Translations under genes and position numbers: made by a program
The notes under the pieces: model-generated
Databases searched by the model: none
Seen by the model: the letters and a program-made list of their open reading frames with translations, nothing else
What the model was told of the DNA's origin: nothing
Assembly: GCA_003818285.1 (NCBI GenBank)
Contig: RPRB01000009.1
Span: 1-64,000 of the forward strand
Length of the DNA stretch: 64,000 bases
Source: Myxococcaceae bacterium
Lineage (GTDB): Bacteria; Myxococcota; Myxococcia; Myxococcales; Myxococcaceae
Reading direction: 5' to 3'
In this document: piece after piece, positions 1 to 64,000 of the stretch
How the letters are laid out: each line of letters begins with the position of its first letter
Numbering within the stretch: the first letter of the stretch is position 1

Positions 1-125
1 GAGACCGGCGTCCCGTCGCCCTTGGTCTCCACCGTCACGCCGCGGTGGTAGTGGCGCAGCGCCACCTCCCCCGCCACCCGGGCCACCGCCTCCGCCGCCT
101 CCATCCACGACCTTGCCTCGCTCAT
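1..125 (-). CDS. hisN: Inositol-monophosphatase-family histidinol-phosphatase (HisN-like), partial
   Basis: Only the first 41 codons are in the window; the 3' part runs off the left edge. The N-terminus reads as an alpha-helix followed by VALRHYHRGVTVETKGDGTPV, the usual opening of inositol monophosphatase family proteins, including HisN-type histidinol-phosphatases (L-histidinol phosphate to L-histidinol). Its ATG shares one base with the hisF stop, so it is translated as the last visible gene of the his operon. That context, more than the short sequence, supports HisN over another IMPase member. Confidence 0.7.
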   Translation of the reverse strand, partial: MSEARSWMEAAEAVARVAGEVALRHYHRGVTVETKGDGTPV

Positions 126-886
126 CACGCCTCACCACGCACCGGCACGCCGGCGGCGGAGAGCGCGCGCTTCAGCGCTCGCATCGTCGTCGTCCCGTCA
201 TGAAGGATTCCCGCCACCAGGGCCGCATCGGCGCCGGCGTCCTGCAGCACTGCCCGGAGATGCTCGGCCTCGCCTGCGCCGCCCGAGGCGACGACCGGGA
301 CGTGCACCGCCCGGGCGACGGCGCGCGTCAGCTCGAGGTCGTAGCCGGTCCGGGCGCCGTCGCGGTCGATGCTGGTGAGGAGGATCTCCCCCGCGCCGCG
401 CCGCTCGGCCTCGCGCGCCCACTCCACCGCGTCCAGGTCCACCGCCTGGCGGCCACCGCCCACCACCACCTGCCAGCGTCCGCCCGAGCGCCGGGCATCG
501 ATGCTCGCCACCACGCACTGGGCCCCGAAGCGCCGCGCGCACTCGGAGAACAGCTCCGGCGCCTTCACCGGCGCCGAGTTGAGGGCCACCTTGTCCGCGC
601 CGGCCCGGAGCGCCCGCTCCACGTCCTCCACGGAGCGCATCCCGCCCCCCACGGTCAGGGGGACGAAGAGCCGTTCGGCGGTTCGCCGGACCACGTCCAG
701 GAGCGGCGCGCGCTGCTCGGGCGTCGCCGAGATGTCGAGGAACGTGACCTCGTCTGCCCCGTCCCGGCCGTAGGCCTCGGCCAGCTCCACCGGGTCGCCC
801 TGGTCCCGCAGGTCGACGAACTTCGTCCCCTTCACCACCCGGCCGCCGGTCACGTCGAGGCAGGCCACGATGCGGGGCGCGAGCAT
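125..886 (-). CDS. hisF: Imidazole glycerol phosphate synthase, cyclase subunit HisF
   Basis: This 253-residue protein opens with MLAPRIVACLDVTGGRVVKG, the HisF (beta/alpha)8-barrel start containing the catalytic Asp in CLDV. The second acid lies in LLTSIDRDG. With HisH it turns PRFAR and glutamine-derived ammonia into imidazole glycerol phosphate and AICAR. The ATG shares one base with the hisB stop (TGATG), so I chose it over a start 99 bases upstream that would only add antisense-like sequence. Length matches the family. Confidence 0.97.
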   Translation of the reverse strand: MLAPRIVACLDVTGGRVVKGTKFVDLRDQGDPVELAEAYGRDGADEVTFLDISATPEQRAPLLDVVRRTAERLFVPLTVGGGMRSVEDVERALRAGADKVALNSAPVKAPELFSECARRFGAQCVVASIDARRSGGRWQVVVGGGRQAVDLDAVEWAREAERRGAGEILLTSIDRDGARTGYDLELTRAVARAVHVPVVASGGAGEAEHLRAVLQDAGADAALVAGILHDGTTTMRALKRALSAAGVPVRGEA

Positions 887-1425
887 CAGCCTTCCGTCAC
901 CTTCACCGAGCCCTTCAGGCTGAACACCGAGCCACCCTCGGCGAACGCGTCGCGGAGCGCGAGGCCCAGCGCCTTGAAAGCGCACTCGATCACGTGGTGG
1001 CGGTTGCGCCCGCGCAGCACGCGCAGGTGAACCGTGGCCCCGGCGTTCTCGGCGAAGCTCCGCATCCAGTGCTCATAGAGCGCGTTGGGGAGCCTGCCCC
1101 GGTAGTAGGCCCGGCCGCCCACGTCCACCACTGCCTGCACCAGCGCGTCGTCCATGGGGACGGTGCGCTCGCCGAAGCGGGCCGCGGTCGCCGGGATCAT
1201 CCTCCGGAAGGCCAGGCCCACCGTGATGGCGACGTCCTCCATCAGGTGGTGGGTGAGGTCGCCCCGGGCTCGCACGCCGAGGCTCAGGCCGGCATAGCGG
1301 CCGAGGGTGGCGAGCATGTGGTCGAAGAACGGCTTCCCGGTCTCGATGCGCGCCGGGTCGGTTCCCGGGCCGAGCTCCACCTCGACCCGGGACTCCTTCG
1401 TCTCTCGCACCAGCTTGACCGTCAC
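886..1425 (-). CDS. hisB: Imidazoleglycerol-phosphate dehydratase HisB (monofunctional)
   Basis: The 179-residue product has the metal-binding HisB motifs FFDHML, LTHHLMEDVAI and RNRHHVIECAFKALG. It lacks the N-terminal HAD phosphatase domain of the bifunctional E. coli enzyme, which fits a separate HisN-type phosphatase at the end of the operon. It starts at GTG inside a GTGA overlap with hisA. Its place between hisA and hisF differs from the common order, in which hisB precedes hisH. Confidence 0.97.
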   Translation of the reverse strand: MTVKLVRETKESRVEVELGPGTDPARIETGKPFFDHMLATLGRYAGLSLGVRARGDLTHHLMEDVAITVGLAFRRMIPATAARFGERTVPMDDALVQAVVDVGGRAYYRGRLPNALYEHWMRSFAENAGATVHLRVLRGRNRHHVIECAFKALGLALRDAFAEGGSVFSLKGSVKVTEG

Positions 1426-2132
1426 GGGAACTCTTTCGCTGCGGCCCGGGCGTCGATCTTCCCGGTGTACAGCGCCATCCCGAGGATGGCCGCGGCCACG
1501 CCGGCGCTGGCCAGCTTGCGAAGCTCGTCCATGGAGGCGATTCCACCCGAGGCCTGCAGCGGGTGGCTGGTCGTCTCCACCAGCTCGGACATGAGGGCGA
1601 GGTCCGTGCCGCCTTCCAGCCCCTCCACGTGCACGGCGGTGACCTGGATCGCCGCCAGCGGCAGCGGGTCCACGCCGGCGACCAGCGCCCCGACGTCCTG
1701 GGTCAGGGTCCGGGTCCAGCCACGGGTCACAACCTGCCGACCCCGCGCATCGGCGGCGAGGATCAGCTTGCCCGGAAATCTAAAAGCGACCTCCTCCAGC
1801 CAGCGAGGATCCTCGAGCGCCCGGGTGCCGACGATGACCCGGCTCGCGCCGAGGTCGAGGAGCCGCTGGATCTCCTCCTCGTCCCGCACGCCGCCGCCCA
1901 CCTCGGCCTCGAGCCCGGAGGCCTCGAGGATCTTGGCGATGACGTCGGCGTTCGAGCCCGTCCCCAGCGCGGCGTCGAGGTCGACCACGTGCAGCATCCG
2001 GAACCCCGCGGTCTTGAACCGCTTCGCCACCTCCACCGGGTCGGGGAGGCGGATCTTCTCCGCGTCGGGCGCGCCGCCCACCAGCTGCACGCTCGCACCG
2101 CCGCGCAGGTCGATCGCCGGAAAGACCCTCAT
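1422..2132 (-). CDS. hisA: ProFAR isomerase HisA
   Basis: The 236-residue beta/alpha barrel starts MRVFPAIDLRGG with the catalytic Asp in AIDL, and carries VGGGVRDEEEI and VTAVHVEGLEGG with the HisA-type phosphate-binding glycines. It converts ProFAR to PRFAR, the HisF/HisH substrate. The ATG lies in an ATGA overlap with hisH; longer in-frame starts add only low-complexity sequence. Confidence 0.95.
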   Translation of the reverse strand: MRVFPAIDLRGGASVQLVGGAPDAEKIRLPDPVEVAKRFKTAGFRMLHVVDLDAALGTGSNADVIAKILEASGLEAEVGGGVRDEEEIQRLLDLGASRVIVGTRALEDPRWLEEVAFRFPGKLILAADARGRQVVTRGWTRTLTQDVGALVAGVDPLPLAAIQVTAVHVEGLEGGTDLALMSELVETTSHPLQASGGIASMDELRKLASAGVAAAILGMALYTGKIDARAAAKEFP

Positions 2133-2722
2133 GTGCCGACCTCCTGGAGCACCGCGGCCAGGAACGCCAGACCGGGTGCCCCGCTCTTCTCCGGGTGGAA
2201 CTGCACGCCCACCATCCCCCCGGAACGAATCATCGCCGGAAACCTGACGCCAGCGTGCTCCGTCGTGGCCCGGACCACGCCTGCATTCACTGGTCGGCAC
2301 ACGAAGCTGTGCGCGTAGTAGGCCGTCTGCAGGCCCGAACGGGCGAGGAGGGGGTCCTCCCCCTCGACCCGGTTCCATCCCATGTGGGGGATCCGGGGGG
2401 CGTCCAGCCGCACCACCCCGCCCGGAATCGTGCCCAGCCCTGCCCCGGGGCCCTCGTCGCTGCCTTCCAGGAGCAGCTGCATTCCCAGGCAGATCCCGAG
2501 GCAGGGCGCCCCGCCGAGGAGCCGTTCCCGGAGGGCCTGCCGGGCCTCCGCCAGGAGGGTCGCGGCAGCCGGGTAGGCACCCACGCCGGGGAGGACGAGC
2601 AGGGGGGCATCGAGACAGGCCTCCGGGCGCGACTCGAGCCGGGGTTGCCCGCCCGCGGCGGCCAGCGCCTTGAGCAGGGAGTGGACGTTCCCCACCCGCG
2701 TGTCCAGGACCGCGACCCTCAC
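2129..2722 (-). CDS. hisH: Imidazole glycerol phosphate synthase, glutaminase subunit HisH
   Basis: This is a class I glutamine amidotransferase of 197 residues. The nucleophile elbow is PCLGICLGMQLL (Cys), and the His-Glu pair is in VGVQFHPEKSG near the C-terminus. GTG at 2722 is preferred because it forms a GTGA overlap with hisC and gives the conserved start VRVAVLDTRVGNVHSL. It supplies ammonia to HisF, encoded two genes downstream. Confidence 0.95.
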   Translation of the reverse strand: MRVAVLDTRVGNVHSLLKALAAAGGQPRLESRPEACLDAPLLVLPGVGAYPAAATLLAEARQALRERLLGGAPCLGICLGMQLLLEGSDEGPGAGLGTIPGGVVRLDAPRIPHMGWNRVEGEDPLLARSGLQTAYYAHSFVCRPVNAGVVRATTEHAGVRFPAMIRSGGMVGVQFHPEKSGAPGLAFLAAVLQEVGT

Positions 2723-3762
2723 CGGAGCACCTCCCGGAGCGCGGCCAGGAGCCGCTCCATCACGCCCCACGGCCCGACGCCGACGCGGACGGCGTCGCCG
2801 ATGCCGGGGAGCGCCCGGAGGACCCGCACCTTGATTCCCCGCCCGAGCAGGGCCCGCCCCAGGGCCGCCGAGTCGGGCACCGGGAGGCAGAGGAAGTTGG
2901 CCGAGGAGGGCAGCGCCCGGAGCCCCAGCGCCTCGAGCGCGTCACGCAGCCGTTCCCGGATCGCCACGGACTCCTCCACGTGCCGGCGCACCCAGGGGAC
3001 GTCTTCGCGGAGCGCCGCGAGGGCAGCCTTTTCCCCCAGCACGTTCAGCTTGTAGGGACCACGGACCTTCTCCAGCACCTGCACCACCTCGGGCGCGGCC
3101 AGACCGTAGCCCACCCGCAGCCCCGCCAGCCCGAAGGCCTTGGAGAGAGTGCGGGTGACCAGGAGCTGGGGCGCGCGAGGGAGGAGCGAGACGGCGGTGT
3201 GTCCGGAGAACTCGCCGTAAGCCTCGTCGACCAGCACCAGCCCCTCGGCGCGCGTGACGACGCGCTCGAGGGCCGCCGCCGACACCCCGGTCCCGGTGGG
3301 GTTGTTGGGGCTGCAGACGTAGGTGATGGCGGCGCGCTGGGCGAGCAGCGCGTCCGGGTCCACGTCCCCGTCCTTCCCGAACGGAACGGGCGCGGGCTCG
3401 AGCCCGTTCACCCGGGCGAAGCTCACCAGCATCGAGAAGCTCGGCGCCGAGTAGGCGACCTTCTCCCCCGGAGCGGCGAAGGCCCGAAGCGCGCCGTCGA
3501 TGACGTCGTCCGAGCCGCAGCCGGTGACGACCTGTGCGGCGCTCACCCCCGAGTACCGGGCGAGCGCCTCCCGGAGCTCCACCGGGTCCGAGTGCGGATA
3601 CACGCTCGGCTGCGCGGCCAGCGGCTGCTGGAGCGCGCGGGCCGCGGCGGGCGGCACGCCCCACAGGTTCACGTTGTCGCTGAGATCGACCTCCACCGGG
3701 CTCGGGTCCGGGGCGTAGAGGGGCACGGTGGCCAGCACCGGCCGGGGACGGGCCGGGCTCAT
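2719..3762 (-). CDS. hisC: Histidinol-phosphate aminotransferase HisC
   Basis: The 347-residue fold-type I PLP enzyme has the SPNNPTGT motif, VDEAYGEF with the cofactor Asp, and the Schiff-base Lys at residue 208 in TRTLSKAFG. It transaminates imidazole acetol phosphate to histidinol phosphate. The frame stays open far upstream, but that part is antisense-like sequence inside hisD; ATG at 3762, overlapping the hisD stop as ATGA, gives the family length. Confidence 0.96.
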   Translation of the reverse strand: MSPARPRPVLATVPLYAPDPSPVEVDLSDNVNLWGVPPAAARALQQPLAAQPSVYPHSDPVELREALARYSGVSAAQVVTGCGSDDVIDGALRAFAAPGEKVAYSAPSFSMLVSFARVNGLEPAPVPFGKDGDVDPDALLAQRAAITYVCSPNNPTGTGVSAAALERVVTRAEGLVLVDEAYGEFSGHTAVSLLPRAPQLLVTRTLSKAFGLAGLRVGYGLAAPEVVQVLEKVRGPYKLNVLGEKAALAALREDVPWVRRHVEESVAIRERLRDALEALGLRALPSSANFLCLPVPDSAALGRALLGRGIKVRVLRALPGIGDAVRVGVGPWGVMERLLAALREVLR

Positions 3763-5063
3763 CGCGTCCCCCAGGCGCGGGCCGCCGCCGCGTGCGCGTG
3801 CAGCCCCTCGGCGGTGGCGAAGACCTCGGTGTCGACCGCGAGAGACGCCGCCCCGGTGCGGGAGACGGTCTGAACCGTGGTCCAGCGGACGAAGTCGAGG
3901 GTGGACAGCCCGGACCAGGCCCGTGCTGCCCCCGCCGTCGGCAGGACGTGGTTGGCCCCGGTCAGGTAATCGCCGAAGGCGCCCGAGCTGGAGGTCCCGA
4001 CGAAGACGGTGCCCGCGTTGCGGATCCGCCGCGCCAGCTCGGCAGCGCCCTCGAGCGCGAGCATCAGGTGCTCGGGCGCCCACCTCTCGGCGAAGGCCAC
4101 CGCCTCGTCCACCGAGCCCGCGCCCAGCACGGCCCCGCGGCTGGCGAGGGCTGGCCCGATGACGTCCGCCCGCTCCGCGGTGGGCGCGAGCGTCGCCACC
4201 CGGTCGAGGAGCCGCGCTGCGGTCCGGTCGTCGAGCGCCACCGCGACCACTGCCGCCTCCGGGTCGTGCTCGGCCTGCGCGAGGAGCTCGCGGGCCACCG
4301 CCTCGACATCCGAGGTCGCATCGAGCAGCACCAGCAGCTCGGAGGGGCCGGCCGGTGAGTCGATGGGGACGCGCGAGGCTATCTGGCATTTCGCCTCGGC
4401 GACCCAGGCGTTCCCCGGGCCGACGATGCGGTCCACCCCCGGGACGGACTCGGTCCCGTAAGCGAGCGCGGCGATCGCTCCGGCGCCCCCGAGGGCGAAG
4501 ACCCGGTCCACCTCGGCCACGGCGGCGGCAGCGAGCACGGCGGCCGAGGGCAATCCGCCGGGCCCCGGCGGAGAGCAGAGCACGATCTCGCGGACCCCGG
4601 CGATGCGCGCCGGCACCGCGCCCATCAGCACGCTGCTCGGGTACGCGGCCCGGCCGCCCGGGGCGTAGACGCCGACGCGAGCGAGCGGGTCCGGCCGGCG
4701 CTCGACGACGATCCCCGGTTCCACCTCCACCCGGCTCGGCTGGGGGCGGAGTGCGCCGTGGACCCGGGCGACGTTCCGGGCCGAGCGCTCCATCGCCCGG
4801 CGAAGCGCCGGAGGCTGCCGGTCGAGGGCTGCCCGGACCACCTCGCGCGGCACCTCCAGCGACTCGAGCGTGACCCGGTCGAATCGGCGCGCGAGCTCGC
4901 GCAGCGCCGCGTCTCCGCGCGACCGGACGTCCGCGATGAGCGAGGCGACCTGCGCACGGAGGTCCCGCTCGCCGGAGTCGGCCTGCCCCCGCGAGAGGAG
5001 AATCCGGAGGTCGTCGGGCCCGAGCCCGGAGAGGCGTCCTGTCCACCGCACCGCCGCGCTCAC
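3759..5063 (-). CDS. hisD: Histidinol dehydrogenase HisD
   Basis: The 434-residue zinc enzyme oxidises histidinol to histidine in two NAD-dependent steps. Visible motifs include GVYAPGGRAAYPSS, GPGNAWVAEAK, IDSPAGPSEL and the catalytic WAPEHLML with its Glu-His pair. The chosen GTG forms a GTGA overlap with hisG; the open frame upstream is antisense-like sequence in hisG. Confidence 0.96.
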   Translation of the reverse strand: MSAAVRWTGRLSGLGPDDLRILLSRGQADSGERDLRAQVASLIADVRSRGDAALRELARRFDRVTLESLEVPREVVRAALDRQPPALRRAMERSARNVARVHGALRPQPSRVEVEPGIVVERRPDPLARVGVYAPGGRAAYPSSVLMGAVPARIAGVREIVLCSPPGPGGLPSAAVLAAAAVAEVDRVFALGGAGAIAALAYGTESVPGVDRIVGPGNAWVAEAKCQIASRVPIDSPAGPSELLVLLDATSDVEAVARELLAQAEHDPEAAVVAVALDDRTAARLLDRVATLAPTAERADVIGPALASRGAVLGAGSVDEAVAFAERWAPEHLMLALEGAAELARRIRNAGTVFVGTSSSGAFGDYLTGANHVLPTAGAARAWSGLSTLDFVRWTTVQTVSRTGAASLAVDTEVFATAEGLHAHAAAARAWGTR

Positions 5064-5917
5064 GGCAGCAGCCTCTCGATGCGCGTGACCAGGATGCCCT
5101 CGCCGCCCAGCGACTTGAGCGCGGCCACGGTCCGGTAGAGCGAGGACTCGGAGACGACCGCGTGCACCGCGACCAGCGGGCCGGCGCCGTACAGCTCGAT
5201 GACGGTGGGCCCGCTCAGCCCGGGGAGCACCTCGCGCACCGCCTCGAGGTTTGCCCGCGGGACGTTGGCCATCAGGTAGCGCTTGCCGCGGGCGCGGATC
5301 ACCGAGCCGAGCGCGTCCTGGAGCTCGCCCAGCGCCCGCGCGCGGTCGGGCGCGAGACCGGGCCGGGCGATGAGCCGCGCGGTCGACTCGAGCACGGTGC
5401 AAACCTCCCGGAGGCCATTCGTCCGGAGGGTGCTCCCGGTGCTGGTGAGGTCCACCACCACGTCGGCGATGCCCAGGTGGGGCGCGACCTCGGCCGCGCC
5501 GGAGACCGGCACCACCTCCACCGCGAGCCCCTTCTCGGCGAAGAACGACCGGGCGAGACGGGGAAAGACGGTGGCGGCGCGAGTGCCCGAGGGCAGCTGC
5601 TCCGGCCGGTCGATGCCCGAGTCCTCTCGCGCGGCGAGCACCAGCCGGCAGCGGCCGAACTCGAGGTCGAGCCGGACGTCCACCGGCCGCCCGGCCTCGC
5701 AGACCAGGTCCCAGCCGGTGACGCCCGCGTCGGCCACGCCGTCGGACACCAGCTCGGGGATGTCCTGGCTGCGGACGAAGATGGCCTCGAACTCGCCGCC
5801 CAGCGAGGCGGTGAGGGCGCGTTCGCCATTGGCACGGATCTCCAGGCCGGCGTCGGAGAAGACGCCCCTGACGTCCTCGGCCAGCCTGCCTTTGTTCGGG
5901 AGTGCGATGCGCAACAT
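5060..5917 (-). CDS. hisG: ATP phosphoribosyltransferase HisG, long form
   Basis: This is the first structural gene of the operon and the committed, usually feedback-regulated step (ATP + PRPP). At 285 residues it is the long form: residues 1-~210 form the catalytic part (MLRIALPNKGRLAED, ELVSDGVADAGVTG, DLTSTGSTLRTNGL) and the last ~75 the ACT-like histidine-binding domain. Being long-form, it should not need HisZ. A ribosome-binding site AAAGAGG lies about 6 bases before the ATG, just after the attenuator hairpin. Confidence 0.96.
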   Translation of the reverse strand: MLRIALPNKGRLAEDVRGVFSDAGLEIRANGERALTASLGGEFEAIFVRSQDIPELVSDGVADAGVTGWDLVCEAGRPVDVRLDLEFGRCRLVLAAREDSGIDRPEQLPSGTRAATVFPRLARSFFAEKGLAVEVVPVSGAAEVAPHLGIADVVVDLTSTGSTLRTNGLREVCTVLESTARLIARPGLAPDRARALGELQDALGSVIRARGKRYLMANVPRANLEAVREVLPGLSGPTVIELYGAGPLVAVHAVVSESSLYRTVAALKSLGGEGILVTRIERLLP

Positions 5918-5940
5918 GAAGGACCTCTTTCTGGGCTCGG

Positions 5941-5995
5941 AAACGAAGAAGGGCCCTCGAGGCGCGCCGCACGGATGCGGCGCCCTGGAGGGCCC
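5941..5995 (-). terminator. his operon attenuator hairpin
   Basis: Read on the minus strand, GGGCCCTC (5995-5988) pairs perfectly with GAGGGCCC (5958-5951). Inside, GCGCCGC pairs with GCGGCGC around a six-base loop, with a small mismatch and bulge between the two stems. The hairpin is followed by TTCTTCGTTT (5950-5941). It lies 24 bases upstream of the hisG start and downstream of a His-rich leader ORF, the arrangement of an intrinsic terminator used for attenuation. Further GGGCCC copies in the leader (for example at 6077-6072) could form a competing antiterminator. Confidence 0.85.
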
Positions 5996-6032
5996 GGTCG
6001 GGACATCTCGGTGTCAGCGGGGGCGGGTCAGC

Positions 6033-6116
6033 TCAGCGAGACACACCGCCATGCGCGTGCACCGGCCCGACGGGCCCGTGCCGATGGTGTGCATGGTGAT
6101 GGTGCAGGACGACCAC
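6033..6116 (-). CDS. hisL: his operon leader peptide (9 His in 27 residues)
   Basis: A GTG-initiated ORF of 27 codons encodes VVVLHHHHAHHRHG and then two more His residues, ending at TGA 6035-6033. Nine His codons, seven of them within nine positions, directly before a terminator hairpin and hisG mark a ribosome-stalling leader. No Shine-Dalgarno sequence precedes the GTG and no in-frame ATG exists upstream. A weak -35/-10 pair (TTGCGC at 6153-6148, TACTTC at 6129-6124) would start transcription at or next to the GTG, so leaderless translation is possible. The start codon is the least certain part. Confidence 0.8.
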   Translation of the reverse strand: MVVLHHHHAHHRHGPVGPVHAHGGVSR

Positions 6117-6232
6117 GGAGGAAGAAGTAGTCGAGTCGGGGGGCGCCGCGCAAGCCAGCCCGCGGGTCTCGCTCCGGATGCAGGGCGAAGCCGCCGCGGG
6201 ACGGGGCTCCTCCGGAGGGCAAGCGCCCGGAA

Positions 6233-7375
6233 TCAGGCCTGCGCGAGGGCCTGGGCGAGGTCGTCGATGAGGTCCTGGACGTCCTCGATGCCCACCGAGA
6301 GCCGGATGAACCCGTCGGAGATGCCGAGCGCGGCCCGCGTCTCCGGCGGCACGGAGGCGTGGGTCATGATCGCCGGGTGCTCGATGAGGCTCTCCACGCC
6401 ACCGAGCGACTCGGCGCAGGCGAACACCTTCACCGCCTTCAGGAACTTCCGCGCGGCGGGGAGACCGCCCTGGATCTCGAAGGTGAGCATGCCGCCGAAG
6501 CCCTTCATCTGCTTCCGGGCGAGCGCGTGCTGCGGATGGCTGGCCAGGCCCGGGTAGACCACGTGGCCGGCCTTCGCGTGCCCGGAGAGGAACTCGGCGA
6601 CCTTCATCGCGTTCTGCTCGTGCCGCGCCATGCGCACGCCGAGCGTCTTCACCCCGCGGAGCACGAGGAAGCTGTCCATCGCGCTCGGGACCCCGCCCAC
6701 CGCGTTCTGCAGGAAGTAGATGCGCTGGGCGAGCTCCTCGTTGCTGGTGGCGACGAAGCCGCCCACGGTATCGCTGTGGCCGTTGATGTACTTCGTCGTC
6801 GAGTGCAGCACGACGTCGATGCCGTGCTCGAGTGGCCGCTGGAAGTAGGGAGAGAGGAAGGTGTTGTCGCAGACCGAGAGGATCTTCCGGGCGCGGCAGA
6901 TCTCCCCCACCCGCGTCAGGTCCACCAGCTTGAGCGTCGGATTGGTGGGAGTTTCGACCCAGACCATCCGAGTCCTGGGGGTGAGCGTGGCCTCGAGCGT
7001 GCCCGGCTTCGAGAGGTCGACGAAGCTGAAGGAGAGACCGAGGCGCTTGAACACCTTGTCGAACAGCCGGAACGTGCCGCCGTAGACGTCGTCCGAGCAG
7101 ATGACGTGGTCGCCGCTGTCGAGGAGGTGGATGAGGGTGTCGGTGGCCGCACAGCCCGAGGCGAACGCCGCTCCGAACCGTGCACCTTCCAACGCGGCGA
7201 GGCAGCCCTCGAGTGCGGTGCGGGTGGGATTCTTGGTCCGGCTGTACTCGTATCCCTTGTGCTCGCCGGGGCCGGCCTGGACGTAGGTCGACGTGAGGTA
7301 GACCGGCGTCATGATCGCGCCGGTGGTGGGGTCCGGCTCCTGGCCGGCGTGGATGGCGAGGGTATCGAAGCGCAT
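6233..7375 (-). CDS. Cystathionine gamma-synthase/lyase family PLP enzyme
   Basis: The 380-residue protein belongs to the Cys/Met metabolism PLP family. It has YEYSRTKNPTR, FASGCAATDT for cofactor phosphate, SVCDNTFLSPYFQRPLEHG, and the Schiff-base Lys at residue 195 in HSTTKYINGHSD. The sequence resembles both cystathionine gamma-synthase (metB) and gamma-lyase (mccB), which I cannot separate by eye. It lies upstream of the his leader on the same strand and is divergent from the pyrophosphatase with only 18 bp between starts, so its promoter must overlap that gene. Confidence 0.93.
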   Translation of the reverse strand: MRFDTLAIHAGQEPDPTTGAIMTPVYLTSTYVQAGPGEHKGYEYSRTKNPTRTALEGCLAALEGARFGAAFASGCAATDTLIHLLDSGDHVICSDDVYGGTFRLFDKVFKRLGLSFSFVDLSKPGTLEATLTPRTRMVWVETPTNPTLKLVDLTRVGEICRARKILSVCDNTFLSPYFQRPLEHGIDVVLHSTTKYINGHSDTVGGFVATSNEELAQRIYFLQNAVGGVPSAMDSFLVLRGVKTLGVRMARHEQNAMKVAEFLSGHAKAGHVVYPGLASHPQHALARKQMKGFGGMLTFEIQGGLPAARKFLKAVKVFACAESLGGVESLIEHPAIMTHASVPPETRAALGISDGFIRLSVGIEDVQDLIDDLAQALAQA

Positions 7376-7393
7376 GGCGTCGGGGACCATCGC

Positions 7394-7933
7394 ATGAAAG
7401 ACCTGGTCAGTCTGCCGGTGCGGAACGCCGCAGGTGTGCTGGTGGTGGTGGAGACGCCCGCGGGCTCGCGGGTGAAGCTGAAGCTCGACCCCGACCTGGG
7501 GCACGTCACGGTGAGCCGGCCACTCCCGCTCGGGCTCCACTACCCCTTCGACTGGGGGTTCATCCCCTCCACGAGGGCCGAGGACGGAGACCCGCTGGAC
7601 GCGATGCTCTACGGGCCCGGCCCGGGACAGCCGGGCACCGTCGTTCCGGCGCGGATCCTGGGCGTGCTGAAGGTGGAGCAGAACCGGAAGCAGGGCCCCG
7701 GCCGGCAGCGCAACGACCGGCTGTTCCTCGCGCCGGTGGAGGCGGCGCACGGCGACGCGCCGAAGGACGTCTTCGCCTTTGCGCCGCGGCTCCGGTCCGA
7801 GCTGGAGGACTTCTTCGTCTGGTCCACGCGGTGGGAGAAGAAGGACTTGCGATTCCTCGGCTGGGACGGCATCGACGAGGCCGAGGCCCTTCTCTCCGCC
7901 GCCGAGCGTGCTGCCCGGGGGGGACAGCGCTGA
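7394..7933 (+). CDS. ppa: Inorganic pyrophosphatase, family I (first copy)
   Basis: The 179-residue soluble PPase hydrolyses pyrophosphate. VETPAGSRVKLKLD matches the substrate-binding Lys region, HYPFDWGFIPSTRAEDGDPLDAM carries the EDGDPLD metal-binding signature, and WEKKDLRFLGW resembles the late conserved segment. The aldo/keto reductase follows 11 bp downstream. A second, more divergent family I PPase lies at 15813-16520. Confidence 0.9.
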   Translation: MKDLVSLPVRNAAGVLVVVETPAGSRVKLKLDPDLGHVTVSRPLPLGLHYPFDWGFIPSTRAEDGDPLDAMLYGPGPGQPGTVVPARILGVLKVEQNRKQGPGRQRNDRLFLAPVEAAHGDAPKDVFAFAPRLRSELEDFFVWSTRWEKKDLRFLGWDGIDEAEALLSAAERAARGGQR

Positions 7934-7944
7934 AAGGAAGACCG

Positions 7945-8805
7945 ATGCCCAGCGAACTGCCCGCCGCCGCCGCCGGCTCGATGACGCTCGGAGGTGACCT
8001 CGTCGTGCGCCGGATGGGCTTCGGCGCGATGCGGCTCACCGGCCAGGGCATCTGGGGAGATCCGCCGGACCGGGCCAACGCGCACCGGGTGCTCCGGCGT
8101 GCGGTGGAGCTGGGCGTGAACCTCATCGATACGGCCGATTCCTACGGCCCCGAGGTGAGCGAGAAGATCATCGCCGAGGCACTCCACCCCTACCCGGCGG
8201 GGCTGGTCATCGCGACCAAGGGGGGGCTGACCCGGAGCGGCCCGGGGCAGTGGCATCGGAACGGCCGCCCCGAGCATCTGCGAAAGGCCTGCGAGGGCAG
8301 TCTGCGGCGCCTGCAGCGGGAGCGGATCGACCTCTACCAGCTGCACGCGGTCGACCCGGCGGTGCCGATGGAGGACTCCCTCGGAGAGCTGATCAGGCTC
8401 CGGGCGGAGGGGAAGATCCGTCACATCGGCCTGTCGAACGTGAGCGTCGAGCAGCTGAAGCGAGCCCGGGCGCTGGTGGAGATCGTCTCGGTGCAGAACC
8501 GGTACAACCTCGGTGACCGGGCGTCGGAGGACGTGCTCGAGGTCTGCGAGCGGGACGGTCTGGGCTTCCTCCCCTGGTATCCGGTGGGCGCGGGCGACCT
8601 CGCCCGGCCGGGGGGCGCGCTGGACCGGGTGGCGAAGGCACATGCGGTCACCCCCGCGCAGGTGGCGCTGGCGTGGCTGCTTCTGCACTCGCCGGTGATG
8701 CTGCCCATCCCGGGCACGTCCTCCGTCGCGCACCTGGAGGAGAACGTGGCTGCGGCGACGCTGACGCTGGACGACGCGGAGATGATCGCCCTCGGACGCG
8801 GCTGA
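7945..8805 (+). CDS. Aldo/keto reductase
   Basis: This 286-residue NADPH-dependent oxidoreductase has the tetrad region NLIDTADSYGPEVSEKII (Asp, Tyr), the catalytic Lys in VIATKGGL, and the His in DLYQLHAVDP. The C-terminal IPGTSSVAHLEEN is the NADP-binding stretch. Together these resemble the YdbC-like oxidoreductases. AAAGGAAG a few bases before the ATG is a good ribosome-binding site. It is probably co-transcribed with ppa and the CHAD gene; the substrate is unknown. Confidence 0.92.
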   Translation: MPSELPAAAAGSMTLGGDLVVRRMGFGAMRLTGQGIWGDPPDRANAHRVLRRAVELGVNLIDTADSYGPEVSEKIIAEALHPYPAGLVIATKGGLTRSGPGQWHRNGRPEHLRKACEGSLRRLQRERIDLYQLHAVDPAVPMEDSLGELIRLRAEGKIRHIGLSNVSVEQLKRARALVEIVSVQNRYNLGDRASEDVLEVCERDGLGFLPWYPVGAGDLARPGGALDRVAKAHAVTPAQVALAWLLLHSPVMLPIPGTSSVAHLEENVAAATLTLDDAEMIALGRG

Positions 8806-8824
8806 GGTAAGGAGCACCTCGCCG

Positions 8825-9748
8825 ATGGCCAAGCCCACCCCCGTCCGCGGACTCGACGCCGCCACGCCCATGCCGGAAGCCGCGCGCGCATTGCTCGGCG
8901 CCCGGCTCGCCGACGTCCAGCGCTACCTGGGCAAGCTCGGCCCCGACCTCGGCTCGGACGAGGTCCACGACGCGCGGGTGGCGACCCGCCGGCTGCGCGG
9001 CGCGCTCGCCCTCTTCGGAGACCGCAAGCGAGTTCGGCGCGCCGACCGGGTGGTACAAACCCTCCAGGACGCTCTGGGCGATGTGCGGGACGTTCACGTG
9101 CAGCTCGACGCCTTCACCGCGATCGCCGAGAAGGCCGCCCCGCTCGAGCGCACCGCCTTGCGCCATGTCCGCGACCATCTGGCGGCCCGCCTCCCCGGCC
9201 GGGCCGACGAGCTCCGCAGCGCCATCCCCCGCTGGCAGCAGGACGGGCTCCAGGCGCTCGGCCGTCTCGAGCAACTGAAGCCCAGGGGCAAGCTCGGCGG
9301 CCACCGTCTCCGCGGCCGGCTCGTCGCCGACCTGGAGAATCTCGAGGCCCGCCTGCTCGATGCGCAGCGCGACCCCTCGGCCACCCCGATGCACGAGCTC
9401 CGCAAGACGGTGAAGCGCTTCCGCTACGCGCTCGAGCTGCTCGCGCCGGCAATGCCCACGGAGATCGAGGAGATCCTCGGCGCCCTCACCCCGCTCCAGG
9501 AAACGCTGGGGACCCTTCACGACACCGACGTCCGCCTCGAGCTGGTGGACGATCACGGGGACGCCAGCACCCAGGGCACGGACGCGGTGCTGAAGCGGCT
9601 CCGGGCAGACCGCGACCGCCAGGCACAGGACACGCTGCGCGCGCTCGAGTCCTGGGAGGAGGAGGCAGTGGCGCTCAGGAGCCAGGTGCTGCTGAGCGCG
9701 TCTCCGCTGAAGCGAGGAGCGCCGCGACGGGGCGGAGGTCGCGGATGA
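8825..9748 (+). CDS. CHAD domain protein
   Basis: The 307-residue helical protein has the two conserved His helices of CHAD domains: VHDARVATRRLRGAL near residue 47 and MHELRKTVKRFRYALELL near residue 190. CHAD proteins bind polyphosphate through these basic helices. A CHAD gene downstream of a pyrophosphatase fits phosphate/polyphosphate handling, though that link is inference. A strong GTAAGGAG site precedes the ATG. The 3' end overlaps the convergent udgX gene by 74 bp. Confidence 0.9.
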   Translation: MAKPTPVRGLDAATPMPEAARALLGARLADVQRYLGKLGPDLGSDEVHDARVATRRLRGALALFGDRKRVRRADRVVQTLQDALGDVRDVHVQLDAFTAIAEKAAPLERTALRHVRDHLAARLPGRADELRSAIPRWQQDGLQALGRLEQLKPRGKLGGHRLRGRLVADLENLEARLLDAQRDPSATPMHELRKTVKRFRYALELLAPAMPTEIEEILGALTPLQETLGTLHDTDVRLELVDDHGDASTQGTDAVLKRLRADRDRQAQDTLRALESWEEEAVALRSQVLLSASPLKRGAPRRGGGRG

Positions 9749-10346
9749 ACGCCTCCATCGCCTCGGCGCGCGCGGCCTCGTCCGGCGCCCGGAGGATGGA
9801 GGAGGGGTGCACCGTGGCCAGCACGTTCGGGGCGAGCGGCGAGTCGACCCACTCGCCCCGGTGAACGGTGACCCGGAACGTCCGGCCGAGCAGCGCCTGC
9901 GCGGCGGTCGAGCCGAGACAGACCAGGGCCTTCGGTCGCAGCACCCGGAGCTCTGCCTCGAGCCAGGGACGACAGGCCTGGATCTCCAGCTGGTTCGGCT
10001 TGGCGTGGATGCGCCGCTGCCCGGAGCCCCGTTCCCACTTGAAGTGCTTCACCGCGTTGGTCACGTAGGCTCGGCGCCGGTCGATCCCCACCGCGGCCAG
10101 CGCCTCGTCCAGTACCCGGCCCGCCGGTCCGACGAACGGATGTCCGGCGAGGTCCTCCTTGTCCCCCGGCTGCTCGCCGACGAACATCACGTCCGGGTGG
10201 GCCGGTCCCTCGCCGAACACGGTCTGGGTCGCGTTGCGCCACAGGTCGCAACCCCGGCATTCCCTCGAGGCCAGCTGGAGCGCGGTGAGCCCCCCGTCCT
10301 CGGGCACCCAGGGGGCGGCGGTCGTCTTCGGCGTGCGCGGCGGCAT
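9675..10346 (-). CDS. udgX: UdgX-type uracil-DNA glycosylase
   Basis: The 223-residue protein matches UdgX. It has the 4Fe-4S cysteines C30 and C33 (CRGC), C125 (ACRPW) and C143 (LVCLG), the GEQPGDKED active-site motif, and the hallmark loop GSGQRRIHAKP. His114 of RRIH corresponds to the residue that, in mycobacterial UdgX, forms a covalent bond to the abasic sugar after uracil release. The C-terminal VHPSSILR matches the family 4 leucine-loop region. It is divergent from the rlmK-like gene (27 bp apart). Confidence 0.9.
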   Translation of the reverse strand: MPPRTPKTTAAPWVPEDGGLTALQLASRECRGCDLWRNATQTVFGEGPAHPDVMFVGEQPGDKEDLAGHPFVGPAGRVLDEALAAVGIDRRRAYVTNAVKHFKWERGSGQRRIHAKPNQLEIQACRPWLEAELRVLRPKALVCLGSTAAQALLGRTFRVTVHRGEWVDSPLAPNVLATVHPSSILRAPDEAARAEAMEAFIRDLRPVAALLASAETRSAAPGS

Positions 10347-10373
10347 GCCTGAAGGGTAAGCACGTCCGCGCCC

Positions 10374-11300
10374 ATGGCCTCGGCGTTCGCAGATCGGCTT
10401 CGCAAGAACGCTCGGCACCTCGGCCGCTGGGCGGCGCGCACGGGGCTCACCGCCTGGCGGGTCTACGACCGCGACATCCCGGAGTATCCGTTCGTGGTCG
10501 AGCGCTACGGGCCGGCGGTGCACCTGGTGGAGTACCCCCGACGCGCGCAGCGTGCTGCCGGAGGCCACCCCGAGCGAGAGGCGGTCCTCGGGGCGGTGGC
10601 GGAGGTGCTCGAGGTCGACCCCGGGCTGGTCTTCACCAAGACCCACGCCCCCCAGCCCTGGGGGCGGCCGCGTGACGGACGGCTCTCGGACGCCGGGGCC
10701 GAGTTCGAGGTCCTCGAAGGGGCGATGCGCTTCCTGGTCAACCTCTCGGATCGGCTGGATACCGGACTCTTCCTGGACCACCGGAACACCCGGGCGCGCG
10801 TCCGCGAGGAGAGCGCGGGAAAGCGGGTGCTCAACCTGTTCGCCTACACGGGCAGCTTCACGGTGGCCGCGGCGACCGGCGGCGCGCGAAGCACGACCAG
10901 CGTCGATCTCTCGGCCACGTACCTCGACTGGGCCGGCCGGAACCTGGCTCTCAACGGAGCGGCCGGCGCCGAGCACGCGCTCGTCCGGGCGGATTGCCTC
11001 CGGTGGATGGACGAGGCCCGCGAGGCATGGGACCTGGTGGTGCTCGATCCTCCTCCGCACTCCACCAGCAAGGGGATGCGAGGCGACTTCAACGTGCAGC
11101 GCGACCAGCGGCGACTGCTCTCGCGCGCGCTGGCTCTTGTCGCGCCGGGCGGAGTGCTGTACTTCTCGACCAACTACAAGGGGTTCCGCCTCGAGCCGGA
11201 GGGCCTCGCGGCCCGCTTCGACGAGCTGACCCCCCGGAGCCTTCCGCCGGACTTCCACCAGCGCGACGTCCACCGCTGCTGGCGCATCGAGGGTAGCTGA
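10374..11300 (+). CDS. Stand-alone RlmK-like 23S rRNA methyltransferase
   Basis: The 308-residue SAM-dependent methyltransferase closely follows the C-terminal (RlmK) half of E. coli RlmL. Matches include FADRLRKNARHLGRWA, RVYDRDIPEYPFVVERY, TGLFLDHRNTR, the SAM motif VLNLFAYTGSFTVAAA, and VVLDPPPHS in the motif IV position. RlmK makes m7G2069 in 23S rRNA; the RlmL half is absent here. It may act alone or with an RlmL encoded elsewhere. Confidence 0.88.
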   Translation: MASAFADRLRKNARHLGRWAARTGLTAWRVYDRDIPEYPFVVERYGPAVHLVEYPRRAQRAAGGHPEREAVLGAVAEVLEVDPGLVFTKTHAPQPWGRPRDGRLSDAGAEFEVLEGAMRFLVNLSDRLDTGLFLDHRNTRARVREESAGKRVLNLFAYTGSFTVAAATGGARSTTSVDLSATYLDWAGRNLALNGAAGAEHALVRADCLRWMDEAREAWDLVVLDPPPHSTSKGMRGDFNVQRDQRRLLSRALALVAPGGVLYFSTNYKGFRLEPEGLAARFDELTPRSLPPDFHQRDVHRCWRIEGS

Positions 11301-11462
11301 CGGCGGAAACCGAGCGGGTTGATCGGCCCTTGCTGGCCCTCGCGGCCGATCTCGGCGTCGCTCGTCGGGTCACGGGACCCGAGCCCCGCTCCCCTCCGCG
11401 CTCCTTGACCTCGTCCGCGATTGCGGCTCAAACATCCGACCAACCCACTCAGTCTCCGCCGT
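11300..11462. repeat. Long imperfect inverted repeat between rlmK-like and rlmI
   Basis: Arms at 11301-11326 and 11436-11461 pair at 22 of 26 positions. All four mismatches are A-C on the plus strand, hence U-G wobbles in a minus-strand transcript. Within the ~109-base interior, GGGTC (11367-11371) and GACCC (11376-11380) form a smaller hairpin. It follows the rlmK-like stop directly and has no U-tract. It could be a mobile-element remnant, a folded RNA or a bidirectional terminator. The remaining bases up to the rlmI start (11463-11571) hold nothing else I recognise. Confidence 0.6.
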
Positions 11463-11571
11463 AACGACCATGCCGCCGCCGACTCGTCCCCACCGAGCGC
11501 CCCGCCCTCCCCGACGGGGCCCACGATCGCAGCGGCCGCTGCCGCCACCTCCGGCCACCGGCGCCGATGGG

Positions 11572-12735
11572 ATGCCGCAGGTCGCTCTCTCGTCTCGCGG
11601 CGCCGAGCGCTGGCAGTCGGGCCACCCGTGGATCTACCGGGCGGATCTCCTCCACCTTCCGCCGCTCGCCGGGGGCGAGGTGGTCCGGGTCGTGGACCCG
11701 CGCGGCTGGTTCCTGGGGAAGGCCTTCTACTCGTCGACGTCGAAGATCGCGCTCCGCTGGATGTCGTTCGAGGACGTCGAGGTCGGCCGGGAGCTGCTCG
11801 CCGCCCGCATCGCCCAGGCCGATGCCTTGCGGCGTGCGCTCGATCCGGGAGAGACCACTTACCGCGTGATCCACGGCGAGGCGGATCTCCTCCCGGGGCT
11901 GGTGGTGGACCGATACGGGGACGTCCTCTCCGTCCAGTTCCTGATCCAGGCCACGGAGGCGCGGCGCGAGCTCCTGACCGATCTCCTGGTCGCCCATTTC
12001 CAGCCGCGCGGGGTGATGGACCGCTCCGACGTGAACGTCCGCACCCTGGAGGGGCTGGAGCCCCGGCGGGCGGTGCTGCGGGGGGAGGTCCCGGAGCGAA
12101 TCGAGTACGCCGAGGGGCTGGTGCGCGTGTCGGCCGATGTGCGGACGGGCCAGAAGACCGGCGCCTTCCTCGACCAGCGGGAGAATCATCAGCTCGCAGC
12201 GAGCTACGCGAGGGGCGAGGCGCTGGACTGCTTCTCCTACCTCGGCGCCTTCGCGCTGCAGCTCGCGACCCGGGCGACGCGAGTGACCGCGGTGGAGATC
12301 TCCGAGCAGGCCTGCGAGGCGCTCCGTCGCAACGTCGAGCGCAACGGCTTCCGGAACGTCGAGGTGGTCGCCGCCAACGCCTTCGACTTCCTCCGGGACG
12401 CGGTGGACGAGGGCCGTCGCTTCGACACCATCGTGCTCGATCCGCCCTCGTTCGCGAAGAACAAGGATGCGATCGAGTCCGCGGTGCGCGGCTACAAGGA
12501 GATCAACCTGCGGGCGCTCCAGCTGCTCGCCCCCGGCGGGATCCTCATGACCGCGAGCTGCACCTACCACGTCGACGAGGAGCGCTTCGAGACGTTGCTG
12601 GCGTCCGCGGCGGCGGACGCACGACGCCGGGTGCAGGTCGTCGAGCGCCGGGGCGCGTCTCGCGACCATCCGGTGCTGACCGCTCTGCGCGAGACCCGCT
12701 ATCTCAAGTTCTACGTGCTGCGCGTGGTCGACTGA
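11572..12735 (+). CDS. rlmI: RlmI-like 23S rRNA (cytosine) methyltransferase
   Basis: The 387-residue protein has the RlmI layout: an N-terminal PUA-like part (residues 1-~75, beginning MPQVALSSRGAERWQSGHPW), a central beta region, and a C-terminal Rossmann methyltransferase with CFSYLGAFALQLA, IVLDPPSFAKNKD and TASCTYHVDEERF. RlmI makes m5C1962 in 23S rRNA. ATG 11572 is preferred over an in-frame ATG at 11470, which would add a Pro/Arg-rich stretch foreign to the family. Its ribosome-binding site is weak. Confidence 0.92.
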   Translation: MPQVALSSRGAERWQSGHPWIYRADLLHLPPLAGGEVVRVVDPRGWFLGKAFYSSTSKIALRWMSFEDVEVGRELLAARIAQADALRRALDPGETTYRVIHGEADLLPGLVVDRYGDVLSVQFLIQATEARRELLTDLLVAHFQPRGVMDRSDVNVRTLEGLEPRRAVLRGEVPERIEYAEGLVRVSADVRTGQKTGAFLDQRENHQLAASYARGEALDCFSYLGAFALQLATRATRVTAVEISEQACEALRRNVERNGFRNVEVVAANAFDFLRDAVDEGRRFDTIVLDPPSFAKNKDAIESAVRGYKEINLRALQLLAPGGILMTASCTYHVDEERFETLLASAAADARRRVQVVERRGASRDHPVLTALRETRYLKFYVLRVVD

Positions 12736-12860
12736 GCGAGGGCCGGCTGGCGAAACCGTCGGCCTGCTCGACGTCGTCGCGAATGGTATGCTTGGTCAGC
12801 CCGGCGTTGGGGGCCGAGAATCCGGTGTGCGGTCTTTCGGGCCGGTCGGGGGGAAGCGCG

Positions 12861-13454
12861 ATGCACACCTGGTGCTCGACTCGCAGATTCTTGTGGATGG
12901 CGATGGCCGTCGTCCTCGCTGCAGCCGAAGCCAGCTGCAGCAGTCCCTGCGACACATCAGCCACGTTTCTGTGCTGTCAGGGCAGCTGCATCGGCGACCG
13001 ACCGGCCGAACCGATCTGCACGGATTCAGGTTGGGTCTGTGCGCCAGACTACGTCTCCTCGAGGGACTGCCCCGGCTCGGGCTTCTGCCAGGGCCCCCCA
13101 CCCGGACTCTGCAACGGTGCGAGAACGACTCTCTCCTGCTGCGAGCACGACTGCGACAACGACGTCTTCCGCGACCCTTCCTGCGTGAACGGCGAATGGG
13201 TCTGTCCGGCGGACTACGTCTCCTCGGCGTACTGCCCCAGCTACCGCTTCTGCCAAGGGCCTCTGCCCGGGCCCCTCGACGCGGGAACCGGAAACCCGTG
13301 CGACAACGGCACTCCAGGGTTCACCTGCTGCGTGGCGGAATGCACGAACCACGTGACCACCTCCCCGTTCTGCGACGCCTCCGGCTGGCACTGCCCCGCG
13401 GGCTCGGTCTCGCCAGCGGACTGCCCGGGCCAGCCGTTCTGCCTCGGAGGGTAA
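12861..13454 (+). CDS. Cys-rich lipoprotein with three ~50-residue repeats
   Basis: This 197-residue protein has a signal peptide (RRFLWMAMAVVLAAAEASCSS; the Cys would be acylated, although Glu at -3 is unusual for a lipobox). Three repeats of about 50 residues follow, each of the form C-x(6-9)-CC-x(3)-C ... GWxCP ... S-x(2)-CP-x(3)-FC, with eight Cys per unit. The even spacing suggests disulfide-bonded extracytoplasmic modules. AAGCGCG and a purine-rich stretch precede the ATG. A shorter relative with one repeat follows. The function is unknown. Confidence 0.75.
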   Translation: MHTWCSTRRFLWMAMAVVLAAAEASCSSPCDTSATFLCCQGSCIGDRPAEPICTDSGWVCAPDYVSSRDCPGSGFCQGPPPGLCNGARTTLSCCEHDCDNDVFRDPSCVNGEWVCPADYVSSAYCPSYRFCQGPLPGPLDAGTGNPCDNGTPGFTCCVAECTNHVTTSPFCDASGWHCPAGSVSPADCPGQPFCLGG

Positions 13455-13593
13455 CCTCGCCGCACGAGGGCCCCGACGGCCCACGCTGCTCCGCGCGGTC
13501 GAATGACCTCGCTGCCGGCGGAGGTTGGCCCGGTGGACGAAACCTCGAACCCGGAGTAGTGACGCACCTGAGCGCCCTGGCCGCGGGGGACCC

Positions 13594-13833
13594 GTGCGGA
13601 GCTGGATCATGGCGGCATCGTTCCTCGGAACCGCGGTCGTCGGGTGCAGCACCCCCTGCGACACGCCGGTGGCGGTCTATTGCTGCGAGGAGGGATGCAG
13701 GAGCGACATCGGCGTCTCCGCGACCTGCGGGCCCTCGGGCTGGACCTGCCCGCCCGGCTCGGTGCTCCCGTCCCAGTGTCCCTCGGGGCTGATCTGCGGA
13801 GGCCCGGCGGGGTCCGATCGAGGCCAGCCGTGA
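13594..13833 (+). CDS. Small Cys-rich lipoprotein with one repeat
   Basis: The 79-residue product starts at GTG after a GGGGGA site. A short hydrophobic stretch ends in the lipobox AVVGC, followed by one copy of the Cys module seen in the upstream gene (CDTPVAVYCCEEGC ... GWTCPPGSV ... QCPSGLICGG). It looks like a partial duplication of the neighbour. The stop lies in a GTGA overlap with the YkgJ-type gene, so the two are co-translated. An in-frame ATG at 13609 is an alternative start. Confidence 0.7.
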   Translation: MRSWIMAASFLGTAVVGCSTPCDTPVAVYCCEEGCRSDIGVSATCGPSGWTCPPGSVLPSQCPSGLICGGPAGSDRGQP

Positions 13834-14324
13834 CCGAACGAGTGAACGGTCCGCCGCTGCAGCAGCACCGGACGTGGTCCCCCGACGCCGCCCGACAGGC
13901 GCACGCAGAGCGCGCCGCCGCCCGTGCCCTCGACGCCCTCTACCGCCAGGCCGATACGGCGTGGTCGGGCTTCCGCTGTCCAGCGAGCGCCGAGTGTTGC
14001 CAGCTCGCCGAAACTGGGCGCCAGCCCTGGCTCTGGCGCGTGGAGTGGGAGGCGCTCCGGAGCGCCGTCCCGGAGATTCCTCCGCCGAGGCCGGACGGAG
14101 GCTGCCGGTTCCTCGACGCCGAGGGGCGCCGCTGCACCGTCTACTCCGCGCGACCGCTCGGCTGCCGGACGTACTTCTGTCACCGCGCCACGGGCCCGGC
14201 ACGCGAGCCCGCCGAGGAGATGGACCGCCTCCAGCGGCGGCTGGAGAGCATCGCCCGCTCGGTTCGCCCCGACGAGTCCGGCCCGCGGCCGCTCACCGCC
14301 TGGCTCGAGGAGGCGGGCCGGTGA
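13830..14324 (+). CDS. YkgJ-family cysteine-cluster protein
   Basis: The 164-residue protein carries the YkgJ/CxxCxxCC-type metal-binding cluster (PF03692-like). FRCPASAECCQ in the first half is followed by CRFLDAEGRRCTVYSARPLGCRTYFC, in which a Cys-containing short hairpin and RPLGCR are typical. These proteins are thought to bind zinc or iron; no reaction is assigned. It has no signal peptide, so it should be cytoplasmic between two lipoprotein genes. GTG start in a GTGA overlap; its own end overlaps the next gene the same way. Confidence 0.8.
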   Translation: MTERVNGPPLQQHRTWSPDAARQAHAERAAARALDALYRQADTAWSGFRCPASAECCQLAETGRQPWLWRVEWEALRSAVPEIPPPRPDGGCRFLDAEGRRCTVYSARPLGCRTYFCHRATGPAREPAEEMDRLQRRLESIARSVRPDESGPRPLTAWLEEAGR

Positions 14325-14659
14325 GCCGTCGCGCCGCCGCCCTCGTCGCCCTCGCGCTCACGGCGTGCGCGGGCGACAAGGCAGGTGGAGCGATCGCCCT
14401 GGCCCTCTACGGGATGATCGGCTCCGTCGTCAGCCGCGCGGCCGGCGGGTGCTACGCGGTCTGCGAGGGTGTGGGCCAGGTCTGCAACCCCGAGACGGGA
14501 TTCTGCGAGCACAACCCCTGCGGCCCGGGCTGCGGCTCCAGTCGCCATTGCGACATCGGGGGCCCGGTGCCGCGCTGCGTGGAGGACTCGGTCCCCGCCG
14601 ATCTGGTGCAGTCTCCGCCGCCGCCTCCGCCCCTTCCCGTCGCCGCGCCACCTCCTTGA
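14321..14659 (+). CDS. Small lipoprotein with Cys cluster and Pro-rich tail
   Basis: The 112-residue product begins at GTG in a GTGA overlap. It has a short signal peptide with a textbook lipobox (LALTACAG). A small hydrophobic stretch (GAIALALYGMIGSVV) follows, then a Cys-rich segment (CYAVCEGVGQVCNPETGFCE ... CGPGCGSSRHC) and a polyproline end. It is coupled to both neighbours. I do not recognise a family; it resembles other small disulfide-rich lipoproteins of myxobacteria. Confidence 0.7.
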   Translation: MSRRAAALVALALTACAGDKAGGAIALALYGMIGSVVSRAAGGCYAVCEGVGQVCNPETGFCEHNPCGPGCGSSRHCDIGGPVPRCVEDSVPADLVQSPPPPPPLPVAAPPP

Positions 14660-15798
14660 CCGTCCGCATCCTCGCCGCCCCGCTGGAGTTCAAGGGGAGC
14701 CTGACCGCTGGCCAGGCCGCTCGGGCCATCGAGGCCGGCGTGCGCGCCGGCTGGCCCGATGCCGAGGTTACGGCCCTCCCCCTCGCGGACGGGGGACCCG
14801 GGACCGCGGACGCGCTGGTGGAGGCGCTGGCAGGCCAGTGGCACACCGCCTGGGCCCACGACGCGCTCGGGCGCCCGCTGCAGGCGCAGTGGGCGAGCTG
14901 GCCCGGCGGGGCCATCGTGGAGATGGCGCTGGCGTCGGGGCTCACGTTGCTCGCCCCGGCCGAGCGGGATGCCCGGGTCACCACCACCCTCGGCACGGGC
15001 GAGCTCATCACCGATGCGCTCGAGAGCGGCGTCCGCTCGCTCCTGGTCGGCGTGGGCGGCAGCGCGACCAACGATGCCGGCGCGGGCGCCCTCCAGGCGC
15101 TCGGGTACCGCTTCCTCGATGCCTCGGGACGTACTTTGCCCCCGGGTGGAGCGGCTCTCCGGAACCTGTCGCGCATCGTGTCCGACGGCGTGCTCCCGGC
15201 GGTCCGGGAGACCGAGATGACGGTGATGACCGACGTGCTCAACCCGCTCTGCGGCACCACCGGCGCGAGCGCCGTGTACGGTCCGCAGAAGGGCGCCTCA
15301 CCCGAGGACGTGGAGGTGCTCGACGCGGCGCTGGCGCACTTCGCCGAGGTCGTGAAACGCGACCTGGACGTCGATGCCGAGCACCTGCCGGGCACCGGCG
15401 CGGCCGGGGGACTCTCCTACGGGCTGCTGGTGGGATGTGGTGCACGGATCAGCCGTGGCTTCGAGCACCTGTCGAAGCTCCTCGCGCTGGACGATCGACT
15501 CCAGGGGGTGGACTGGGTCCTCACCGGCGAGGGACGGCTGGACACCCAGACGCTCAGCGGGAAGGGCCCGCTCGAGCTGGCCCGGCGGGCGCGGCGATCG
15601 GGATCCGGCACGCGGGTGGTGGCCTTCGCCGGCAAGATCGATCCCCGGGCGCTCGAGGGAGAGCATCCCTTCGACGAGGCGATCCAGGTGAGCCCGCCCG
15701 GATGGAGCGAGTCGGATCCGGCGGCCCGCGCCGGCGCGGCGGCCCTGCTCACCTCGGCGGTCGAGCAGTGGGCGCGGCGGACCGCGCATGCCCGTTGA
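14656..15798 (+). CDS. Glycerate kinase (GlxK/GarK type)
   Basis: The 380-residue enzyme phosphorylates glycerate, feeding glyoxylate-derived carbon to glycolysis. Family features are the start LAAPLEFKGSLTAGQAARAI, the LPLADGGPGTADAL motif, GVGGSATNDAGAGALQALG in the nucleotide-binding region, and LTGEGRLDTQTLSGKGP. It starts with TTG in a TTGA overlap with the small lipoprotein gene, so it is the last gene of the coupled run 13594-15798. No other glycerate or glyoxylate gene is nearby. Confidence 0.93.
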   Translation: MTVRILAAPLEFKGSLTAGQAARAIEAGVRAGWPDAEVTALPLADGGPGTADALVEALAGQWHTAWAHDALGRPLQAQWASWPGGAIVEMALASGLTLLAPAERDARVTTTLGTGELITDALESGVRSLLVGVGGSATNDAGAGALQALGYRFLDASGRTLPPGGAALRNLSRIVSDGVLPAVRETEMTVMTDVLNPLCGTTGASAVYGPQKGASPEDVEVLDAALAHFAEVVKRDLDVDAEHLPGTGAAGGLSYGLLVGCGARISRGFEHLSKLLALDDRLQGVDWVLTGEGRLDTQTLSGKGPLELARRARRSGSGTRVVAFAGKIDPRALEGEHPFDEAIQVSPPGWSESDPAARAGAAALLTSAVEQWARRTAHAR

Positions 15799-15812
15799 AC
15801 CGGTGACCGGGG

Positions 15813-16520
15813 CTACCGGTCCCGGTCGTCGAGACCGAGGAGCGAGAGCAGCGTCTTCACCCGCTCGGAAGGATGCCCGAACGCCTTCGCGTAGTCGGCC
15901 TGGCTGCGGCGTACCATCTCCTGGGCCTCGGCGCGGTCATAGACCTCGGGGATCTCCACCGGTCGCTTCTCGCCCGGCATCTGCTTGTAGGTGAGGAAGT
16001 AGTGGCGGAAACGGTCGAGCATCCCCGGCGGGAGCTCGCTCACGTCCTGGAGGTGCCCGTAGGCGGTGTCCCCGGCGAGCACGGCGATGAGCTTGTCGTC
16101 CGCCTGGTTGCCATCGATCATCCGCAGCCCGCCGATCGGCCGCGCCCGGAGCAGCACCCCCGAGTGGCTCACGTCGCGCTCGCTCAGCACGCAGATGTCC
16201 ATCGGATCTCCGTCTCCGTCGACGTGAGCCCGCCCGGTGCGCTCGGCGCAGCGCTCGCCCACCGTGACCCCGCAGAAGGTCTGGGGAATGAACCCATAAA
16301 GGGTGGGCGAGAAGCTGGAGTAGAGCTGAGGCCGGTCGATGCGGAGGTGGCCGGCCTCCTTGTCCAGCTCGTACTTGATCGCGTCGGTGGGGACGATCTC
16401 CACGTAGACCGTCACCTCCGCCGGGGCCCGGTCGCCGATCGGCACCCCGTGCCAGGGGTGCGCGGAGAAGCGCATCGCGAGCAGCCGCTCGAGGGTGTCC
16501 CTGTCCTTGCCGGCGCTCAT
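15813..16520 (-). CDS. Inorganic pyrophosphatase, family I (second copy)
   Basis: The 235-residue family I PPase retains EIVPTDAIKYELDKEAGHL, the LYGFIPQTFCG core, DGDGDPMDICVLSE with the metal-binding Asp cluster, and IDGNQADDKLIAV. It is longer than the first copy at 7394, with an extra N-terminal segment (HPWHGVPIGD) and a C-terminal helix. It is the last gene of an epmA-plsC-ppa run joined by ATGA overlaps, so it probably serves pyrophosphate-releasing reactions. Confidence 0.93.
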   Translation of the reverse strand: MSAGKDRDTLERLLAMRFSAHPWHGVPIGDRAPAEVTVYVEIVPTDAIKYELDKEAGHLRIDRPQLYSSFSPTLYGFIPQTFCGVTVGERCAERTGRAHVDGDGDPMDICVLSERDVSHSGVLLRARPIGGLRMIDGNQADDKLIAVLAGDTAYGHLQDVSELPPGMLDRFRHYFLTYKQMPGEKRPVEIPEVYDRAEAQEMVRRSQADYAKAFGHPSERVKTLLSLLGLDDRDR

Positions 16521-17257
16521 GTCCGGAGCATCTCCTCCACTCGCCGGTTCCCCTCCTCGAGGAGCGCGGCCACCGCATCGTGCGCCTGCTCGGTCAAGCT
16601 GTCACGATCGTCCCGCGTGAGCCCGGTGGTGGGAATCGGCTTTCCGACGCGGAGGACCAGCGGGCGACCGGAGTGCACCCACAGCCCGCCCTTGGGGGTG
16701 ATCTCGTGGGCGCCGGCGACGGCCACGGGGACGATGGGCACCTGAGCGTCGGTCGCCAGGATGGCCGCGCCCTTCTTGAAGGGACGGAGCTTTCCGTCGG
16801 TGCTCCGCGTCCCCTCGGCGAAGAAGAGGATGCTGGTCCGGGTGCGGACCTGCTGCACCGCCGCCTCGATCCGCTGGTGGTCGGCGTCGCTCCCGGTGCG
16901 CTCGACGCGGATGTTGCCCATCGCCTTCACCGCCGCGCCGAAGATGGGAATGCGGTAGATCTCCCGCTTGGCCACGAAGCGAATGTGCTTCGGCAGCCTG
17001 GTGAAGACGAAGGGGGCATCGAAGTTCGACTGGTGGTTGCAGACCAGCACGCACGTGCCCGCCGGGAGGTTCTCCAGGCCCTGCACGTCCTCGCGTACCC
17101 CGGCCGCGGCGAGCACGGCGTTGCACCAGCCGCGGATGACCGGGTCGGCGCGCTCCGGGCGACCGGGCGACAGCGCGATGACCACCAGACCCACCACGGC
17201 GCTGCTGCCCACCGCCGCGTACGTGGCCACGGTGTGGAGGAGCTCGCCGCCGCTCAT
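16517..17257 (-). CDS. plsC: 1-acyl-sn-glycerol-3-phosphate acyltransferase (PlsC)
   Basis: The 246-residue membrane enzyme acylates lysophosphatidic acid to phosphatidic acid. One N-terminal hydrophobic segment (about residues 10-30) precedes the acyltransferase motifs NHQSNFD (HX4D), AKREIYRIPIFG, FFAEGTRS and VPIVPVAVAG. It is coupled by ATGA overlaps to epmA upstream and to the second pyrophosphatase downstream. Confidence 0.93.
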   Translation of the reverse strand: MSGGELLHTVATYAAVGSSAVVGLVVIALSPGRPERADPVIRGWCNAVLAAAGVREDVQGLENLPAGTCVLVCNHQSNFDAPFVFTRLPKHIRFVAKREIYRIPIFGAAVKAMGNIRVERTGSDADHQRIEAAVQQVRTRTSILFFAEGTRSTDGKLRPFKKGAAILATDAQVPIVPVAVAGAHEITPKGGLWVHSGRPLVLRVGKPIPTTGLTRDDRDSLTEQAHDAVAALLEEGNRRVEEMLRT

Positions 17258-18240
17258 ACGGACCCGTGCGCCGGAAAGAGGAGCACGTCCTCGATGCGCT
17301 CGGCGCCGAGGAGCAGCATCAGCACCCGGTCCAGGCCGAGGGCCACACCTCCCGAGGGCGGCATCCGGCCCACCGCCTCGAGGAACGCCTCGTCCAGCGG
17401 ATAGGCGGGCCGGCCCCGGGCGACGCGGAAGGCGCGTTCCTCCTCGAGCCGGCGACGCTGCTCGACAGGATCGGTCAGCTCGGAGAAGCCGTTGGCCAGC
17501 TCGAGCCCGTGCGCATAGAGCTCAAAGCGCTCGGCCACCGAGGGGTCCTGAGGGCTGAGCCGGGCGAGGGCGGCCATCGACGCCGGATAGTCGATCAGGA
17601 ACGCTGGCCGGCCACGTCCAAGCCGCGGCTCCACCCGTTCCAGGAAGAGCCGGAAGAAGACGTCGTCGAAGCCGTCGCCGGGCTCGGTCCGGACTCCCAC
17701 TCGCCGTGCGCCTTCCGCGAGCGACGCCGCGTCGGGGACCTGGCGGAGGTCGATCCCGGTCTCCCGGCAGACTGCCTCGCGAACCGTGACCCGTTGGTAG
17801 GGCCGGCGCCCGAACGGCTCGCTGCGCCCGAGCGCGGCGGCGGCCGCAGCGAGGACGGATTCGAGGTCGTCCATGATCGCCCGGTAGTCGGCGTGCGGAC
17901 GGTACATCTCGAGCATCGTGAACTCGGGATTGTGCGTCGGGCTGACCTCGCCGTTCCGGAAGACCTTGCAGATCTGGAAGATGGGCCCCGCGCCGTCGGC
18001 GAGGAGCCGCTTCATCGCGTACTCGGGGCTGGTGTGCAGGTACAGGGTCCGCGCCCGCCCGAGGTCGGTCTCGGGCACGAAGGGGACCTCGAAGGCCCGG
18101 ATGTGAGGCTCCATGCCCGGCGCGGGCACCAGGAGCGGCGTCTCGACCTCCTGGTACCCGAGCCCCTCGAGCTGCGCGCGGACCGCACGCTGGAGCAACT
18201 GGCGGGCACGGGCCCCGGCCCACTGCGAAGGATTGGGCAT
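17254..18240 (-). CDS. epmA: EF-P lysyltransferase EpmA (PoxA/GenX-like)
   Basis: The 328-residue protein is a class II lysyl-tRNA-synthetase-like catalytic domain without the anticodon-binding domain, as in EpmA, which lysylates elongation factor P. Motifs are VETPLLVPAPGMEPHI, YLHTSPEYAMKRLLADG, FRNGEVSPTHNPEFTMLEMY (motif 2), LANGFSELTD, and GVALGLDRVLMLLLG (motif 3). An in-frame ATG at 18273 would add 11 residues, has a better ribosome-binding site (GGGAG), and would overlap the start of the divergent lipoprotein gene. Confidence 0.9.
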   Translation of the reverse strand: MPNPSQWAGARARQLLQRAVRAQLEGLGYQEVETPLLVPAPGMEPHIRAFEVPFVPETDLGRARTLYLHTSPEYAMKRLLADGAGPIFQICKVFRNGEVSPTHNPEFTMLEMYRPHADYRAIMDDLESVLAAAAAALGRSEPFGRRPYQRVTVREAVCRETGIDLRQVPDAASLAEGARRVGVRTEPGDGFDDVFFRLFLERVEPRLGRGRPAFLIDYPASMAALARLSPQDPSVAERFELYAHGLELANGFSELTDPVEQRRRLEEERAFRVARGRPAYPLDEAFLEAVGRMPPSGGVALGLDRVLMLLLGAERIEDVLLFPAHGSV

Positions 18241-18271
18241 CCCGGCGGGCGACGGTACAGTTCGCCTCTTC

Positions 18272-20059
18272 ATGCGTCCACGGCTCCCGCACGTCCTCCT
18301 CGCGCTCCTCCTCGCCGCCTGCGCCAGCCAGCCGGTTCCTCCGGACCCCGTGGCGAGCTTTCCTTCCCGAACCCCGGAGCGGGAGGCGCTCGGGCCGGCG
18401 GTGGCGGAGCTCGCCGCCAAGGCCGAAGCGCTTCTCCGCTCGCAGGACGAGCTGGTCTGGAAGTACTGGACCGAGGGCGTGCCCGCGGATCTCGCGAAGA
18501 CGTACGTGGGGGCCGAGGCGTGGCTCACCCCGGAATCAGTGGCCCGGGTGGCGCGGCAGCGGGAGCTGACCAGCGACGCGCGCGAGCGCCGGGCCCTGGA
18601 GCACCTGCACGCGTACCTCGCCGGGGAGTGGATGGCGCAGCAGCTCGCCGACGTCTCGGACGCCATCGCCACCCTCGAGCAGTCGCTGACCTTCAAGGTC
18701 GCGGGGACGGAGCGGCCCTACCGAAATCTGGAGTCCATCCTCGCCACGGAGAAGAGCGCGCTGCGCCGGCGGCAGATCTACGAGGCGGCCACGCCGGCGG
18801 TGGAGAAGGTCTCCGCCCTCGTCCTGCGCCGGGGCGCCCGGGCCGCCGAGCTCCTTCCGGCGCTGAACCTCGACCCTGCCGCCTGGACTGCCGAGCTCCG
18901 CGAGGCGAAGCCCGAGCAGCTCGGGGCGCTGGCAGACGCGGTGCTGACCCGGACCCAGGAGGCCTGGACCGGCGCGCTGACACGGCTGGCGCAGCGAGAG
19001 CTGCAGCTGCCGCTGGACCGCATCGGCCGGCAGGACCTGCCGCGACTGGTGCGCCTGCCCCCCACCGAAGGCTTCAAGCGCGCGGAGGTGGTCTCGCGTA
19101 TCCGGGCAACGCTCGGGCCGCTCGAGCTCGATCCGGCGACGTTGAAGACGGTGACCCTCGACGCCGGTGACGCACCGAAGAAGAACCCGCGGGGGCTGGT
19201 GCTCGGCGTGGTGGTGCCCACGGACGTGCGCATCTCGCTGAAGCCAGTGGGCGGCGCCCGCGACCAGCGCAGCGCGCTGCATGAGTTTGGCCACGCGGTG
19301 CACGACGCCTTCACCGAGGAGCGGCGCTTCGAGCTGGCGAAGCTCGGCAACCGCACCAACGCCGAGGTCTTCGCCGCGCTGTTCGAGTCGCTCACCACGG
19401 AGCCGGCGTGGCTGGAGCAGGCGGGGCTGTCGGCAGACGCCAGCCGGACCTGGATCCAGGGGGTGAGCGTGCAGGAGCTGTTCCTCGTGCGGCGAGCCGC
19501 GGGCAAGGTGCTCTTCAACATCGCCGGCGCGAAGCCGGGCGCCGATCTGCGCGCGGCCTACCGGTCGACGATGGATCGGGCCTACGCACTGCCGGGCTCG
19601 GCGCAGGACGAGGCTCGGCTCACCCTCGACCAGGAGGCGACCCTCGGGGCAGCGGACTACCTCCGCGGGTGGCTCCTCGGTGCCCAGCTGCGGGCAGCGC
19701 TGGTGCGGAAGTTCGGCACGCGCTGGTGGCAGGAGCCCGGCGCCGGCGCGTTTCTCAAGCCGTTGCTCGCGCCGGGGAACGGCCTCGACGCGGACGGGCT
19801 CGCACGCGCGCTCGGCGATTCCGGCGTGTCCCCCGACGCGTTCGTGGCGGCGATCGTGCCGCGGCTTACCGGTACCGGACCGGAGGGACAGTCTCCGGCA
19901 CCGAAGCAGCCCGCGCCCGCCAGTCCACCGCCATCACCGACGAGCACCGCCGAGACGCCGCCAGCCGCCGCCGCCGCCGTTGCTCCGGCATCCGCGACAG
20001 TCGGGCAGATGACCGCGCCTCCGGACGCGGGGACGGCCGAGGCGACCGGCACGAAGTGA
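18272..20059 (+). CDS. Lipoprotein zinc peptidase, M3-like
   Basis: The 595-residue protein has a clear lipoprotein signal (HVLLALLLAACASQP). A mostly helical body leads to the zinc site HEFGHAVH starting at His337, with a downstream TNAEVFAALFESL helix offering the third ligand Glu. This matches M3/oligoendopeptidase-like enzymes. The last ~70 residues are Pro/Ala/Thr-rich linker. There is no Shine-Dalgarno sequence; TACAGT at 18256-18261 could be a -10 box placing the transcript start at the ATG (leaderless). Confidence 0.85.
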   Translation: MRPRLPHVLLALLLAACASQPVPPDPVASFPSRTPEREALGPAVAELAAKAEALLRSQDELVWKYWTEGVPADLAKTYVGAEAWLTPESVARVARQRELTSDARERRALEHLHAYLAGEWMAQQLADVSDAIATLEQSLTFKVAGTERPYRNLESILATEKSALRRRQIYEAATPAVEKVSALVLRRGARAAELLPALNLDPAAWTAELREAKPEQLGALADAVLTRTQEAWTGALTRLAQRELQLPLDRIGRQDLPRLVRLPPTEGFKRAEVVSRIRATLGPLELDPATLKTVTLDAGDAPKKNPRGLVLGVVVPTDVRISLKPVGGARDQRSALHEFGHAVHDAFTEERRFELAKLGNRTNAEVFAALFESLTTEPAWLEQAGLSADASRTWIQGVSVQELFLVRRAAGKVLFNIAGAKPGADLRAAYRSTMDRAYALPGSAQDEARLTLDQEATLGAADYLRGWLLGAQLRAALVRKFGTRWWQEPGAGAFLKPLLAPGNGLDADGLARALGDSGVSPDAFVAAIVPRLTGTGPEGQSPAPKQPAPASPPPSPTSTAETPPAAAAAVAPASATVGQMTAPPDAGTAEATGTK

Positions 20060-20084
20060 CCGGGGTCGATCCGCCGACCGCGCG

Positions 20085-20459
20085 TGCAGGGTGCGGTGGC
20101 ACGGTCGACCCTGGGGCCTCCAGGCGCTCGCCAAGGGGTCCAACGAGGAGATCGCACCATGGAGGCCATCGCGGCCCTGGCCGTTGACCGTAATCCGCCA
20201 TCGGTTGAAGCCACCGTTGTTCAGTTTCCCGTCCATCTCCGAGGTCGCCCACAGAGCCTTCCGTCTCAGGCCGGAGGGCGCTGGCCGTCGCGGCGCGTCC
20301 GGCCGAACGCGGCAGCCCAGGACCAGCAGGCACCTCTCCTCCGCGCATCCGCTCCGCCAGAGCTCGATGATCGGCTCGGGCTCCGGGGACGCGTGGGGGC
20401 CCTCGCTCGCGTGCGTACATCCGACCAGGAGAATCGCGACCGCCCCCCCGCGGTCGCAT
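20085..20459 (-). pseudogene. Possible DUF4375/DMP19-like lipoprotein remnant
   Basis: This 405-bp gap (20060-20468) has no intact gene. On the minus strand one frame shows VAILLVGCTHASEGP, which looks like a lipobox, and about 60 codons later ATSEMDGKLNNGGFNRW, like the NGGF motif of DMP19/DUF4375 proteins. That frame has no start codon. The only ATG (20459) is out of frame across a run of seven G (20449-20443); with six G it would read straight into the lipobox. The rest of the domain is not recognisable. It could be a decayed gene, a phase-variable tract or a sequencing error. Confidence 0.3.
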
Positions 20460-20468
20460 GCCGAGCGC

Positions 20469-21548
20469 TCAGCCGCCGACGGGTTTCCCGCAGTTCCCGC
20501 AGAACTTCGCGCCCGGGGCGAGGTCCGAGCCGCACTCGGTGCACTTCTTCCCCACCGGCGCGAGCGGCTGGCCGCAGTTGCCGCAGAACTTGCCCGTCCC
20601 CGGCGTGCCGCAGTTGGGGCACGGCGTGCCCGCGGCAGCCACCGGGGCCGGCGCCGCCGGCGGCCGCTGCTGTCCCTGCTGGAACGCCTGTGCCATCCCG
20701 AAGCCGATGCCCAGCCCGGCGCCCTGGAGCGCCCCGCCGCCGCCCTCCCCGCCCTTCGCCATCCCCTCCGCCGCCCCGAGCATCGCCTGCCCCTGCGCGT
20801 AATGCTGGAAGCCGCCGGCGAGCTTGCTGTACGCGGTGTCCTTGGTCAGCCGCTTCAGCGTGGCCTCGTCCTCGTCCTTGATCGAGACGGTGAAGTTGCC
20901 CATCCGCACGATGGTCAGCCCGTAGCCCTCCACGTGCGGCTTGAAGCCGGCGATCACGTCCTGCTCGATCTCCTCGGTGTACGCGCCCGAGGTCACGTCG
21001 AGCAGGGGCCACCTCTTCTTGACGAGGAGCTCGGCGATGCGGTCGCGCACCACCTTCAGCACCTGGCTCTTGAACCAGGCGAGGAACTCCTCGTTGCTGG
21101 TCCGCCGCAGGCCCACCAGGCCGAGGATCAGCTTCTCCGGCTCGGTCACCTTCACCGAGAAGTCGCCGTAGACCATCGTCCCGATGCCCAGGCCGGTCTC
21201 CGGATCACGCACGTCGCCGATCGGACCGCCGAACTTCACGCCGGGGAACTCGCGCAGGCCGACGAAGTAGATCTCGGCGACGAAGAGGTTCCCGCCGGTG
21301 AAGGCCTCGACGAAGCGGCCGAGGAACGGGATGTTCTGGGTGTCGAGCGTGTGCCGCCCGGGCCCGAGCTTCCCCTGCACCTGCCCGTCCTTGACGAAGA
21401 TCGCGACCTCGTCGGCGCCGACCGTGAGCTGGGTCAGCATCCGGACGTTCCGCTCCGGATAGGCGTAGAGGATGTCGTCCTTCGCCGCGTCGGCGCGGGC
21501 GATGAAGTTGCGCTGCGCTTCACCCTTCAGTGCATCGAACAGACCCAA
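20469..21548 (-). CDS. SPFH-domain protein with C-terminal double zinc ribbon
   Basis: The 359-residue protein has an SPFH-like region (about residues 20-245; IPFLGRFVEAFTGGNLFVAE, VYGDFSVKVTEPEKL) of the 'virion core protein/YdjI' kind. A Gly-rich, hydrophobic stretch follows, then two zinc ribbons (CPNCGTPGTGKFCGNCG and CTECGSDLAPGAKFCGNCG) with eight Cys. Such proteins associate with membranes; the role is unknown. It starts at TTG with GGGAGG six bases upstream. It appears monocistronic. Confidence 0.85.
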   Translation of the reverse strand: MGLFDALKGEAQRNFIARADAAKDDILYAYPERNVRMLTQLTVGADEVAIFVKDGQVQGKLGPGRHTLDTQNIPFLGRFVEAFTGGNLFVAEIYFVGLREFPGVKFGGPIGDVRDPETGLGIGTMVYGDFSVKVTEPEKLILGLVGLRRTSNEEFLAWFKSQVLKVVRDRIAELLVKKRWPLLDVTSGAYTEEIEQDVIAGFKPHVEGYGLTIVRMGNFTVSIKDEDEATLKRLTKDTAYSKLAGGFQHYAQGQAMLGAAEGMAKGGEGGGGALQGAGLGIGFGMAQAFQQGQQRPPAAPAPVAAAGTPCPNCGTPGTGKFCGNCGQPLAPVGKKCTECGSDLAPGAKFCGNCGKPVGG

Positions 21549-21691
21549 GGCGAACCTCCCGGGAGGGACCTTCGTCGCTGATCACGGGGCGAGGGCGGCG
21601 GGATTGCTCCTTGCGCCTTCCGTGCCATGAGGATCGCACAGGAGCATGCGCCGTTGCGAGCCCGGGGGGTGCGCTCGGACTCGGCGGGGCG

Positions 21692-22492
21692 CTAGGTCCA
21701 CCGGCTGACCAGCCGCTCGCGGTCGAACAGCCGGACGCTCGCCCGGATGAGGAGGATGTCCAGCACCAGCACCACCAGGCCCTGCACCGCGTAGTACCCG
21801 GTCCCGGCGCGGATCCACCCCGCGAGCTGACCTCCGACGAGGCCCATCAGCGGCAGCACCACCAGCGCCGAGAGCTGCTGCGCCAGCCGCGCCTCTCCGA
21901 CCCGCGCCGACACCAGCACCGCGAGCCCGTTGCCCAGGAAGGCGAACAGCGGCGCCACGACTCCGATGCCGAAGAGCCACATGCCGTTCGGCAGTACCGG
22001 GGCGTGCACCAGCGGCCAGGCGACGGCGTCCACCGCGAGGACGAACACCGCGAACGACAGCCAGGTGATGGCCACCGCCGGGACGACGGAGGCGAGGCTC
22101 TTCCCGAGCACCAGCTCGGCGGCGCTCACCGGCGCAGCCAAAAGCGGCTCCAGGGTGCGGCGCTCCTTCTCGCCGGCCACGCTCTGCGAGGAGATCAGGA
22201 TCGGCACGAACACCGGCATGAGGAGGAACACGCCGAACCAGTCGAGCACCAGCTTGTCGATCATGAACCGAACCGGATCGGCGTTCAGCGGGAGCGTGGG
22301 GTCGTAGTACAGCGCCATCGAGCGGAAGGTCACCGTGTCCGGGTTGCGGAGCCAGGACCAGATCACCCCCGTCGGCACCAGGACCAGCACCGCGGGGAGG
22401 GCGAGCATGCTGGCCAGGAGCCCGGGGTTCTTCCGGAGGTCGAGCGCCTCCTTCCAGCTCACGGCCAGCGCGCGGTGCAAGCGGAAGCTCAC
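21692..22492 (-). CDS. ABC transporter permease (ABC-2/NatB type)
   Basis: The 266-residue membrane protein has an N-terminal amphipathic region (RALAVSWKEALDLRKNPGLLA), a large external loop, and five or six hydrophobic segments. SSQSVAGEKERRTLEPLLAAPVSAAEL is the conserved cytoplasmic loop of ABC-2 exporters such as NatB. It is coupled by a GTGA overlap to the ATPase gene. Substrate unknown; Na+, drug or lipid export are all possible. Confidence 0.9.
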   Translation of the reverse strand: MSFRLHRALAVSWKEALDLRKNPGLLASMLALPAVLVLVPTGVIWSWLRNPDTVTFRSMALYYDPTLPLNADPVRFMIDKLVLDWFGVFLLMPVFVPILISSQSVAGEKERRTLEPLLAAPVSAAELVLGKSLASVVPAVAITWLSFAVFVLAVDAVAWPLVHAPVLPNGMWLFGIGVVAPLFAFLGNGLAVLVSARVGEARLAQQLSALVVLPLMGLVGGQLAGWIRAGTGYYAVQGLVVLVLDILLIRASVRLFDRERLVSRWT

Positions 22493-23415
22493 GTGGCCTC
22501 CGTCTCGCTGCTGCGGGTGAGCTCGAGGTACACGTCCTCGAGGGCGCGCTGGGCGGGGAACACGGCGTGGATGCGGACCCCGGCCTGGGCGAGCAGCGCC
22601 ACCACCTCGGGGATGCTCACCCCCCCGGCGAGCGTGATCCGCAGCACGTGCGCCTCGGCCACCCACACGCAGGGCGGCACGATGGGTCCCAGCGCCTCGC
22701 CCGCCGCGCCCGCGCTCCCCTCGACGTGAATCTCCACCACCGCGGTCTGCCGGCGGAGCTCGGGGACCGTCCCCACCGCGAGGAGCCGCCCCTTCACCAC
22801 CGCGACCCGGGCGCAGAGGCGCTCCACCTCGGCCATGTTGTGCGAGCACAGCACCACCGTGCGGCCGTCGGCGGCCAGCTCGCCGACCGCGTCTCGCACC
22901 GCGCGGGCGGATTCCGGGTCGAGCCCGCTGGTCGGCTCGTCGAGGAAGAGCGCCTGTGGGTCATGGAGGAGGGCGCGGACCAGCGCCAGCTTTTGCCGCA
23001 TCCCCTTGCTGAAGGTGCCGCAGCGGTCCTCCTCGCGACCGCCGAGGCCGAAGCGCTGCATCCAGCGGCGAGCCGCCTCCCAGGCCGGCTTCGTGTCGCG
23101 GTGGTGGAGCTTGAGGAAGAAGCGGAGATTCTCGCGCGCGGTGAGGCGGTCGTAGAGCCCGGGCTGCTCGGTCAGGAGCCCGACGCGTGACCGGAGGGCC
23201 TCCCCGTCCCCGTCGAGTGGCACGCCGCACACGATGGCCCGCCCCGACGAGGGCCGGAGCAGCCCGGTGAGCATCCGGACGGTGGTGGTCTTCCCCGCCC
23301 CGTTCGGTCCGAGGAGCCCGAACACCTCGCCGGCGCCGACGTCGAAGTCGAGCCCCTCCACCGCGGTGCGCGGACCGAAGTTCTTCGAGAGGGAGCGGAC
23401 CTCGATGCGGCTCAA
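22489..23415 (-). CDS. ABC transporter ATP-binding protein (NatA-like)
   Basis: The 308-residue ATPase has Walker A GPNGAGKTTT, Q-loop LLTEQPGL, a signature FSKGMRQKLAL, Walker B ALFLDEPTSGLD, and the switch His in LCSHN. A C-terminal ~80-residue extension is typical of NatA/DrrA ATPases. TTG at 23415 forms a TTGA overlap with the glycosyltransferase stop and gives the expected start LSRIEVRSLSKNFG; no ATG lies nearby. Confidence 0.92.
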   Translation of the reverse strand: MSRIEVRSLSKNFGPRTAVEGLDFDVGAGEVFGLLGPNGAGKTTTVRMLTGLLRPSSGRAIVCGVPLDGDGEALRSRVGLLTEQPGLYDRLTARENLRFFLKLHHRDTKPAWEAARRWMQRFGLGGREEDRCGTFSKGMRQKLALVRALLHDPQALFLDEPTSGLDPESARAVRDAVGELAADGRTVVLCSHNMAEVERLCARVAVVKGRLLAVGTVPELRRQTAVVEIHVEGSAGAAGEALGPIVPPCVWVAEAHVLRITLAGGVSIPEVVALLAQAGVRIHAVFPAQRALEDVYLELTRSSETEAT

Positions 23416-25703
23416 TCGATGGTGACCAGCACGAACTTCACGTTGAGGTCCCGGTCCACCTGCTCGATGCGGTGGTCCGGGCCCACGGCCTGGCGGAGCA
23501 GCCCGAGGCGGGGATGCTCCACCAGCGCCCACTTTCGTCCCGGCAGGCTGGCGAACGCGGCCATCCGAGCGGGGCTGTCCTTGATCTGCTTGACGGTGTT
23601 CTTGCTGTAGAAGGTCTCACCCTTCCAGTCCATCATGTAGGCCACGATGGGCTCGCCGGGAGCGCGACGGTCGTAGTAGCGCCAGAACAGGTCCCGCTGC
23701 GTCCAGTGGTGGCTCAGGTCCACCCAGTGGCTCCAGCTGAACCAGAGCGCGAGCCCCAGCGCGAGCGCCCCGAGGCTTCCCACCAGTCCGGTCCGCGAGT
23801 TCCGGACCGCGGCGAGCGCCGCCGCCACTCCGCCGATGGTGAACGCCCAGATCAGCCCCATCTTCACGTTCACCGGCGTCCGGAGGTTGAGGGCCGCCGC
23901 GGTTGCCCGCGGGAGCAGCAGCGGCACCGCGATGAGCACCACGCCGACGACGACGCCGACCGCGGCGGCCTCGATCGCCGAGCGCCGGTGCGGGCTCGGC
24001 GCGCTCAGCGCTCCCCAGACGACGAGTCCGGCGGAGGCGAGGGCCAGGCACCCGAGCAAGGTGATCGGGCTCACCAGTGCCGGGATGCTGGTGGTGGCCA
24101 GCGCGGTGAGCCCCACCGCACCGACCAGCAACCCGGGCATGCGGGCCTTGAGCCGATCGGCCCGATCCGCGCCGCCGGCGCCCACCGTCATCCAGGCCCC
24201 GACGGCCAGCAGCACGGCCGCCACCAGGTCTCCGGTCATGAGCGGCCGGCGTGACCAGCCGAAGAGCACGGGCCGCGTGTCCAGCTCGTGCGGGTACGGC
24301 CGCTCGTAGTTGTAGACGAAGAGATCGGTGAAGTCCTTCGGCGTGGCGGCGAGGTCCTTGGCCACGAGGAAGAAGAGCACTGCCCCCAGCAGGAGGGGGA
24401 CCGCGTGCGCCGCCGGCCCGTCCTCCCAGAGCTGATCGAGGAACAGCGCGACGAGGATCGCGACCCCGGGCAACACCGGAAGGACGTAGTGGTGGAACTT
24501 GGTGGCCGAGGCGTCCATCAGGAGGAAGCTGAACACGGTCCAGATGAGGGCGATGAAGGCCACCCTTCCGCGGACGTCCAGCCCGCGCAAGCGCATCGGC
24601 GAGACCACCGCCAGCGCCCCGGGCAGCAGCGCCACCCAGGGGAAGAGCGCGTAGCCGCCCTGCTCGATGAAGTAGACGAACGAGCCGCCGGGGGTGGTGG
24701 TGTGGACGCCCTCGAAGAGGCGGTTGAGGTGGTCGTGGATGAAGAAGCGGTAGAGGAACGTCTTCCCCTCGTTGTCGACCTCGGGGAAGACGCACATCAC
24801 CGCGAACCAGGGACCGGCGACGGCGAAGAAGACTGCGATGCCGGTGAGGAGCCGCATCCGGGACATCTCGGCGAAGAGCGCCGGCATCGGCTCCTTCCCG
24901 TCCCGGACCTCCTTCCGGTACGCCGCGCTGCTCAGCCAGCGCCAGTGGGCGGCACGGCCGGCGGCGTCCCAGGGGAAGACGCAGGCCGCCGCGTAGGCCA
25001 GCAGGATGACCGCTGGTAGCCCGACGCCAAGCAGTCCCTTCGCCAGGGTGGACAGCCCGCAGAGCACGTAGAACGCCATCCACCACGCGGTGCGGTGCGT
25101 CGTCCGCTCGTCGAACAGGCCGATGATCGCGCAGGCCATCGCGGCGACGAGGCAGGCCACGAACGGCGTGTCGGTGACCACCTGCCGGGTGACCAGGAAG
25201 AACAGGGGCATGGTGGCGAGCACCACCGTGCTGGCCAGGCCTACCCGGCGGTTGACCGTCCGGCCCAGGGCCACCGCGAGCAGGGCCAGGGAGGCGAGCA
25301 CCCCGAGGACGAAGGGCATCCGCATGCCCCATTCGGTGTAGAGGGCCAGCTTGCCGGGCGTCCGGTTCGTGCCCACCAGGGCCATGCCCAGCACGTCCAT
25401 CCACATGGCGAGCGGCGGCTTGGAGAAGAACCAGCTGCTCTCCCAGTAGGGATGCACGTAGTCGTTCCGGGCGATCATCTCCCGCGCGACCTCGCCGTAG
25501 TGCGACTCCCAGGGGTCCCAGAGCCCGACGGCGCCGACGTAGGGAACGAACACCAGTGCTCCGACCAGCAACGACATCGCGATCAGCCGACGTTCGGCAT
25601 CGACTGCGAGCAGGCGGCGAACCCACGGATGGCGGACGACGCGGTCTCCGAACAGGGCCTCCGCGATGCCCGGCCGGAGCGCCTCACCTTCCCTCACGTT
25701 CAT
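23412..25703 (-). CDS. ArnT-like membrane glycosyltransferase (GT39/GT83)
   Basis: The 763-residue protein has roughly a dozen hydrophobic segments. The first lumenal loop carries GLWDPWESHYGEVAREM, the DxWE/YGE catalytic motif of PMT/ArnT enzymes, and SSWFFSKPPLAMWMD follows. It should transfer a sugar from a polyprenyl-phosphate donor to a lipid or protein outside the membrane. A periplasmic domain ends the protein. Coupling to the ABC exporter suggests a joint envelope-modification role (inference). Confidence 0.9.
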   Translation of the reverse strand: MNVREGEALRPGIAEALFGDRVVRHPWVRRLLAVDAERRLIAMSLLVGALVFVPYVGAVGLWDPWESHYGEVAREMIARNDYVHPYWESSWFFSKPPLAMWMDVLGMALVGTNRTPGKLALYTEWGMRMPFVLGVLASLALLAVALGRTVNRRVGLASTVVLATMPLFFLVTRQVVTDTPFVACLVAAMACAIIGLFDERTTHRTAWWMAFYVLCGLSTLAKGLLGVGLPAVILLAYAAACVFPWDAAGRAAHWRWLSSAAYRKEVRDGKEPMPALFAEMSRMRLLTGIAVFFAVAGPWFAVMCVFPEVDNEGKTFLYRFFIHDHLNRLFEGVHTTTPGGSFVYFIEQGGYALFPWVALLPGALAVVSPMRLRGLDVRGRVAFIALIWTVFSFLLMDASATKFHHYVLPVLPGVAILVALFLDQLWEDGPAAHAVPLLLGAVLFFLVAKDLAATPKDFTDLFVYNYERPYPHELDTRPVLFGWSRRPLMTGDLVAAVLLAVGAWMTVGAGGADRADRLKARMPGLLVGAVGLTALATTSIPALVSPITLLGCLALASAGLVVWGALSAPSPHRRSAIEAAAVGVVVGVVLIAVPLLLPRATAAALNLRTPVNVKMGLIWAFTIGGVAAALAAVRNSRTGLVGSLGALALGLALWFSWSHWVDLSHHWTQRDLFWRYYDRRAPGEPIVAYMMDWKGETFYSKNTVKQIKDSPARMAAFASLPGRKWALVEHPRLGLLRQAVGPDHRIEQVDRDLNVKFVLVTID

Positions 25704-25756
25704 GCGGCCGCGCCTTGTAGCATGGGCCCGGCACCGGGGAGGGGCCGGGTAGACCC

Positions 25757-27049
25757 ATGAAGCTGGTGATCGAGGACGACGAGGGGCAGCGCCGGGAGGT
25801 TCCCCTCGACCGCGACGAGATCACCATCGGCCGGCGTGAGGACAACGTCGTCCACCTGCCAGAGCGGAACATATCCCGCCGGCATGCGCGGCTCGTCCGC
25901 CGGGACGGGGGGGTGCTCCTCGAGGACCTGCGGAGCGCCAACGGGACGCGCGTGAACGGGGTGCGCATCACCGACGCGGTCCCCATCGGTGACGGCGACC
26001 TGGTGAACATCGGGGACTACGGGGTGGCGCTCCGCCCGGACGGCATGCCGCTCGACATGCCCCTGCCCCGGAGCGCGGCGCCCGAGCCTCCGGCCGCCTC
26101 GCGGAGTGACGTGCTGGCGGATACCGCGCCGCACCCGCTGGTGGTGGGGGTGGTGGACGCCGGTGAGGCGCTGCCGAGTGAGGCCGCGGTGCCGGCCCGG
26201 CGGTCGCGCAAGGCGCTCGGCGTCGTGGCGCTCGGACTGGTGTTCGGCCTGGGCGCGGCTCTCCTTCTCCGCGGGCGGGAAGGGGACACCTCGCGGCTGC
26301 GGAGCGCGGTGCCGCCGCCTCCCACACCCGAGGTGGTATCGGAGCCTCCGCCGCCCTCGCCCGCGGAGCCGCCGCCTCTGGAGCTCACCCCCCCGACCAT
26401 GCCCGCGACCCGGCCGAGCACCGCGACCGAGTGGATGGCCGCGGCCCGGGCGGCGGCGGAGGCGCGCGACTTCGACCGGGCGCTGCGGCTTCTCGCCTCG
26501 GTGCGGGACCGCGCCTACCAGGCCGAGGCGCAAACCTTGCGGCGGACCTGGCGGGCCGAGGCGACCGCGGGACGGGCCGTGCGGAACGCGCGGCGGGAGC
26601 TGGACCTGGGCCGGCCGTCCACCGCGTCGAGGAAGCTCGAGCCGGCCCGGAACAGCCGAGCCTGGGCACCGGAGGTCGCCGAGCTCCGGGCGGAGATCGC
26701 GACTGCCCTGAAGAACCCACGCAAACCCCCGGTCCGGACGGCGAGCGCCGTGGACGTGGAGCGGCTGTACCGGGAAGGGAAGGTGCTCTACGACGGGGGG
26801 AACGCGGGGGAGGCTGCCGGACGGTTCGAGCGCTGCCTCGCGCTGGACCGCAACCACCCCCGGTGTCACCTGATGCTGGCCACCTCGTACGCCCGGGGGG
26901 GGGACACCCGCCGGGCCGAGTCCCACTACCGCCGGTTTCTCGAGCTGGCCTCGGCCGACGACCCAGCCGTGCCCAGGGTGAAGAAATTCCTTGAGGATTC
27001 GGACGCCGAGAAGAAGGCTAGGGCCTCCAGCGCGATGCCGCAGCGCTAG
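25757..27049 (+). CDS. FHA-domain membrane protein with TPR-like C-terminus
   Basis: The 430-residue protein has an N-terminal FHA domain (residues 1-~95; IGRREDNVVHLPERNISRRHARL, SANGTRVNG), which binds phosphothreonine peptides. A single transmembrane helix is near residues 155-175 (ALGVVALGLVFGLGAALLL). A Pro-rich linker and a C-terminal region with TPR-like helices follow (LYREGKVLYDGGNAGEAAGRFERCL, RRAESHYRRFLEL). The FHA part would be cytoplasmic. A receiver-XRE gene begins 8 bp downstream, so the two are probably co-transcribed. Confidence 0.88.
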   Translation: MKLVIEDDEGQRREVPLDRDEITIGRREDNVVHLPERNISRRHARLVRRDGGVLLEDLRSANGTRVNGVRITDAVPIGDGDLVNIGDYGVALRPDGMPLDMPLPRSAAPEPPAASRSDVLADTAPHPLVVGVVDAGEALPSEAAVPARRSRKALGVVALGLVFGLGAALLLRGREGDTSRLRSAVPPPPTPEVVSEPPPPSPAEPPPLELTPPTMPATRPSTATEWMAAARAAAEARDFDRALRLLASVRDRAYQAEAQTLRRTWRAEATAGRAVRNARRELDLGRPSTASRKLEPARNSRAWAPEVAELRAEIATALKNPRKPPVRTASAVDVERLYREGKVLYDGGNAGEAAGRFERCLALDRNHPRCHLMLATSYARGGDTRRAESHYRRFLELASADDPAVPRVKKFLEDSDAEKKARASSAMPQR

Positions 27050-27057
27050 GAGGGGCG

Positions 27058-27651
27058 ATGCAGATCCGCATCCTGGTGGTCGACGACGAGAAGGAGACCG
27101 GCGACTACCTTCAACTCTTGCTGACGAAGGCGGGCTACGAGGTCGTGGCGCTGACCGATCCGACGCAGGTGATGGACCGGCTACGCGCGGAAGATTTTCA
27201 CCTGGTTATCCTGGACATGATGATGCCGCAGATGTCCGGAACCGAGCTGCTGGAGAAGATCCGCGGCTACGACTCGGACATCGCGGTCATCGTCGCGACT
27301 GCCCACCCCGCGGTGGAGACCGCCGTCGCCTCGCTCAAGGCGCAGGCGTCGGACTACGTGAAGAAGCCGGTGGAGCCCGAGGAGCTGCTGGCGGCGGTGG
27401 AGTCGGCCCTGGCGAAGAAGGGCCTCTCCAAGGATCCGGAGGCCGAGCTGCACCGGGCGATTGGCCGCACCATCCGTGAGGCGCGGAAATCCCAGGAGCT
27501 GACGCTGAAGCAGCTCGCGCGGCGGACGGGCCTGTCGGTCTCGCTCCTGAGCCAGATCGAGCGCGCCGAATCGAGCGCCTCGATCAGCTCGCTGTACAAG
27601 ATTGCCTCGGCGCTGCGGCTCCGGATGGCGGAGCTGTTCGGCGGCGCCTGA
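27058..27651 (+). CDS. Receiver-XRE fusion response regulator
   Basis: The 197-residue protein joins a complete CheY-like receiver (residues 1-~122: acidic pair D9/D10, phospho-acceptor D53 in VILDMMMPQMSG, T81, K103 in VKKPVEP) to an XRE/Cro-type helix-turn-helix (residues ~134-197: TLKQLARRTGLSVSLLSQIE). Response regulators usually carry OmpR, NarL or Fis-type output domains, so XRE output is uncommon. A strong GGAGGGG site precedes the ATG. No histidine kinase gene is adjacent. Confidence 0.9.
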   Translation: MQIRILVVDDEKETGDYLQLLLTKAGYEVVALTDPTQVMDRLRAEDFHLVILDMMMPQMSGTELLEKIRGYDSDIAVIVATAHPAVETAVASLKAQASDYVKKPVEPEELLAAVESALAKKGLSKDPEAELHRAIGRTIREARKSQELTLKQLARRTGLSVSLLSQIERAESSASISSLYKIASALRLRMAELFGGA

Positions 27652-27669
27652 GGCGGTGGGGCGGAGCGC

Positions 27670-28494
27670 GTGGAGCCGTGGGAGGCACCGCCGGCGGATC
27701 TGACGGATCCGGCGACGGTCGCGCTCTACGACGAGCTGCCGATCTGGTCGGCACCGTTCGGGCTTCCGCTGCTGGACGCGGTGGAGCTTCGCCCCGGGCT
27801 GACCGTCCTGGACGTGGGCTGCGGAACCGGGTTCCCGCTCCTGGAGCTGGCGGAGCGGCTGGGGCCAGGTGCCCGGCTGCATGGCGTGGACCCCTGGGCG
27901 CCGGCGATGGAGCGGATCCGGGCGAAGGTCCGCGCCTGGGGGCTGGAGGGAACGGTCACCCTGCACGTGACGACCGTGGAGTCGCTGCAGCTGCAACCCG
28001 CGTCGATCGACCTCATCGTCTCCAACAACGGACTGAACAACGTGGCGGACCTGCCGCGGGCGCTCGCGAGCTGCGCGCGCCTGGCGCGCCCCGGCGCCCA
28101 GCTGGTCTTCACCGCCAACCTGCCGGGCACGATGGCCGGGTTCTACGACGCGCTCGGCCGGGCGCTCGACGGGGCGGGGGTGGTGGACGGCCAGCGGCGC
28201 ATCACCGAGCACATCCGGGCCCGGCGACGGCCAGCCGAGGAGCTGGTCGCGCTGACCCGCGCCGCCGGGTTCGACGTCGAGGACGAGAGAATCCACGGCT
28301 TCCGCTGGTCGTTCGCGAGCGCGGAGGCGCTCTTCCGGCACCACTTCATCCGGCTCGCGTTCCTCGAGCCCTGGCGGGCGCTGGTGCCCGAGGAGGCGCG
28401 GCCGGCGGTCTTCCGCGCGCTGCCTGCGCTCCTGGACCGGGACACGCTCCGGATGGAGATCCCGTTCACCTGCATCTCCGCCCACCGGAGGTGA
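27670..28494 (+). CDS. SAM-dependent methyltransferase, class I
   Basis: The 274-residue protein has a clear SAM-binding motif I (VLDVGCGTGFPLLELAERLG), an acidic motif II (GVDPWAP) and SIDLIVSNNGLNN at the motif IV position. This is the UbiE/Methyltransf_11 layout. The substrate cannot be told from sequence. It starts at GTG with GGAG seven bases upstream, 18 bp after the receiver-XRE gene, so it may belong to that transcription unit. Confidence 0.85.
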   Translation: MEPWEAPPADLTDPATVALYDELPIWSAPFGLPLLDAVELRPGLTVLDVGCGTGFPLLELAERLGPGARLHGVDPWAPAMERIRAKVRAWGLEGTVTLHVTTVESLQLQPASIDLIVSNNGLNNVADLPRALASCARLARPGAQLVFTANLPGTMAGFYDALGRALDGAGVVDGQRRITEHIRARRRPAEELVALTRAAGFDVEDERIHGFRWSFASAEALFRHHFIRLAFLEPWRALVPEEARPAVFRALPALLDRDTLRMEIPFTCISAHRR

Positions 28495-28623
28495 CCGGTC
28501 GTCCACGGCGCGGGATGAGCTCCGCGCCCTACGATTCGGCCGCGGCCGAAACTTGGCTCCGCGTGTCCGTGCTCAGGCTTCGACCTCCGGCGAACGCTGG
28601 GACGTCCGGAAGGAGGCAGAGCC

Positions 28624-29016
28624 ATGAAGCGAGAGACCATCCGCGTGGAGCCGCTGTCGACATACCTGGAGCGAAGGAAGGCACCTGCCTCGGTGGTGAC
28701 GCGGCATGGCGACACGATCTACGTCTCGGGCCTCCCGCCGTTCGACCCGGAGACGGGCGACATCGTGGAGGCACCCCTCGAGCGACAGACGGAGATCGTC
28801 CTCGAACAGCTGAAGCGCTGTGTCGAGGCCGCTGGCTCCTCCCTGGAGAGGGTCGTGAGGTGCACCGTGTACTGCACCTCGGCCGAGAAGTTCGCCGCGG
28901 TCAACGCGATCTACGCCCGGTACTTCCCGAAGGATCCTCCTGCCCGCACGTTCGTGAACGTGCCTGCCTGGCCCTTTCGCTTCGACATCGAGATCGACTG
29001 CATCGCGGTGGTCTGA
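28624..29016 (+). CDS. RidA-family protein (likely active deaminase)
   Basis: The 130-residue cytoplasmic protein has the RidA fold signature (DTIYVSGLPPFDPETGDI, VRCTVYCTS). It keeps the imine/enamine-deaminase Arg in PPARTFVNV and the acidic residue in DIEIDCIAV. Such proteins clear reactive 2-aminoacrylate. AAGGAGG lies seven bases before the ATG. It stands alone after a 129-bp gap that shows no other feature. Compare the RidA-like lipoprotein at 45788, which lacks the Arg. Confidence 0.88.
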   Translation: MKRETIRVEPLSTYLERRKAPASVVTRHGDTIYVSGLPPFDPETGDIVEAPLERQTEIVLEQLKRCVEAAGSSLERVVRCTVYCTSAEKFAAVNAIYARYFPKDPPARTFVNVPAWPFRFDIEIDCIAVV

Positions 29017-29156
29017 GGAGCAGACCCGACGCCGTCGGGGCGCCGACCATCCATCCATGACGACGCGAGCCATCCTCTTCGGGTCGATCCCCTCGCCGGT
29101 GGCGCCGGGCCGCCACCCACGCCGCATTCAGCGAGGCCAGCTGCCGTCCGCGGGGT

Positions 29157-29292
29157 CGCCCCAGACGCCCAGAGGCTAAAGCAACAACCTCGACTCGCAG
29201 TGCGCCCTTAGCGCTCACAAGCGCTTGGACCGTCGTGGCTGCGCTTCGCTCGGCGTCCGAGTTCTTGCTTTAACCTCTGGGCGTTTGGGGCG
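29157..29292. repeat. Long imperfect inverted repeat in a 556-bp intergenic gap
   Basis: Arms at about 29157-29190 and 29260-29292 pair over some 33 positions with three mismatches and one G-T wobble, and with interruptions the pairing can reach ~38. The 70-base interior holds a smaller hairpin, AGCGC (29210-29214) with GCGCT (29221-29225). The rest of the gap (29017-29572), between ridA and a convergent enoyl-CoA hydratase gene, has no credible ORF, tRNA or promoter I can see. It may be a bidirectional terminator, a MITE-like relic or a structured RNA. Confidence 0.6.
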
Positions 29293-29572
29293 CGGGCTTC
29301 CGCCCCGCCTGGCTCGCGGCACTGCGCGCTGCAGAGCCGGGACGGCTGATCCGTTCGGCCCGATCACTGGACGACCTCTGCCTGCGCCCGTCGGAGCGCT
29401 CGAGGTCGCGCAGGCCGGCCGGCCGTCGCACCAGGTCCGGCACGCTGGCCCTCGTCTCCGCTCCGAGCAGCTCGAGTGAGCACGTCAAGAACGCGCGGGA
29501 GACAGCACCCGGACGTCACGCGAACCGGTCCGGGGGCGGTCCACCCGAGCTCGGGCCCCACGCCCGCGCCGC

Positions 29573-30343
29573 TCACCGCCCCTTCCACCGCGGCGGCCGC
29601 TTCTCGCGCATCGCGGTCCTCGCCTCATGCGCATCCTCCGAGGCGAACGCCTCCGCCCGGAGCGACTCCAGGGCCTCGCGCTCGGCCGGATCGATCGGCG
29701 CCTGCCCGATGGCGCGCAAGGTCCGGCGCAGCCCGGAAACCGCCAGCGGCGCGCCCGTGGCGAGCGTGGTGGCAACCGCGTGGGCACGGGCCGCGGCGTC
29801 GTCGGTCACCACGTCGAGCAGTCCCCAGGCGAGGGCCTCGGACGCGCCCACCTCGGATGCGGTGAGGAACATCCACCGCGCGCGCTGGACTCCGGCGAGC
29901 CGCGCCACCCGCCAGACGCCGTCCGGCGCGTACACCACCCCCAGCCGCACCGGCGGCATGCAGAGCACGGTGTCCGGCGTGCCGACGCGGAAGTCGCAGG
30001 CGCAGGCCAGCTCGCAGCCCGCACCGAACGCGGCCCCGTGCACCACCGCCACGCTCGGCGCCGGGTGCGACTCGAGCATCGCCAGGACTTCCTGGATGCG
30101 CGCGTCGGGCGAGCGCGCGGCGGCCGCGTCCTCTCCGAGCTGGGCCAGGTCGTAGCCGGCGCAGAACGCCGGACCGCGGGCCTCGAGCACCAGCGCGCGG
30201 ACGGTGGGGTCCGGCGCCAGCGCCTCGGCGAGCGCGTCCAGCAGGAAGGGCGTGAGCGCGTTGCGCCGGTGCGTCCGCTCCAGCGTCAGCACCCGGACGC
30301 CGTCCGGCAGCCAGGAGCGCTCGAGCCGCCCGTCGGCGGTCAC
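29573..30343 (-). CDS. Enoyl-CoA hydratase/isomerase family protein
   Basis: The 256-residue crotonase-fold protein has the oxyanion-hole segments GPAFCAGYDLAQLG and HGAAFGAGCELACACDFRVG. At the position of the second hydratase Glu it shows LGVVYAPDGVWRVARLAG (Asp-Gly), so hydratase activity is uncertain and isomerase or another crotonase activity is possible. GTG start in a GTGA overlap with the BCCP gene ties it to the biotin carboxylase operon. Confidence 0.85.
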   Translation of the reverse strand: MTADGRLERSWLPDGVRVLTLERTHRRNALTPFLLDALAEALAPDPTVRALVLEARGPAFCAGYDLAQLGEDAAAARSPDARIQEVLAMLESHPAPSVAVVHGAAFGAGCELACACDFRVGTPDTVLCMPPVRLGVVYAPDGVWRVARLAGVQRARWMFLTASEVGASEALAWGLLDVVTDDAAARAHAVATTLATGAPLAVSGLRRTLRAIGQAPIDPAEREALESLRAEAFASEDAHEARTAMREKRPPRWKGR

Positions 30344-30552
30344 GGCGCCAGCACGACCAGCACGTCGCCCTCGTTCACCGGCTGGCTCGGCTGACAGCGG
30401 ATCTCCTTCACCGTGCCGGCCTCGGGTGCTTCGACGGGCATCTCCATCTTCATCGATTCGAGGATCACCAGAGCGTCGCCGGCGGCCACCTTCTGGCCCA
30501 CGGAGACCTCGACCTTCCACACGGTGCCGGTGATGTGGGCGGGGACGTCCAT
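30340..30552 (-). CDS. Biotin carboxyl carrier protein (biotinyl domain only)
   Basis: This 70-residue protein is a bare biotinyl domain with the biotinylation motif ESMKMEM (Lys35) and flanking glycines (VGQKVAAGDALVI, GTVKEI). It carries CO2 between a biotin carboxylase and a carboxyltransferase. It lacks the N-terminal linker of AccB and resembles the small carriers of acyl-CoA carboxylases in amino-acid degradation. The biotin carboxylase gene is 18 bp upstream. Confidence 0.93.
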   Translation of the reverse strand: MDVPAHITGTVWKVEVSVGQKVAAGDALVILESMKMEMPVEAPEAGTVKEIRCQPSQPVNEGDVLVVLAP

Positions 30553-30570
30553 CGTCAGAGGCTCCTCGGT

Positions 30571-31920
30571 TCAGGGTTTCGCGTGATGCTCCAGGAAGTG
30601 GGTGTCCAGCGCGCCGGCCTGGAACGCCCGGTCCCGCACGATGCGCAGGTGCAGGGGAACGTTGTTCTTCAGCCCCTGGATGTCGAAGCGCTGGAGCGCG
30701 TCCTCCGAGCGCTGGATGGCCTCCGCGCGGCTCTCGCCGGAGACGATGAGCTTGGCCAGGAGCGGGTCGTAGTACGGAGTCACCACCCCGCCCTCGGCGT
30801 AACCCGCGTCCACCCGGATGCCCTCACCCTCCGGCGGACGGAAGACGTTCAGGGGGCCGGGGCTGGGAAGGAACCGGACCGGGTCCTCGGCGTAGATGCG
30901 GAACTCGAGCGCGTGGCCGCGGCGCTGGATCTCCTCCTGCTTCAGCGTCAGCCGCTCGCCCGCGGCGATGCGGAGCTGCCAACCGATGAGGTCCACCCCG
31001 GTGGTGAGCTCGGTCACCGGATGCTCCACCTGGAGCCGGGCGTTCATCTCGATGAAGAAGAACTCTCCGTCCGAGACCAGGAACTCCACCGTGCCCGCGT
31101 TCGCGTAGCCGAAGGCCCGCGCGGCCGAGAGGGCGGCGGCGGTCATTCTCCGGAGCAGCTCGGGATTCTTCCCTTCCAGGAACAGCGGGCTGCCCGCCTC
31201 CTCCACCACCTTCTGGTGCCGGCGCTGGATGCTGCACTCGCGCTCCAGGACCTGGAGGAGGTTGCCGTGCGTGTCCCCGAGGATCTGCACCTCGATGTGC
31301 CGCGGCGCCGAGAAGTAGCGCTCGAGGTACACCGCGTCCCGGCCGAACGCGGAACGGGCGCGGTCGGCGCAGGCACGGAAGGCCTTCTCCAGCTCGGCCT
31401 GCGAACCGGCCACGGCCATGCCGATCCCGCCGCCTCCGCCGGCCGCCTTCACCAGCACCGGGAAGCCGATCCGCTCGGCGGCCTCGCTCGCGCCCCGGAG
31501 GTCGGCCACCACGCCGTCGCTCCCCGGGACCACCGGGACCCCCGCCCCGGCGGCCAGGGCGCGGGCCTGGGCCTTGTCCTTCATCCGGCCCATCGACTCG
31601 GGCGGAGGGCCGACGAAGACGATGCCCGCCTCGGTGCAGGCGCCGGCAAACTCCGCGTTCTCGGAGACGAAGCCGTAGCCGGGGTGGACGGCCTCGGCGC
31701 CGGTCTCCTTCGCCGCCCGGATCAGCGCCTCGAGGTTCAGGTAGCTGTCCTTCGGAGGCGGCGGGCCGAGGCGCACCGCCTGGTCCGCCTCCTTCACGAA
31801 CGGGGCCTCGGCGTCGGCGTCCGAGTAGACCGCGATGGTGCGCAGGCCCATGGAGCGCGCCACGCTGCCGATGCGGCGGGCGATCTCTCCCCGGTTGGCG
31901 ATGAGCAGCGAGCGGAACAT
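30571..31920 (-). CDS. Biotin carboxylase subunit of an acyl-CoA carboxylase
   Basis: The 449-residue ATP-grasp enzyme begins MFRSLLIANRGEIARRI. It has the Gly-rich loop KAAGGGGGIGM, ERECSIQRRHQKVVEEAG, EFFFIEMNARLQVEHPVTE (catalytic and metal residues) and a biotin-carboxylase C-terminal domain. It carboxylates the biotin on the carrier encoded downstream. No carboxyltransferase gene is in the operon or the window, so the acyl-CoA substrate cannot be named. Confidence 0.93.
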   Translation of the reverse strand: MFRSLLIANRGEIARRIGSVARSMGLRTIAVYSDADAEAPFVKEADQAVRLGPPPPKDSYLNLEALIRAAKETGAEAVHPGYGFVSENAEFAGACTEAGIVFVGPPPESMGRMKDKAQARALAAGAGVPVVPGSDGVVADLRGASEAAERIGFPVLVKAAGGGGGIGMAVAGSQAELEKAFRACADRARSAFGRDAVYLERYFSAPRHIEVQILGDTHGNLLQVLERECSIQRRHQKVVEEAGSPLFLEGKNPELLRRMTAAALSAARAFGYANAGTVEFLVSDGEFFFIEMNARLQVEHPVTELTTGVDLIGWQLRIAAGERLTLKQEEIQRRGHALEFRIYAEDPVRFLPSPGPLNVFRPPEGEGIRVDAGYAEGGVVTPYYDPLLAKLIVSGESRAEAIQRSEDALQRFDIQGLKNNVPLHLRIVRDRAFQAGALDTHFLEHHAKP

Positions 31921-32018
31921 GGCGGCGTCGGGCGGCGCACGCTGCCACGGCCGCCCGCGGCGGGGCAAGCATCACGGTGGCGTGGTGAGGCGTCGGATGA
32001 CATGGTCCGGCCCGCCCC

Positions 32019-32738
32019 ATGAACGTCCTGACCGTGTACCTCCGCATCTACGCCGACGCGTTCCGGCAGGCCGTGGCCGGCATCTGGAAGAACGCCTGGA
32101 CGCTGCTCCTCCCCATCGGCCTGCTGGAGGCGAACCAGCTGGCCAGCGAGCTAGTGATCGGCGCGCTGGGACGCATCGGGGGGTTCGTGGTGTGGATCGT
32201 CTGGGCCGCGGCGGCGAGCTGTTACCTGTACTTCCTCGGCGAGGTGGTGGCGAAGTCGCGGGTGAAGTTCGACGAGTTCGGCCGCAGCGTCGGGGCGTAC
32301 TTCTGGTCGGTGGCGAACCTGTTCTTCGTCTACTGGATCGCCTCGCTCCTCATCGAGCTGATGGCGCCTCCGGCACAGCGCGGGGTGTTCCTGCAGCTGC
32401 TCCAGCTCGCCGCGGTCATCCTGCTGAACGCCGCTCCCGAGGTCATCTACCAGCGTGGCAGCCGCGGCGGGCTGGAGACGGTGCAGCGATCCGTCCGCTT
32501 CCTCCAGGCGAACTGGATCGAGTGGGGCATTCCCAACCTCCTCATCCTCGCCGTCTGGTGGTTCGTCCCCCGCTACCCGCTGGCCTCGCTCGGCCTCCTG
32601 GGCACGATCATCACCGGCGTGGTCGAGGGGGCGCTCCTCCACCTGGTGATGGTCTTCCGCGGATACCTGTTCGCCGCGCTGGACGGTACGAGCCACCGGC
32701 AACGGATGTACCGCTATCGCTCGACCGGGGCGGTCTGA
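32019..32738 (+). CDS. Multi-pass membrane protein of unknown function
   Basis: The 239-residue protein has an N-terminal amphipathic segment and about five hydrophobic helices (for example FVVWIVWAAAASCYLYFLG, SVANLFFVYWIASLLIELM, WGIPNLLILAVWWFV). I do not recognise a family; it looks like DUF4013-type integral membrane proteins. It is divergent from the biotin carboxylase gene and convergent with ftsZ. No ribosome-binding site is evident before the ATG. The 145 bp between it and ftsZ hold only GC-rich sequence. Confidence 0.75.
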   Translation: MNVLTVYLRIYADAFRQAVAGIWKNAWTLLLPIGLLEANQLASELVIGALGRIGGFVVWIVWAAAASCYLYFLGEVVAKSRVKFDEFGRSVGAYFWSVANLFFVYWIASLLIELMAPPAQRGVFLQLLQLAAVILLNAAPEVIYQRGSRGGLETVQRSVRFLQANWIEWGIPNLLILAVWWFVPRYPLASLGLLGTIITGVVEGALLHLVMVFRGYLFAALDGTSHRQRMYRYRSTGAV

Positions 32739-32883
32739 GCGGCCGGGTCGGTCGGAGCCTCGCTGGCCGTCGCGGGCGATCCCGTCGCGCGGGCGACTTG
32801 ACCCGAGCGCGGGCCCCCCTCGCGCCGAGGCCTCCGCCGCGACCGGTCCGGTCCGTCCCCGCCGTGAGTCGCCGGGGGGCGGC

Positions 32884-34071
32884 CTAGAAGTCGCCCTGGC
32901 CCTGCCGGCGGAGGAAGGTGGGGATGTCGAACTGGTCCTCGTCCAGTGGGAGCGACGGCTCCTTCACCGGGCGGGTGGGGGCGAGCGGCCTCGGGTCGGG
33001 TGAGGTGGCCCGGGGCGCACGCACCGGGCCGAGCACCACCGGCTCGGCGGGGGCAGGGGCGGCCTGACGGGTCGGCACGTGCGTCGCGACTGGCGCAGCC
33101 CGCCGCACCTCGGCGCCGCGGTGCTGGAAGCCCGTGGCGATGATGGTGATCTTCACCTCGTCCGCGACGTTCTCGTCGATGAGGCTCCCGAAGATGATCT
33201 CCGCCTCCTCATCGGCGGCGTCGTGCACCAGGGTCAGCGCCTCGTTGACCTCCTGGAGCGTCATGTCCCGGCCGCCGGTGATGTTGATCAGGAGCCCCGT
33301 GGCGCCGTCGATCTGCACGTCCTCGAGCAGGGGAGAGCTGATCGCCTGCTGCATGGCGGCAACCGCACGCTTCTCACCCGAGGCCCGGCCGGTACCCATG
33401 AGCGCGTGGCCGCGGTCACTCATGATGGTCTTCACGTCGGCGAAGTCGACGTTGATGTACCCGTGGTACTGGATGAGGTCGCTGATGCCCTGCACCGCGT
33501 TGAGCAGCACCTCGTCGGCGAGCTTGAAGGTCTCGAGCAGCGGCATGGACTGACCGCTCAGCCCGAGCAGCCGCTGGTTGGGGATGGTGATCAGCGTGTC
33601 CACCGCAGCCTTGAGCTCGATCAGCCCCGCCTCGGCCTGCTTCCGCCGCTTGTTGCCCTCGAAATGGAAGGGCTTCGTCACCACGGCCACGGTGAGCGCC
33701 CCGAGCGAGCGGGCAACGTCGGCGATCACCGGGGCGGCACCGGTGCCCGTCCCGCCGCCCATCCCCGCGGTGACGAACACCATGTCCGCGCCCTCGAGCG
33801 CGTGGGCTATCTCGTCCTTGCTCTCCAGAGCCGCCTGTCGCCCGACCTCCGGATTGGCGCCTGCCCCCAGCCCCTTGGTCAGGGTCTCGCCGATCTGGAT
33901 CTTGGCCGCCGCGTGGCTCGCCGCCAGCGCCTGGATGTCGGTGTTGGCGGCGACGAAGTTCACCCGGTCGAGGGCGGCGGCGATCATCGTGTTGATCGCG
34001 TTGCAGCCCGCCCCACCCACGCCCACCACCCGGATCTTCGCGGTCTGCTTGCTCTGATCGAAGTTGTCCAT
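32884..34071 (-). CDS. ftsZ: Cell division GTPase FtsZ
   Basis: The 395-residue tubulin homologue has [15 protein letters not shown], the GTP-binding [12 protein letters not shown], the T7-loop region [15 protein letters not shown], and a C-terminal conserved peptide DIPTFLRRQ that binds FtsA. A Pro/Ala-rich linker of roughly 55 residues joins core and tail. It is the last gene of the dcw cluster. GAGGGCGA is its ribosome-binding site, downstream of the two-hairpin element at 34099-34166. An in-frame start 25 codons upstream is less likely. Confidence 0.98.
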
Positions 34072-34098
34072 TCGCCCTCGTCCGCGGCCTCGCGGCCT

Positions 34099-34166
34099 GA
34101 TCCGGGCATCATCGGCCCGGACCCCGCCCTCGCAAGTTTTCGACACACCCCTGTAGCGGGGCGTGT
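34099..34166 (-). promoter_or_regulatory. Two-hairpin element upstream of ftsZ (copy of the ftsQ element)
   Basis: Between the ftsA stop and ftsZ, the minus strand reads a hairpin (34166-34143; ACACGCCCC/GGGGTGTGT around CTACA with a G-T wobble), then GAAAACTTGCG, a GC-rich stretch, and a second hairpin CCGGGC/GCCCGG near 34119-34101. A closely similar 71-nt sequence fills the gap before ftsQ. TTGCGA and GATGAT, 16 bases apart, could be a promoter. The first hairpin sits 5 nt after the ftsA stop, so it may also end or protect the upstream mRNA. Confidence 0.6.
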
Positions 34167-34171
34167 TTCTT

Positions 34172-35404
34172 CTAGAAAATCTCCTCGAGCCACTCCCGCA
34201 TCCGGCCGCGAACCTTCCGGTAGACGTTGTCCTCGCGGATGCGGAACAGGCGCCGATCGGTGTGGCGGGCGCCGTAGACCACCAGCCCCACGCCGGTGGC
34301 GTACATCGGGCTCTTCACCACGTCGACCAGACCTCCGATACCCCGCGGCATCCCGCGGCGGACCGGCAGCCCGAGCACCTCCTCCGCCAGCTCGGGCATT
34401 CCGGCGAGCAGGGTGGAGCCGCCGGTGATCACCACCCCGCTGGCGAGCAGGTCCTCGAAGCCGCACTTCTGGATCTCCCGGTGCACGAGCTGGAAGATCT
34501 CCTCCACCCGTGGCTCGAGGATCTCGCAGAGGATCTGCCGCCCGATGACCCGGGGCTGCCGGCCGCCCACCGAGGGCACCTCGATGGTCTCGTCCTTTTC
34601 CACCATCGAGGCCATGGCGCAGCCGTAGCGCTGCTTGATGCGCTCGGCCTCGTGGGCCGGGGTGCGGAGCCCGATGGCGATGTCCGAGGTGAGATTGTTT
34701 CCACCCAGGGCGATGACCGCGGTGTGGGCGATGCTGCCGCCGGAGAAGATGGCGATGTCGGTGGTGCCACCGCCGATGTCCACCAGACAGACGCCGAGCT
34801 CCTTCTCGTCCTCGCCGAGCACCGCCTCGCTGGAGGCGAGGGGCTGGAGCACGATGTCCGCCACATTGAGCCCGGTGCGGTTGGCGCACTTGACGATGTT
34901 CTGCGCGCTCGACACCGCGCCGGTCACGATGTGGACCTTGGCCTCGAGCCGGACGCCGGACATCCCCAGCGGCTCCTTGATGCCGCCCTGGTCGTCGATG
35001 ATGAATTCCTGGGGCAGGACGTGGATGACCTCCCGGTCCATCGGGATGGCCACCGCCTTCGCCGCGTCGATGACCCGGGTGATGTCCGCCTCACGAACCT
35101 CCTTGTCCTTCACCGCCACGATGCCCTGGCTGTTGAAGCCCTTGATGTGGCCGCCGGCGATCCCGGTGTAGACGGTGGTGATCTCGCAGCCGGCCATCAG
35201 CTCGGCTTCCTCGACCGCGCGGCGGATCGAGGCCACCGTGGCCTCGATGTTCACCACCACGCCCTTGCGCAGCCCCTTCGAGGGGTGGCTGCCGATACCG
35301 ATGATGTCGATGCCGTTCTCGGTGAGTTCCCCGACGATGGCGCAGATCTTCGTCGTGCCGATGTCCAGGCCGACGACGATCTCCCCACCCCTCTGCTTGG
35401 CCAT
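34172..35404 (-). CDS. ftsA: Cell division protein FtsA
   Basis: The 410-residue actin-family ATPase begins with the phosphate-1 motif [17 protein letters not shown]. It has the SHI-type subdomain 1C, the phosphate-2 motif [15 protein letters not shown], the adenosine motif [13 protein letters not shown], and a C-terminal amphipathic helix ([12 protein letters not shown]) for membrane attachment. It tethers FtsZ to the membrane. An AAGGGA site precedes the ATG, 21 bp after ftsQ. Confidence 0.98.
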
Positions 35405-35425
35405 GCGGCTTCCGTCCCTTCTCGC

Positions 35426-36244
35426 TCAATCGCGGGGCGCCGTGGCGCCGGGCTGGACCTTCACCGCGACCCAGCCAGGCCGGACGCGGTTCTCGAGGTG
35501 AATGGCGGCGGCGAGCAGACCGCGACGCTGCAACTCGTCGCGCACCCGCTGGAGCCGCTGGAGCTGGCCGTCGAGGCCGTCACGTCCGAGCACCACCCGG
35601 ACGCCGTCGGCGGTGACCAGCTCGAAGCTGGCCTCGCCGAGCTGGACCTCGGAGAGCCGCGGTCGCTCGAAGGTGCGCTGATAGCTCTCGGCCACGGCCA
35701 GCGCCTCGCGGAGGCGAGCCGCAGTGCCTGCCGGGTCCTTCTCCGCCCGCTCCCGGGTCAGCCCGGTGAGCAGCGGAAGGTCGAGCGGCTCGGCCCCCGA
35801 GACGCGCTTGAACGGCGCACCGTCCGCATCGACCACGTACAGCTCCCCGAGCGAGGCCAGGGCCACGGGGGCCCGCTCCTCCACCCGGAGCTGGAGAGTG
35901 TCGGGGAGGCTGCGGGTGACCTCCACGGCGCGGACCCAGGGATGGGCGCTCATCGCCTGGGCGATCGCCGAGGGGTCCAGCGACCAGAGGTTGGTCCCCG
36001 GGGCCACGCCGGCGAGGCGGAGGAGCTCGTTCTCGGTGGCGCGCCGGAGGCCCTGGACCTTCACCGTCCGGAGGGCGAACCGGGGCGAGCCGGAGGCCCA
36101 GGCGTCCAGCTGGAGGCCGACCCAGGCGAGGGAGGCGAGCACCCCGAGGAGGACCAGGCCGCGCAGGACCGTCCGGCCACGGGAGGCACGGGAAGCTGCG
36201 CCGTCGGCGCGGCGGCGCCGGTTCCTGGTGAGGACTCCGGACAT
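35426..36244 (-). CDS. ftsQ: Cell division protein FtsQ
   Basis: The 272-residue protein has a basic N-terminus, one transmembrane helix (about residues 28-46), then a POTRA domain (FALRTVKVQGLRRATENELLRLAGV) and a FtsQ/DivIB domain (HPWVRAVEVTRSLPDTLQLRVEERAPVAL). It links early and late division proteins outside the membrane. Its ATG abuts the second copy of the two-hairpin element (36247-36317), whose end GGATC may act as its ribosome-binding site. Confidence 0.95.
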   Translation of the reverse strand: MSGVLTRNRRRRADGAASRASRGRTVLRGLVLLGVLASLAWVGLQLDAWASGSPRFALRTVKVQGLRRATENELLRLAGVAPGTNLWSLDPSAIAQAMSAHPWVRAVEVTRSLPDTLQLRVEERAPVALASLGELYVVDADGAPFKRVSGAEPLDLPLLTGLTRERAEKDPAGTAARLREALAVAESYQRTFERPRLSEVQLGEASFELVTADGVRVVLGRDGLDGQLQRLQRVRDELQRRGLLAAAIHLENRVRPGWVAVKVQPGATAPRD

Positions 36245-36246
36245 CT

Positions 36247-36317
36247 GATCCGGTGCATGCTCGGCCCGGTTCAGCCCCCGCGCCAGTTTTCGGCCACAGC
36301 CCTGTAGAGGGCCGTGG
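36247..36317 (-). promoter_or_regulatory. Two-hairpin element upstream of ftsQ (copy of the ftsZ element)
   Basis: The minus strand reads CCACGGCCCT/AGGGCTGTGG around a CTAC loop (36317-36294), then CCGAAAACTGGCG, a GC-rich stretch, and an imperfect CCGG...CCGG hairpin ending in CCGGATC. Spacing, loop bases and the GAAAACT-GCG core match the ftsZ-upstream copy; about three quarters of positions agree by eye. It lies 8 nt after the ddl stop and runs up to the ftsQ start. Confidence 0.6.
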
Positions 36318-36325
36318 CGACCCCG

Positions 36326-37246
36326 TCAGGCCTGGAGCGCGGCTCCGAGGAGGATGCGCTCGCAGAGCTGCGGATAGTCGATGCCCTGCCCCGCGGCGAT
36401 CTTCGGCAAGAGGCTGGTGGGGGTCATCCCCGGGATGGTGTTGAGCTCCAGGAGCTGCACCCCGCCCTCGGGGGTCACGATGACGTCGGAGCGGGTCGCA
36501 CCCCGGCACCCCAGCGCCCGGTGCGCGGCCAGGCAGACCTCGTTCACCCGGGCGTACTCGTCCGGCGGGAGCGGCGCGGGGAAGAGGTACTTCGTGCCGC
36601 TGCCCGCCTGGTACTTCGCCTCGTAGTCGTAGAATTCGTGGGCGGGGACGATCTCGATGGCGCCGAGCGAGGCGTCGTCCAGCACCGCCCCCTGCACCTC
36701 GCGGCCCTTGACGAACTGCTCGACCAGGATCGACCCCGCGAGCTTCGCCGCGTCCTCCACCGCCGCGGCGTACGCGTCCTCCGTCCTGACGATGTGTACC
36801 CCGACGCTCGAGCCCTCGCGCGAGGGCTTCACCACCACCGGGAAGGGGAACGGCAGCGACTCCAGCCCGGACAGGGCGTGCTCGGCGCTGTCGAAGGCGC
36901 GGTAGGGCGGAGTGGGGATCTCGTGGGCGAGGAACACCTGCTTGGCGAAGACCTTCTCCATCCCCACCGACGAGGCGAGCACCCCCGAGCCGGTGTAGGG
37001 GATGAACATCGACTCCAGCAAGCCCTGGATGCAGCCGTCCTCGCCGTAGCGGCCGTGCAGCGCGATGAAGGCCACCTCGACGCGCTCCACGCGGAGCCGC
37101 TCGGCCACGTCCTTCTGCACGTCGATCTCCACCACGTCGTAGCCGAGCCCCCGGAGCGCGGCCGAGACGCCGGCGCCGGTGCGGAAGCTGACCTCCCGCT
37201 CCACGGAGAGCCCACCCATGAGCACGCCGATCCGTCTGTCCTTCAT
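36326..37246 (-). CDS. ddl: D-alanine-D-alanine ligase
   Basis: The 306-residue ATP-grasp enzyme makes the D-Ala-D-Ala dipeptide for MurF. It has IGVLMGGLSVEREVS, FIALHGRYGEDG, PFPVVVKPSREGSSVGV and VQLLELNTIPGMTPTSL with the metal-binding and specificity residues. The ATG lies in an ATGA overlap with murB. Confidence 0.96.
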   Translation of the reverse strand: MKDRRIGVLMGGLSVEREVSFRTGAGVSAALRGLGYDVVEIDVQKDVAERLRVERVEVAFIALHGRYGEDGCIQGLLESMFIPYTGSGVLASSVGMEKVFAKQVFLAHEIPTPPYRAFDSAEHALSGLESLPFPFPVVVKPSREGSSVGVHIVRTEDAYAAAVEDAAKLAGSILVEQFVKGREVQGAVLDDASLGAIEIVPAHEFYDYEAKYQAGSGTKYLFPAPLPPDEYARVNEVCLAAHRALGCRGATRSDVIVTPEGGVQLLELNTIPGMTPTSLLPKIAAGQGIDYPQLCERILLGAALQA

Positions 37247-38175
37247 GCGAAGACTCCCACCCGCTTGACCTCCGGGACGAGCATCACGCCCGTCGCCTCG
37301 CGCACCCGCTCCTGCGCGCGCTCGATAAGCCCCACCGCGTCGGCGGCCCGGGCCCCGCCGAGGTTGACGATCCAGTTGGCGTGCAGCGTGGAGATCTGCG
37401 CCCCGCCCAGCGTGGCGCCCTTGAGGCCCACCGAGTCGATGAGGCGGCCGGCGTGGTCCCCGGGCGGGTTCTGGAAGACGCTGCCGCAGTTGGGCTGGCT
37501 GAGCGGCTGGGTTCGCTTCCGGTAGCCGAGGTCCGCCTCCATCGCGGCGCGCGAGGCCTCCAGGTCCCCGTCGAGGAGACGGAAGCGGGCGCGGGTGATG
37601 ATCGCCCCGCGGGGCAGCTCGGTGAACCGGTAACGGATGCGGAGGGCGCTCCGGGGCACCCAGCCAAGACCGTCCGGCGTGGCCAGCTCCACCGCCTCGA
37701 GGACCCGCTCACACTCGCCATGCTTGGTGCCGGCGTTCATCGCCACGGCGCCCCCGATGGTCCCGGGGATGCCGGCGAGGAACTCGGCGCCCACCCAGCC
37801 CCGGGCGCGCATGAGGTTGGTGAGCCGGACGATGGCCGCGCCGGCCCCGAGCGTCACCAGGCCGCCGCCGGAGTCGAGCGGCTGGACCTCCTCGGCGAAG
37901 AGGTCGGCCGGAAGCTTGAGGGTGACGCCGGGGATGCCGAGATCGCCCACCAGGGTGTTCGCGCCGCCGCCGAGGACGTGGACCGGGACTCCTCCGGCGC
38001 TCGCCCGGGCGAGGATCGAGACCAGCGCCCCCGCCGTACGCGGCCGGACCAGCAGCTCGGCCGGACCACCGACGCGCAGGCTGGTCCAGGGGGCGAGCGA
38101 CTCGCCGGGGCTCGCGTCCGCGGCGAGACCGGTGACCAGCCCGGTGCTGGCCGGCGGGGTGGAAGGCGCGATCAA
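37243..38175 (-). CDS. murB: UDP-N-acetylenolpyruvoylglucosamine reductase MurB
   Basis: The 310-residue flavoenzyme (type IIa-like) makes UDP-MurNAc. It has the FAD-binding VHVLGGGANTLVGD, the core EFLAGIPGTIGGAVAMNAG, YRFTELP, and NCGSVFQNP with the catalytic Ser. No ATG fits; TTG at 38175, with AGAGGG five bases upstream, gives the expected length. It is the first gene of the second dcw block, so its own promoter should lie in 38176-38340, a gap also serving the divergent DUF1304 gene. Confidence 0.93.
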   Translation of the reverse strand: MIAPSTPPASTGLVTGLAADASPGESLAPWTSLRVGGPAELLVRPRTAGALVSILARASAGGVPVHVLGGGANTLVGDLGIPGVTLKLPADLFAEEVQPLDSGGGLVTLGAGAAIVRLTNLMRARGWVGAEFLAGIPGTIGGAVAMNAGTKHGECERVLEAVELATPDGLGWVPRSALRIRYRFTELPRGAIITRARFRLLDGDLEASRAAMEADLGYRKRTQPLSQPNCGSVFQNPPGDHAGRLIDSVGLKGATLGGAQISTLHANWIVNLGGARAADAVGLIERAQERVREATGVMLVPEVKRVGVFA

Positions 38176-38340
38176 GTGCCCTCTGTGAGAATCAGATGAA
38201 TGCGTCCGGCGCAAGTCCCCCGCACCAGGGGGAGGCCCGAGGAGCGGCGCAGGGGCGCCGCGCGTCCAGGCTCTCTCCTCGACCGGGCGACGAACGGTTC
38301 TCCTGGACGGGTGGGCCGGGGTGCGACGAGCATCGCCGCC

Positions 38341-38700
38341 GTGACCCTCCTCCGGAACGTGCTGGTGGCGTGCGTCGCGCTCGAGCACCTGGGATTCCTC
38401 GTGCTGGAGATGTTCCTGTTCAAGAGCCCTGCCGGCCGGCGCATCTTCCGGACCACGCCCGAGTTCGCGGCGGAGGCCGCGCCTCTGGCGGCGAACCAGG
38501 GGCTCTACAACGGGTTCCTCGCCGCCGGGCTCGTCTGGAGTCTCGTCGCGCCCGAACCACTGGCCGCCCCCCTGCGGCTCTTCTTCCTCGCCTGCGTCCT
38601 GGTCGCCGCGGTCTTCGGGGCAGCGACGGTGTCGCGGCGCATCCTCCTCATCCAGGGGCTTCCCGCGGCGCTGGCGCTCGTCCTCACCCTGGCCGCATGA
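38341..38700 (+). CDS. DUF1304 family membrane protein
   Basis: The 119-residue protein has four hydrophobic segments and the family motifs ALEHLGFLVLEMFLFKSPAGR and LAANQGLYNGFLAAGL. DUF1304 proteins have no known biochemical role. It starts at GTG and is convergent, 1 bp apart, with the LysR gene. The 165 bp upstream (shared with murB) contain an 8-bp inverted repeat (38263-38270 and 38302-38309), otherwise nothing clear. Confidence 0.88.
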   Translation: MTLLRNVLVACVALEHLGFLVLEMFLFKSPAGRRIFRTTPEFAAEAAPLAANQGLYNGFLAAGLVWSLVAPEPLAAPLRLFFLACVLVAAVFGAATVSRRILLIQGLPAALALVLTLAA

Positions 38701-38701
38701 G

Positions 38702-39634
38702 TCACGCCTCGGACGCCTCCCGCCGCCCGGTCTCCCGCAGCCACGCCGCGAGCGCGCGCGCGCCGGGGCTGAGCGGCGTGCCTCGCCGGGGCAGGACCAG
38801 CCAGTAGCTCGGGCCGAGCCGGACGCGGGCGGGGAACGGCTGGACCAGCGCGCCGCTCCTCAGGAGCGCCGCGGCGAGCCGGCGGCGGGTGAGCGCGACG
38901 CCCTGCCCCGAGCGGGCGGCCTGCAGCACCAGCCCTCCATCGGCGAGCCGCGGACCGCGGTGGCCCCACGCCGGACGCCCGAGCCCGGAAGCCTCCAGCC
39001 ACTCCTGCCAGGAAAGGCGTGGGTCCTCGTCGTGGAGCAGCGTCACCCGGGCGAGGTCGTCCGGCGTCCGGAGCCGGGAGGCGACGGAGGGAGCGCAGAC
39101 CACCACCGCCTCGTCGCTCATCAGGGCCTCCGCGCGCACCCCTGCCCAGGGGCCCCGGCCGAGGCGGAGCGCGAGCTCGGGCCCCCCGGGGCGGCCGAGG
39201 GGGACGAGCTCCCGGCTCTCGCTGACCCAGACCTCGATGCCGGGGTTCCGGGCCCGGAACGCCGCCAGGCGCGGAACGAGCCAGAGCGAGGCCACCGAGC
39301 CGGTGGTCGTCAGCCGGACCAGTCGGGGCATGTCCGGCCCGGTCGCCCGGAGCACCTCGGTGCTTCGCTCGACGAGGTCGAGGGCCGAGGCGACCGCCAC
39401 CGCGAACCGGGCCGCCTCCGAGGTCGGCGCCAGCCTCCCGCCCCCTCTCTCGAACAGAGGCATGCCCAGCCATCGCTCGAGCAGCGCCACCTGCTTGCTG
39501 ATGGCCCCGTGGGTGACCCCGAGCTCGGCGGCAGCGGCGACGGTGGAACCCAGCCGCGCACAGGACTCGAAGGCGCGCAGTGCGTTGAGCGGGGGCAACG
39601 CCCTCCGACTGCCCGAGCTGTGAGAAGAGCTCAC
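38702..39634 (-). CDS. LysR-family transcriptional regulator (GcvA-like)
   Basis: The 310-residue protein has an N-terminal winged HTH (LPPLNALRAFESCARLGSTV, THGAISKQVALLERWLG) and a C-terminal two-lobe effector domain. The LPPLNALRAFE start is typical of the GcvA group. GTG 39634 is chosen because it gives family length; an in-frame ATG at 39691 would add 19 odd residues. A perfect palindrome overlaps this start. It is divergent from a nitroreductase-LysE pair, its probable target. Confidence 0.9.
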   Translation of the reverse strand: MSSSHSSGSRRALPPLNALRAFESCARLGSTVAAAAELGVTHGAISKQVALLERWLGMPLFERGGGRLAPTSEAARFAVAVASALDLVERSTEVLRATGPDMPRLVRLTTTGSVASLWLVPRLAAFRARNPGIEVWVSESRELVPLGRPGGPELALRLGRGPWAGVRAEALMSDEAVVVCAPSVASRLRTPDDLARVTLLHDEDPRLSWQEWLEASGLGRPAWGHRGPRLADGGLVLQAARSGQGVALTRRRLAAALLRSGALVQPFPARVRLGPSYWLVLPRRGTPLSPGARALAAWLRETGRREASEA

Positions 39635-39636
39635 AG
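39618..39636. promoter_or_regulatory. Palindromic operator at the LysR/nitroreductase junction
   Basis: CTGTGAG (39618-39624), a 5-bp spacer, and CTCACAG (39630-39636) form a perfect 7-bp inverted repeat containing T-N11-A-type symmetry of LysR sites. It overlaps the LysR start codon and lies about 55 bp before the nitroreductase ATG. Autoregulation plus control of the divergent genes is the simplest reading. Confidence 0.55.
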
Positions 39637-39689
39637 GCTGAGAGGATGACGCCCTGGCGGCGACGATGTCCACAGCGCAGAGAAGGAAC

Positions 39690-40241
39690 ATGTCTCCTGC
39701 GCCCCCACTCCTGCACGCCATCCTCCAGAGACGTAGCCGCGAGCGGTTCGACCCGGTCCGCCCGCTCCCCGAGCCTCATCTCCTCTCCCTCCTCGAGGCC
39801 GCGCGCCTCGCGCCCTCCAGCTACAACCTCCAGCCCTGGCGCTTCCTCTGGACGATGCGCGGAGATCCCGACTTCGCGGAGGTGCTCCGCGCGCTCGACC
39901 CGGGGAACGCTTCGTGGGCGGGCGACGCCTCGGCGCTGGTGATCGGAACCTTCACCCGCGCCGGCCGCCGTGGCCGTCCCAACCGCTGGGCCGAGCACGA
40001 TCTGGGCATGGCCACCGCACAGCTCGTCCTCCAGGCCGTGGCCTCGGGGCTCGGGGCGCATCCGATGGCCGGCTTCGACGCCGAGCGGCTCCGCGCCTCG
40101 CTGCGCATCCCTTCGGACCTCGAGCCGATGACGGTGACCGCGATCGGCTGGCCCGTCGACGAGTCGCTTCCACCGCGCGAGCGCCTTCCCCTGGAGCGAA
40201 TCACATCCCGGGGAAGGTGGCCCTCCGGGGAGGAGCGCTGA
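39690..40241 (+). CDS. Nitroreductase-family flavoprotein
   Basis: The 183-residue protein has the FMN-binding start RRSRERFDP, ARLAPSSYNLQPWRF, and the late motif GLGAHPMAGFDAERLRASL of nitroreductases. It likely reduces nitro or quinone compounds with NAD(P)H. ATG 39690 follows AGAAGGAAC, a little close; an in-frame ATG at 39666 is the alternative. It shares one base with the LysE gene start, and both are divergent from the LysR gene. Confidence 0.88.
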   Translation: MSPAPPLLHAILQRRSRERFDPVRPLPEPHLLSLLEAARLAPSSYNLQPWRFLWTMRGDPDFAEVLRALDPGNASWAGDASALVIGTFTRAGRRGRPNRWAEHDLGMATAQLVLQAVASGLGAHPMAGFDAERLRASLRIPSDLEPMTVTAIGWPVDESLPPRERLPLERITSRGRWPSGEER

Positions 40242-40855
40242 TGGATCTCGCGCGCTGGCTCGGGTTCCTCGGGCTGTCGACGGCCGCGGTGCTGACGCCT
40301 GGTCCCACGCTCCTGGCCATCGTCGGTCACGCGGCCGGCTCCGGGTTCCGGGCGACGATCCCGGTGGTGCTCGGCAACGCGCTGGGCATCGCAGTGCTGA
40401 TGGGCATCTCCATCGCCGGGGTCGCGGGCGCGCTCCTCCGAGCGCCCGGGCTCCTGGTGGTGCTGCAGCTCGCCGGAGCCGGCTACCTCGCCTGGCACGG
40501 TGCCCGGATGTGGTGGCAGCGGGACATCCCGGTCCAGGTCGCGAGCGAACGCACCGCCGCCGGCCCGCTGTGGCGTGGCTTCCTCCTGGTCTGGTCCAAC
40601 CCGAAAGCGCTGCTCTTCTTCGGCGCGGTCCTTCCGCAGTTCCTCCGCACCGAAAGCTCCCTCGCACTCCAGTTCCTGGCGCTCGCGGCCACCTTCGTAG
40701 TTCTCGAGCTCGGGGTCACCACCCTGGCCGCCGCGGCCGCCGGACGCCTGGTGAACGCCGGCCCGAGCCGAGCGCTGGCCCGGCTCCGGGCCACGGGAGG
40801 CCTGCTGGTCACCGGCACCGCGGTGTTCCTCGCGGTCACGGCGCTCCGCTCGTAG
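40241..40855 (+). CDS. LysE/RhtB-family exporter
   Basis: The 204-residue protein has the LysE pattern: about six transmembrane helices, the early GLSTAAVLTPGPTLLAIVGHAAGSG motif, and FLLVWSNPKALLFFGAVLPQF. The family exports amino acids or small metabolites. A GGGGAGGAG site precedes the ATG, which overlaps the nitroreductase stop. With the LysR gene it forms a regulator/enzyme/exporter set. Confidence 0.92.
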   Translation: MDLARWLGFLGLSTAAVLTPGPTLLAIVGHAAGSGFRATIPVVLGNALGIAVLMGISIAGVAGALLRAPGLLVVLQLAGAGYLAWHGARMWWQRDIPVQVASERTAAGPLWRGFLLVWSNPKALLFFGAVLPQFLRTESSLALQFLALAATFVVLELGVTTLAAAAAGRLVNAGPSRALARLRATGGLLVTGTAVFLAVTALRS

Positions 40856-40874
40856 GTCGCCACCCGCCGGGCCT

Positions 40875-43541
40875 CTAGCCCGCCGCCCGTCTCCTCCGGA
40901 GCAGCCAGGGCACGAGCAGGACCGATGCCCACCACGCCAGGGCGGGTCCGGGGCTGCTGCACCCTCCGGCGCCGGAGCTGCCATCGCCCGAGCCGCCCGC
41001 GCCCTTGAGCGTCACCTCCTGCGGGCCCTGGTCGTCGTCGGCCGTCAGGATCCATCGATCCTGCTGGGGCCCGTCGGCCTTCGGCTGGAAGTCGACCTCG
41101 AGCGTGAGGTTCTGGCCGGGATCGATGGTGGTGCCCTCCGGAAGCTGGACTGCCGCGGTGAAGCCGACCGCCAGACCGGGAGGCTGCGACTTGTTCACCC
41201 GCAGCCGGCTCCCGCCCCCGTTGTGGACGGTGAACGAGCGGCGGGCGGTCTGCCCGACCGGCACCGCGCCGAAGTCGATGAGCGTCGTCGAGAGCTGGAG
41301 CTGTCCGGCGTCCGCTGCCGTGCCGGTGAGGTTGACCACCACCGATCCCTGGTCGGTGTCCACGGTCAGCGCGTCCTCGAAGTCGCCGCCCGCCGTGGGC
41401 GAGAACTGGAGAGTGACGGTGACCGACTGCTGCGGTTGCAGCACCGTCGAGGGTGGAGGGAGACCGGTGGCCGAGAACGGCGCGTCGGGTGCGGTGACCG
41501 ACAGGAGCGTCGCCGGCGCACCGCCGACGTTGGTGAGCGTCACCGCGCTGCTCACCTCCCGCCCGATGGCGATGCCTCCGAAGCTGACGATCTCCGGTGC
41601 GGCCTGGATCTGCCCGGTCGCGCTCTGGCCGAGGCCGGTCAGCGAGGTGGAGAAGGGGCCCTGGTCGGTGGTGGCCACCAGCGCCACCGCGCGGATGCCC
41701 GTCGAGATCGGGGTGAACGACACCTCGACGGTGAGCGTCTGTCCGGCGGAGAGCGAGACCGGGAGCGCCGGCTGGGTGCTCACGACAGCGAACTCGCCCT
41801 GCGCGTCGACGGCGGTCACGCTGACCGCGCGCTGCGCGGTGAAGACCACCGACTTGCTCGTGCTCTGGCCGATGGACAGCGGCCCGAAATCCAGCGGCGG
41901 GGCGGTGAGCACCGGATCCACCGGAGCCCCGAAGCCGCGGACGTGACCGTCCTGCGTGGCGACGTAGATCCGTCCGTCCCCCACCCCGGGCATGGCGTAC
42001 CGGGCGCCCCGGCCGATGGGGGCGCGATACCGCAGGATCAGCTTTCCGCTCACCGGCACGGCGTCGTAAGCGCGGAGCTCGGCCCCCCAACCGGTGTTGT
42101 CCGCCATCCAGACCAGCCACACCAGCGCCGAGCCGGGCGTCGTCCCGTCCGACGTGACCGCCGGCGAGCTCGTGCCCAGCCCGAACGCCCCGTCGGCCTG
42201 GGCCACGCGGGCCAGGGTGGGGTTCCCCGAGCCGTCGACGCTCGCCCGGTACACGTCGAAGGTACCGCTGCTTCCCCCGGGCGTGCTGCCCGCGGAGACG
42301 GTGGGGATGTAGACCCAGCCGCCCGAGCCGGGCCAGGCGGCAGGCTTCCCCCACACTCCGCCGTACGGCCCGACGCGCTGGAGGACGTCGTCCCCGCCGG
42401 AGGCTCCCTGCTTGAACCCACCCAGGTCGTCCCGGTTCAGGAGGTAGACGTATCCCTGCTTCCCGGTTGCGACCGCGAGGTGGGGGTAGCTCGGCGTTCC
42501 GAACGCGTCGGGCAGTGCCATGGGCGCTCCGGACCCGAGGTCACCGTCCCAGTCGTTCAGCAGGCGGGCGTCGTAGGGCATGAAGAAGTCAGTGGCCTTC
42601 AGCGAGCCGTCTCCCTGCACGTTGAGCCGGACCCAGGCCTGACCGAGCACGGCCGGCGGGGTGTTCCCCGGGACGGGATTGGCCGGGACCGGTCCGTTCC
42701 CGGTGGTGACCAGGAACGTTCCCGGGCCGTCGACGACCGGTGCCCCACCCGTCTGCCAGATTCCCGCGCCATTGCTGCTGGGCTCCTCGGCGATCCACCG
42801 CGCGGTGATGCTGCCGGCGGTCGAGATTCCGAACATCCATCCCTTCCACGGAGGTGCGTCGCAGATGCCGGCGAACCCGGCGTAGATCACCCCGTCGAGG
42901 AGGATCAGCCCCGTGCGCTGGAGGTGGTACTTGGGGTCGAAGATCGCGCTCGGGCCGTTGTCCGCCGCGCCCTGGATCGCCACCGGGAACCCGGGTCGCT
43001 CCGCGAGCGTCGCGACGTCGACCGCGTGGGCCCAGTATGCCGCTGGCCCGCTGTTGCCGGAGACGTAGGTCTTCGCCAGGAAGTAGGCGGTGTTGGTGGC
43101 CTCGTCGACGACGGGGGTCCCCATGATGCCCACCGAGGGCTGGAGCGGGACGCAGTTCAGCCCCGGGTCGTCCTGGCGAGACGGGTTCCAGGGGACGTGC
43201 ATCGTCCGGTGGGCGAGCACCGCGCCGGTCGTCGGGTCGAGCGAGTAGGCCTCGTTGTCCTCGGTCACGACCAGGAGCCGGCCGTTGGCCAGCAGCGGCT
43301 GCGCCTGGACCTGCCCGACGATCGGCGTGTCGAAGAGCTGTCCGAAGTCGGGCGCCGAGACGCGCGCGGGCGCGAGCAGCGGCTGGTTCGGGTACCAGCC
43401 CGTCCGCAGGTCGTCGCCCGCAATCCCCAGCCCCTGTGCGCTGCTCCGGACGTCGGAGGCAGCAGCGCCCTGACGTGCACCCGGTGGCGGCGACCCGCAC
43501 GCCACCGAGAGCGCGACACCCAACACCGACATCCACCGCAT
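40875..43541 (-). CDS. Secreted beta-propeller/choice-of-anchor-D protein with MYXO-CTERM-like tail
   Basis: The 888-residue protein has a signal peptide ending SVACGSPPPG (possible lipobox), then a region of about 500 residues with PQQ-propeller-like repeats (LLVVTEDNEAYSLDPTTGAV, VYIPTVSAGST, RIYVATQDGHVRGFG). At least three choice-of-anchor-D (ASPM/SPD-2/Hydin-like) domains follow, each with LDFGPLSIGQ-type starts. The C-terminus is GGCSSPGP, a hydrophobic helix, and LLRRRR, like the MYXO-CTERM sorting signal. GGGAGG lies before the ATG. Confidence 0.85.
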   Translation of the reverse strand: MRWMSVLGVALSVACGSPPPGARQGAAASDVRSSAQGLGIAGDDLRTGWYPNQPLLAPARVSAPDFGQLFDTPIVGQVQAQPLLANGRLLVVTEDNEAYSLDPTTGAVLAHRTMHVPWNPSRQDDPGLNCVPLQPSVGIMGTPVVDEATNTAYFLAKTYVSGNSGPAAYWAHAVDVATLAERPGFPVAIQGAADNGPSAIFDPKYHLQRTGLILLDGVIYAGFAGICDAPPWKGWMFGISTAGSITARWIAEEPSSNGAGIWQTGGAPVVDGPGTFLVTTGNGPVPANPVPGNTPPAVLGQAWVRLNVQGDGSLKATDFFMPYDARLLNDWDGDLGSGAPMALPDAFGTPSYPHLAVATGKQGYVYLLNRDDLGGFKQGASGGDDVLQRVGPYGGVWGKPAAWPGSGGWVYIPTVSAGSTPGGSSGTFDVYRASVDGSGNPTLARVAQADGAFGLGTSSPAVTSDGTTPGSALVWLVWMADNTGWGAELRAYDAVPVSGKLILRYRAPIGRGARYAMPGVGDGRIYVATQDGHVRGFGAPVDPVLTAPPLDFGPLSIGQSTSKSVVFTAQRAVSVTAVDAQGEFAVVSTQPALPVSLSAGQTLTVEVSFTPISTGIRAVALVATTDQGPFSTSLTGLGQSATGQIQAAPEIVSFGGIAIGREVSSAVTLTNVGGAPATLLSVTAPDAPFSATGLPPPSTVLQPQQSVTVTLQFSPTAGGDFEDALTVDTDQGSVVVNLTGTAADAGQLQLSTTLIDFGAVPVGQTARRSFTVHNGGGSRLRVNKSQPPGLAVGFTAAVQLPEGTTIDPGQNLTLEVDFQPKADGPQQDRWILTADDDQGPQEVTLKGAGGSGDGSSGAGGCSSPGPALAWWASVLLVPWLLRRRRAAG

Positions 43542-43620
43542 GCCGCCCGCCTCCCGCGCCCGCTCCCTGGCCCCGGAAGGAAGGAACGGACGGCCCGGAT
43601 GGGAAGCGGCTCAGTCGCCG

Positions 43621-43640
43621 AGCGTTCGCCGGGGAACGCT
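43621..43640. other. Short perfect inverted repeat
   Basis: AGCGTTC (43621-43627) and GAACGCT (43634-43640) flank GCCGGG. It lies in the 119-bp gap between two minus-strand genes for secreted proteins, 21 bp after the upstream stop and about 80 bp before the next start. Without a U-tract it may be a terminator stem or an operator. Confidence 0.35.
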
Positions 43641-43660
43641 CTTCGGCCCTGAAACGGCGT

Positions 43661-44845
43661 TCAGAAATCGATGCGGGTGATGGTCCCGTTCACGCCCACC
43701 AGCCATCCGGTCTGCTGGGAGCCGAAATCCACCGCCCAGAACCCGCTGAGGCCCTCGAGCAGCTTCCAGCTGCGGCCCTCGTCCGGCGACCAGGCCGTGC
43801 CGGTCGGCGCGGTGGCCACGACGCGGATGGACGGCCCGTGGCCGTGTCCGTCCTCGTCCTCACCTTGGTCGTCGTCCTCACCGTCGCCTCGCCCGTGGCC
43901 GGCGTACGCTGCGGTGAAGATGGCTCCGGGGATCGGCGCCGACGTCCCGAGCTCCCAGGTGCGCCCGCCGTCCCTGGACCGGGCGAAGTTATCGACCACA
44001 CCGGTGGCGGCGAGGTCGCCGCCAGCGAGGAAGCCATGGCGCGCGCTCCGGAAGGCGATGCTGAACCCGCCCCCGGCGCCATCGACGCCGGCGGTGATCG
44101 GTGCCGTCGTCACCCCCCACGTCTGTCCGCGGTCGGTCGTGAAGAACACCCGCGTCGTTCCGGCTCCACCGGCGGTCTGCGGCGGCGCGCCGGTGGTGAG
44201 CCACGCGCGGCGGTGGCCCTGAGTCGCTGCGCAGGTCCCGCCCGCCGCGAACCCGGCCTCCCCGGTGAGCGGCGGCGGCAGGTTGTCGCCGATGTCCTGC
44301 CAGGTGTTCCCGTCCAGCGTGCGCAGCACGGGGAGGCGGCCGTTGATCGAGTCACCCAGCACGACGGCGCTCCGCGGGTCCCAGAACGCGAAGCAGTCGT
44401 AGAAGAAGTCCAGGCTCGCCGCCTCGAACTGGAGGGTCCAGGTGTTTCCGCCATCGACCGTCTTGTAGATCCGGGAGGGAGCGGTGATGGGGATGGAGAG
44501 GAGGTAGGCCACGTCCTCGCTCACGGCCTGAACGTCACGGAACTGGAACGTCTCCGCGCCCGGCACCACGCCCGAGCGCCAGGTCTTCCCGCCATCGGTC
44601 GTGACGGCCCAGGTCCCGAAGCGGCCGCTGGCCCAGGCCACCCGCGCGTTCACCGCGCTGATGGCGATGAGGCCGGCGGTGGTCCCGCTGTTCTGCGGCG
44701 TCAGCTTCGGTCCGCTGCCCGAGTGCAGCGCCTCCTGCTCCGAGGAGGCGGACCCGGCCCCGTGCTCCCCGGGACCACAGCCCAGCACCAGGAGCACCAC
44801 GGCCGTGAGCAGGCCAGCCGTGATCCTGAAAGACACGTCCTTCAT
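43661..44845 (-). CDS. Secreted BNR/Asp-box repeat lipoprotein
   Basis: The 394-residue protein has a lipoprotein signal (LTAVVLLVLGCGPGE). Five Asp-box-like turns follow (TTDGGKTW, KTVDGGNTW, TTDRGQTW, SRDGGRTW, SPDEGRSW) spaced along a predicted beta-propeller, as in sialidase-like and Ycf48-like proteins. Near residue 315 an insertion rich in Gly, His, Asp and Glu (GDGEDDDQGEDEDGHGHG) interrupts one blade and may bind metal. No sialidase catalytic residues are apparent. GGAGGAGGG precedes the ATG. Confidence 0.85.
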   Translation of the reverse strand: MKDVSFRITAGLLTAVVLLVLGCGPGEHGAGSASSEQEALHSGSGPKLTPQNSGTTAGLIAISAVNARVAWASGRFGTWAVTTDGGKTWRSGVVPGAETFQFRDVQAVSEDVAYLLSIPITAPSRIYKTVDGGNTWTLQFEAASLDFFYDCFAFWDPRSAVVLGDSINGRLPVLRTLDGNTWQDIGDNLPPPLTGEAGFAAGGTCAATQGHRRAWLTTGAPPQTAGGAGTTRVFFTTDRGQTWGVTTAPITAGVDGAGGGFSIAFRSARHGFLAGGDLAATGVVDNFARSRDGGRTWELGTSAPIPGAIFTAAYAGHGRGDGEDDDQGEDEDGHGHGPSIRVVATAPTGTAWSPDEGRSWKLLEGLSGFWAVDFGSQQTGWLVGVNGTITRIDF

Positions 44846-44944
44846 GGGATCCCTCCTCCGAATCGATCTCGAGCGAGGCGCGGGGTTGTGCCGTCATCGA
44901 GCTTCGACGGTCAAGGCGTTTCGCCCGGGATCTCTCCCGGTCGT

Positions 44945-45280
44945 TCAGCGCTCGACCAGCGTCCGGAGCCGGTCCAGGGCTTGGTCCCACTGCCGCGAGA
45001 TCTGCTCCAGCGCCCGCCGCGCCTCGGCGATCTGCCCGGGAGCGAGCACCCAGAGCCGCTCCCGGCCCTGACGCTCGCTCTGCACCAGTCCCGCCCGGGC
45101 GAGCACGTCGAGGTGCTTGGTCACTGCCTGCCGCGAGATGCGCGTCCCCTCGGTCAGCGCGGTCACCGAGAGCGCGCCCTCCGTGGCGAGGCGCCGGACC
45201 AGGGCCAGCCGCGTACGGTCGCCCAGCGCGGCGAACACTGCGCTCGGCTCAGCCGCGCGGTGACGGATGCTGGGCGACAT
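44945..45280 (-). CDS. ArsR-family repressor (SdpR/YgaV-like)
   Basis: The 111-residue protein is a winged-helix ArsR regulator (AVFAALGDRTRLALVRRLA, ISRQAVTKHLDVLARAGLV, RERLWVLAPG) without visible metal-binding Cys pairs. Such regulators are typically paired with SRPBCC proteins. Its start overlaps the SRPBCC gene by 32 bp. Two identical-core palindromes upstream of the pair are its likely operators, implying autorepression. Confidence 0.92.
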   Translation of the reverse strand: MSPSIRHRAAEPSAVFAALGDRTRLALVRRLATEGALSVTALTEGTRISRQAVTKHLDVLARAGLVQSERQGRERLWVLAPGQIAEARRALEQISRQWDQALDRLRTLVER

Positions 45281-45725
45281 GCCGCTCGATGTTCCGCAAC
45301 TGCTCCTCCCAGCCCCCGCTGTTCGACTCGTAGGCCGGGCCCTGACGCGCCGCGGGGAGAGACTGGAACCCCGATTCGGTCACCGTGAGCAGCGTTCCTT
45401 CCGGAGCGTCCTCGAGGCGGAACTCGACCGTGGTGGTGGCCTCCTTCGAGTAGTCCACCTTCGGGTCGATCGCGGCGGGATGCCAGCGGAAGCTGAAGAG
45501 CCGCTCCGGCTCGATACGTTCGACCCAGGCGGTCATCGTCAGATACTCGTACCCCGGATAGGTGACCGGGCCACTGATCATCTTCCCTTCTGCGAACTGA
45601 CCCTGGAGCTTGACCCGGAACCACTCCGAGAACTCCCGGGCGTCCGTCAGGGCCTGCCAGACACGGGAGCGCGGAGCGCGAAGGACGATCTTCTTCTCGA
45701 TGCGGTCGGGGATGGTGTCGGGCAT
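45249..45725 (-). CDS. SRPBCC/AHSA1-domain protein
   Basis: The 158-residue START-like protein has the AHSA1 pattern (IEKKIVLRAPRSRVWQALTDAREFSEWFRVKL near the start; TTTVEFRLEDAPEGTLLTVTESGF; WEEQLRNIERHV at the end). Such proteins bind small hydrophobic ligands; the ligand here is unknown. ATG 45725 has GGAGGT six bases upstream, and that site overlaps operator 45728-45743. The upstream TTG was rejected. Confidence 0.9.
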   Translation of the reverse strand: MPDTIPDRIEKKIVLRAPRSRVWQALTDAREFSEWFRVKLQGQFAEGKMISGPVTYPGYEYLTMTAWVERIEPERLFSFRWHPAAIDPKVDYSKEATTTVEFRLEDAPEGTLLTVTESGFQSLPAARQGPAYESNSGGWEEQLRNIERHVAQHPSPRG

Positions 45726-45727
45726 GT

Positions 45728-45743
45728 GCAACCTCCAGGTTGC
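45728..45743. promoter_or_regulatory. ArsR operator 1 (GCAACC-N4-GGTTGC)
   Basis: GCAACC (45728-45733), TCCA, GGTTGC (45738-45743) is a perfect 6-bp inverted repeat just before the SRPBCC start and covering its ribosome-binding site. The same repeat recurs 44 bp upstream. Confidence 0.65.
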
Positions 45744-45771
45744 TAAACCAGGTACACCCTACGGAAGAAAT

Positions 45772-45787
45772 GCAACCCCCGGGTTGC
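45772..45787. promoter_or_regulatory. ArsR operator 2 (GCAACC-N4-GGTTGC)
   Basis: GCAACC (45772-45777), CCCG, GGTTGC (45782-45787) repeats the half-sites of operator 1, centre to centre 44 bp, about four helical turns. It lies next to the stop of the RidA-like lipoprotein gene. TTGCAT at its edge could be the -35 box of the SRPBCC promoter. Confidence 0.65.
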
Positions 45788-46246
45788 TCAATCGGGAACC
45801 ACCGCCACGCCCTCCAGCAGGACGAGCATCCCCTCGAGCGTGGTTCCACTGATGGTCACCGTCGTGGCCACCGGCCGTTCCGGAAAGCCGGCGAAGCGGC
45901 GGTCCCGCGCCTCCCGGTACACCTGGAGGTCCACCGCCGCGTCCGCGACCAGGTAGGTCCGGAGCTCGACCAGATCCCGCAGCGAGGCGCCGGCGGCCGC
46001 CAGCGCAGCCTCGAGGTTCTGAAATGCAGTCTCGACCTGGAGCGGGAAATCTCCGCGGCCGACGAGCGCTCCCTGCCGATCGAACGGGCCCTGCCCTCCC
46101 ACGTGGACGGTCCGTCCTCCCCGGGTCACCACCACGTTCACGTGGCGCGGAGACCGGTACAGGGACGGCGTGTCGGGCCGTTCGACCTGCCCCCGCGCGC
46201 AGGCGGAGACCGCCACGACGATGACCAGGATGCTCGGCGGCCTCAC
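45788..46246 (-). CDS. RidA-like lipoprotein
   Basis: The 152-residue protein begins with a hydrophobic signal ending in a lipobox ([13 protein letters not shown]). A RidA-fold domain follows ([53 protein letters not shown]). The Arg that RidA needs for imine hydrolysis is Ala here (PVATTVTI instead of PARTTV). So it is probably an exported, non-deaminase relative. Its GTG lies in a GTGA overlap with murC, coupling it to the cell-wall genes. Confidence 0.82.
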
Positions 46247-47676
46247 CCGAGTCCCGCTCCCGCTCCTCCTCGCGAGGACTCGAGCAGCTGCAGCAGCTCG
46301 GGGCCCACCTGGGTCACATCGCCCGCCCCGAGGGTCACCACCAGATCCCCCTCGCGGAGCCTGGGGAGCAGCGCCGCCGCGACCTCGGTGCGCTTCTCGA
46401 CGTAGGTCACGTCCCGGTGGCCGTGGCTGCGGACGGCATCGGCCAGCGTCTCGCCGGAGATCCCGGGGATCGGCTCCTCGCTGGCGGCGTAGATGCCGAG
46501 CACCACCAGCACGTCGGCGTCGTTGAACGCCGTGGCGAAGTCGGCCAGGAGATCGCGAGTGCGGGTGTAGCGGTGCGGCTGGAAGACCACCACCAGGCGC
46601 CGCCCGAACGCACGGCGGGCCCCTGCCAGCGTGGCCATCACCTCCGCCGGGTGGTGCCCGTAGTCGTCCACCACCATGACGCCCCCGGCCTCGCCCCGCA
46701 CCGTGAAGCGCCGCTGCACCCCGGCGAACTCCGCCAGCGCATTGCGCACCACCGGGAGCGGGATCTCCATCTCCTCGGCGACGGCGATGACCGCCAGCGC
46801 GTTCAGCGCGTTGTGGGCACCCACCATCCGCACCGTGAACTCGCCCAGCGGCTCCTCGCGGCGAAAGGCGTGGAAGCGGGTGGAGAAGCCGTCGAGCTCG
46901 ACTCCCTCCAGCCGGTAGTCCGCGGTGTGCGAGCTCCCGTAGGTGACGACCCGCTTGCCGATCTGCGGGAGCAGCGCCTGCACGTTGGGGTGGTCCAGGC
47001 AGAGCACGTTGAGCCCGTAGAAGGGCACCCGGTTGCAGAACTCCACGAAGGCATGACGGAGGGCGTCCACGCTCCCGAAGTGGTCCAGGTGCTCGGGGTC
47101 GATGTTGGTCACCACGGCGATGCTGGGGTGGAGCTTGAGGAAGCTCCCGTCGGACTCGTCCGCCTCCACGACCATGAGATCCGACTTGCCCAGCTTGGCG
47201 TTGCTGCCGAGCACGTTGACCTTCCCACCCACCACCGCGGTGGGATCCAGCCCGGCGGCGTTCATCACCGTCGCCACCATGGAGGTGGTGGTGGTCTTCC
47301 CGTGGCTTCCGGCGACAGCCACCGCGTACTTGAGGCGCATCAGCTCGGCGAGCATCTCCGCCCGCGGGATGACTGGGATCTTCCGGGCCTGCGCGGCGAG
47401 CACCTCGGGGTTGTCCCGGCGCACCGCCGAGGAGATGACCACCACGTCGGCCGAGACCAGGTTCTCCGCTCGGTGGCCGATCTCCAGCCGAGCGCCCAGC
47501 CGGTGCAGCCTCCGCGTGGTCTCCGACTCCTTCAGGTCCGAGCCACTCACCCGGTAGCCGAGGTTGATCAGCACCTCGGCGATGCCGCTCATCCCGATGC
47601 CGCCGATGCCCACGAAGTGCACCTGCGCCGCGTGGCGCGTCTTGAACAGGCTCACCACCGGGGTGCGTCGGGTCAT
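46243..47676 (-). CDS. murC: UDP-MurNAc-L-alanine ligase MurC
   Basis: The 477-residue Mur ligase has [17 protein letters not shown], the ATP-binding [32 protein letters not shown], and [12 protein letters not shown]. It adds L-Ala to UDP-MurNAc. The ATGA overlap with murG fixes the start. In many dcw clusters murB follows; here murB lies about 8 kb away. Confidence 0.97.
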
Positions 47677-48788
47677 CGCGGCACCACCTGTCCGCGACCC
47701 GCCGGAGGGGCCACCAGCTCGGCGCAGACGTCCACCAGCTCCCGCGCGGCCTCGGGCCGCCCGAGGTGTCCGGCGGCCTGCTCCATCCGCTGGAGGGTCT
47801 CGGGCGCGGCCGCGAGCCTCCGCAGCTCTCCGGCCAGCAGCTCGCCGGTGAGCTCCGACTCGCGGAACAGCAGCGCAGCCCCCGCCTCGACCAGCGCCGT
47901 GGCATTGATCGTCTGGTGGTCGTCGGTGGCGAACGGGAAGGGAACGAGGATCGCCGCCTTCTTGCAGATGGTCAGCTCGGCCACCGTGGTCGCCCCGGCG
48001 CGGCAGAGGACCAGCGAGGCCCGCGCGTACGCGGCGGACATGTCGTCCACGAAGGGGACCACCTCCGCGGCGACTCCCGCGGCCGCGTAACCGGCCTTCA
48101 CCACCTCCACCTCTGCCGCCCCTGCCTGGTGCACGATGTCGATCCGCTCGCGAAGATCCCCGAGGTGGGGCAACGCCTCCACCATCCGGGTGTTGAGGCC
48201 GCGGGCGCCGAGCGAACCCCCCACCACCAGCAGGCGGAAGCGCCCGTCGGTCACCGGGGGACGGCTCCGGAGGTAGTTGTCCATCAGCTTCCGGCGGACC
48301 GGGTTGCCCACCAGGAACGTCTTGCGCGGGGAAAAGGCGGCACGGGCCTGCTCGAAGGCGATGAACACCGCCCGCACGATGCGCCCGAGGATGCGGTTGG
48401 TGATGCCGGGGAGCGCGTTCTGCTCCTGGATGGCCGTGGCGATGCCGCGCATCCACGCCGCGAGCACCACCGGCCCCGACGCGTAGCCGCCCACCCCCAC
48501 CACCACGTCCGGACGGAACCGGCCCACGATGCGCCAGCTGGAGACGAACGATAGCGGGAGCAGCAGTAGCGCCTGCACCGCCTTCAGCGCGCCCACCCCC
48601 TTCAGCCCGCGCACCTCGATCGTCTCCAGCGGAAAGCCCGCCGCCGGCACCACCCGCGCCTCGAGGCCACGCGTGGTCCCCACGAAGAGCACCCGGTTGT
48701 CCGGATGCCGGGTGGTGACCTCCTCCGCCAGGGCGATGCCGGGGAACAGATGGCCTCCCGTCCCGCCGCCGGCGATGAGCATTCTCAT
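47673..48788 (-). CDS. murG: Lipid II synthase MurG
   Basis: The 371-residue GT28 glycosyltransferase adds GlcNAc to lipid I at the inner membrane face. It has [60 protein letters not shown], and [25 protein letters not shown]. Start in an ATGA overlap with ftsW. Confidence 0.97.
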
Positions 48789-49990
48789 GCGACCTGTTCC
48801 CGCAGCTGGCGGACGCGCGAAGCACCGGGATTGCGCATGGGCGCAGAGGAGGCGCTCAGCGAGAGCAGCACCCCGGCGGCGGCCATGGAGATGACCAGGG
48901 AGCAGCCCCCGTAGGAGATGAACGGAAGCGTGAGACCCTTGGTCGGCAGCATGCCCATCGCGACGCTCATGTTCACCGCGGCCTGGGAGCCCAGCAGCGC
49001 CGTGAGGCCGAGGCCGAGGTAGGTGCCGAAGGTCTCACTGGCCCGGAGCGCGGCGCGAGTCCCCCTCCAGACCACGATTCCGTAGAGAACGATGGTCGCC
49101 ACCGCGCCGAGCAGGCCCAGCTCCTCGCCGATGATGCTGAAGATGAAGTCGGTATGGGCCTCGGGGAGGAAGAACAGCTTCTGCCGGCTCTCTCCCAGCC
49201 CCAGCCCGAACAGCCCGCCCGACCCGACGCTGATCAGCGACTGGGCCACCTGGTACCCGATGTCGTGCCGGTGCGCCCAGGGGTCGAGGAAGGCGGTGAT
49301 CCGCGCCAGCCGGTAGGGCGAGTGGGCAATGGCGCCGTACGCCAGGGGCAGCGCGAGCAGGACCGAGCCGACGAGGTACGAGAGCCTCGTTCCGGCGGCG
49401 AAGAGGAGGATGAAGAGCAGGACCAGCAGCTCCACCGAGCTGCCGAAGTCGGGTTCGGCCATGCACAGGGCCACCAGCAGCCCGGCCAGGAGCAGATGCG
49501 GCAGGAACCCGATGGAGAACGTGGCCACCTTCTCGCGCTTCTTCGCCAGGGAGTACGCCAGGTACACCACCCAGGTGAACTTGGCGATCTCCGCCGGCTG
49601 GAGGCTCAGGCCGGGAAGGCGGAGCCACCGCCGCGCCCCGCCCACTACCGTCCCCACCCCGGGCACCAGCACGAGCATCAGGAGGACGATGCTGACGAGC
49701 AGCATCGGATAGGCCAGCCGGGCGAGCCGCCGGTACCCCACCCGCACGGCAGCGGCCATGACCACCAGGCCCACCCCGGCGGCCACCAGCTGCCGCTCGA
49801 GGAAGTAGAAGCCGTTCCCCTGCTTCTCGGCCGCGGTGACCGCGCTCGCCGAGTAGACCATCACCAGCCCGAGCGAGACGAGCGCCAGCACCGCTCCGAG
49901 CAGCACCGGATCCACCGACAGCCGCACCGGCTCGGAGCGGCCGTCGGGCAGGGCCGGCGAGGGCGCGGTGTTCCGCCGCGGTCGGATCAC
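48785..49990 (-). CDS. ftsW: Septal peptidoglycan polymerase FtsW
   Basis: The 401-residue SEDS protein has about ten hydrophobic segments. Motifs are [39 protein letters not shown] in the catalytic Asp region, [37 protein letters not shown] and LPFISYGG. It polymerises lipid II with FtsI. GTG start in a GTGA overlap with murD. Confidence 0.96.
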
Positions 49991-51351
49991 GAGAGCGCCT
50001 CCACCAGCGCCCGGAAGGTGTCGCCGCGGTGCTCGAAGTTGCGGAACTGGTCGTAGGAGGAGCAGGCCGGCGAGAGAAGGACGACGTCGCCGGCACGGGC
50101 GAGCGCACGCGCACGGGCGACGGCGCGGTCGAGCGTCTCGCAGGGATACACGGGCAGCACCGGGGAGAACTCCGCGTCGAGGAGAGGGGCATCCTGCCCA
50201 ACCGTGAGGAGCCCCGCGACTTTTCCGAGCGCCGCCTCCACCAGAGGCCGGTACGGCGCGCCCTTCCCCTTCCCGCCCGCGATGAGCCACAGCCGCTGGC
50301 CCGCGGGAAAGGCCGTGAGCGCCGTGAGCACCGCGTCCACGTTGGTGGCCTTCGAGTCGTTGATCCACTCCACCCCATCCAGCGTCCGGATGGACTCGAG
50401 GCGATGGGGGAGCCCGGGGAAGCCGTCGAGCCCGGCCTGGAGCGCGTCGGCGCGGACACCGGCGTGGAAGGCAAGCAAGGTCGCGGCCATCGCGTTGGCC
50501 AGATTGTGGCCGCCCCGCAGCGCCCGGTTGGCCAGCCGGAACCGCAGCCCCGCGAAGCCGAGCTGGAAGCCGCCCTCCACCGGCCCCGCCAGCCCGGTCA
50601 GCCCTGGAGGGGGCGTCGATCCGGGCCGCAGGGTGAAGCCGAACCGGCGCGCCCGGGCAGCGTCCACCATGCCGAGCGTCCATCGGTCGTCGGCGTTCAC
50701 CACCGCCACGTCACCCGGCTCCTGGTTCCCGAAGATGCGCGCCTTCGCCGCCGCATAGTCCTCCAGCCCGTCGTACCGATCGAGGTGGTCGGGGGTCAGG
50801 TTCAGCACCGCCGCGCCGTGCACCCGGACCGTCTCCATGCCCTCCAGCTGGAAGCTGGAGAGCTCGAGCACGTACGTCCTCCGCGGCGCCTCGAGGACCG
50901 CGCGCGCCAGCGGCGTCCCGAGGTTTCCTCCGACGAACGCATCCAGGCCTCCCGCCTGGCACAGCGCTCCGAGCAACGCGGTCGTCGTGCTCTTCCCGTT
51001 CGTCCCGGTGACGCCCAGGACGAGCGCCCCGGGCGGAAGGAAGCAGGCCGCGAGCTCGACCTCGCCCCAGATCGGGACTCCGCTCTCCCGGGCGCGGACG
51101 ATGGAAGGCAGCCGGAGCGGCACGCCCGGGCTCACCACCACCAGGTCCGGCCGGCCGAGGTCGACCGAGCCGACGGGTGCGCCGCCTCGGACCGCGACAC
51201 CGCGCGCGGCGAGCGCCTCCGCGCCCAGCTGCTCCGGGGAGCGCTCGTCCCAGAGCGTCACCCGGGCTCCGCGCGACAGCAGCAGCTCGGACGCGGCGAT
51301 CCCGCTCTTGCCCGCGCCCAGCACCGCCACCGTCCGTCCGCCGAGGTCCAC
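49987..51351 (-). CDS. murD: UDP-MurNAc-L-Ala-D-Glu ligase MurD
   Basis: The 454-residue ligase has TVAVLGAGKSGIAASELL, the ATP motif GTNGKSTTTALL, LELSSFQLEG, NLTPDHLDRY, INDSKATNVDAV and LLSPACSSYDQFRNFEHRG. It adds D-Glu. GTG 51351 gives the expected VDLGGRTVAVLGAGKSG start; a CTG two codons upstream overlaps the mraY stop as CTGA and cannot be excluded. Confidence 0.96.
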   Translation of the reverse strand: MDLGGRTVAVLGAGKSGIAASELLLSRGARVTLWDERSPEQLGAEALAARGVAVRGGAPVGSVDLGRPDLVVVSPGVPLRLPSIVRARESGVPIWGEVELAACFLPPGALVLGVTGTNGKSTTTALLGALCQAGGLDAFVGGNLGTPLARAVLEAPRRTYVLELSSFQLEGMETVRVHGAAVLNLTPDHLDRYDGLEDYAAAKARIFGNQEPGDVAVVNADDRWTLGMVDAARARRFGFTLRPGSTPPPGLTGLAGPVEGGFQLGFAGLRFRLANRALRGGHNLANAMAATLLAFHAGVRADALQAGLDGFPGLPHRLESIRTLDGVEWINDSKATNVDAVLTALTAFPAGQRLWLIAGGKGKGAPYRPLVEAALGKVAGLLTVGQDAPLLDAEFSPVLPVYPCETLDRAVARARALARAGDVVLLSPACSSYDQFRNFEHRGDTFRALVEALS

Positions 51352-51353
51352 GG

Positions 51354-52520
51354 TCAGCGCAGCTTGAGCGTCATCAGCGCCACCGCGCCGCAGACGATGG
51401 AGACGATCCAGAAGCGCACGATGATCTTCGGCTCCGAGAGGCCCTTGAGCTCGAAGTGGTGGTGCACCGGGGCCATGCGGAAGACTCGGCGTCCGGTCAT
51501 CTTGAACGAGGCCACCTGGATCATCACCGAGAGCGCCTCGGCCAGGAACACCCCGTGGATGATGGCCGAGGCCACCTCGTTCTTGCTCAGCACCGCCAGC
51601 CCGCCCAGGGCGCCCCCCAGCGCCAGCGAGCCGATGTCCCCCATGAACACGCTCGCCGGGTAGGTGTTGAACCAGAGGAAGGACAGGCCCGCCCCCACCA
51701 TCGCGGCGCAGAACACGGCCAGCTCCGCGCCGCCGGCCACCGGGAGGATCCCGAGGTAGCGCCAGAGCGGCGTGCTCACCAGCCGCTGCTGCCCGGCGAC
51801 CTCCTGCACGTCGGCGATGTGGAGCCCGCTGCCCGCCACGTAGCAGAGGATGGCGAAGGTGGCGGCGGCCACGATGGTGGGGACGATCGCCAGGCCATCC
51901 AGGCCGTCGGTGAGGTTCACCGCGTTCGATGTCCCGACCACCACCACCCAGCCGAAGAACACGTACAGCCAGCCCAGGTCGGGGTTGAAGTGGCGGGTGG
52001 GGATGAAGGGGACGGTGATGCGCGTCTCGAACAGGAGATGAGGTACCCCGCCCTTCCAGGTGCAGAGGATGCCGAACACCCCCACCAGGTAGAACAGCGT
52101 TTGCAGCGCGAGCTTCTTCTTCCCTGCCAGCCCCTTGCTGTTCCGCTTCGACAGCTTCAGCCAGTCGTCGAGGAAGCCGATGAAGCCGAAGCCGAAGGTC
52201 CAGAGCAGCGCCACCCACACCACCCGCGAGCCGAGGTCGGCGAAGAGCAACGTCGAGAGCCCGACGCAGACCAGGATCATCGCGCCGCCCATGGTCGGCG
52301 TGCCCTTCTTCGTCTGGTGGCGATCGGGCGTGTCCTCGCGCACGTTGTCTTGCCCGTGCTGCGTGAGGCGCAGCTGCTCGATGAACTGACGGCCCCAGAA
52401 CAGGCCGATGAGCAGCGCCGCCACCCCCGCGGCGACGATGCGGAAGGTGGGGTAGCGGAGGAAGTTGAGGAACCGCTGCGCCTGGGAGTCCTGGAGCAGG
52501 CGGTAGAGGAGGAAGAGCAC
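51354..52520 (-). CDS. mraY: Phospho-MurNAc-pentapeptide transferase MraY
   Basis: The 388-residue membrane enzyme makes lipid I. It has about ten hydrophobic segments and motifs GTPTMGGAMI, FGFIGFLDDWLKLSKRNSKG with the Asp pair, NAVNLTDGLDGLAI, and FRMAPVHHHFELKG. It starts at GTG 52520, 15 nt after murF, with no clear ribosome-binding site. Confidence 0.97.
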   Translation of the reverse strand: MLFLLYRLLQDSQAQRFLNFLRYPTFRIVAAGVAALLIGLFWGRQFIEQLRLTQHGQDNVREDTPDRHQTKKGTPTMGGAMILVCVGLSTLLFADLGSRVVWVALLWTFGFGFIGFLDDWLKLSKRNSKGLAGKKKLALQTLFYLVGVFGILCTWKGGVPHLLFETRITVPFIPTRHFNPDLGWLYVFFGWVVVVGTSNAVNLTDGLDGLAIVPTIVAAATFAILCYVAGSGLHIADVQEVAGQQRLVSTPLWRYLGILPVAGGAELAVFCAAMVGAGLSFLWFNTYPASVFMGDIGSLALGGALGGLAVLSKNEVASAIIHGVFLAEALSVMIQVASFKMTGRRVFRMAPVHHHFELKGLSEPKIIVRFWIVSIVCGAVALMTLKLR

Positions 52521-52535
52521 GGTTGCGAGGTGGCG

Positions 52536-53930
52536 CTAGTGTCCCCCGGAAGCCGCCCGTCCGGTCAGTTTTTCCACCATCCGCTCGAGACGCATTCCGC
52601 GGCTTCCCTTCACCAGGACGAGGTCACCGGACCGCAGCCGCGGGCGGAGCCATTCCCAGAGAGGCTCCACCTCCAGGAAGTGTGCCGACTCGATTCCCCG
52701 TGCTGAGCCGGCCGTCCACGCGCTCCGGGGGCCGAGGAACGCGGCCAGCGCCACGACCTGCGACACCCGCGCACCCAGGGCCACGTGCTCCTGCTGCTCG
52801 CCGGGACCCAGCTCCAGCATGTCCCCGAGCACGGCCACCACCCGGCCCTCACCGGCGAGGGTGCGCGAGGTGTCCAGCGCCGCAGCCATCGAGGCCGGGT
52901 TGGCGTTGTAGCAGTCGTCCACGACCGTCCAGCCGCCGGGCGCCTCCACCACGTTGAGCCGCCGCGCGTACGGGCGCGCGGCCTCGAGCCCCTGGACGCA
53001 TTCCTCGGGCCGGAAGCCCAGCGCGGTGGCGAGGGCAAAGGCGCCGGTGGCGTTGAGGGCGTTGTGCTCGCCGACGAAGCCGAGCGACACCGGCCACTGC
53101 CGGCCGCCGGCCTCGATGACCAGGGCCAGTCCGGTCTTTCCGCGGGGTCTGGACTCCACCAGCCGGACCTCGGCTCCGGCGGCGCGACCGAAGCCCAGCT
53201 TCGCGCCACGGGCCCGGGCCCCCTGCCGGACGACGTGCGGATCGTCCAGGTTCACCACCGCCGTGGACCGCGGCGACAGCCCGGCGAAGAGCTCACCCTC
53301 GGCGTCGGCCACCCCGTCGATGCTCCCCAGCCCCTCGAGGTGCTCGGGCTGCACGGTGGTGATGAGCGCTGCGTCGGGCTCGGCGACCGCGGTGAGCCGG
53401 CTCACCTCGCCGGCGTGGTTCATCCCCAGCTCCACCACGGCGGCCACGTGCTCCGGCCGGAGGCGGAAGAGCGTGAGCGGGAGCCCGACCTCGTTGTTGC
53501 GGTTGCCTTCGGTCTTCAGCGCCGGGCCGCGGATGGCGAGAATGGCCCCGACCATCTCCTTGGTGGTGGTCTTCCCGTTGCTTCCGCCGACCGCGCCGAG
53601 CGGGAGGGTGAAGCGCCGGCGGTGGAACCGCCCGAGCCCGCCCAGCGCCTGAAGCGTGTCCGGTACCTCGTACAGCGGAAAGCCGCGAGGGACCGCGGCG
53701 CGGGGGTGCTCGGCCTGGATGACCGCTCCCCCCGCGCCCCCGGCAACCACGTCGGCCAGGAAGCCGTGGGCGTCGAAGCGCTCGCCGCGGAGCGCGACGA
53801 AGAGCGCGCCGGGAGCGAGGGTGCGCGAGTCGGTGGACACTCCGTCGAACGGTGCGCGCGGCGTGGCGGTGGGATGTGCCCCGGTGGCGGCGACGACCTC
53901 GGCGTGAGTGAACCGGGGCTCGGCGGCCAT
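52536..53930 (-). CDS. murF: UDP-MurNAc-tripeptide-D-Ala-D-Ala ligase MurF
   Basis: The 464-residue ligase has the N-terminal substrate domain (GVSTDSRTLAPGALFVALRGERFDAHGF), the ATP motif GSNGKTTTKEMV, NRNNEVGLPL, LGMNHAGEVSRL, and DCYNANPASMAAAL. It attaches D-Ala-D-Ala to the tripeptide. Gap of 10 nt after murE. Confidence 0.97.
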   Translation of the reverse strand: MAAEPRFTHAEVVAATGAHPTATPRAPFDGVSTDSRTLAPGALFVALRGERFDAHGFLADVVAGGAGGAVIQAEHPRAAVPRGFPLYEVPDTLQALGGLGRFHRRRFTLPLGAVGGSNGKTTTKEMVGAILAIRGPALKTEGNRNNEVGLPLTLFRLRPEHVAAVVELGMNHAGEVSRLTAVAEPDAALITTVQPEHLEGLGSIDGVADAEGELFAGLSPRSTAVVNLDDPHVVRQGARARGAKLGFGRAAGAEVRLVESRPRGKTGLALVIEAGGRQWPVSLGFVGEHNALNATGAFALATALGFRPEECVQGLEAARPYARRLNVVEAPGGWTVVDDCYNANPASMAAALDTSRTLAGEGRVVAVLGDMLELGPGEQQEHVALGARVSQVVALAAFLGPRSAWTAGSARGIESAHFLEVEPLWEWLRPRLRSGDLVLVKGSRGMRLERMVEKLTGRAASGGH

Positions 53931-53940
53931 CGGCGGTGGC

Positions 53941-55446
53941 TCAGGCGGCTCGGGCCTTGGCCAGGGCGGCGCGAGCCTCGGCCACGTCGTCGAAGGGCCG
54001 CTTCTCGGTCCCGACGAGCTGGTAGCCCTCGTGCCCCTTGCCCGCGACGAGTAGCACGTCCCCCTCTTTCAGCAGCGACGCCCCGAGCTCGATCGCAGCT
54101 CGGCGGTCGGCGTCCACCAGGTAGCCGCGCTCGCCGCTCTTCGCCTTCCCGGCGCTCATCCGGCGGAGGCCTGCCTTCTCCACGCCGGCGGTGATCTGGG
54201 AGATGATCTCGTCCGGATCCTCGGTGCGCGGATTGTCGCTGGTGAGCACCACCAGGTCCGCGTTCTCCGCGGCCACCTGGCCCATCAGCGGGCGCTTGCC
54301 CTTGTCGCGGTCGCCGCCGCAGCCGAACACCACGACGACGCGGCCGCGGGCGAGGGTACGGGCCGCCTCGAGCGAACGGCGGAGCGCGTCGTCGCTGTGC
54401 GCGTAGTCGATGAGAGCCACCCGTTCCTCGGACTCGATGCGCTCCATCCGCCCCGGCACCCCCTTCATCCGGGCGATGCCCTCCTTCACGTCCTGGCGGC
54501 TGAAGCCGGCGCCGAGCGCCATCCCGGCGGCGGCGAGGATGTTCTCCAGGTTGTGCGGTCCCACCAGGGCCGACTGGATGGCGATGTCCCCCGCCGGCGT
54601 CTTGAGGGTCGCCTTGATTCCGGCGATGGAGTACTCGACGCCCGCCGCGGAGATCTCCCCGCCGTTGCGGCTGAACTTCCAGGCCATCCGCTTGCTGGAG
54701 CGGACCTCGTTGTAGAGCCGCGCGGCGTAGGTGTCGTCGCCGTTCACCACCGCCACGCCACCGGGGCTCAGGTTCTCGCTGAAGAGCTTTCGCTTGGACT
54801 GGAAGTAGGCCTCCATGTCCGGGTGGTAGTCGAGGTGATCTCGGCTGAGATTGGTGAAGCCCGCGGCCCGGAAGATGAGGCCGTGCACCCGGTCCTGCTC
54901 CAGGGCGTGGCTACTCACCTCCATCACCACCGTGTCCGTGCCCGCGTCGAGCATCTCGCGGAAGAGCGAGTGGAGGGCGAGCGCGTCGGGCGTCGTGTGG
55001 GTCGGCTCGAGCGAGCGGCCGGCGAACCGGGTGTCGATGGTCCCGATCCGCCCGGTGGCCGCACCCCCGGCGGCGCAGATGGACTCCAGCAGCCAGGTGG
55101 TGGTGGTCTTCCCGTTGGTCCCGGTGACCCCCAGCAGCATCAGCTCACCGGCCGGCTTCCGGTAGAAGTTCGCCGCGATCAGCGCCAGCGCCTGCCGTGT
55201 GTTCGGCACCTGGAACACCGGGCCGTCGGCCTGCACCGGACGCTGCGCCACCACCGCCACCGCGCCCTTCTGCTTGGCGTCGGCGACGAAGGTCGCCCCG
55301 TCGGAGGTGGCCCCCGGGATGGCGACGAAGAGGTCGCCCGGCTTCACCTTGCGCGAGTCGTGGGCAACGCCGGTGACCTCGAGCGACGCCCGAGAGCCGG
55401 ACTGCTGCTCGGCACCAATCCCCGCCAACACTTCGGTCAACTTCAT
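53941..55446 (-). CDS. murE: UDP-MurNAc-tripeptide synthetase MurE, meso-DAP type
   Basis: The 501-residue ligase has the VAHDSRKVKPGDLFVAIPG domain, the ATP motif GTNGKTTTTWLLES, and TPDALALHSLFREML. The specificity motif is TSDNPRTEDP; DNPR is the signature of meso-diaminopimelate addition, as in Gram-negative cell walls. ATG 55446 (MKLTEVLAGI) is preferred over a start 11 codons earlier. Gap of 16 nt after ftsI. Confidence 0.96.
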   Translation of the reverse strand: MKLTEVLAGIGAEQQSGSRASLEVTGVAHDSRKVKPGDLFVAIPGATSDGATFVADAKQKGAVAVVAQRPVQADGPVFQVPNTRQALALIAANFYRKPAGELMLLGVTGTNGKTTTTWLLESICAAGGAATGRIGTIDTRFAGRSLEPTHTTPDALALHSLFREMLDAGTDTVVMEVSSHALEQDRVHGLIFRAAGFTNLSRDHLDYHPDMEAYFQSKRKLFSENLSPGGVAVVNGDDTYAARLYNEVRSSKRMAWKFSRNGGEISAAGVEYSIAGIKATLKTPAGDIAIQSALVGPHNLENILAAAGMALGAGFSRQDVKEGIARMKGVPGRMERIESEERVALIDYAHSDDALRRSLEAARTLARGRVVVVFGCGGDRDKGKRPLMGQVAAENADLVVLTSDNPRTEDPDEIISQITAGVEKAGLRRMSAGKAKSGERGYLVDADRRAAIELGASLLKEGDVLLVAGKGHEGYQLVGTEKRPFDDVAEARAALAKARAA

Positions 55447-55462
55447 GTACGCAAATCCTTGC

Positions 55463-57466
55463 TCAGGGCGAGGCGCCAAGCTCGAGCGTCACTCTCGCCC
55501 CACGCGCCACATGCGCGCCGGGGGCTGGCGACTGCGCCATCACCCGTCCACTGCCACGAAGTCTGGGCTCCAGGGAGGTCGCCAGCAGGCGCGCCACGGC
55601 ATCACGACCGACCTGTCCTTGCACGTTCGGGACCGACACACTCCCCTGCTCCAGCCGCTCGGTGACCGGCTGGGCCGCGGCGGGCTCCTCCTTTACCTGC
55701 ATCGGGGGTGGGTTGGGAACCTTCTTGGCGCTGGCAAGCACGGAAAGCGACGGTGGGACGCCAAGGTAGGGAAGGACCGCCGTGGCGACCTCCTTGAACG
55801 CCGGGGCGGCGACCAGGCCTCCGTACACGTCGGTCTTGGGCTCGTCGATCATCACGTAGATGACCAGCCGGGGGTCGTCGGCCGGGACGATGCCCGCGAA
55901 GCTCGCGATTCGCTTGTCGGAGTAACCGCGTGCCACCGGGTCGGGCTTCTGCGAGGTGCCGGTCTTCCCGGCCACCCGGTACGCCTCGAGCGCACCCCGA
56001 GGAGCGGTGCCGTCCTTCTGGACCACGCCTTCGAGCATCTGGACCACCTGGCGCGCGGTCCGCTCGCTCACCGCCTGCCGCACCTGGGTGGGCTGGTTCT
56101 CGAGGAGCACCACCCCGTCCGGGTCGGTGACCCGGGAGACGAGGTAGGGCCGCATCAGGACGCCCCGGTTGGCCAGCGCTCCATACCCCGCGGCTACCTG
56201 GACCGCGGTCGCGCTCAGCCCCTGCCCGAAGGCCTGGGTGGCCAGGGTCACCTCGGCCTTGGGGTAGGGAATGCTGCCCTTGCCCTCGCCGGGGAGGGCG
56301 AGCCCGGTCCGCTCGCCGAAGCCGAAGCGGCGGGCGGTCCGCATCATCCCCTCGCGGCCGAGCCGCTGGGCCAGCTTGGCGGCGCCGATGTTGGAGGAGA
56401 CCGCGAGGATGCGGGCGAGGTTCAGCATCCCGTGCGGGTGGGTGTCGTGGATGACGTGCCGGCCCACCTCCCAGCTTCCCCCCTCGCAGTCGAGGGAGTC
56501 CTCGGGCCGGACGGCGCGCTCCTCCAGCGCCGCTGCGGCGACGAAGGCCTTGTAGGTGCTGCCCGGCTCGAAGAGGTCCAGCGCCGGCCGGTCCCGCAGC
56601 GCGCCGGCGGCGATGCCCGGTGCCGGGGCATTGGGGTTGACCCGGGGGGTCTGGGCCAGCGCGAGCAGCTCGCCGGTCCGTGGGTCCAGGACCACCAGCA
56701 TCCCGGCGATGGCCTTGCTCTCGTCCACCGCTCGGTCGAGCGCCTTCTCCGCCGCGTACTGCACCTGTCGATCGAGGGTGAGGGTCACCGTCGCTCCCCG
56801 GCGGCCGACCGCCTCGGGCGCGCCCTGGAGGAGGAGATTCCGGCCCCGGGCGTCGCGGGTTCCCTCCACCTTCTCGCTCTGTCCGGACAGCTCGTCCTCG
56901 AACGCCAGCTCGAGCCCCTCCAGCCCGTGGCCGTCCGTGCCGACCACGCCCAGCACCTGGGCCCCGAGCTCGCGCTGCGGGTAGAAGCGCTTCGGCTCCT
57001 TCGCGACCCCCAGACCGGGAACCTCCAGCCGCTGCGCGAGGGTGACCTCCTGAGGCGTCACCTGGCGCTTCACCCAGGCGAAGCGGCGGCCGCGGGCGAG
57101 CCGGGCCTCGAGCTCGGCGGCGTCCAGGTGGAGCGTCCGGGCGAGGTCGCGGGCAGCGCGCCGGAGGTCGCCGACCATCGAGGGGTCCAGCCAGAGCGAG
57201 TCCACCTCCACGCTCTGGGCCAGGGGGATGCCACGGCGGTCGTAGATGTCGCCGCGCCGGGCGGGGATCTCCATCTCCCGCACCGTCTGGTCCGTGGCCA
57301 TCGAGGTGAGCCGGGCGCGCTGGAGGACCTGAAGGCTGACCGCGCGGGCCAGCGTCGCTCCGAGCGCGGCCATGAGCAGCCCGCCCATGACCAGCACCCG
57401 CGCCCGGGTCCAGCGGGTCAGCTCCGCCGGAGGACGTCCACGCTCGGTGGACCGGCGGGGGATCAT
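55463..57466 (-). CDS. ftsI: Septal transpeptidase FtsI (class B PBP) with PASTA domain
   Basis: The 667-residue penicillin-binding protein has an N-terminal transmembrane helix, a PBP dimerisation domain (IPARRGDIYDRRGIPLAQS), and the transpeptidase motifs S303-T-Y-K (FEPGSTYKAF), SSN (AVSSNIGAAK) and KTG (GKTGTSQKP). A C-terminal PASTA domain follows (VSVPNVQGQVGRDAVARLL). PASTA tails on FtsI are rare in Enterobacteria but common in Gram-positives and some deltaproteobacterial groups. ATGA overlap with ftsL. Confidence 0.95.
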   Translation of the reverse strand: MIPRRSTERGRPPAELTRWTRARVLVMGGLLMAALGATLARAVSLQVLQRARLTSMATDQTVREMEIPARRGDIYDRRGIPLAQSVEVDSLWLDPSMVGDLRRAARDLARTLHLDAAELEARLARGRRFAWVKRQVTPQEVTLAQRLEVPGLGVAKEPKRFYPQRELGAQVLGVVGTDGHGLEGLELAFEDELSGQSEKVEGTRDARGRNLLLQGAPEAVGRRGATVTLTLDRQVQYAAEKALDRAVDESKAIAGMLVVLDPRTGELLALAQTPRVNPNAPAPGIAAGALRDRPALDLFEPGSTYKAFVAAAALEERAVRPEDSLDCEGGSWEVGRHVIHDTHPHGMLNLARILAVSSNIGAAKLAQRLGREGMMRTARRFGFGERTGLALPGEGKGSIPYPKAEVTLATQAFGQGLSATAVQVAAGYGALANRGVLMRPYLVSRVTDPDGVVLLENQPTQVRQAVSERTARQVVQMLEGVVQKDGTAPRGALEAYRVAGKTGTSQKPDPVARGYSDKRIASFAGIVPADDPRLVIYVMIDEPKTDVYGGLVAAPAFKEVATAVLPYLGVPPSLSVLASAKKVPNPPPMQVKEEPAAAQPVTERLEQGSVSVPNVQGQVGRDAVARLLATSLEPRLRGSGRVMAQSPAPGAHVARGARVTLELGASP

Positions 57467-57846
57467 CGTGGCGAGCGGCGATCGGCCAGCGTGCGCCGGC
57501 CCTCGGCGCCGTGGGTCGCCACCGGCGCCGTCCGAGCTGCGACCGAGTCGACCACCGACGCATCCGGCGGTCCCATCCCCAGCTGACCGCGGGCGATGGC
57601 CTCCAGGCGCGCCGGGCGCTTGAGGGTGGCCAGCTCGAGCTTCAGCCGGTCGTTGGCCAGGGCCAGGGTGCGGCTCTCGGACTCGAGCGACGACAGCCGG
57701 TACGCCGCGTCCACGACCCGACTCCGCGAGGCGACGTGGAGGATGCCCACCGCCCCGAGCAGTCCGAAGCACAGCACCACCGGAAGCATCTGCCCCAGCA
57801 CCGCGCCGAGCGAGACGCGGCGCCCCTTCCCCGAATTCCGGCTCAT
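57463..57846 (-). CDS. ftsL: Cell division protein FtsL
   Basis: The 127-residue bitopic protein has a basic N-terminus, a transmembrane helix ([19 protein letters not shown]), and a coiled-coil region ([20 protein letters not shown]). A short tail of ~45 residues follows the coiled coil. Position between rsmH and ftsI, with ATGA overlaps on both sides, supports the call more than sequence, which is always weakly conserved. Confidence 0.88.
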
Positions 57847-58754
57847 GCCACCCTCTCCACGGCCCGGAGCCGCGCGCTGCGCGCCCGGGGATTCTGGCCC
57901 ACCTCGGCGTCCGAGGCCTGCACCGCCCGCCGGGTGAGGACCCGGAACGTCCCCTGCGCCCCGCAGGCACAGACTGGCAACCCGGGCGGGCACGTGCAGC
58001 GACCCTCGAGCGCGCGGAAGGCCTGCTTCACCGCGCGGTCCTCGAGGCTATGGAAGGCGATGACCGCCGCCCGGCCTCCCACGCGGAGCAGACGCGGCAG
58101 CGAGGCGAGGACCCGGTCCAGCTCGCCCAGCTCGTCGTTCACCGCGATCCGCAGCGCCTGGAAGGTGCGCGTCGCCACGTGCACCTTCGAGGGCCAGGCC
58201 TTGCGCGGCACCGCCCGCTTCACGGAGGCGACGGCCTGCACGGTGGTGGTCGGCAGGTCCTGCTTCAGCGCCCGGGCGATGGGCCTTGCGAACGGCTCCT
58301 CCCCGATCTCCCGCAGCACCGCCGTCAGCTCCGACTCGGACAGCCGGCGGATCAGCTCGGCGGCGGTCTCGCCCTCGCGTCCCATCCGCATGTCGAGCGG
58401 GCCCTCGGCCTGAAAGCTGAAGCCGCGCTCGGGCGTGTCGAGCTGGGGGCTGCTCACCCCGAGGTCCAGCAGCACGCCGTCCACCGGGAGCAGATTCAAA
58501 GAGCCGAGCAGCGACTCCAGCTCTCCCGCCCGCCCTTCCAGCGCCCGGAACCGCTCGGAGCCGGCGAGCCGGGCGCGGGCGGCCGCGATGGCGGACGGAT
58601 CTCGATCCACGCCGATGACCTCGGCTCCAGCCGCGAGCAAGGCCTCGGCGTGCCCGCCTCCTCCGAGCGTCGCGTCCACCAGGCGCCTTCCGGGAACCGG
58701 CTTCAAGAGCTGCACCACCTCGTCGCGGAGGACGGTTGCGTGGACGAACGCCAA
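57843..58754 (-). CDS. rsmH: 16S rRNA (cytosine1402-N4)-methyltransferase RsmH
   Basis: The 303-residue enzyme (MraW) has [73 protein letters not shown] and [14 protein letters not shown]. It starts at TTG 58754, where [14 protein letters not shown] aligns with the usual start; no ATG is suitable. It follows the STAS gene by 12 nt. Confidence 0.95.
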
Positions 58755-58766
58755 GGAACGGCCGCT

Positions 58767-59156
58767 TCAGTGCAGCCAGGCGGTGTGGCCCTGGCTCAGC
58801 GCCTCTCGCGCATCGCCCGCGTCCGGGTAGATCTCGAACGCGTCGTGCGCGCCGGCGGCGCGGAGGATGGCCAGCAGGTACCGCGACACCCCGGCGAGCT
58901 TCACGTCCCCGCCCCGGCGCCGGTACTCCTCGGCCTGCGAGACCAGCCAGGGGACGCCCCGGTAGTCGACGTGGCTGACGTCGGTGAGGTCGAGCACCAG
59001 CCAGACGCAGCCCTGATCCAGGAGCCGCACCATCCGGTCGCGGATCGCGCGGAGCGCGTCGCGGTCCAGCTCGCCCATGCAGGAGAGCGTGGTGTGCTTC
59101 AGCCTGAGAGAGGGCTCGGGCTCGAGCTGCCTCGCCTTCTTCGCCGCCTTGATCAC
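58767..59156 (-). CDS. STAS-domain protein lacking the phosphorylatable Ser
   Basis: The 129-residue protein is a STAS (SpoIIAA-like) domain: [20 protein letters not shown], then [23 protein letters not shown] and a C-terminal helix typical of anti-anti-sigma proteins. The regulatory Ser/Thr in the D-S-S/G-G motif is Tyr here (VDYRGV), so the SpoIIAB-type phospho-switch looks absent. GTG start in a GTGA overlap with mraZ, and rsmH follows closely. A division-linked role is inferred from position only. Confidence 0.87.
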
Positions 59157-59617
59157 GATTGCTCCCTTCCGTGGCGCAGCTCGGTGAGCACGCGCATGAC
59201 GTCGGCCGAGTCGGCGGCACCGCGCGCGTCCTCCTGCGCCCTGCGCCATCCGTCCCGGCTCCACACCTCGATGACCTTCACCATCCCCGCCCAGACCACG
59301 TCCTTCTCCAGGCCGGCGTGCGCGCGGAGCGTGGGCGGGATCAGGATCCGGCCCAGCTTGTCGACCGGGCACTCCTGGGCTGGCGCCACGTAGAGCCGCA
59401 TCAAGGTCTTCACCCCCGGCTCCATGGGGTTGCGCGTGGCGAGGGAAGCCTCGAGCAGCTCCCACTCCCGGGCCGGGTAGGCGTGCAGGCAGGGGTCGAG
59501 GGCGGTCGTGACGATGAGCCGCTCGTCGTAGGCGCCCACCAGCGTCTCCCGGAGCTTGGCCGGAAGGCTGGTTCGCCCCTTGCCGTCGATCTGATGCTCG
59601 TAGACGCCCCGGAACAC
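59153..59617 (-). CDS. mraZ: Division/cell-wall cluster regulator MraZ
   Basis: The 154-residue protein has two AbrB-like SpoVT domains: [23 protein letters not shown] and [21 protein letters not shown]. MraZ is a nucleoid-associated repressor of its own operon. GTG 59617 matches the conserved (M)FRG start; GTG 59653 would add 12 residues and is the alternative. The 100-137 bp upstream, shared with a divergent PilZ gene, should hold the dcw promoter. I did not find the TGGG-type MraZ boxes there with confidence. Confidence 0.93.
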
Positions 59618-59754
59618 ACGGTTGCCTGCCGCTGGAGATCCCTGCTGATCCACTCCATACCACTTCTTTCCATCGTTGATCCAGAAAGACGGGGAGGCCC
59701 ACCCCTGGAGGACTTGTGGGCCCCTCGACTTTCCGGGAACTTTGCCGTCCGCCG

Positions 59755-60471
59755 ATGAACGTTCCGGCCGCCCCGCATTCCGTCCAGCCGGTCCGGCTGC
59801 GCATCTCCTACCGGAGCCCGGAGTCGCTGCTTCAGGCGTTCACCAAGAGCGTCGGCAAGGGTGGGGTGTCGCTTCCCAGCCAGCGACCGCTGGCGCGGGG
59901 AACGAGGTTCCTCTTCGAGCTCACCGCCGAGGCGGTCGCGCACCCGGTGGAGGTGCTCGGCGAGGTGGTGGATGTCCGCCGCTCGGCCTCGGGCGAGTAC
60001 TTCCTCAACATCAAGTACGTGCCCGGCCGGAGCCGGAAGGGGCTGGACGCGGCGCTGCTCAAGCTCTTCGAGGCGCACCGCCACGAGAAGTCGCGCCGTT
60101 ACCCGCGAGTCCCGGTGCACCTCAAGGCGCAGGGCACGACCCAGGTGTGGAGCGTGCGGGATCTCTCTCGCGGAGGCGCCGGCGTCGAGCTCGAGACCGG
60201 CGAGCTGCCGAAGGACGCGCGCCTCGGGGTGCCGGTCCTGCTCGAGCTGCAGCTCGATACCGGACGCCTCATGCTCCACGGCGCGGCGGTGTGGTTGACC
60301 GGCGGGACGTCCCGGCCGAAGACCCCGCCGGCGCTCGGGGTGGAGTTCGGAAGGCTGGGGCTCGAGACGCTGCGGGCGCTCGACCGGGTGCTGGTGCTCG
60401 ATGGGTTCCCGGCCGGGCCGTGGCAGGCGGAGCTGACCTTTGGGATGGATGCGGTGGGGAGGATGCCGTAG
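59755..60471 (+). CDS. Tandem PilZ-domain protein
   Basis: The 238-residue protein has an N-terminal PilZ-like domain without the RxxxR motif ([21 protein letters not shown]), and a second with canonical c-di-GMP residues: [10 protein letters not shown] and [14 protein letters not shown]. This layout fits the Myxococcus-type PilZ paralogue family. It is a c-di-GMP receptor candidate divergent from mraZ. ATG 59755 follows the region shared with the dcw promoter. The end overlaps the next gene by 23 bp. Confidence 0.88.
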
Positions 60472-61282
60472 CGCGCTCCTGGGGCTGCTCCTGCTCGGGG
60501 CGTGCGCCCCGACCTTGCGCGTGGCCCGCCCCACCCCCGCGGTGGTGGACCTCGGTCCGCGGGCGCGCGTGCTCTCCCTGGTGCAGGTGGACGGTCCGGA
60601 CGATTCGCCGAGCGTCGTCGTGCACACCCTGAAGGGCCGCGCTGCGCGCCAGGGATACTTCCAGGTGGAGGCATGGAAGCCCGACGAGCCGGTGGATGCG
60701 AGCGGCCGGCGCGCCTACGTCTCGCTCGCCGTCGCCGAGTGGAGCTTCGCCGCGCCGCGCTCCGGCGCCGGTGGGACCGAGCCGCAGGCCCGGGTGCGAC
60801 TGCTGAGCCGCGTCGCCCGGACACCGGAAGGGCCCTGGAGCGAGCCCTACGAGACGGGCGGGTTGGTCGAGGGGAGCGAGAGCACCTCCGACGTGTCGCG
60901 TGCCGGCGAGTCGCAGCTGCTGGTCGAGGCGAGCCTGCGCGCGGTGGACGATCTCCTGCGCGTGCTCGCGCCGCGCCCGCGCGTCGAGGAGGTGGAGCTG
61001 GACGTGGACGGTCCGCTCCTCCAGCCAGGAGCGACTGCGGCGGCTCGGGGGGACCTCGAAGAGGCACGCGCCTCGTTCGAGTCGGTGCACGCGCGCCATC
61101 CGGAGCTCGCCGCGGCGGCCTACGACCTCGGGCTGGTGCTCGAGGCGCTCGGCCGCTGGGAGGAGGCGGAGGCGCTCTATGCCGACGCGGTCTCGAAGAA
61201 GCCGGACGATCGGCTGTACCGGGACGCGCTGGAGAGCGTCCGGTCGCGGCTCCGGACCCCCGCGACCGGTTACCCACCCTGA
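60449..61282 (+). CDS. TPR-containing lipoprotein
   Basis: The 277-residue protein has a lipoprotein signal ([18 protein letters not shown]). A beta-rich middle (residues ~30-180) follows and then two TPR motifs near the C-terminus (EARASFESVHARHPELAAAAYDLGLVLEALG; RWEEAEALYADAVSKKPDD, each one half). Family unknown. The ATG lies inside the PilZ gene, so the two are translationally linked. An export or envelope-assembly role is possible but unproven. Confidence 0.8.
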   Translation: MRWGGCRSALLGLLLLGACAPTLRVARPTPAVVDLGPRARVLSLVQVDGPDDSPSVVVHTLKGRAARQGYFQVEAWKPDEPVDASGRRAYVSLAVAEWSFAAPRSGAGGTEPQARVRLLSRVARTPEGPWSEPYETGGLVEGSESTSDVSRAGESQLLVEASLRAVDDLLRVLAPRPRVEEVELDVDGPLLQPGATAAARGDLEEARASFESVHARHPELAAAAYDLGLVLEALGRWEEAEALYADAVSKKPDDRLYRDALESVRSRLRTPATGYPP

Positions 61283-61326
61283 AGCACGCGTCCGGTCGTG
61301 GGCGGCCCAGCGTGCGCAGACGACGA

Positions 61327-61566
61327 CTAGAACCCGGTGCCAGCGTCGGTCCCGGCATCGTTGGTCCCGCCGTCGATCGTGCCCCCGTCCGGCGGCAGGC
61401 CGCCGTCGGTTCCTGGTTCCGCCGGCGGCTGGCCACCGTCTGCCCCGGGGCCGTGGGTTCCGGTCCCGCCTCCGGTCGCCCCCCGATCCACCGACGCGCC
61501 GCCGGTCCCACCGCAGGCGAGCAGGAAACACGCGAGCGCCGCCGCCCCAGACCTCCATCGCTCCAT
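61327..61566 (-). CDS. Small Gly/Asp-rich lipoprotein
   Basis: The 79-residue product has a signal peptide with lipobox FLLACGG. The rest is Gly, Thr, Asp and Pro (TGGGTGTHGPGADGG, DGGTIDGGTNDAGTDAGTGF), likely disordered. It lies between two plus-strand genes, with the TPR lipoprotein convergent. Such short repeats are frequent at myxobacterial lipoprotein N-termini, so it may also be a remnant of a longer gene. No function can be assigned. Confidence 0.5.
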   Translation of the reverse strand: MERWRSGAAALACFLLACGGTGGASVDRGATGGGTGTHGPGADGGQPPAEPGTDGGLPPDGGTIDGGTNDAGTDAGTGF

Positions 61567-61708
61567 GCCGCAGCCTCCGGACCCTCGGCCTCCGAGGACG
61601 ATGGCCATTCGATCCGAGATGTGCAGAACCCCCCCTCCTGCTCACGGATTCTCGAGGGCCAGTGACGAGTCCAGGACGACACCCCGGGCGGCGAGCAAGG
61701 GTCTTCCT

Positions 61709-61726
61709 TGGCGGACGTAACCGCCA
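61709..61726. promoter_or_regulatory. Inverted repeat upstream of the ECF sigma gene
   Basis: TGGCGG (61709-61714), ACGTAA, CCGCCA (61721-61726) is a perfect 6-bp palindrome 28 bp before the sigma-factor start. It could be an operator or part of the promoter. The rest of the gap 61567-61754 shows no clear -35/-10 pair. Confidence 0.35.
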
Positions 61727-61754
61727 CAGGCCCCCGTCGTTCTCGGGGTCGTGG

Positions 61755-62366
61755 ATGGCTGCTTCCTGCCCAGTGCTTCCGGACGTGCCGCCGTCGGTCC
61801 GGGCGTGCGTGGACGGCGTGCGGCGCGGGGAGAGCGCTGCGGCCGAGGCGCTGGTCCGGCGCTTCGAGCCGCAGGTCCGGCGTCTGGTCCGCGCACACCG
61901 GCCTCGAGCGGTTCTCGAGGACGACCTGGTGCAGGACGTCTTCCTCGCCGTCTTCACCCGGCTCGGCCGCTACCAGGAGCGCGAAGGGGTTCCGTTCGAG
62001 CACTGGCTCTCGCGGCTGACCATCAACCTCTGCCGGGATGCGCTGCGCTCCGAGCGCCGGCGGAGACCGGTGCCCTCGCTCTCGCCGGAGGCACTGCAGT
62101 GGATCGCCTCGCTGGTCGCGGACCCGGCCCCGCCGGTGGACGAGCTGCTCGGGGCGCGCGCCGCGGTGGAGGCGCTCCTGGCCGTGCTCCCGCCGGACGA
62201 TCGGCTCCTCCTGACGCTCCTCTCGCTGGAGGAGCGCTCGCTGGAGGAGGTCGCTGCCCTCACCGGGCGCAATCGCACCGCCCTCAAAGTCAGTGCCTTT
62301 CGCGCGCGGCGGCGGCTCCAGGACGCGGCACGGCGGCTCCTCTCGCCGGAGGGTTCCAATGACTGA
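61755..62366 (+). CDS. ECF-type RNA polymerase sigma factor
   Basis: The 203-residue sigma-70 family protein has region 2 (ALVRRFEPQVRRLVRAHRP; EDDLVQDVFLAVFTRLGRY; WLSRLTINLCRDALRSERRR) and region 4 (LPPDDRLLLTLLSLEERSLEEVAAL; NRTALKVSAFRARRRL). Length is typical for the ECF group. ATG 61755 fits; the long open frame upstream is not coding. The start of the next gene lies 8 nt inside it, and that product is the likely anti-sigma partner. Confidence 0.92.
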   Translation: MAASCPVLPDVPPSVRACVDGVRRGESAAAEALVRRFEPQVRRLVRAHRPRAVLEDDLVQDVFLAVFTRLGRYQEREGVPFEHWLSRLTINLCRDALRSERRRRPVPSLSPEALQWIASLVADPAPPVDELLGARAAVEALLAVLPPDDRLLLTLLSLEERSLEEVAALTGRNRTALKVSAFRARRRLQDAARRLLSPEGSND

Positions 62367-62787
62367 CGGCTTCGAGGCCCGCTGGAGGCGGCTGACGGAT
62401 GCTGCTCGGCGAGCGCCGGCTGCGGAGCCACACGCGCCTCGCCCCGGCTGGGTGGAGCAGGTGGCCCGACGGGCGCTGCTCGCCCGCACCCCCGGGAACG
62501 GCCGCGCACCGGAGCCACTCGCCTGGGCGGGGCTGGTCGGTCTGGCCGCGGCCGCGGCGCTCACCGTGCTGGTGTGGCCCGGGGCCGTGGCCTCGACGGC
62601 TGACGCGCTCGCCGCCGGCGCCAGTGCGCTGTCTCGCTCGGTGCCGCGCGCGCCGCGACTCCCGCGCTCGCCCGCCGCGCCGCGCCCATCCCTCCCCTCG
62701 CGGCAGACCGCCCTGGCGGCGGTCGCACGCCTCCCCGAGCTGGGGCTCGAGATCCCCTTCCCCCCACGCCAGACCGAGACGCCATGA
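62359..62787 (+). CDS. Single-pass membrane protein, putative anti-sigma factor
   Basis: The 142-residue protein has a cytoplasmic N-terminus (EARWRRLTDAARRAP ... HAPRPGWVEQVARRALLAR), one transmembrane helix (LAWAGLVGLAAAAALTVLVW) and a Pro/Arg/Ser-rich outer tail. There is no zinc-binding HxxxCxxC motif. Overlap with the sigma gene and the topology suggest an anti-sigma factor, but no domain is recognised. Confidence 0.7.
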   Translation: MTDGFEARWRRLTDAARRAPAAEPHAPRPGWVEQVARRALLARTPGNGRAPEPLAWAGLVGLAAAAALTVLVWPGAVASTADALAAGASALSRSVPRAPRLPRSPAAPRPSLPSRQTALAAVARLPELGLEIPFPPRQTETP

Positions 62788-63320
62788 TCTTCGCCGACAT
62801 CCTCTTCTGGTTCCTGATGGTCGCCGGTGTCTACCTGGGCCTGAACGCCTACTGGCTGGCAGCGGTGGCGCTTTTCCGTCCCGCCGTGGAGCGCGCACGC
62901 CTCACCTACGCCACGCGGCCGGTGGCCGCGACGCTCGCGGGGCTGCTCGCGCTCCTCCCGGTGGTGCTGGTCTTCGCGGTGTTCGTCAAGGCCGCGCATC
63001 CCGGCGTGAAGCTGCTCACCGGAGCGCTGCTGATGATCCCGCTGGTGCTGGCCCTCATCGGCTCCGCGGGCCTGGCGGACAAGATCGGCGCCGGTCTGGC
63101 GGCACCGGTGGATGCCGCGCAGCCCTGGCGCCGGGTGCTTCGCGGGGGCGCGGTGCTCGCGCTGCTCTTCGTCGTGCCGGTGCTGGGCTGGTTCGCGGTG
63201 TTCCCGCTGACGCTCGCCAGCGGTCTCGGCGCGCTGCTCCTTCCCCGCCGGCCGGTGACGGTGCCCGAGCCCGCCGCCGGGCCGCGGCTCGGCAAGCCGC
63301 CCCTGCAGCTCGAGAGCTGA
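62784..63320 (+). CDS. Multi-pass membrane protein of unknown function
   Basis: The 178-residue protein has four hydrophobic helices (FWFLMVAGVYLGLNAYWLAA, AATLAGLLALLPVVLVFAVF, LLTGALLMIPLVLALIG, VLALLFVVPVLGWFAVFPL) and a Pro-rich C-terminus. I do not recognise a family. The ATG overlaps the putative anti-sigma stop, so it is the third gene of the sigma operon and may sense or respond to the same envelope signal. Confidence 0.75.
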   Translation: MIFADILFWFLMVAGVYLGLNAYWLAAVALFRPAVERARLTYATRPVAATLAGLLALLPVVLVFAVFVKAAHPGVKLLTGALLMIPLVLALIGSAGLADKIGAGLAAPVDAAQPWRRVLRGGAVLALLFVVPVLGWFAVFPLTLASGLGALLLPRRPVTVPEPAAGPRLGKPPLQLES

Positions 63321-63606
63321 CCGATCGGCCGCCGGAGGAGACCGTGACCCCGGCGACACGGGCAGACGGATCTCCGGGGCCTGTTCCCTGGGCACGAGCC
63401 CGATGCGCTGCCGGTCTGAGCGGCGGTCGCAGGGACACCTGGCGCACGGCGACTGACGTCGACGGCGCGCGAACCGTCCGAGCGCGGACACGCTCGGGCG
63501 GCGAGTGCCGCTCTCGCCGAAAAGTTATGGACGAGCGCCGGATGTCACCGTGCGGGCGCCGATGTGCACCTTGTCGGTCGGCGAGCGACGTGACATCCCG
63601 AGCACG
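63321..63606 (+). other. Intergenic gap with a strong hairpin
   Basis: This 286-bp gap between two plus-strand genes has no credible ORF. CCGTCCGAGCG (63474-63484) and CGCTCGGGCGG (63491-63501) form an 11-bp stem with one G-T wobble and a six-base loop. It is 150 nt after the stop, without a U-tract. AAAAGTTATGG near 63520 is the most AT-rich stretch and could belong to the promoter of the following lipoprotein gene. Confidence 0.4.
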
Positions 63607-64000
63607 ATGACACGCATCGCCTGCTTCGGCGTTCTGCTGTGCATCGCGTGCCAGGGCACGGTGGAGCCGGCTGCCGTCGAGACGCCGGACGGCGGCTCGT
63701 GCATCCCGGCCACCTCCTGCGGATCGGGCCAGAACTGCGGGAGCGTGCCCGACGGCTGCGGAGGAAGCGTGAGCTGCGGGAGCTGCGGCGCCGGTCAGGC
63801 CTGCGGCGGCGGTGGCACCCCCAACGTCTGCGGGACCGGGAGCTGCACGCCGACCACCTGCTCCGCCCAGGGAAAGAACTGCGGCACCATCAGCGACGGC
63901 TGCAGCTCCGTGCTCTCGTGCGGAACCTGCGGGCCGGGCGAGAGCTGCGGCGCCGGTGGAACGCCCAACGTCTGCGGCCCGAGCGCCTGCACGCCGACCA
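63607..64000 (+). CDS. Cys-repeat lipoprotein, partial
   Basis: The ORF is open to the window end; 131 codons are visible. It begins with a signal and lipobox (TRIACFGVLLCIACQG). A module of about 40 residues then repeats: C-x4-C-GSGQNCGSVPDGCGGSVSCGSC, with GxGGTPNVCG linkers, for two complete copies and the start of a third. Repeats of this CTPTTC ... NCGTISDGC type are common in myxobacterial surface proteins and should be disulfide-rich. The C-terminal domain is unseen. Confidence 0.85.
   Translation, partial: MTRIACFGVLLCIACQGTVEPAAVETPDGGSCIPATSCGSGQNCGSVPDGCGGSVSCGSCGAGQACGGGGTPNVCGTGSCTPTTCSAQGKNCGTISDGCSSVLSCGTCGPGESCGAGGTPNVCGPSACTPT

Follow-up and report, generated by a model that had tools for sequence, protein, structure and literature searches.

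An apparently leaderless His-codon attenuator predicted upstream of hisG in a Myxococcaceae genome and its relatives

The window, i.e. the whole 64,000-nucleotide stretch of contig RPRB01000009.1 analysed here, carries on its minus strand a his operon of a Myxococcaceae bacterium. The region 5' of hisG contains a short His-rich ORF, followed by a hairpin. Elements are listed below in the 5' to 3' order of the minus strand.

6148..6153, minus strand: -35-like element TTGCGC, TTGACG/C in most relatives, weak in the window
6124..6129, minus strand: -10-like element TACTTC; 18 nt separate it from the -35-like element and 7 nt from the GTG, and both its placement and its spacing match those of relatives
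6033..6116, minus strand: His leader ORF (hisL-like), GTG start at 6116, stop codon TGA at 6035-6033, without a Shine-Dalgarno sequence
6044..6105, minus strand: putative 1:2 (pause) hairpin, formed between the His codons and the 3' portion of the same ORF, with GGCCC-GGGCC at its apex
6078..6104, minus strand: putative regulatory codons HHHHAHHRH, 7 His per 9 codons, from translation and a density scan
6066..6077, minus strand: putative antiterminator strand (region 2) GGGCCCGTCGGG, from complementarity and folding
5990..6002, minus strand: region 3 CCCGACCGGGCCC, predicted partner of 6066-6077 (antiterminator) or, by its own 3' half, of the terminator 3' arm
5951..5995, minus strand: intrinsic terminator hairpin (regions 3:4), dG -39.7 kcal/mol, with covariation in relatives
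5941..5950, minus strand: T-rich tract TTCTTCGTTT, read directly, TTTTTTCGTTT in most relatives
5924..5929, minus strand: Shine-Dalgarno sequence AAGAGG of hisG, read directly
5060..5917, minus strand: hisG, ATG at 5917 (TIGR00070, TIGR03455), long form with the C-terminal regulatory domain present
125..5063, minus strand: hisD, hisC, hisH, hisA, hisB and hisF, the remaining operon genes, 3' of hisG

A first-pass annotation had described a 27-codon minus-strand ORF with 9 His codons, 7 of them within 9 codons. Direct reading and translation bear this out (MVVLHHHHAHHRHGPVGPVHAHGGVSR, 6116-6033, 5' of hisG). In a six-frame scan of the 64-kb window, no more than 4 His per 9 codons were found anywhere outside the leader cluster, and 7 His in 9 codons did not arise once when the mononucleotides of the 315-nt intergenic region were shuffled 20,000 times. 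The upstream neighbour is a cystathionine gamma-synthase-like (metB-like) gene on the same strand, which ends at 6233, about 117 nt from the leader. The GC-rich hairpin, the TTCTTCGTTT tract and the hisG ribosome-binding site, reported to follow the ORF in this order, were all located (5995-5951, 5950-5941 and 5929-5924, respectively).

HisG searches provided same-family relatives and 80 named loci, 2 of which have too little upstream sequence. Besides the window, the remaining 78 all carry a His-rich leader 5' of hisG, at a distance of 135–239 nt; conservation of the His codons, on which the annotation had staked its reading, is thus found throughout. Hosts include Myxococcus xanthus, Corallococcus, Pyxidicoccus, Archangium, Hyalangium and Citreicoccus among Myxococcaceae and Archangiaceae and, beyond Myxococcota, many Gemmatimonadota and also Ca. 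Eisenbacteria. The genome had been called myxobacterium-like from its letters, which agrees both with its nearest named relatives, Myxococcaceae MAGs, and with the presence of the same device in Myxococcus, Corallococcus and Archangium. No His leader was found at distant short-form HisG loci in other families of the order, nor at the divergent HisG of genome G019.

Leaders measure 21–32 codons (median 28) and contain 5–9 His (median 7), a count that omits one ORF broken by N in its contig; two weak leaders (L090, L099) feature only 4 His in ten codons. His is encoded by 317 CAT and 226 CAC codons across leaders, and both CAT and CAC were found at conserved His positions in a set of 25 Myxococcaceae/Archangiaceae sequences. 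Such interchange fits selection on the amino acid. HisG searches returned no match in ten same-family genomes (G002, G003, G005, G006, G009, G010, G012, G016, G018, G022), nine of which are listed at a completeness of at least 90%. These organisms are possibly histidine auxotrophs, or a divergent enzyme may have been missed.

Sequences preceding the leaders follow a common pattern: TTGAC, 17–18 nt, TAnnnT, 5–11 nt, and then ATG (45 leaders) or GTG (34 leaders). The median best-promoter score is 12.1, as opposed to 4.8 for shuffles, and 94% of scores exceed the shuffled 95th percentile. The spacer between the scored promoter elements is 16–18 nt, and the distance from the -10 element to the ATG/GTG is 5–11 nt in 79/79 sequences, the rule used to assign starts (first in-frame start past the -10) biasing this distance downwards; in most sequences a single in-frame ATG/GTG occurs between the -10 element and the His run. 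Transcription usually starts 7–9 bp past the -10 hexamer, and the 5' UTR would therefore measure 0–4 nt. The promoter score in the window is 4.8, equal to the shuffle median, and the nearest relatives of the window also have weak elements (TTGCAC/TAGCTC, TTGCGT/TACCCA). As the window promoter is weak, the case for a leaderless RNA in the window genome leans on homology. The annotation had regarded a transcript start downstream of 6078 as fatal to its reading; promoter-like elements in relatives sit upstream of the leader.

Shine-Dalgarno tetramers were found before 4/79 leaders versus 21/79 hisG genes, and both shuffles (p 0.004) and hisG starts show stronger anti-Shine-Dalgarno pairing than the region 5' of the leader, in keeping with the earlier remark that the leader lacks such a sequence. 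The suspicion, voiced at the same time, of leaderless translation receives strong support from the comparative evidence, that is the promoter-start geometry and the scarcity of Shine-Dalgarno sequences. A promoter 5–11 nt before the start in essentially every homologue, and no Shine-Dalgarno sequence, make it almost certain, judging from these sequence comparisons, that the RNA on which the leader is translated is leaderless.

A hairpin and a T-rich tract were assigned between the leader and hisG in 79/79 sequences, mostly with a conserved GGCCCGTCC/GGACGGGCC stem, the assignment being doubtful in a few relatives (e.g. L059, L090, L092). Over 45 aligned sequences, 98% of the cells of the terminator stem are paired, and double changes occur at 4 of 9 stem pairs, in 12 cells; none of 500 shuffles matched this. 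The GGCCCGTCC/GGACGGGCC core is near-invariant across phyla (L023-L102, 5' of hisG), beyond the needs of a terminator alone, plausibly because the same bases also have to match leader codons.

Codons past the His run, usually HGPTGRG, correspond to GGCCC-GACGGGYC, the second half of which is complementary to the terminator 5' arm. In the window, GGGCCCGTCGGG (6077-6066) and CCCGACCGGGCCC (6002-5990) make up a 12-bp complementarity with a one-base bulge; GGGCCC repeats, noticed earlier as allowing competing pairings, belong to it. Compared with relatives, both the leader segment and its terminator-side partner are altered in the window, and are still complementary. Pairing between the leader and the terminator 5' arm is kept in 84% of cells in 45 sequences, and in 94% in the 25-sequence set, versus 15–52% when the segments are slid. 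The 7-bp outer stem of the 1:2 hairpin is 99% paired but invariant in the 25 Myxococcaceae/Archangiaceae sequences. Since antiterminator and 1:2 pairings are nearly invariant, covariation neither supports nor refutes them. In these GC-rich RNAs, complementarity within single sequences exceeds that of dinucleotide shuffles by a median z of -1.8 (window z -1.4, p 0.11); the excess being modest, weight is placed on conserved position and pairing. A complementarity test limited to the 5' arm of the hairpin itself gave no information on the window (z -0.1), because the window antiterminator reaches 5' of the hairpin.

The effect of ribosome position was simulated by masking ribosome-covered nucleotides in folded transcripts that end before the terminator 3' arm. 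In 53/75 sequences upstream pairing of the 5' arm is stronger when the ribosome occupies a His codon than when it occupies the stop codon (margin 0.2); the reverse was seen in 0/75. In the window, the upstream-pairing probability of the core arm is 0.75–0.77 for a ribosome on any of the first four His codons, versus about 0.01 for one on the stop codon. Equilibrium folding of the complete transcript always prefers the terminator, so that the decision has to be kinetic, as in the classical model. Mutual exclusion of terminator and antiterminator, for which the annotation had proposed folding as a check, is predicted by computation, from conserved complementarity and from dependence on ribosome position; covariation does not add to it, and the excess over shuffles is modest.

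The whole is best read as ribosome-mediated transcription attenuation of the his operon by way of a leaderless leader peptide, a reading to which we assign a probability of roughly 0.87. The His-codon ORF, the terminator and their conservation support the classical his attenuator proposed initially. As deduced from the sequence, the element should be a sensor switching the his genes on when histidine runs short. Transcription would start at the GTG at 6116, or a few nt upstream, and a ribosome would load on the bare 5' end unaided by a Shine-Dalgarno sequence. When His-tRNA is scarce, the ribosome would stall in the HHHHAHHRH codons and open the 1:2 hairpin; the segment 6077-6066, once freed, would pair with 6002-5990, the terminator would be blocked, and RNA polymerase would read through into hisGDCHABF. 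With ample His-tRNA, the ribosome would reach the stop codon and cover region 2, and the 5995-5951 terminator would form. The same terminator would form if no ribosome had loaded, region 2 being locked in the 1:2 hairpin.

The same attenuator might be served by a leader translated conventionally from a longer 5' UTR, on RNA started further upstream or read through from the metB-like gene, the leaderless geometry being incidental in the window genome. A transcript of this type would suit the weak -35/-10 match in the window and a same-strand gene whose end lies only some 117 nt upstream of the leader. However, every homologue shows this geometry, in differing upstream contexts and with strong TTGAC/TAnnnT elements among them, and no Shine-Dalgarno sequence precedes the leader start, such sequences being rarer than in shuffles; a longer 5' UTR is accordingly judged improbable. 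Much less likely still is that the product of the ORF is a small His-rich protein with a function of its own, such as metal binding, and that the hairpin is merely the terminator of its gene. His residues (9/27) kept across phyla would be expected of such a protein, but the ORF varies in length and ends, always lies directly 5' of hisG with the terminator in between, and its conserved non-His residues, HGPTGRG, are encoded by the very stretch of RNA that is complementary to the terminator arm.

A structured RNA leader with an intrinsic terminator 5' of an amino-acid operon also recalls T-boxes and riboswitches, in which tRNA or a ligand is bound and translation of a leader peptide plays no part. 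Yet the conserved element is a run of His at the codon level, with synonymous changes, and Rfam searches of the window and six relatives at permissive thresholds gave no match, which leaves this the least probable reading of all. The T-box model RF00230 did not match the window region or the six relatives, and the His_leader model RF00514 had no match up to E = 5 in window positions 5700-6400, nor up to E = 1 in the six relatives. The Rfam matches returned for the window region and the six relatives were chance only, far below gathering scores. Rfam is without a family for this leader.

Neither His attenuators nor leaderless leader peptides are new in themselves, and the attenuator proposed here has the sequence-level features of a classical his attenuator and is predicted to work like one. 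In hisL of E. coli and Salmonella, as described in PMC3896937 and PMC9413887, a His-codon leader peptide and alternative antiterminator and terminator structures precede the his operon, and the same layout is seen here. Unlike hisL (RF00514), the window leader is apparently leaderless, lacks a Shine-Dalgarno sequence and has an interrupted His run (HHHHAHHRH), and its antiterminator strand would be part of the ORF itself (HGPxG codons). Streptomyces lividans has leader peptides that are transcribed leaderless (LeuL, TrpL, IlvL, MetL, ThrL; PMC8079986), and an intrinsic terminator accompanies several of them; these are actinobacterial, none is a his leader, and their transcript starts were mapped, whereas the starts considered here are predicted. 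In Sinorhizobium meliloti, the 5' end of the trpL (peTrpL) attenuator RNA coincides with the ATG of the leader ORF (PMC7298713), in an alphaproteobacterial system with an ATG start that responds to Trp rather than His. In Firmicutes, His-rich leader peptides with terminator/antiterminator structures have been predicted before his genes in lineages without other control, according to the accessible part of PMC9413887; lineages and sequences differ from those described here, and a leaderless start goes unmentioned in that part.

In 2010 leader-peptide systems were stated to have been shown in Proteobacteria and Actinobacteria only (PMC2965389). No report of his attenuators or leaderless leaders in Myxococcota or Gemmatimonadota was found in the searchable open literature, one relevant 2010 survey lying outside its coverage. 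In the same literature no report combines a His attenuator with a leaderless leader; an earlier prediction in the lineage may exist.

In the HisG tree, the window groups with its two nearest MAGs (100/99), separately from other Myxococcaceae, and this clade is placed with weak support (81/78) among Gemmatimonadota. It is plausible from these sequences that hisG moved between phyla together with its attenuator. Somewhat favoured is a reading in which the leader peptide of this his attenuator is leaderless in every case, and the attenuator stayed with its hisG lineage in Myxococcota, Gemmatimonadota and Ca. Eisenbacteria and was probably carried from phylum to phylum along with hisG. Two records, Comamonas sp. 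KCTC 72670 (L036) and Planctomycetota SJ778 (L098), have a myxobacterial hisG and leader, and fall within myxobacterial clades; they are probably misnamed records or contaminated contigs.

The same genome (G000:C46) features, 5' of ilvB, a leader ORF rich in branched-chain residues (L141; also L140 and L142) that ends in ...LVVVGLLLGLVLLPLIAAGCGPPT* and is followed by a GCCCCCGCACC/GGTGCGGGGGC terminator with a T tract. This is a probable second attenuator. The ilvB leader of L142 (TTGACA-18-TACCGT-6-ATG) also looks leaderless. No convincing Trp-rich leader was found before trpE in ten same-family genomes examined. No Leu-rich leader lies directly before leuA, which sits after ilvBN, the branched-chain leader being found before ilvB instead.

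The data would extend His-codon attenuation to Myxococcota and Gemmatimonadota, for which the searchable open literature holds no description, and may seed a new Rfam family. They also provide an apparently leaderless small ORF with phylogenetic support in myxobacteria, organisms for which little transcript-start data has been published in the literature searched. The promoter-at-start-codon arrangement is kept in essentially every one of the 79 leaders, and raises the question of how coupling to RNA polymerase is achieved in an attenuator whose ribosome would have to load on a bare 5' end. If the proposed reading is true, loading at the emerging 5' end replaces loading driven by a Shine-Dalgarno sequence, and leaderless initiation would be built into the timing of the switch.
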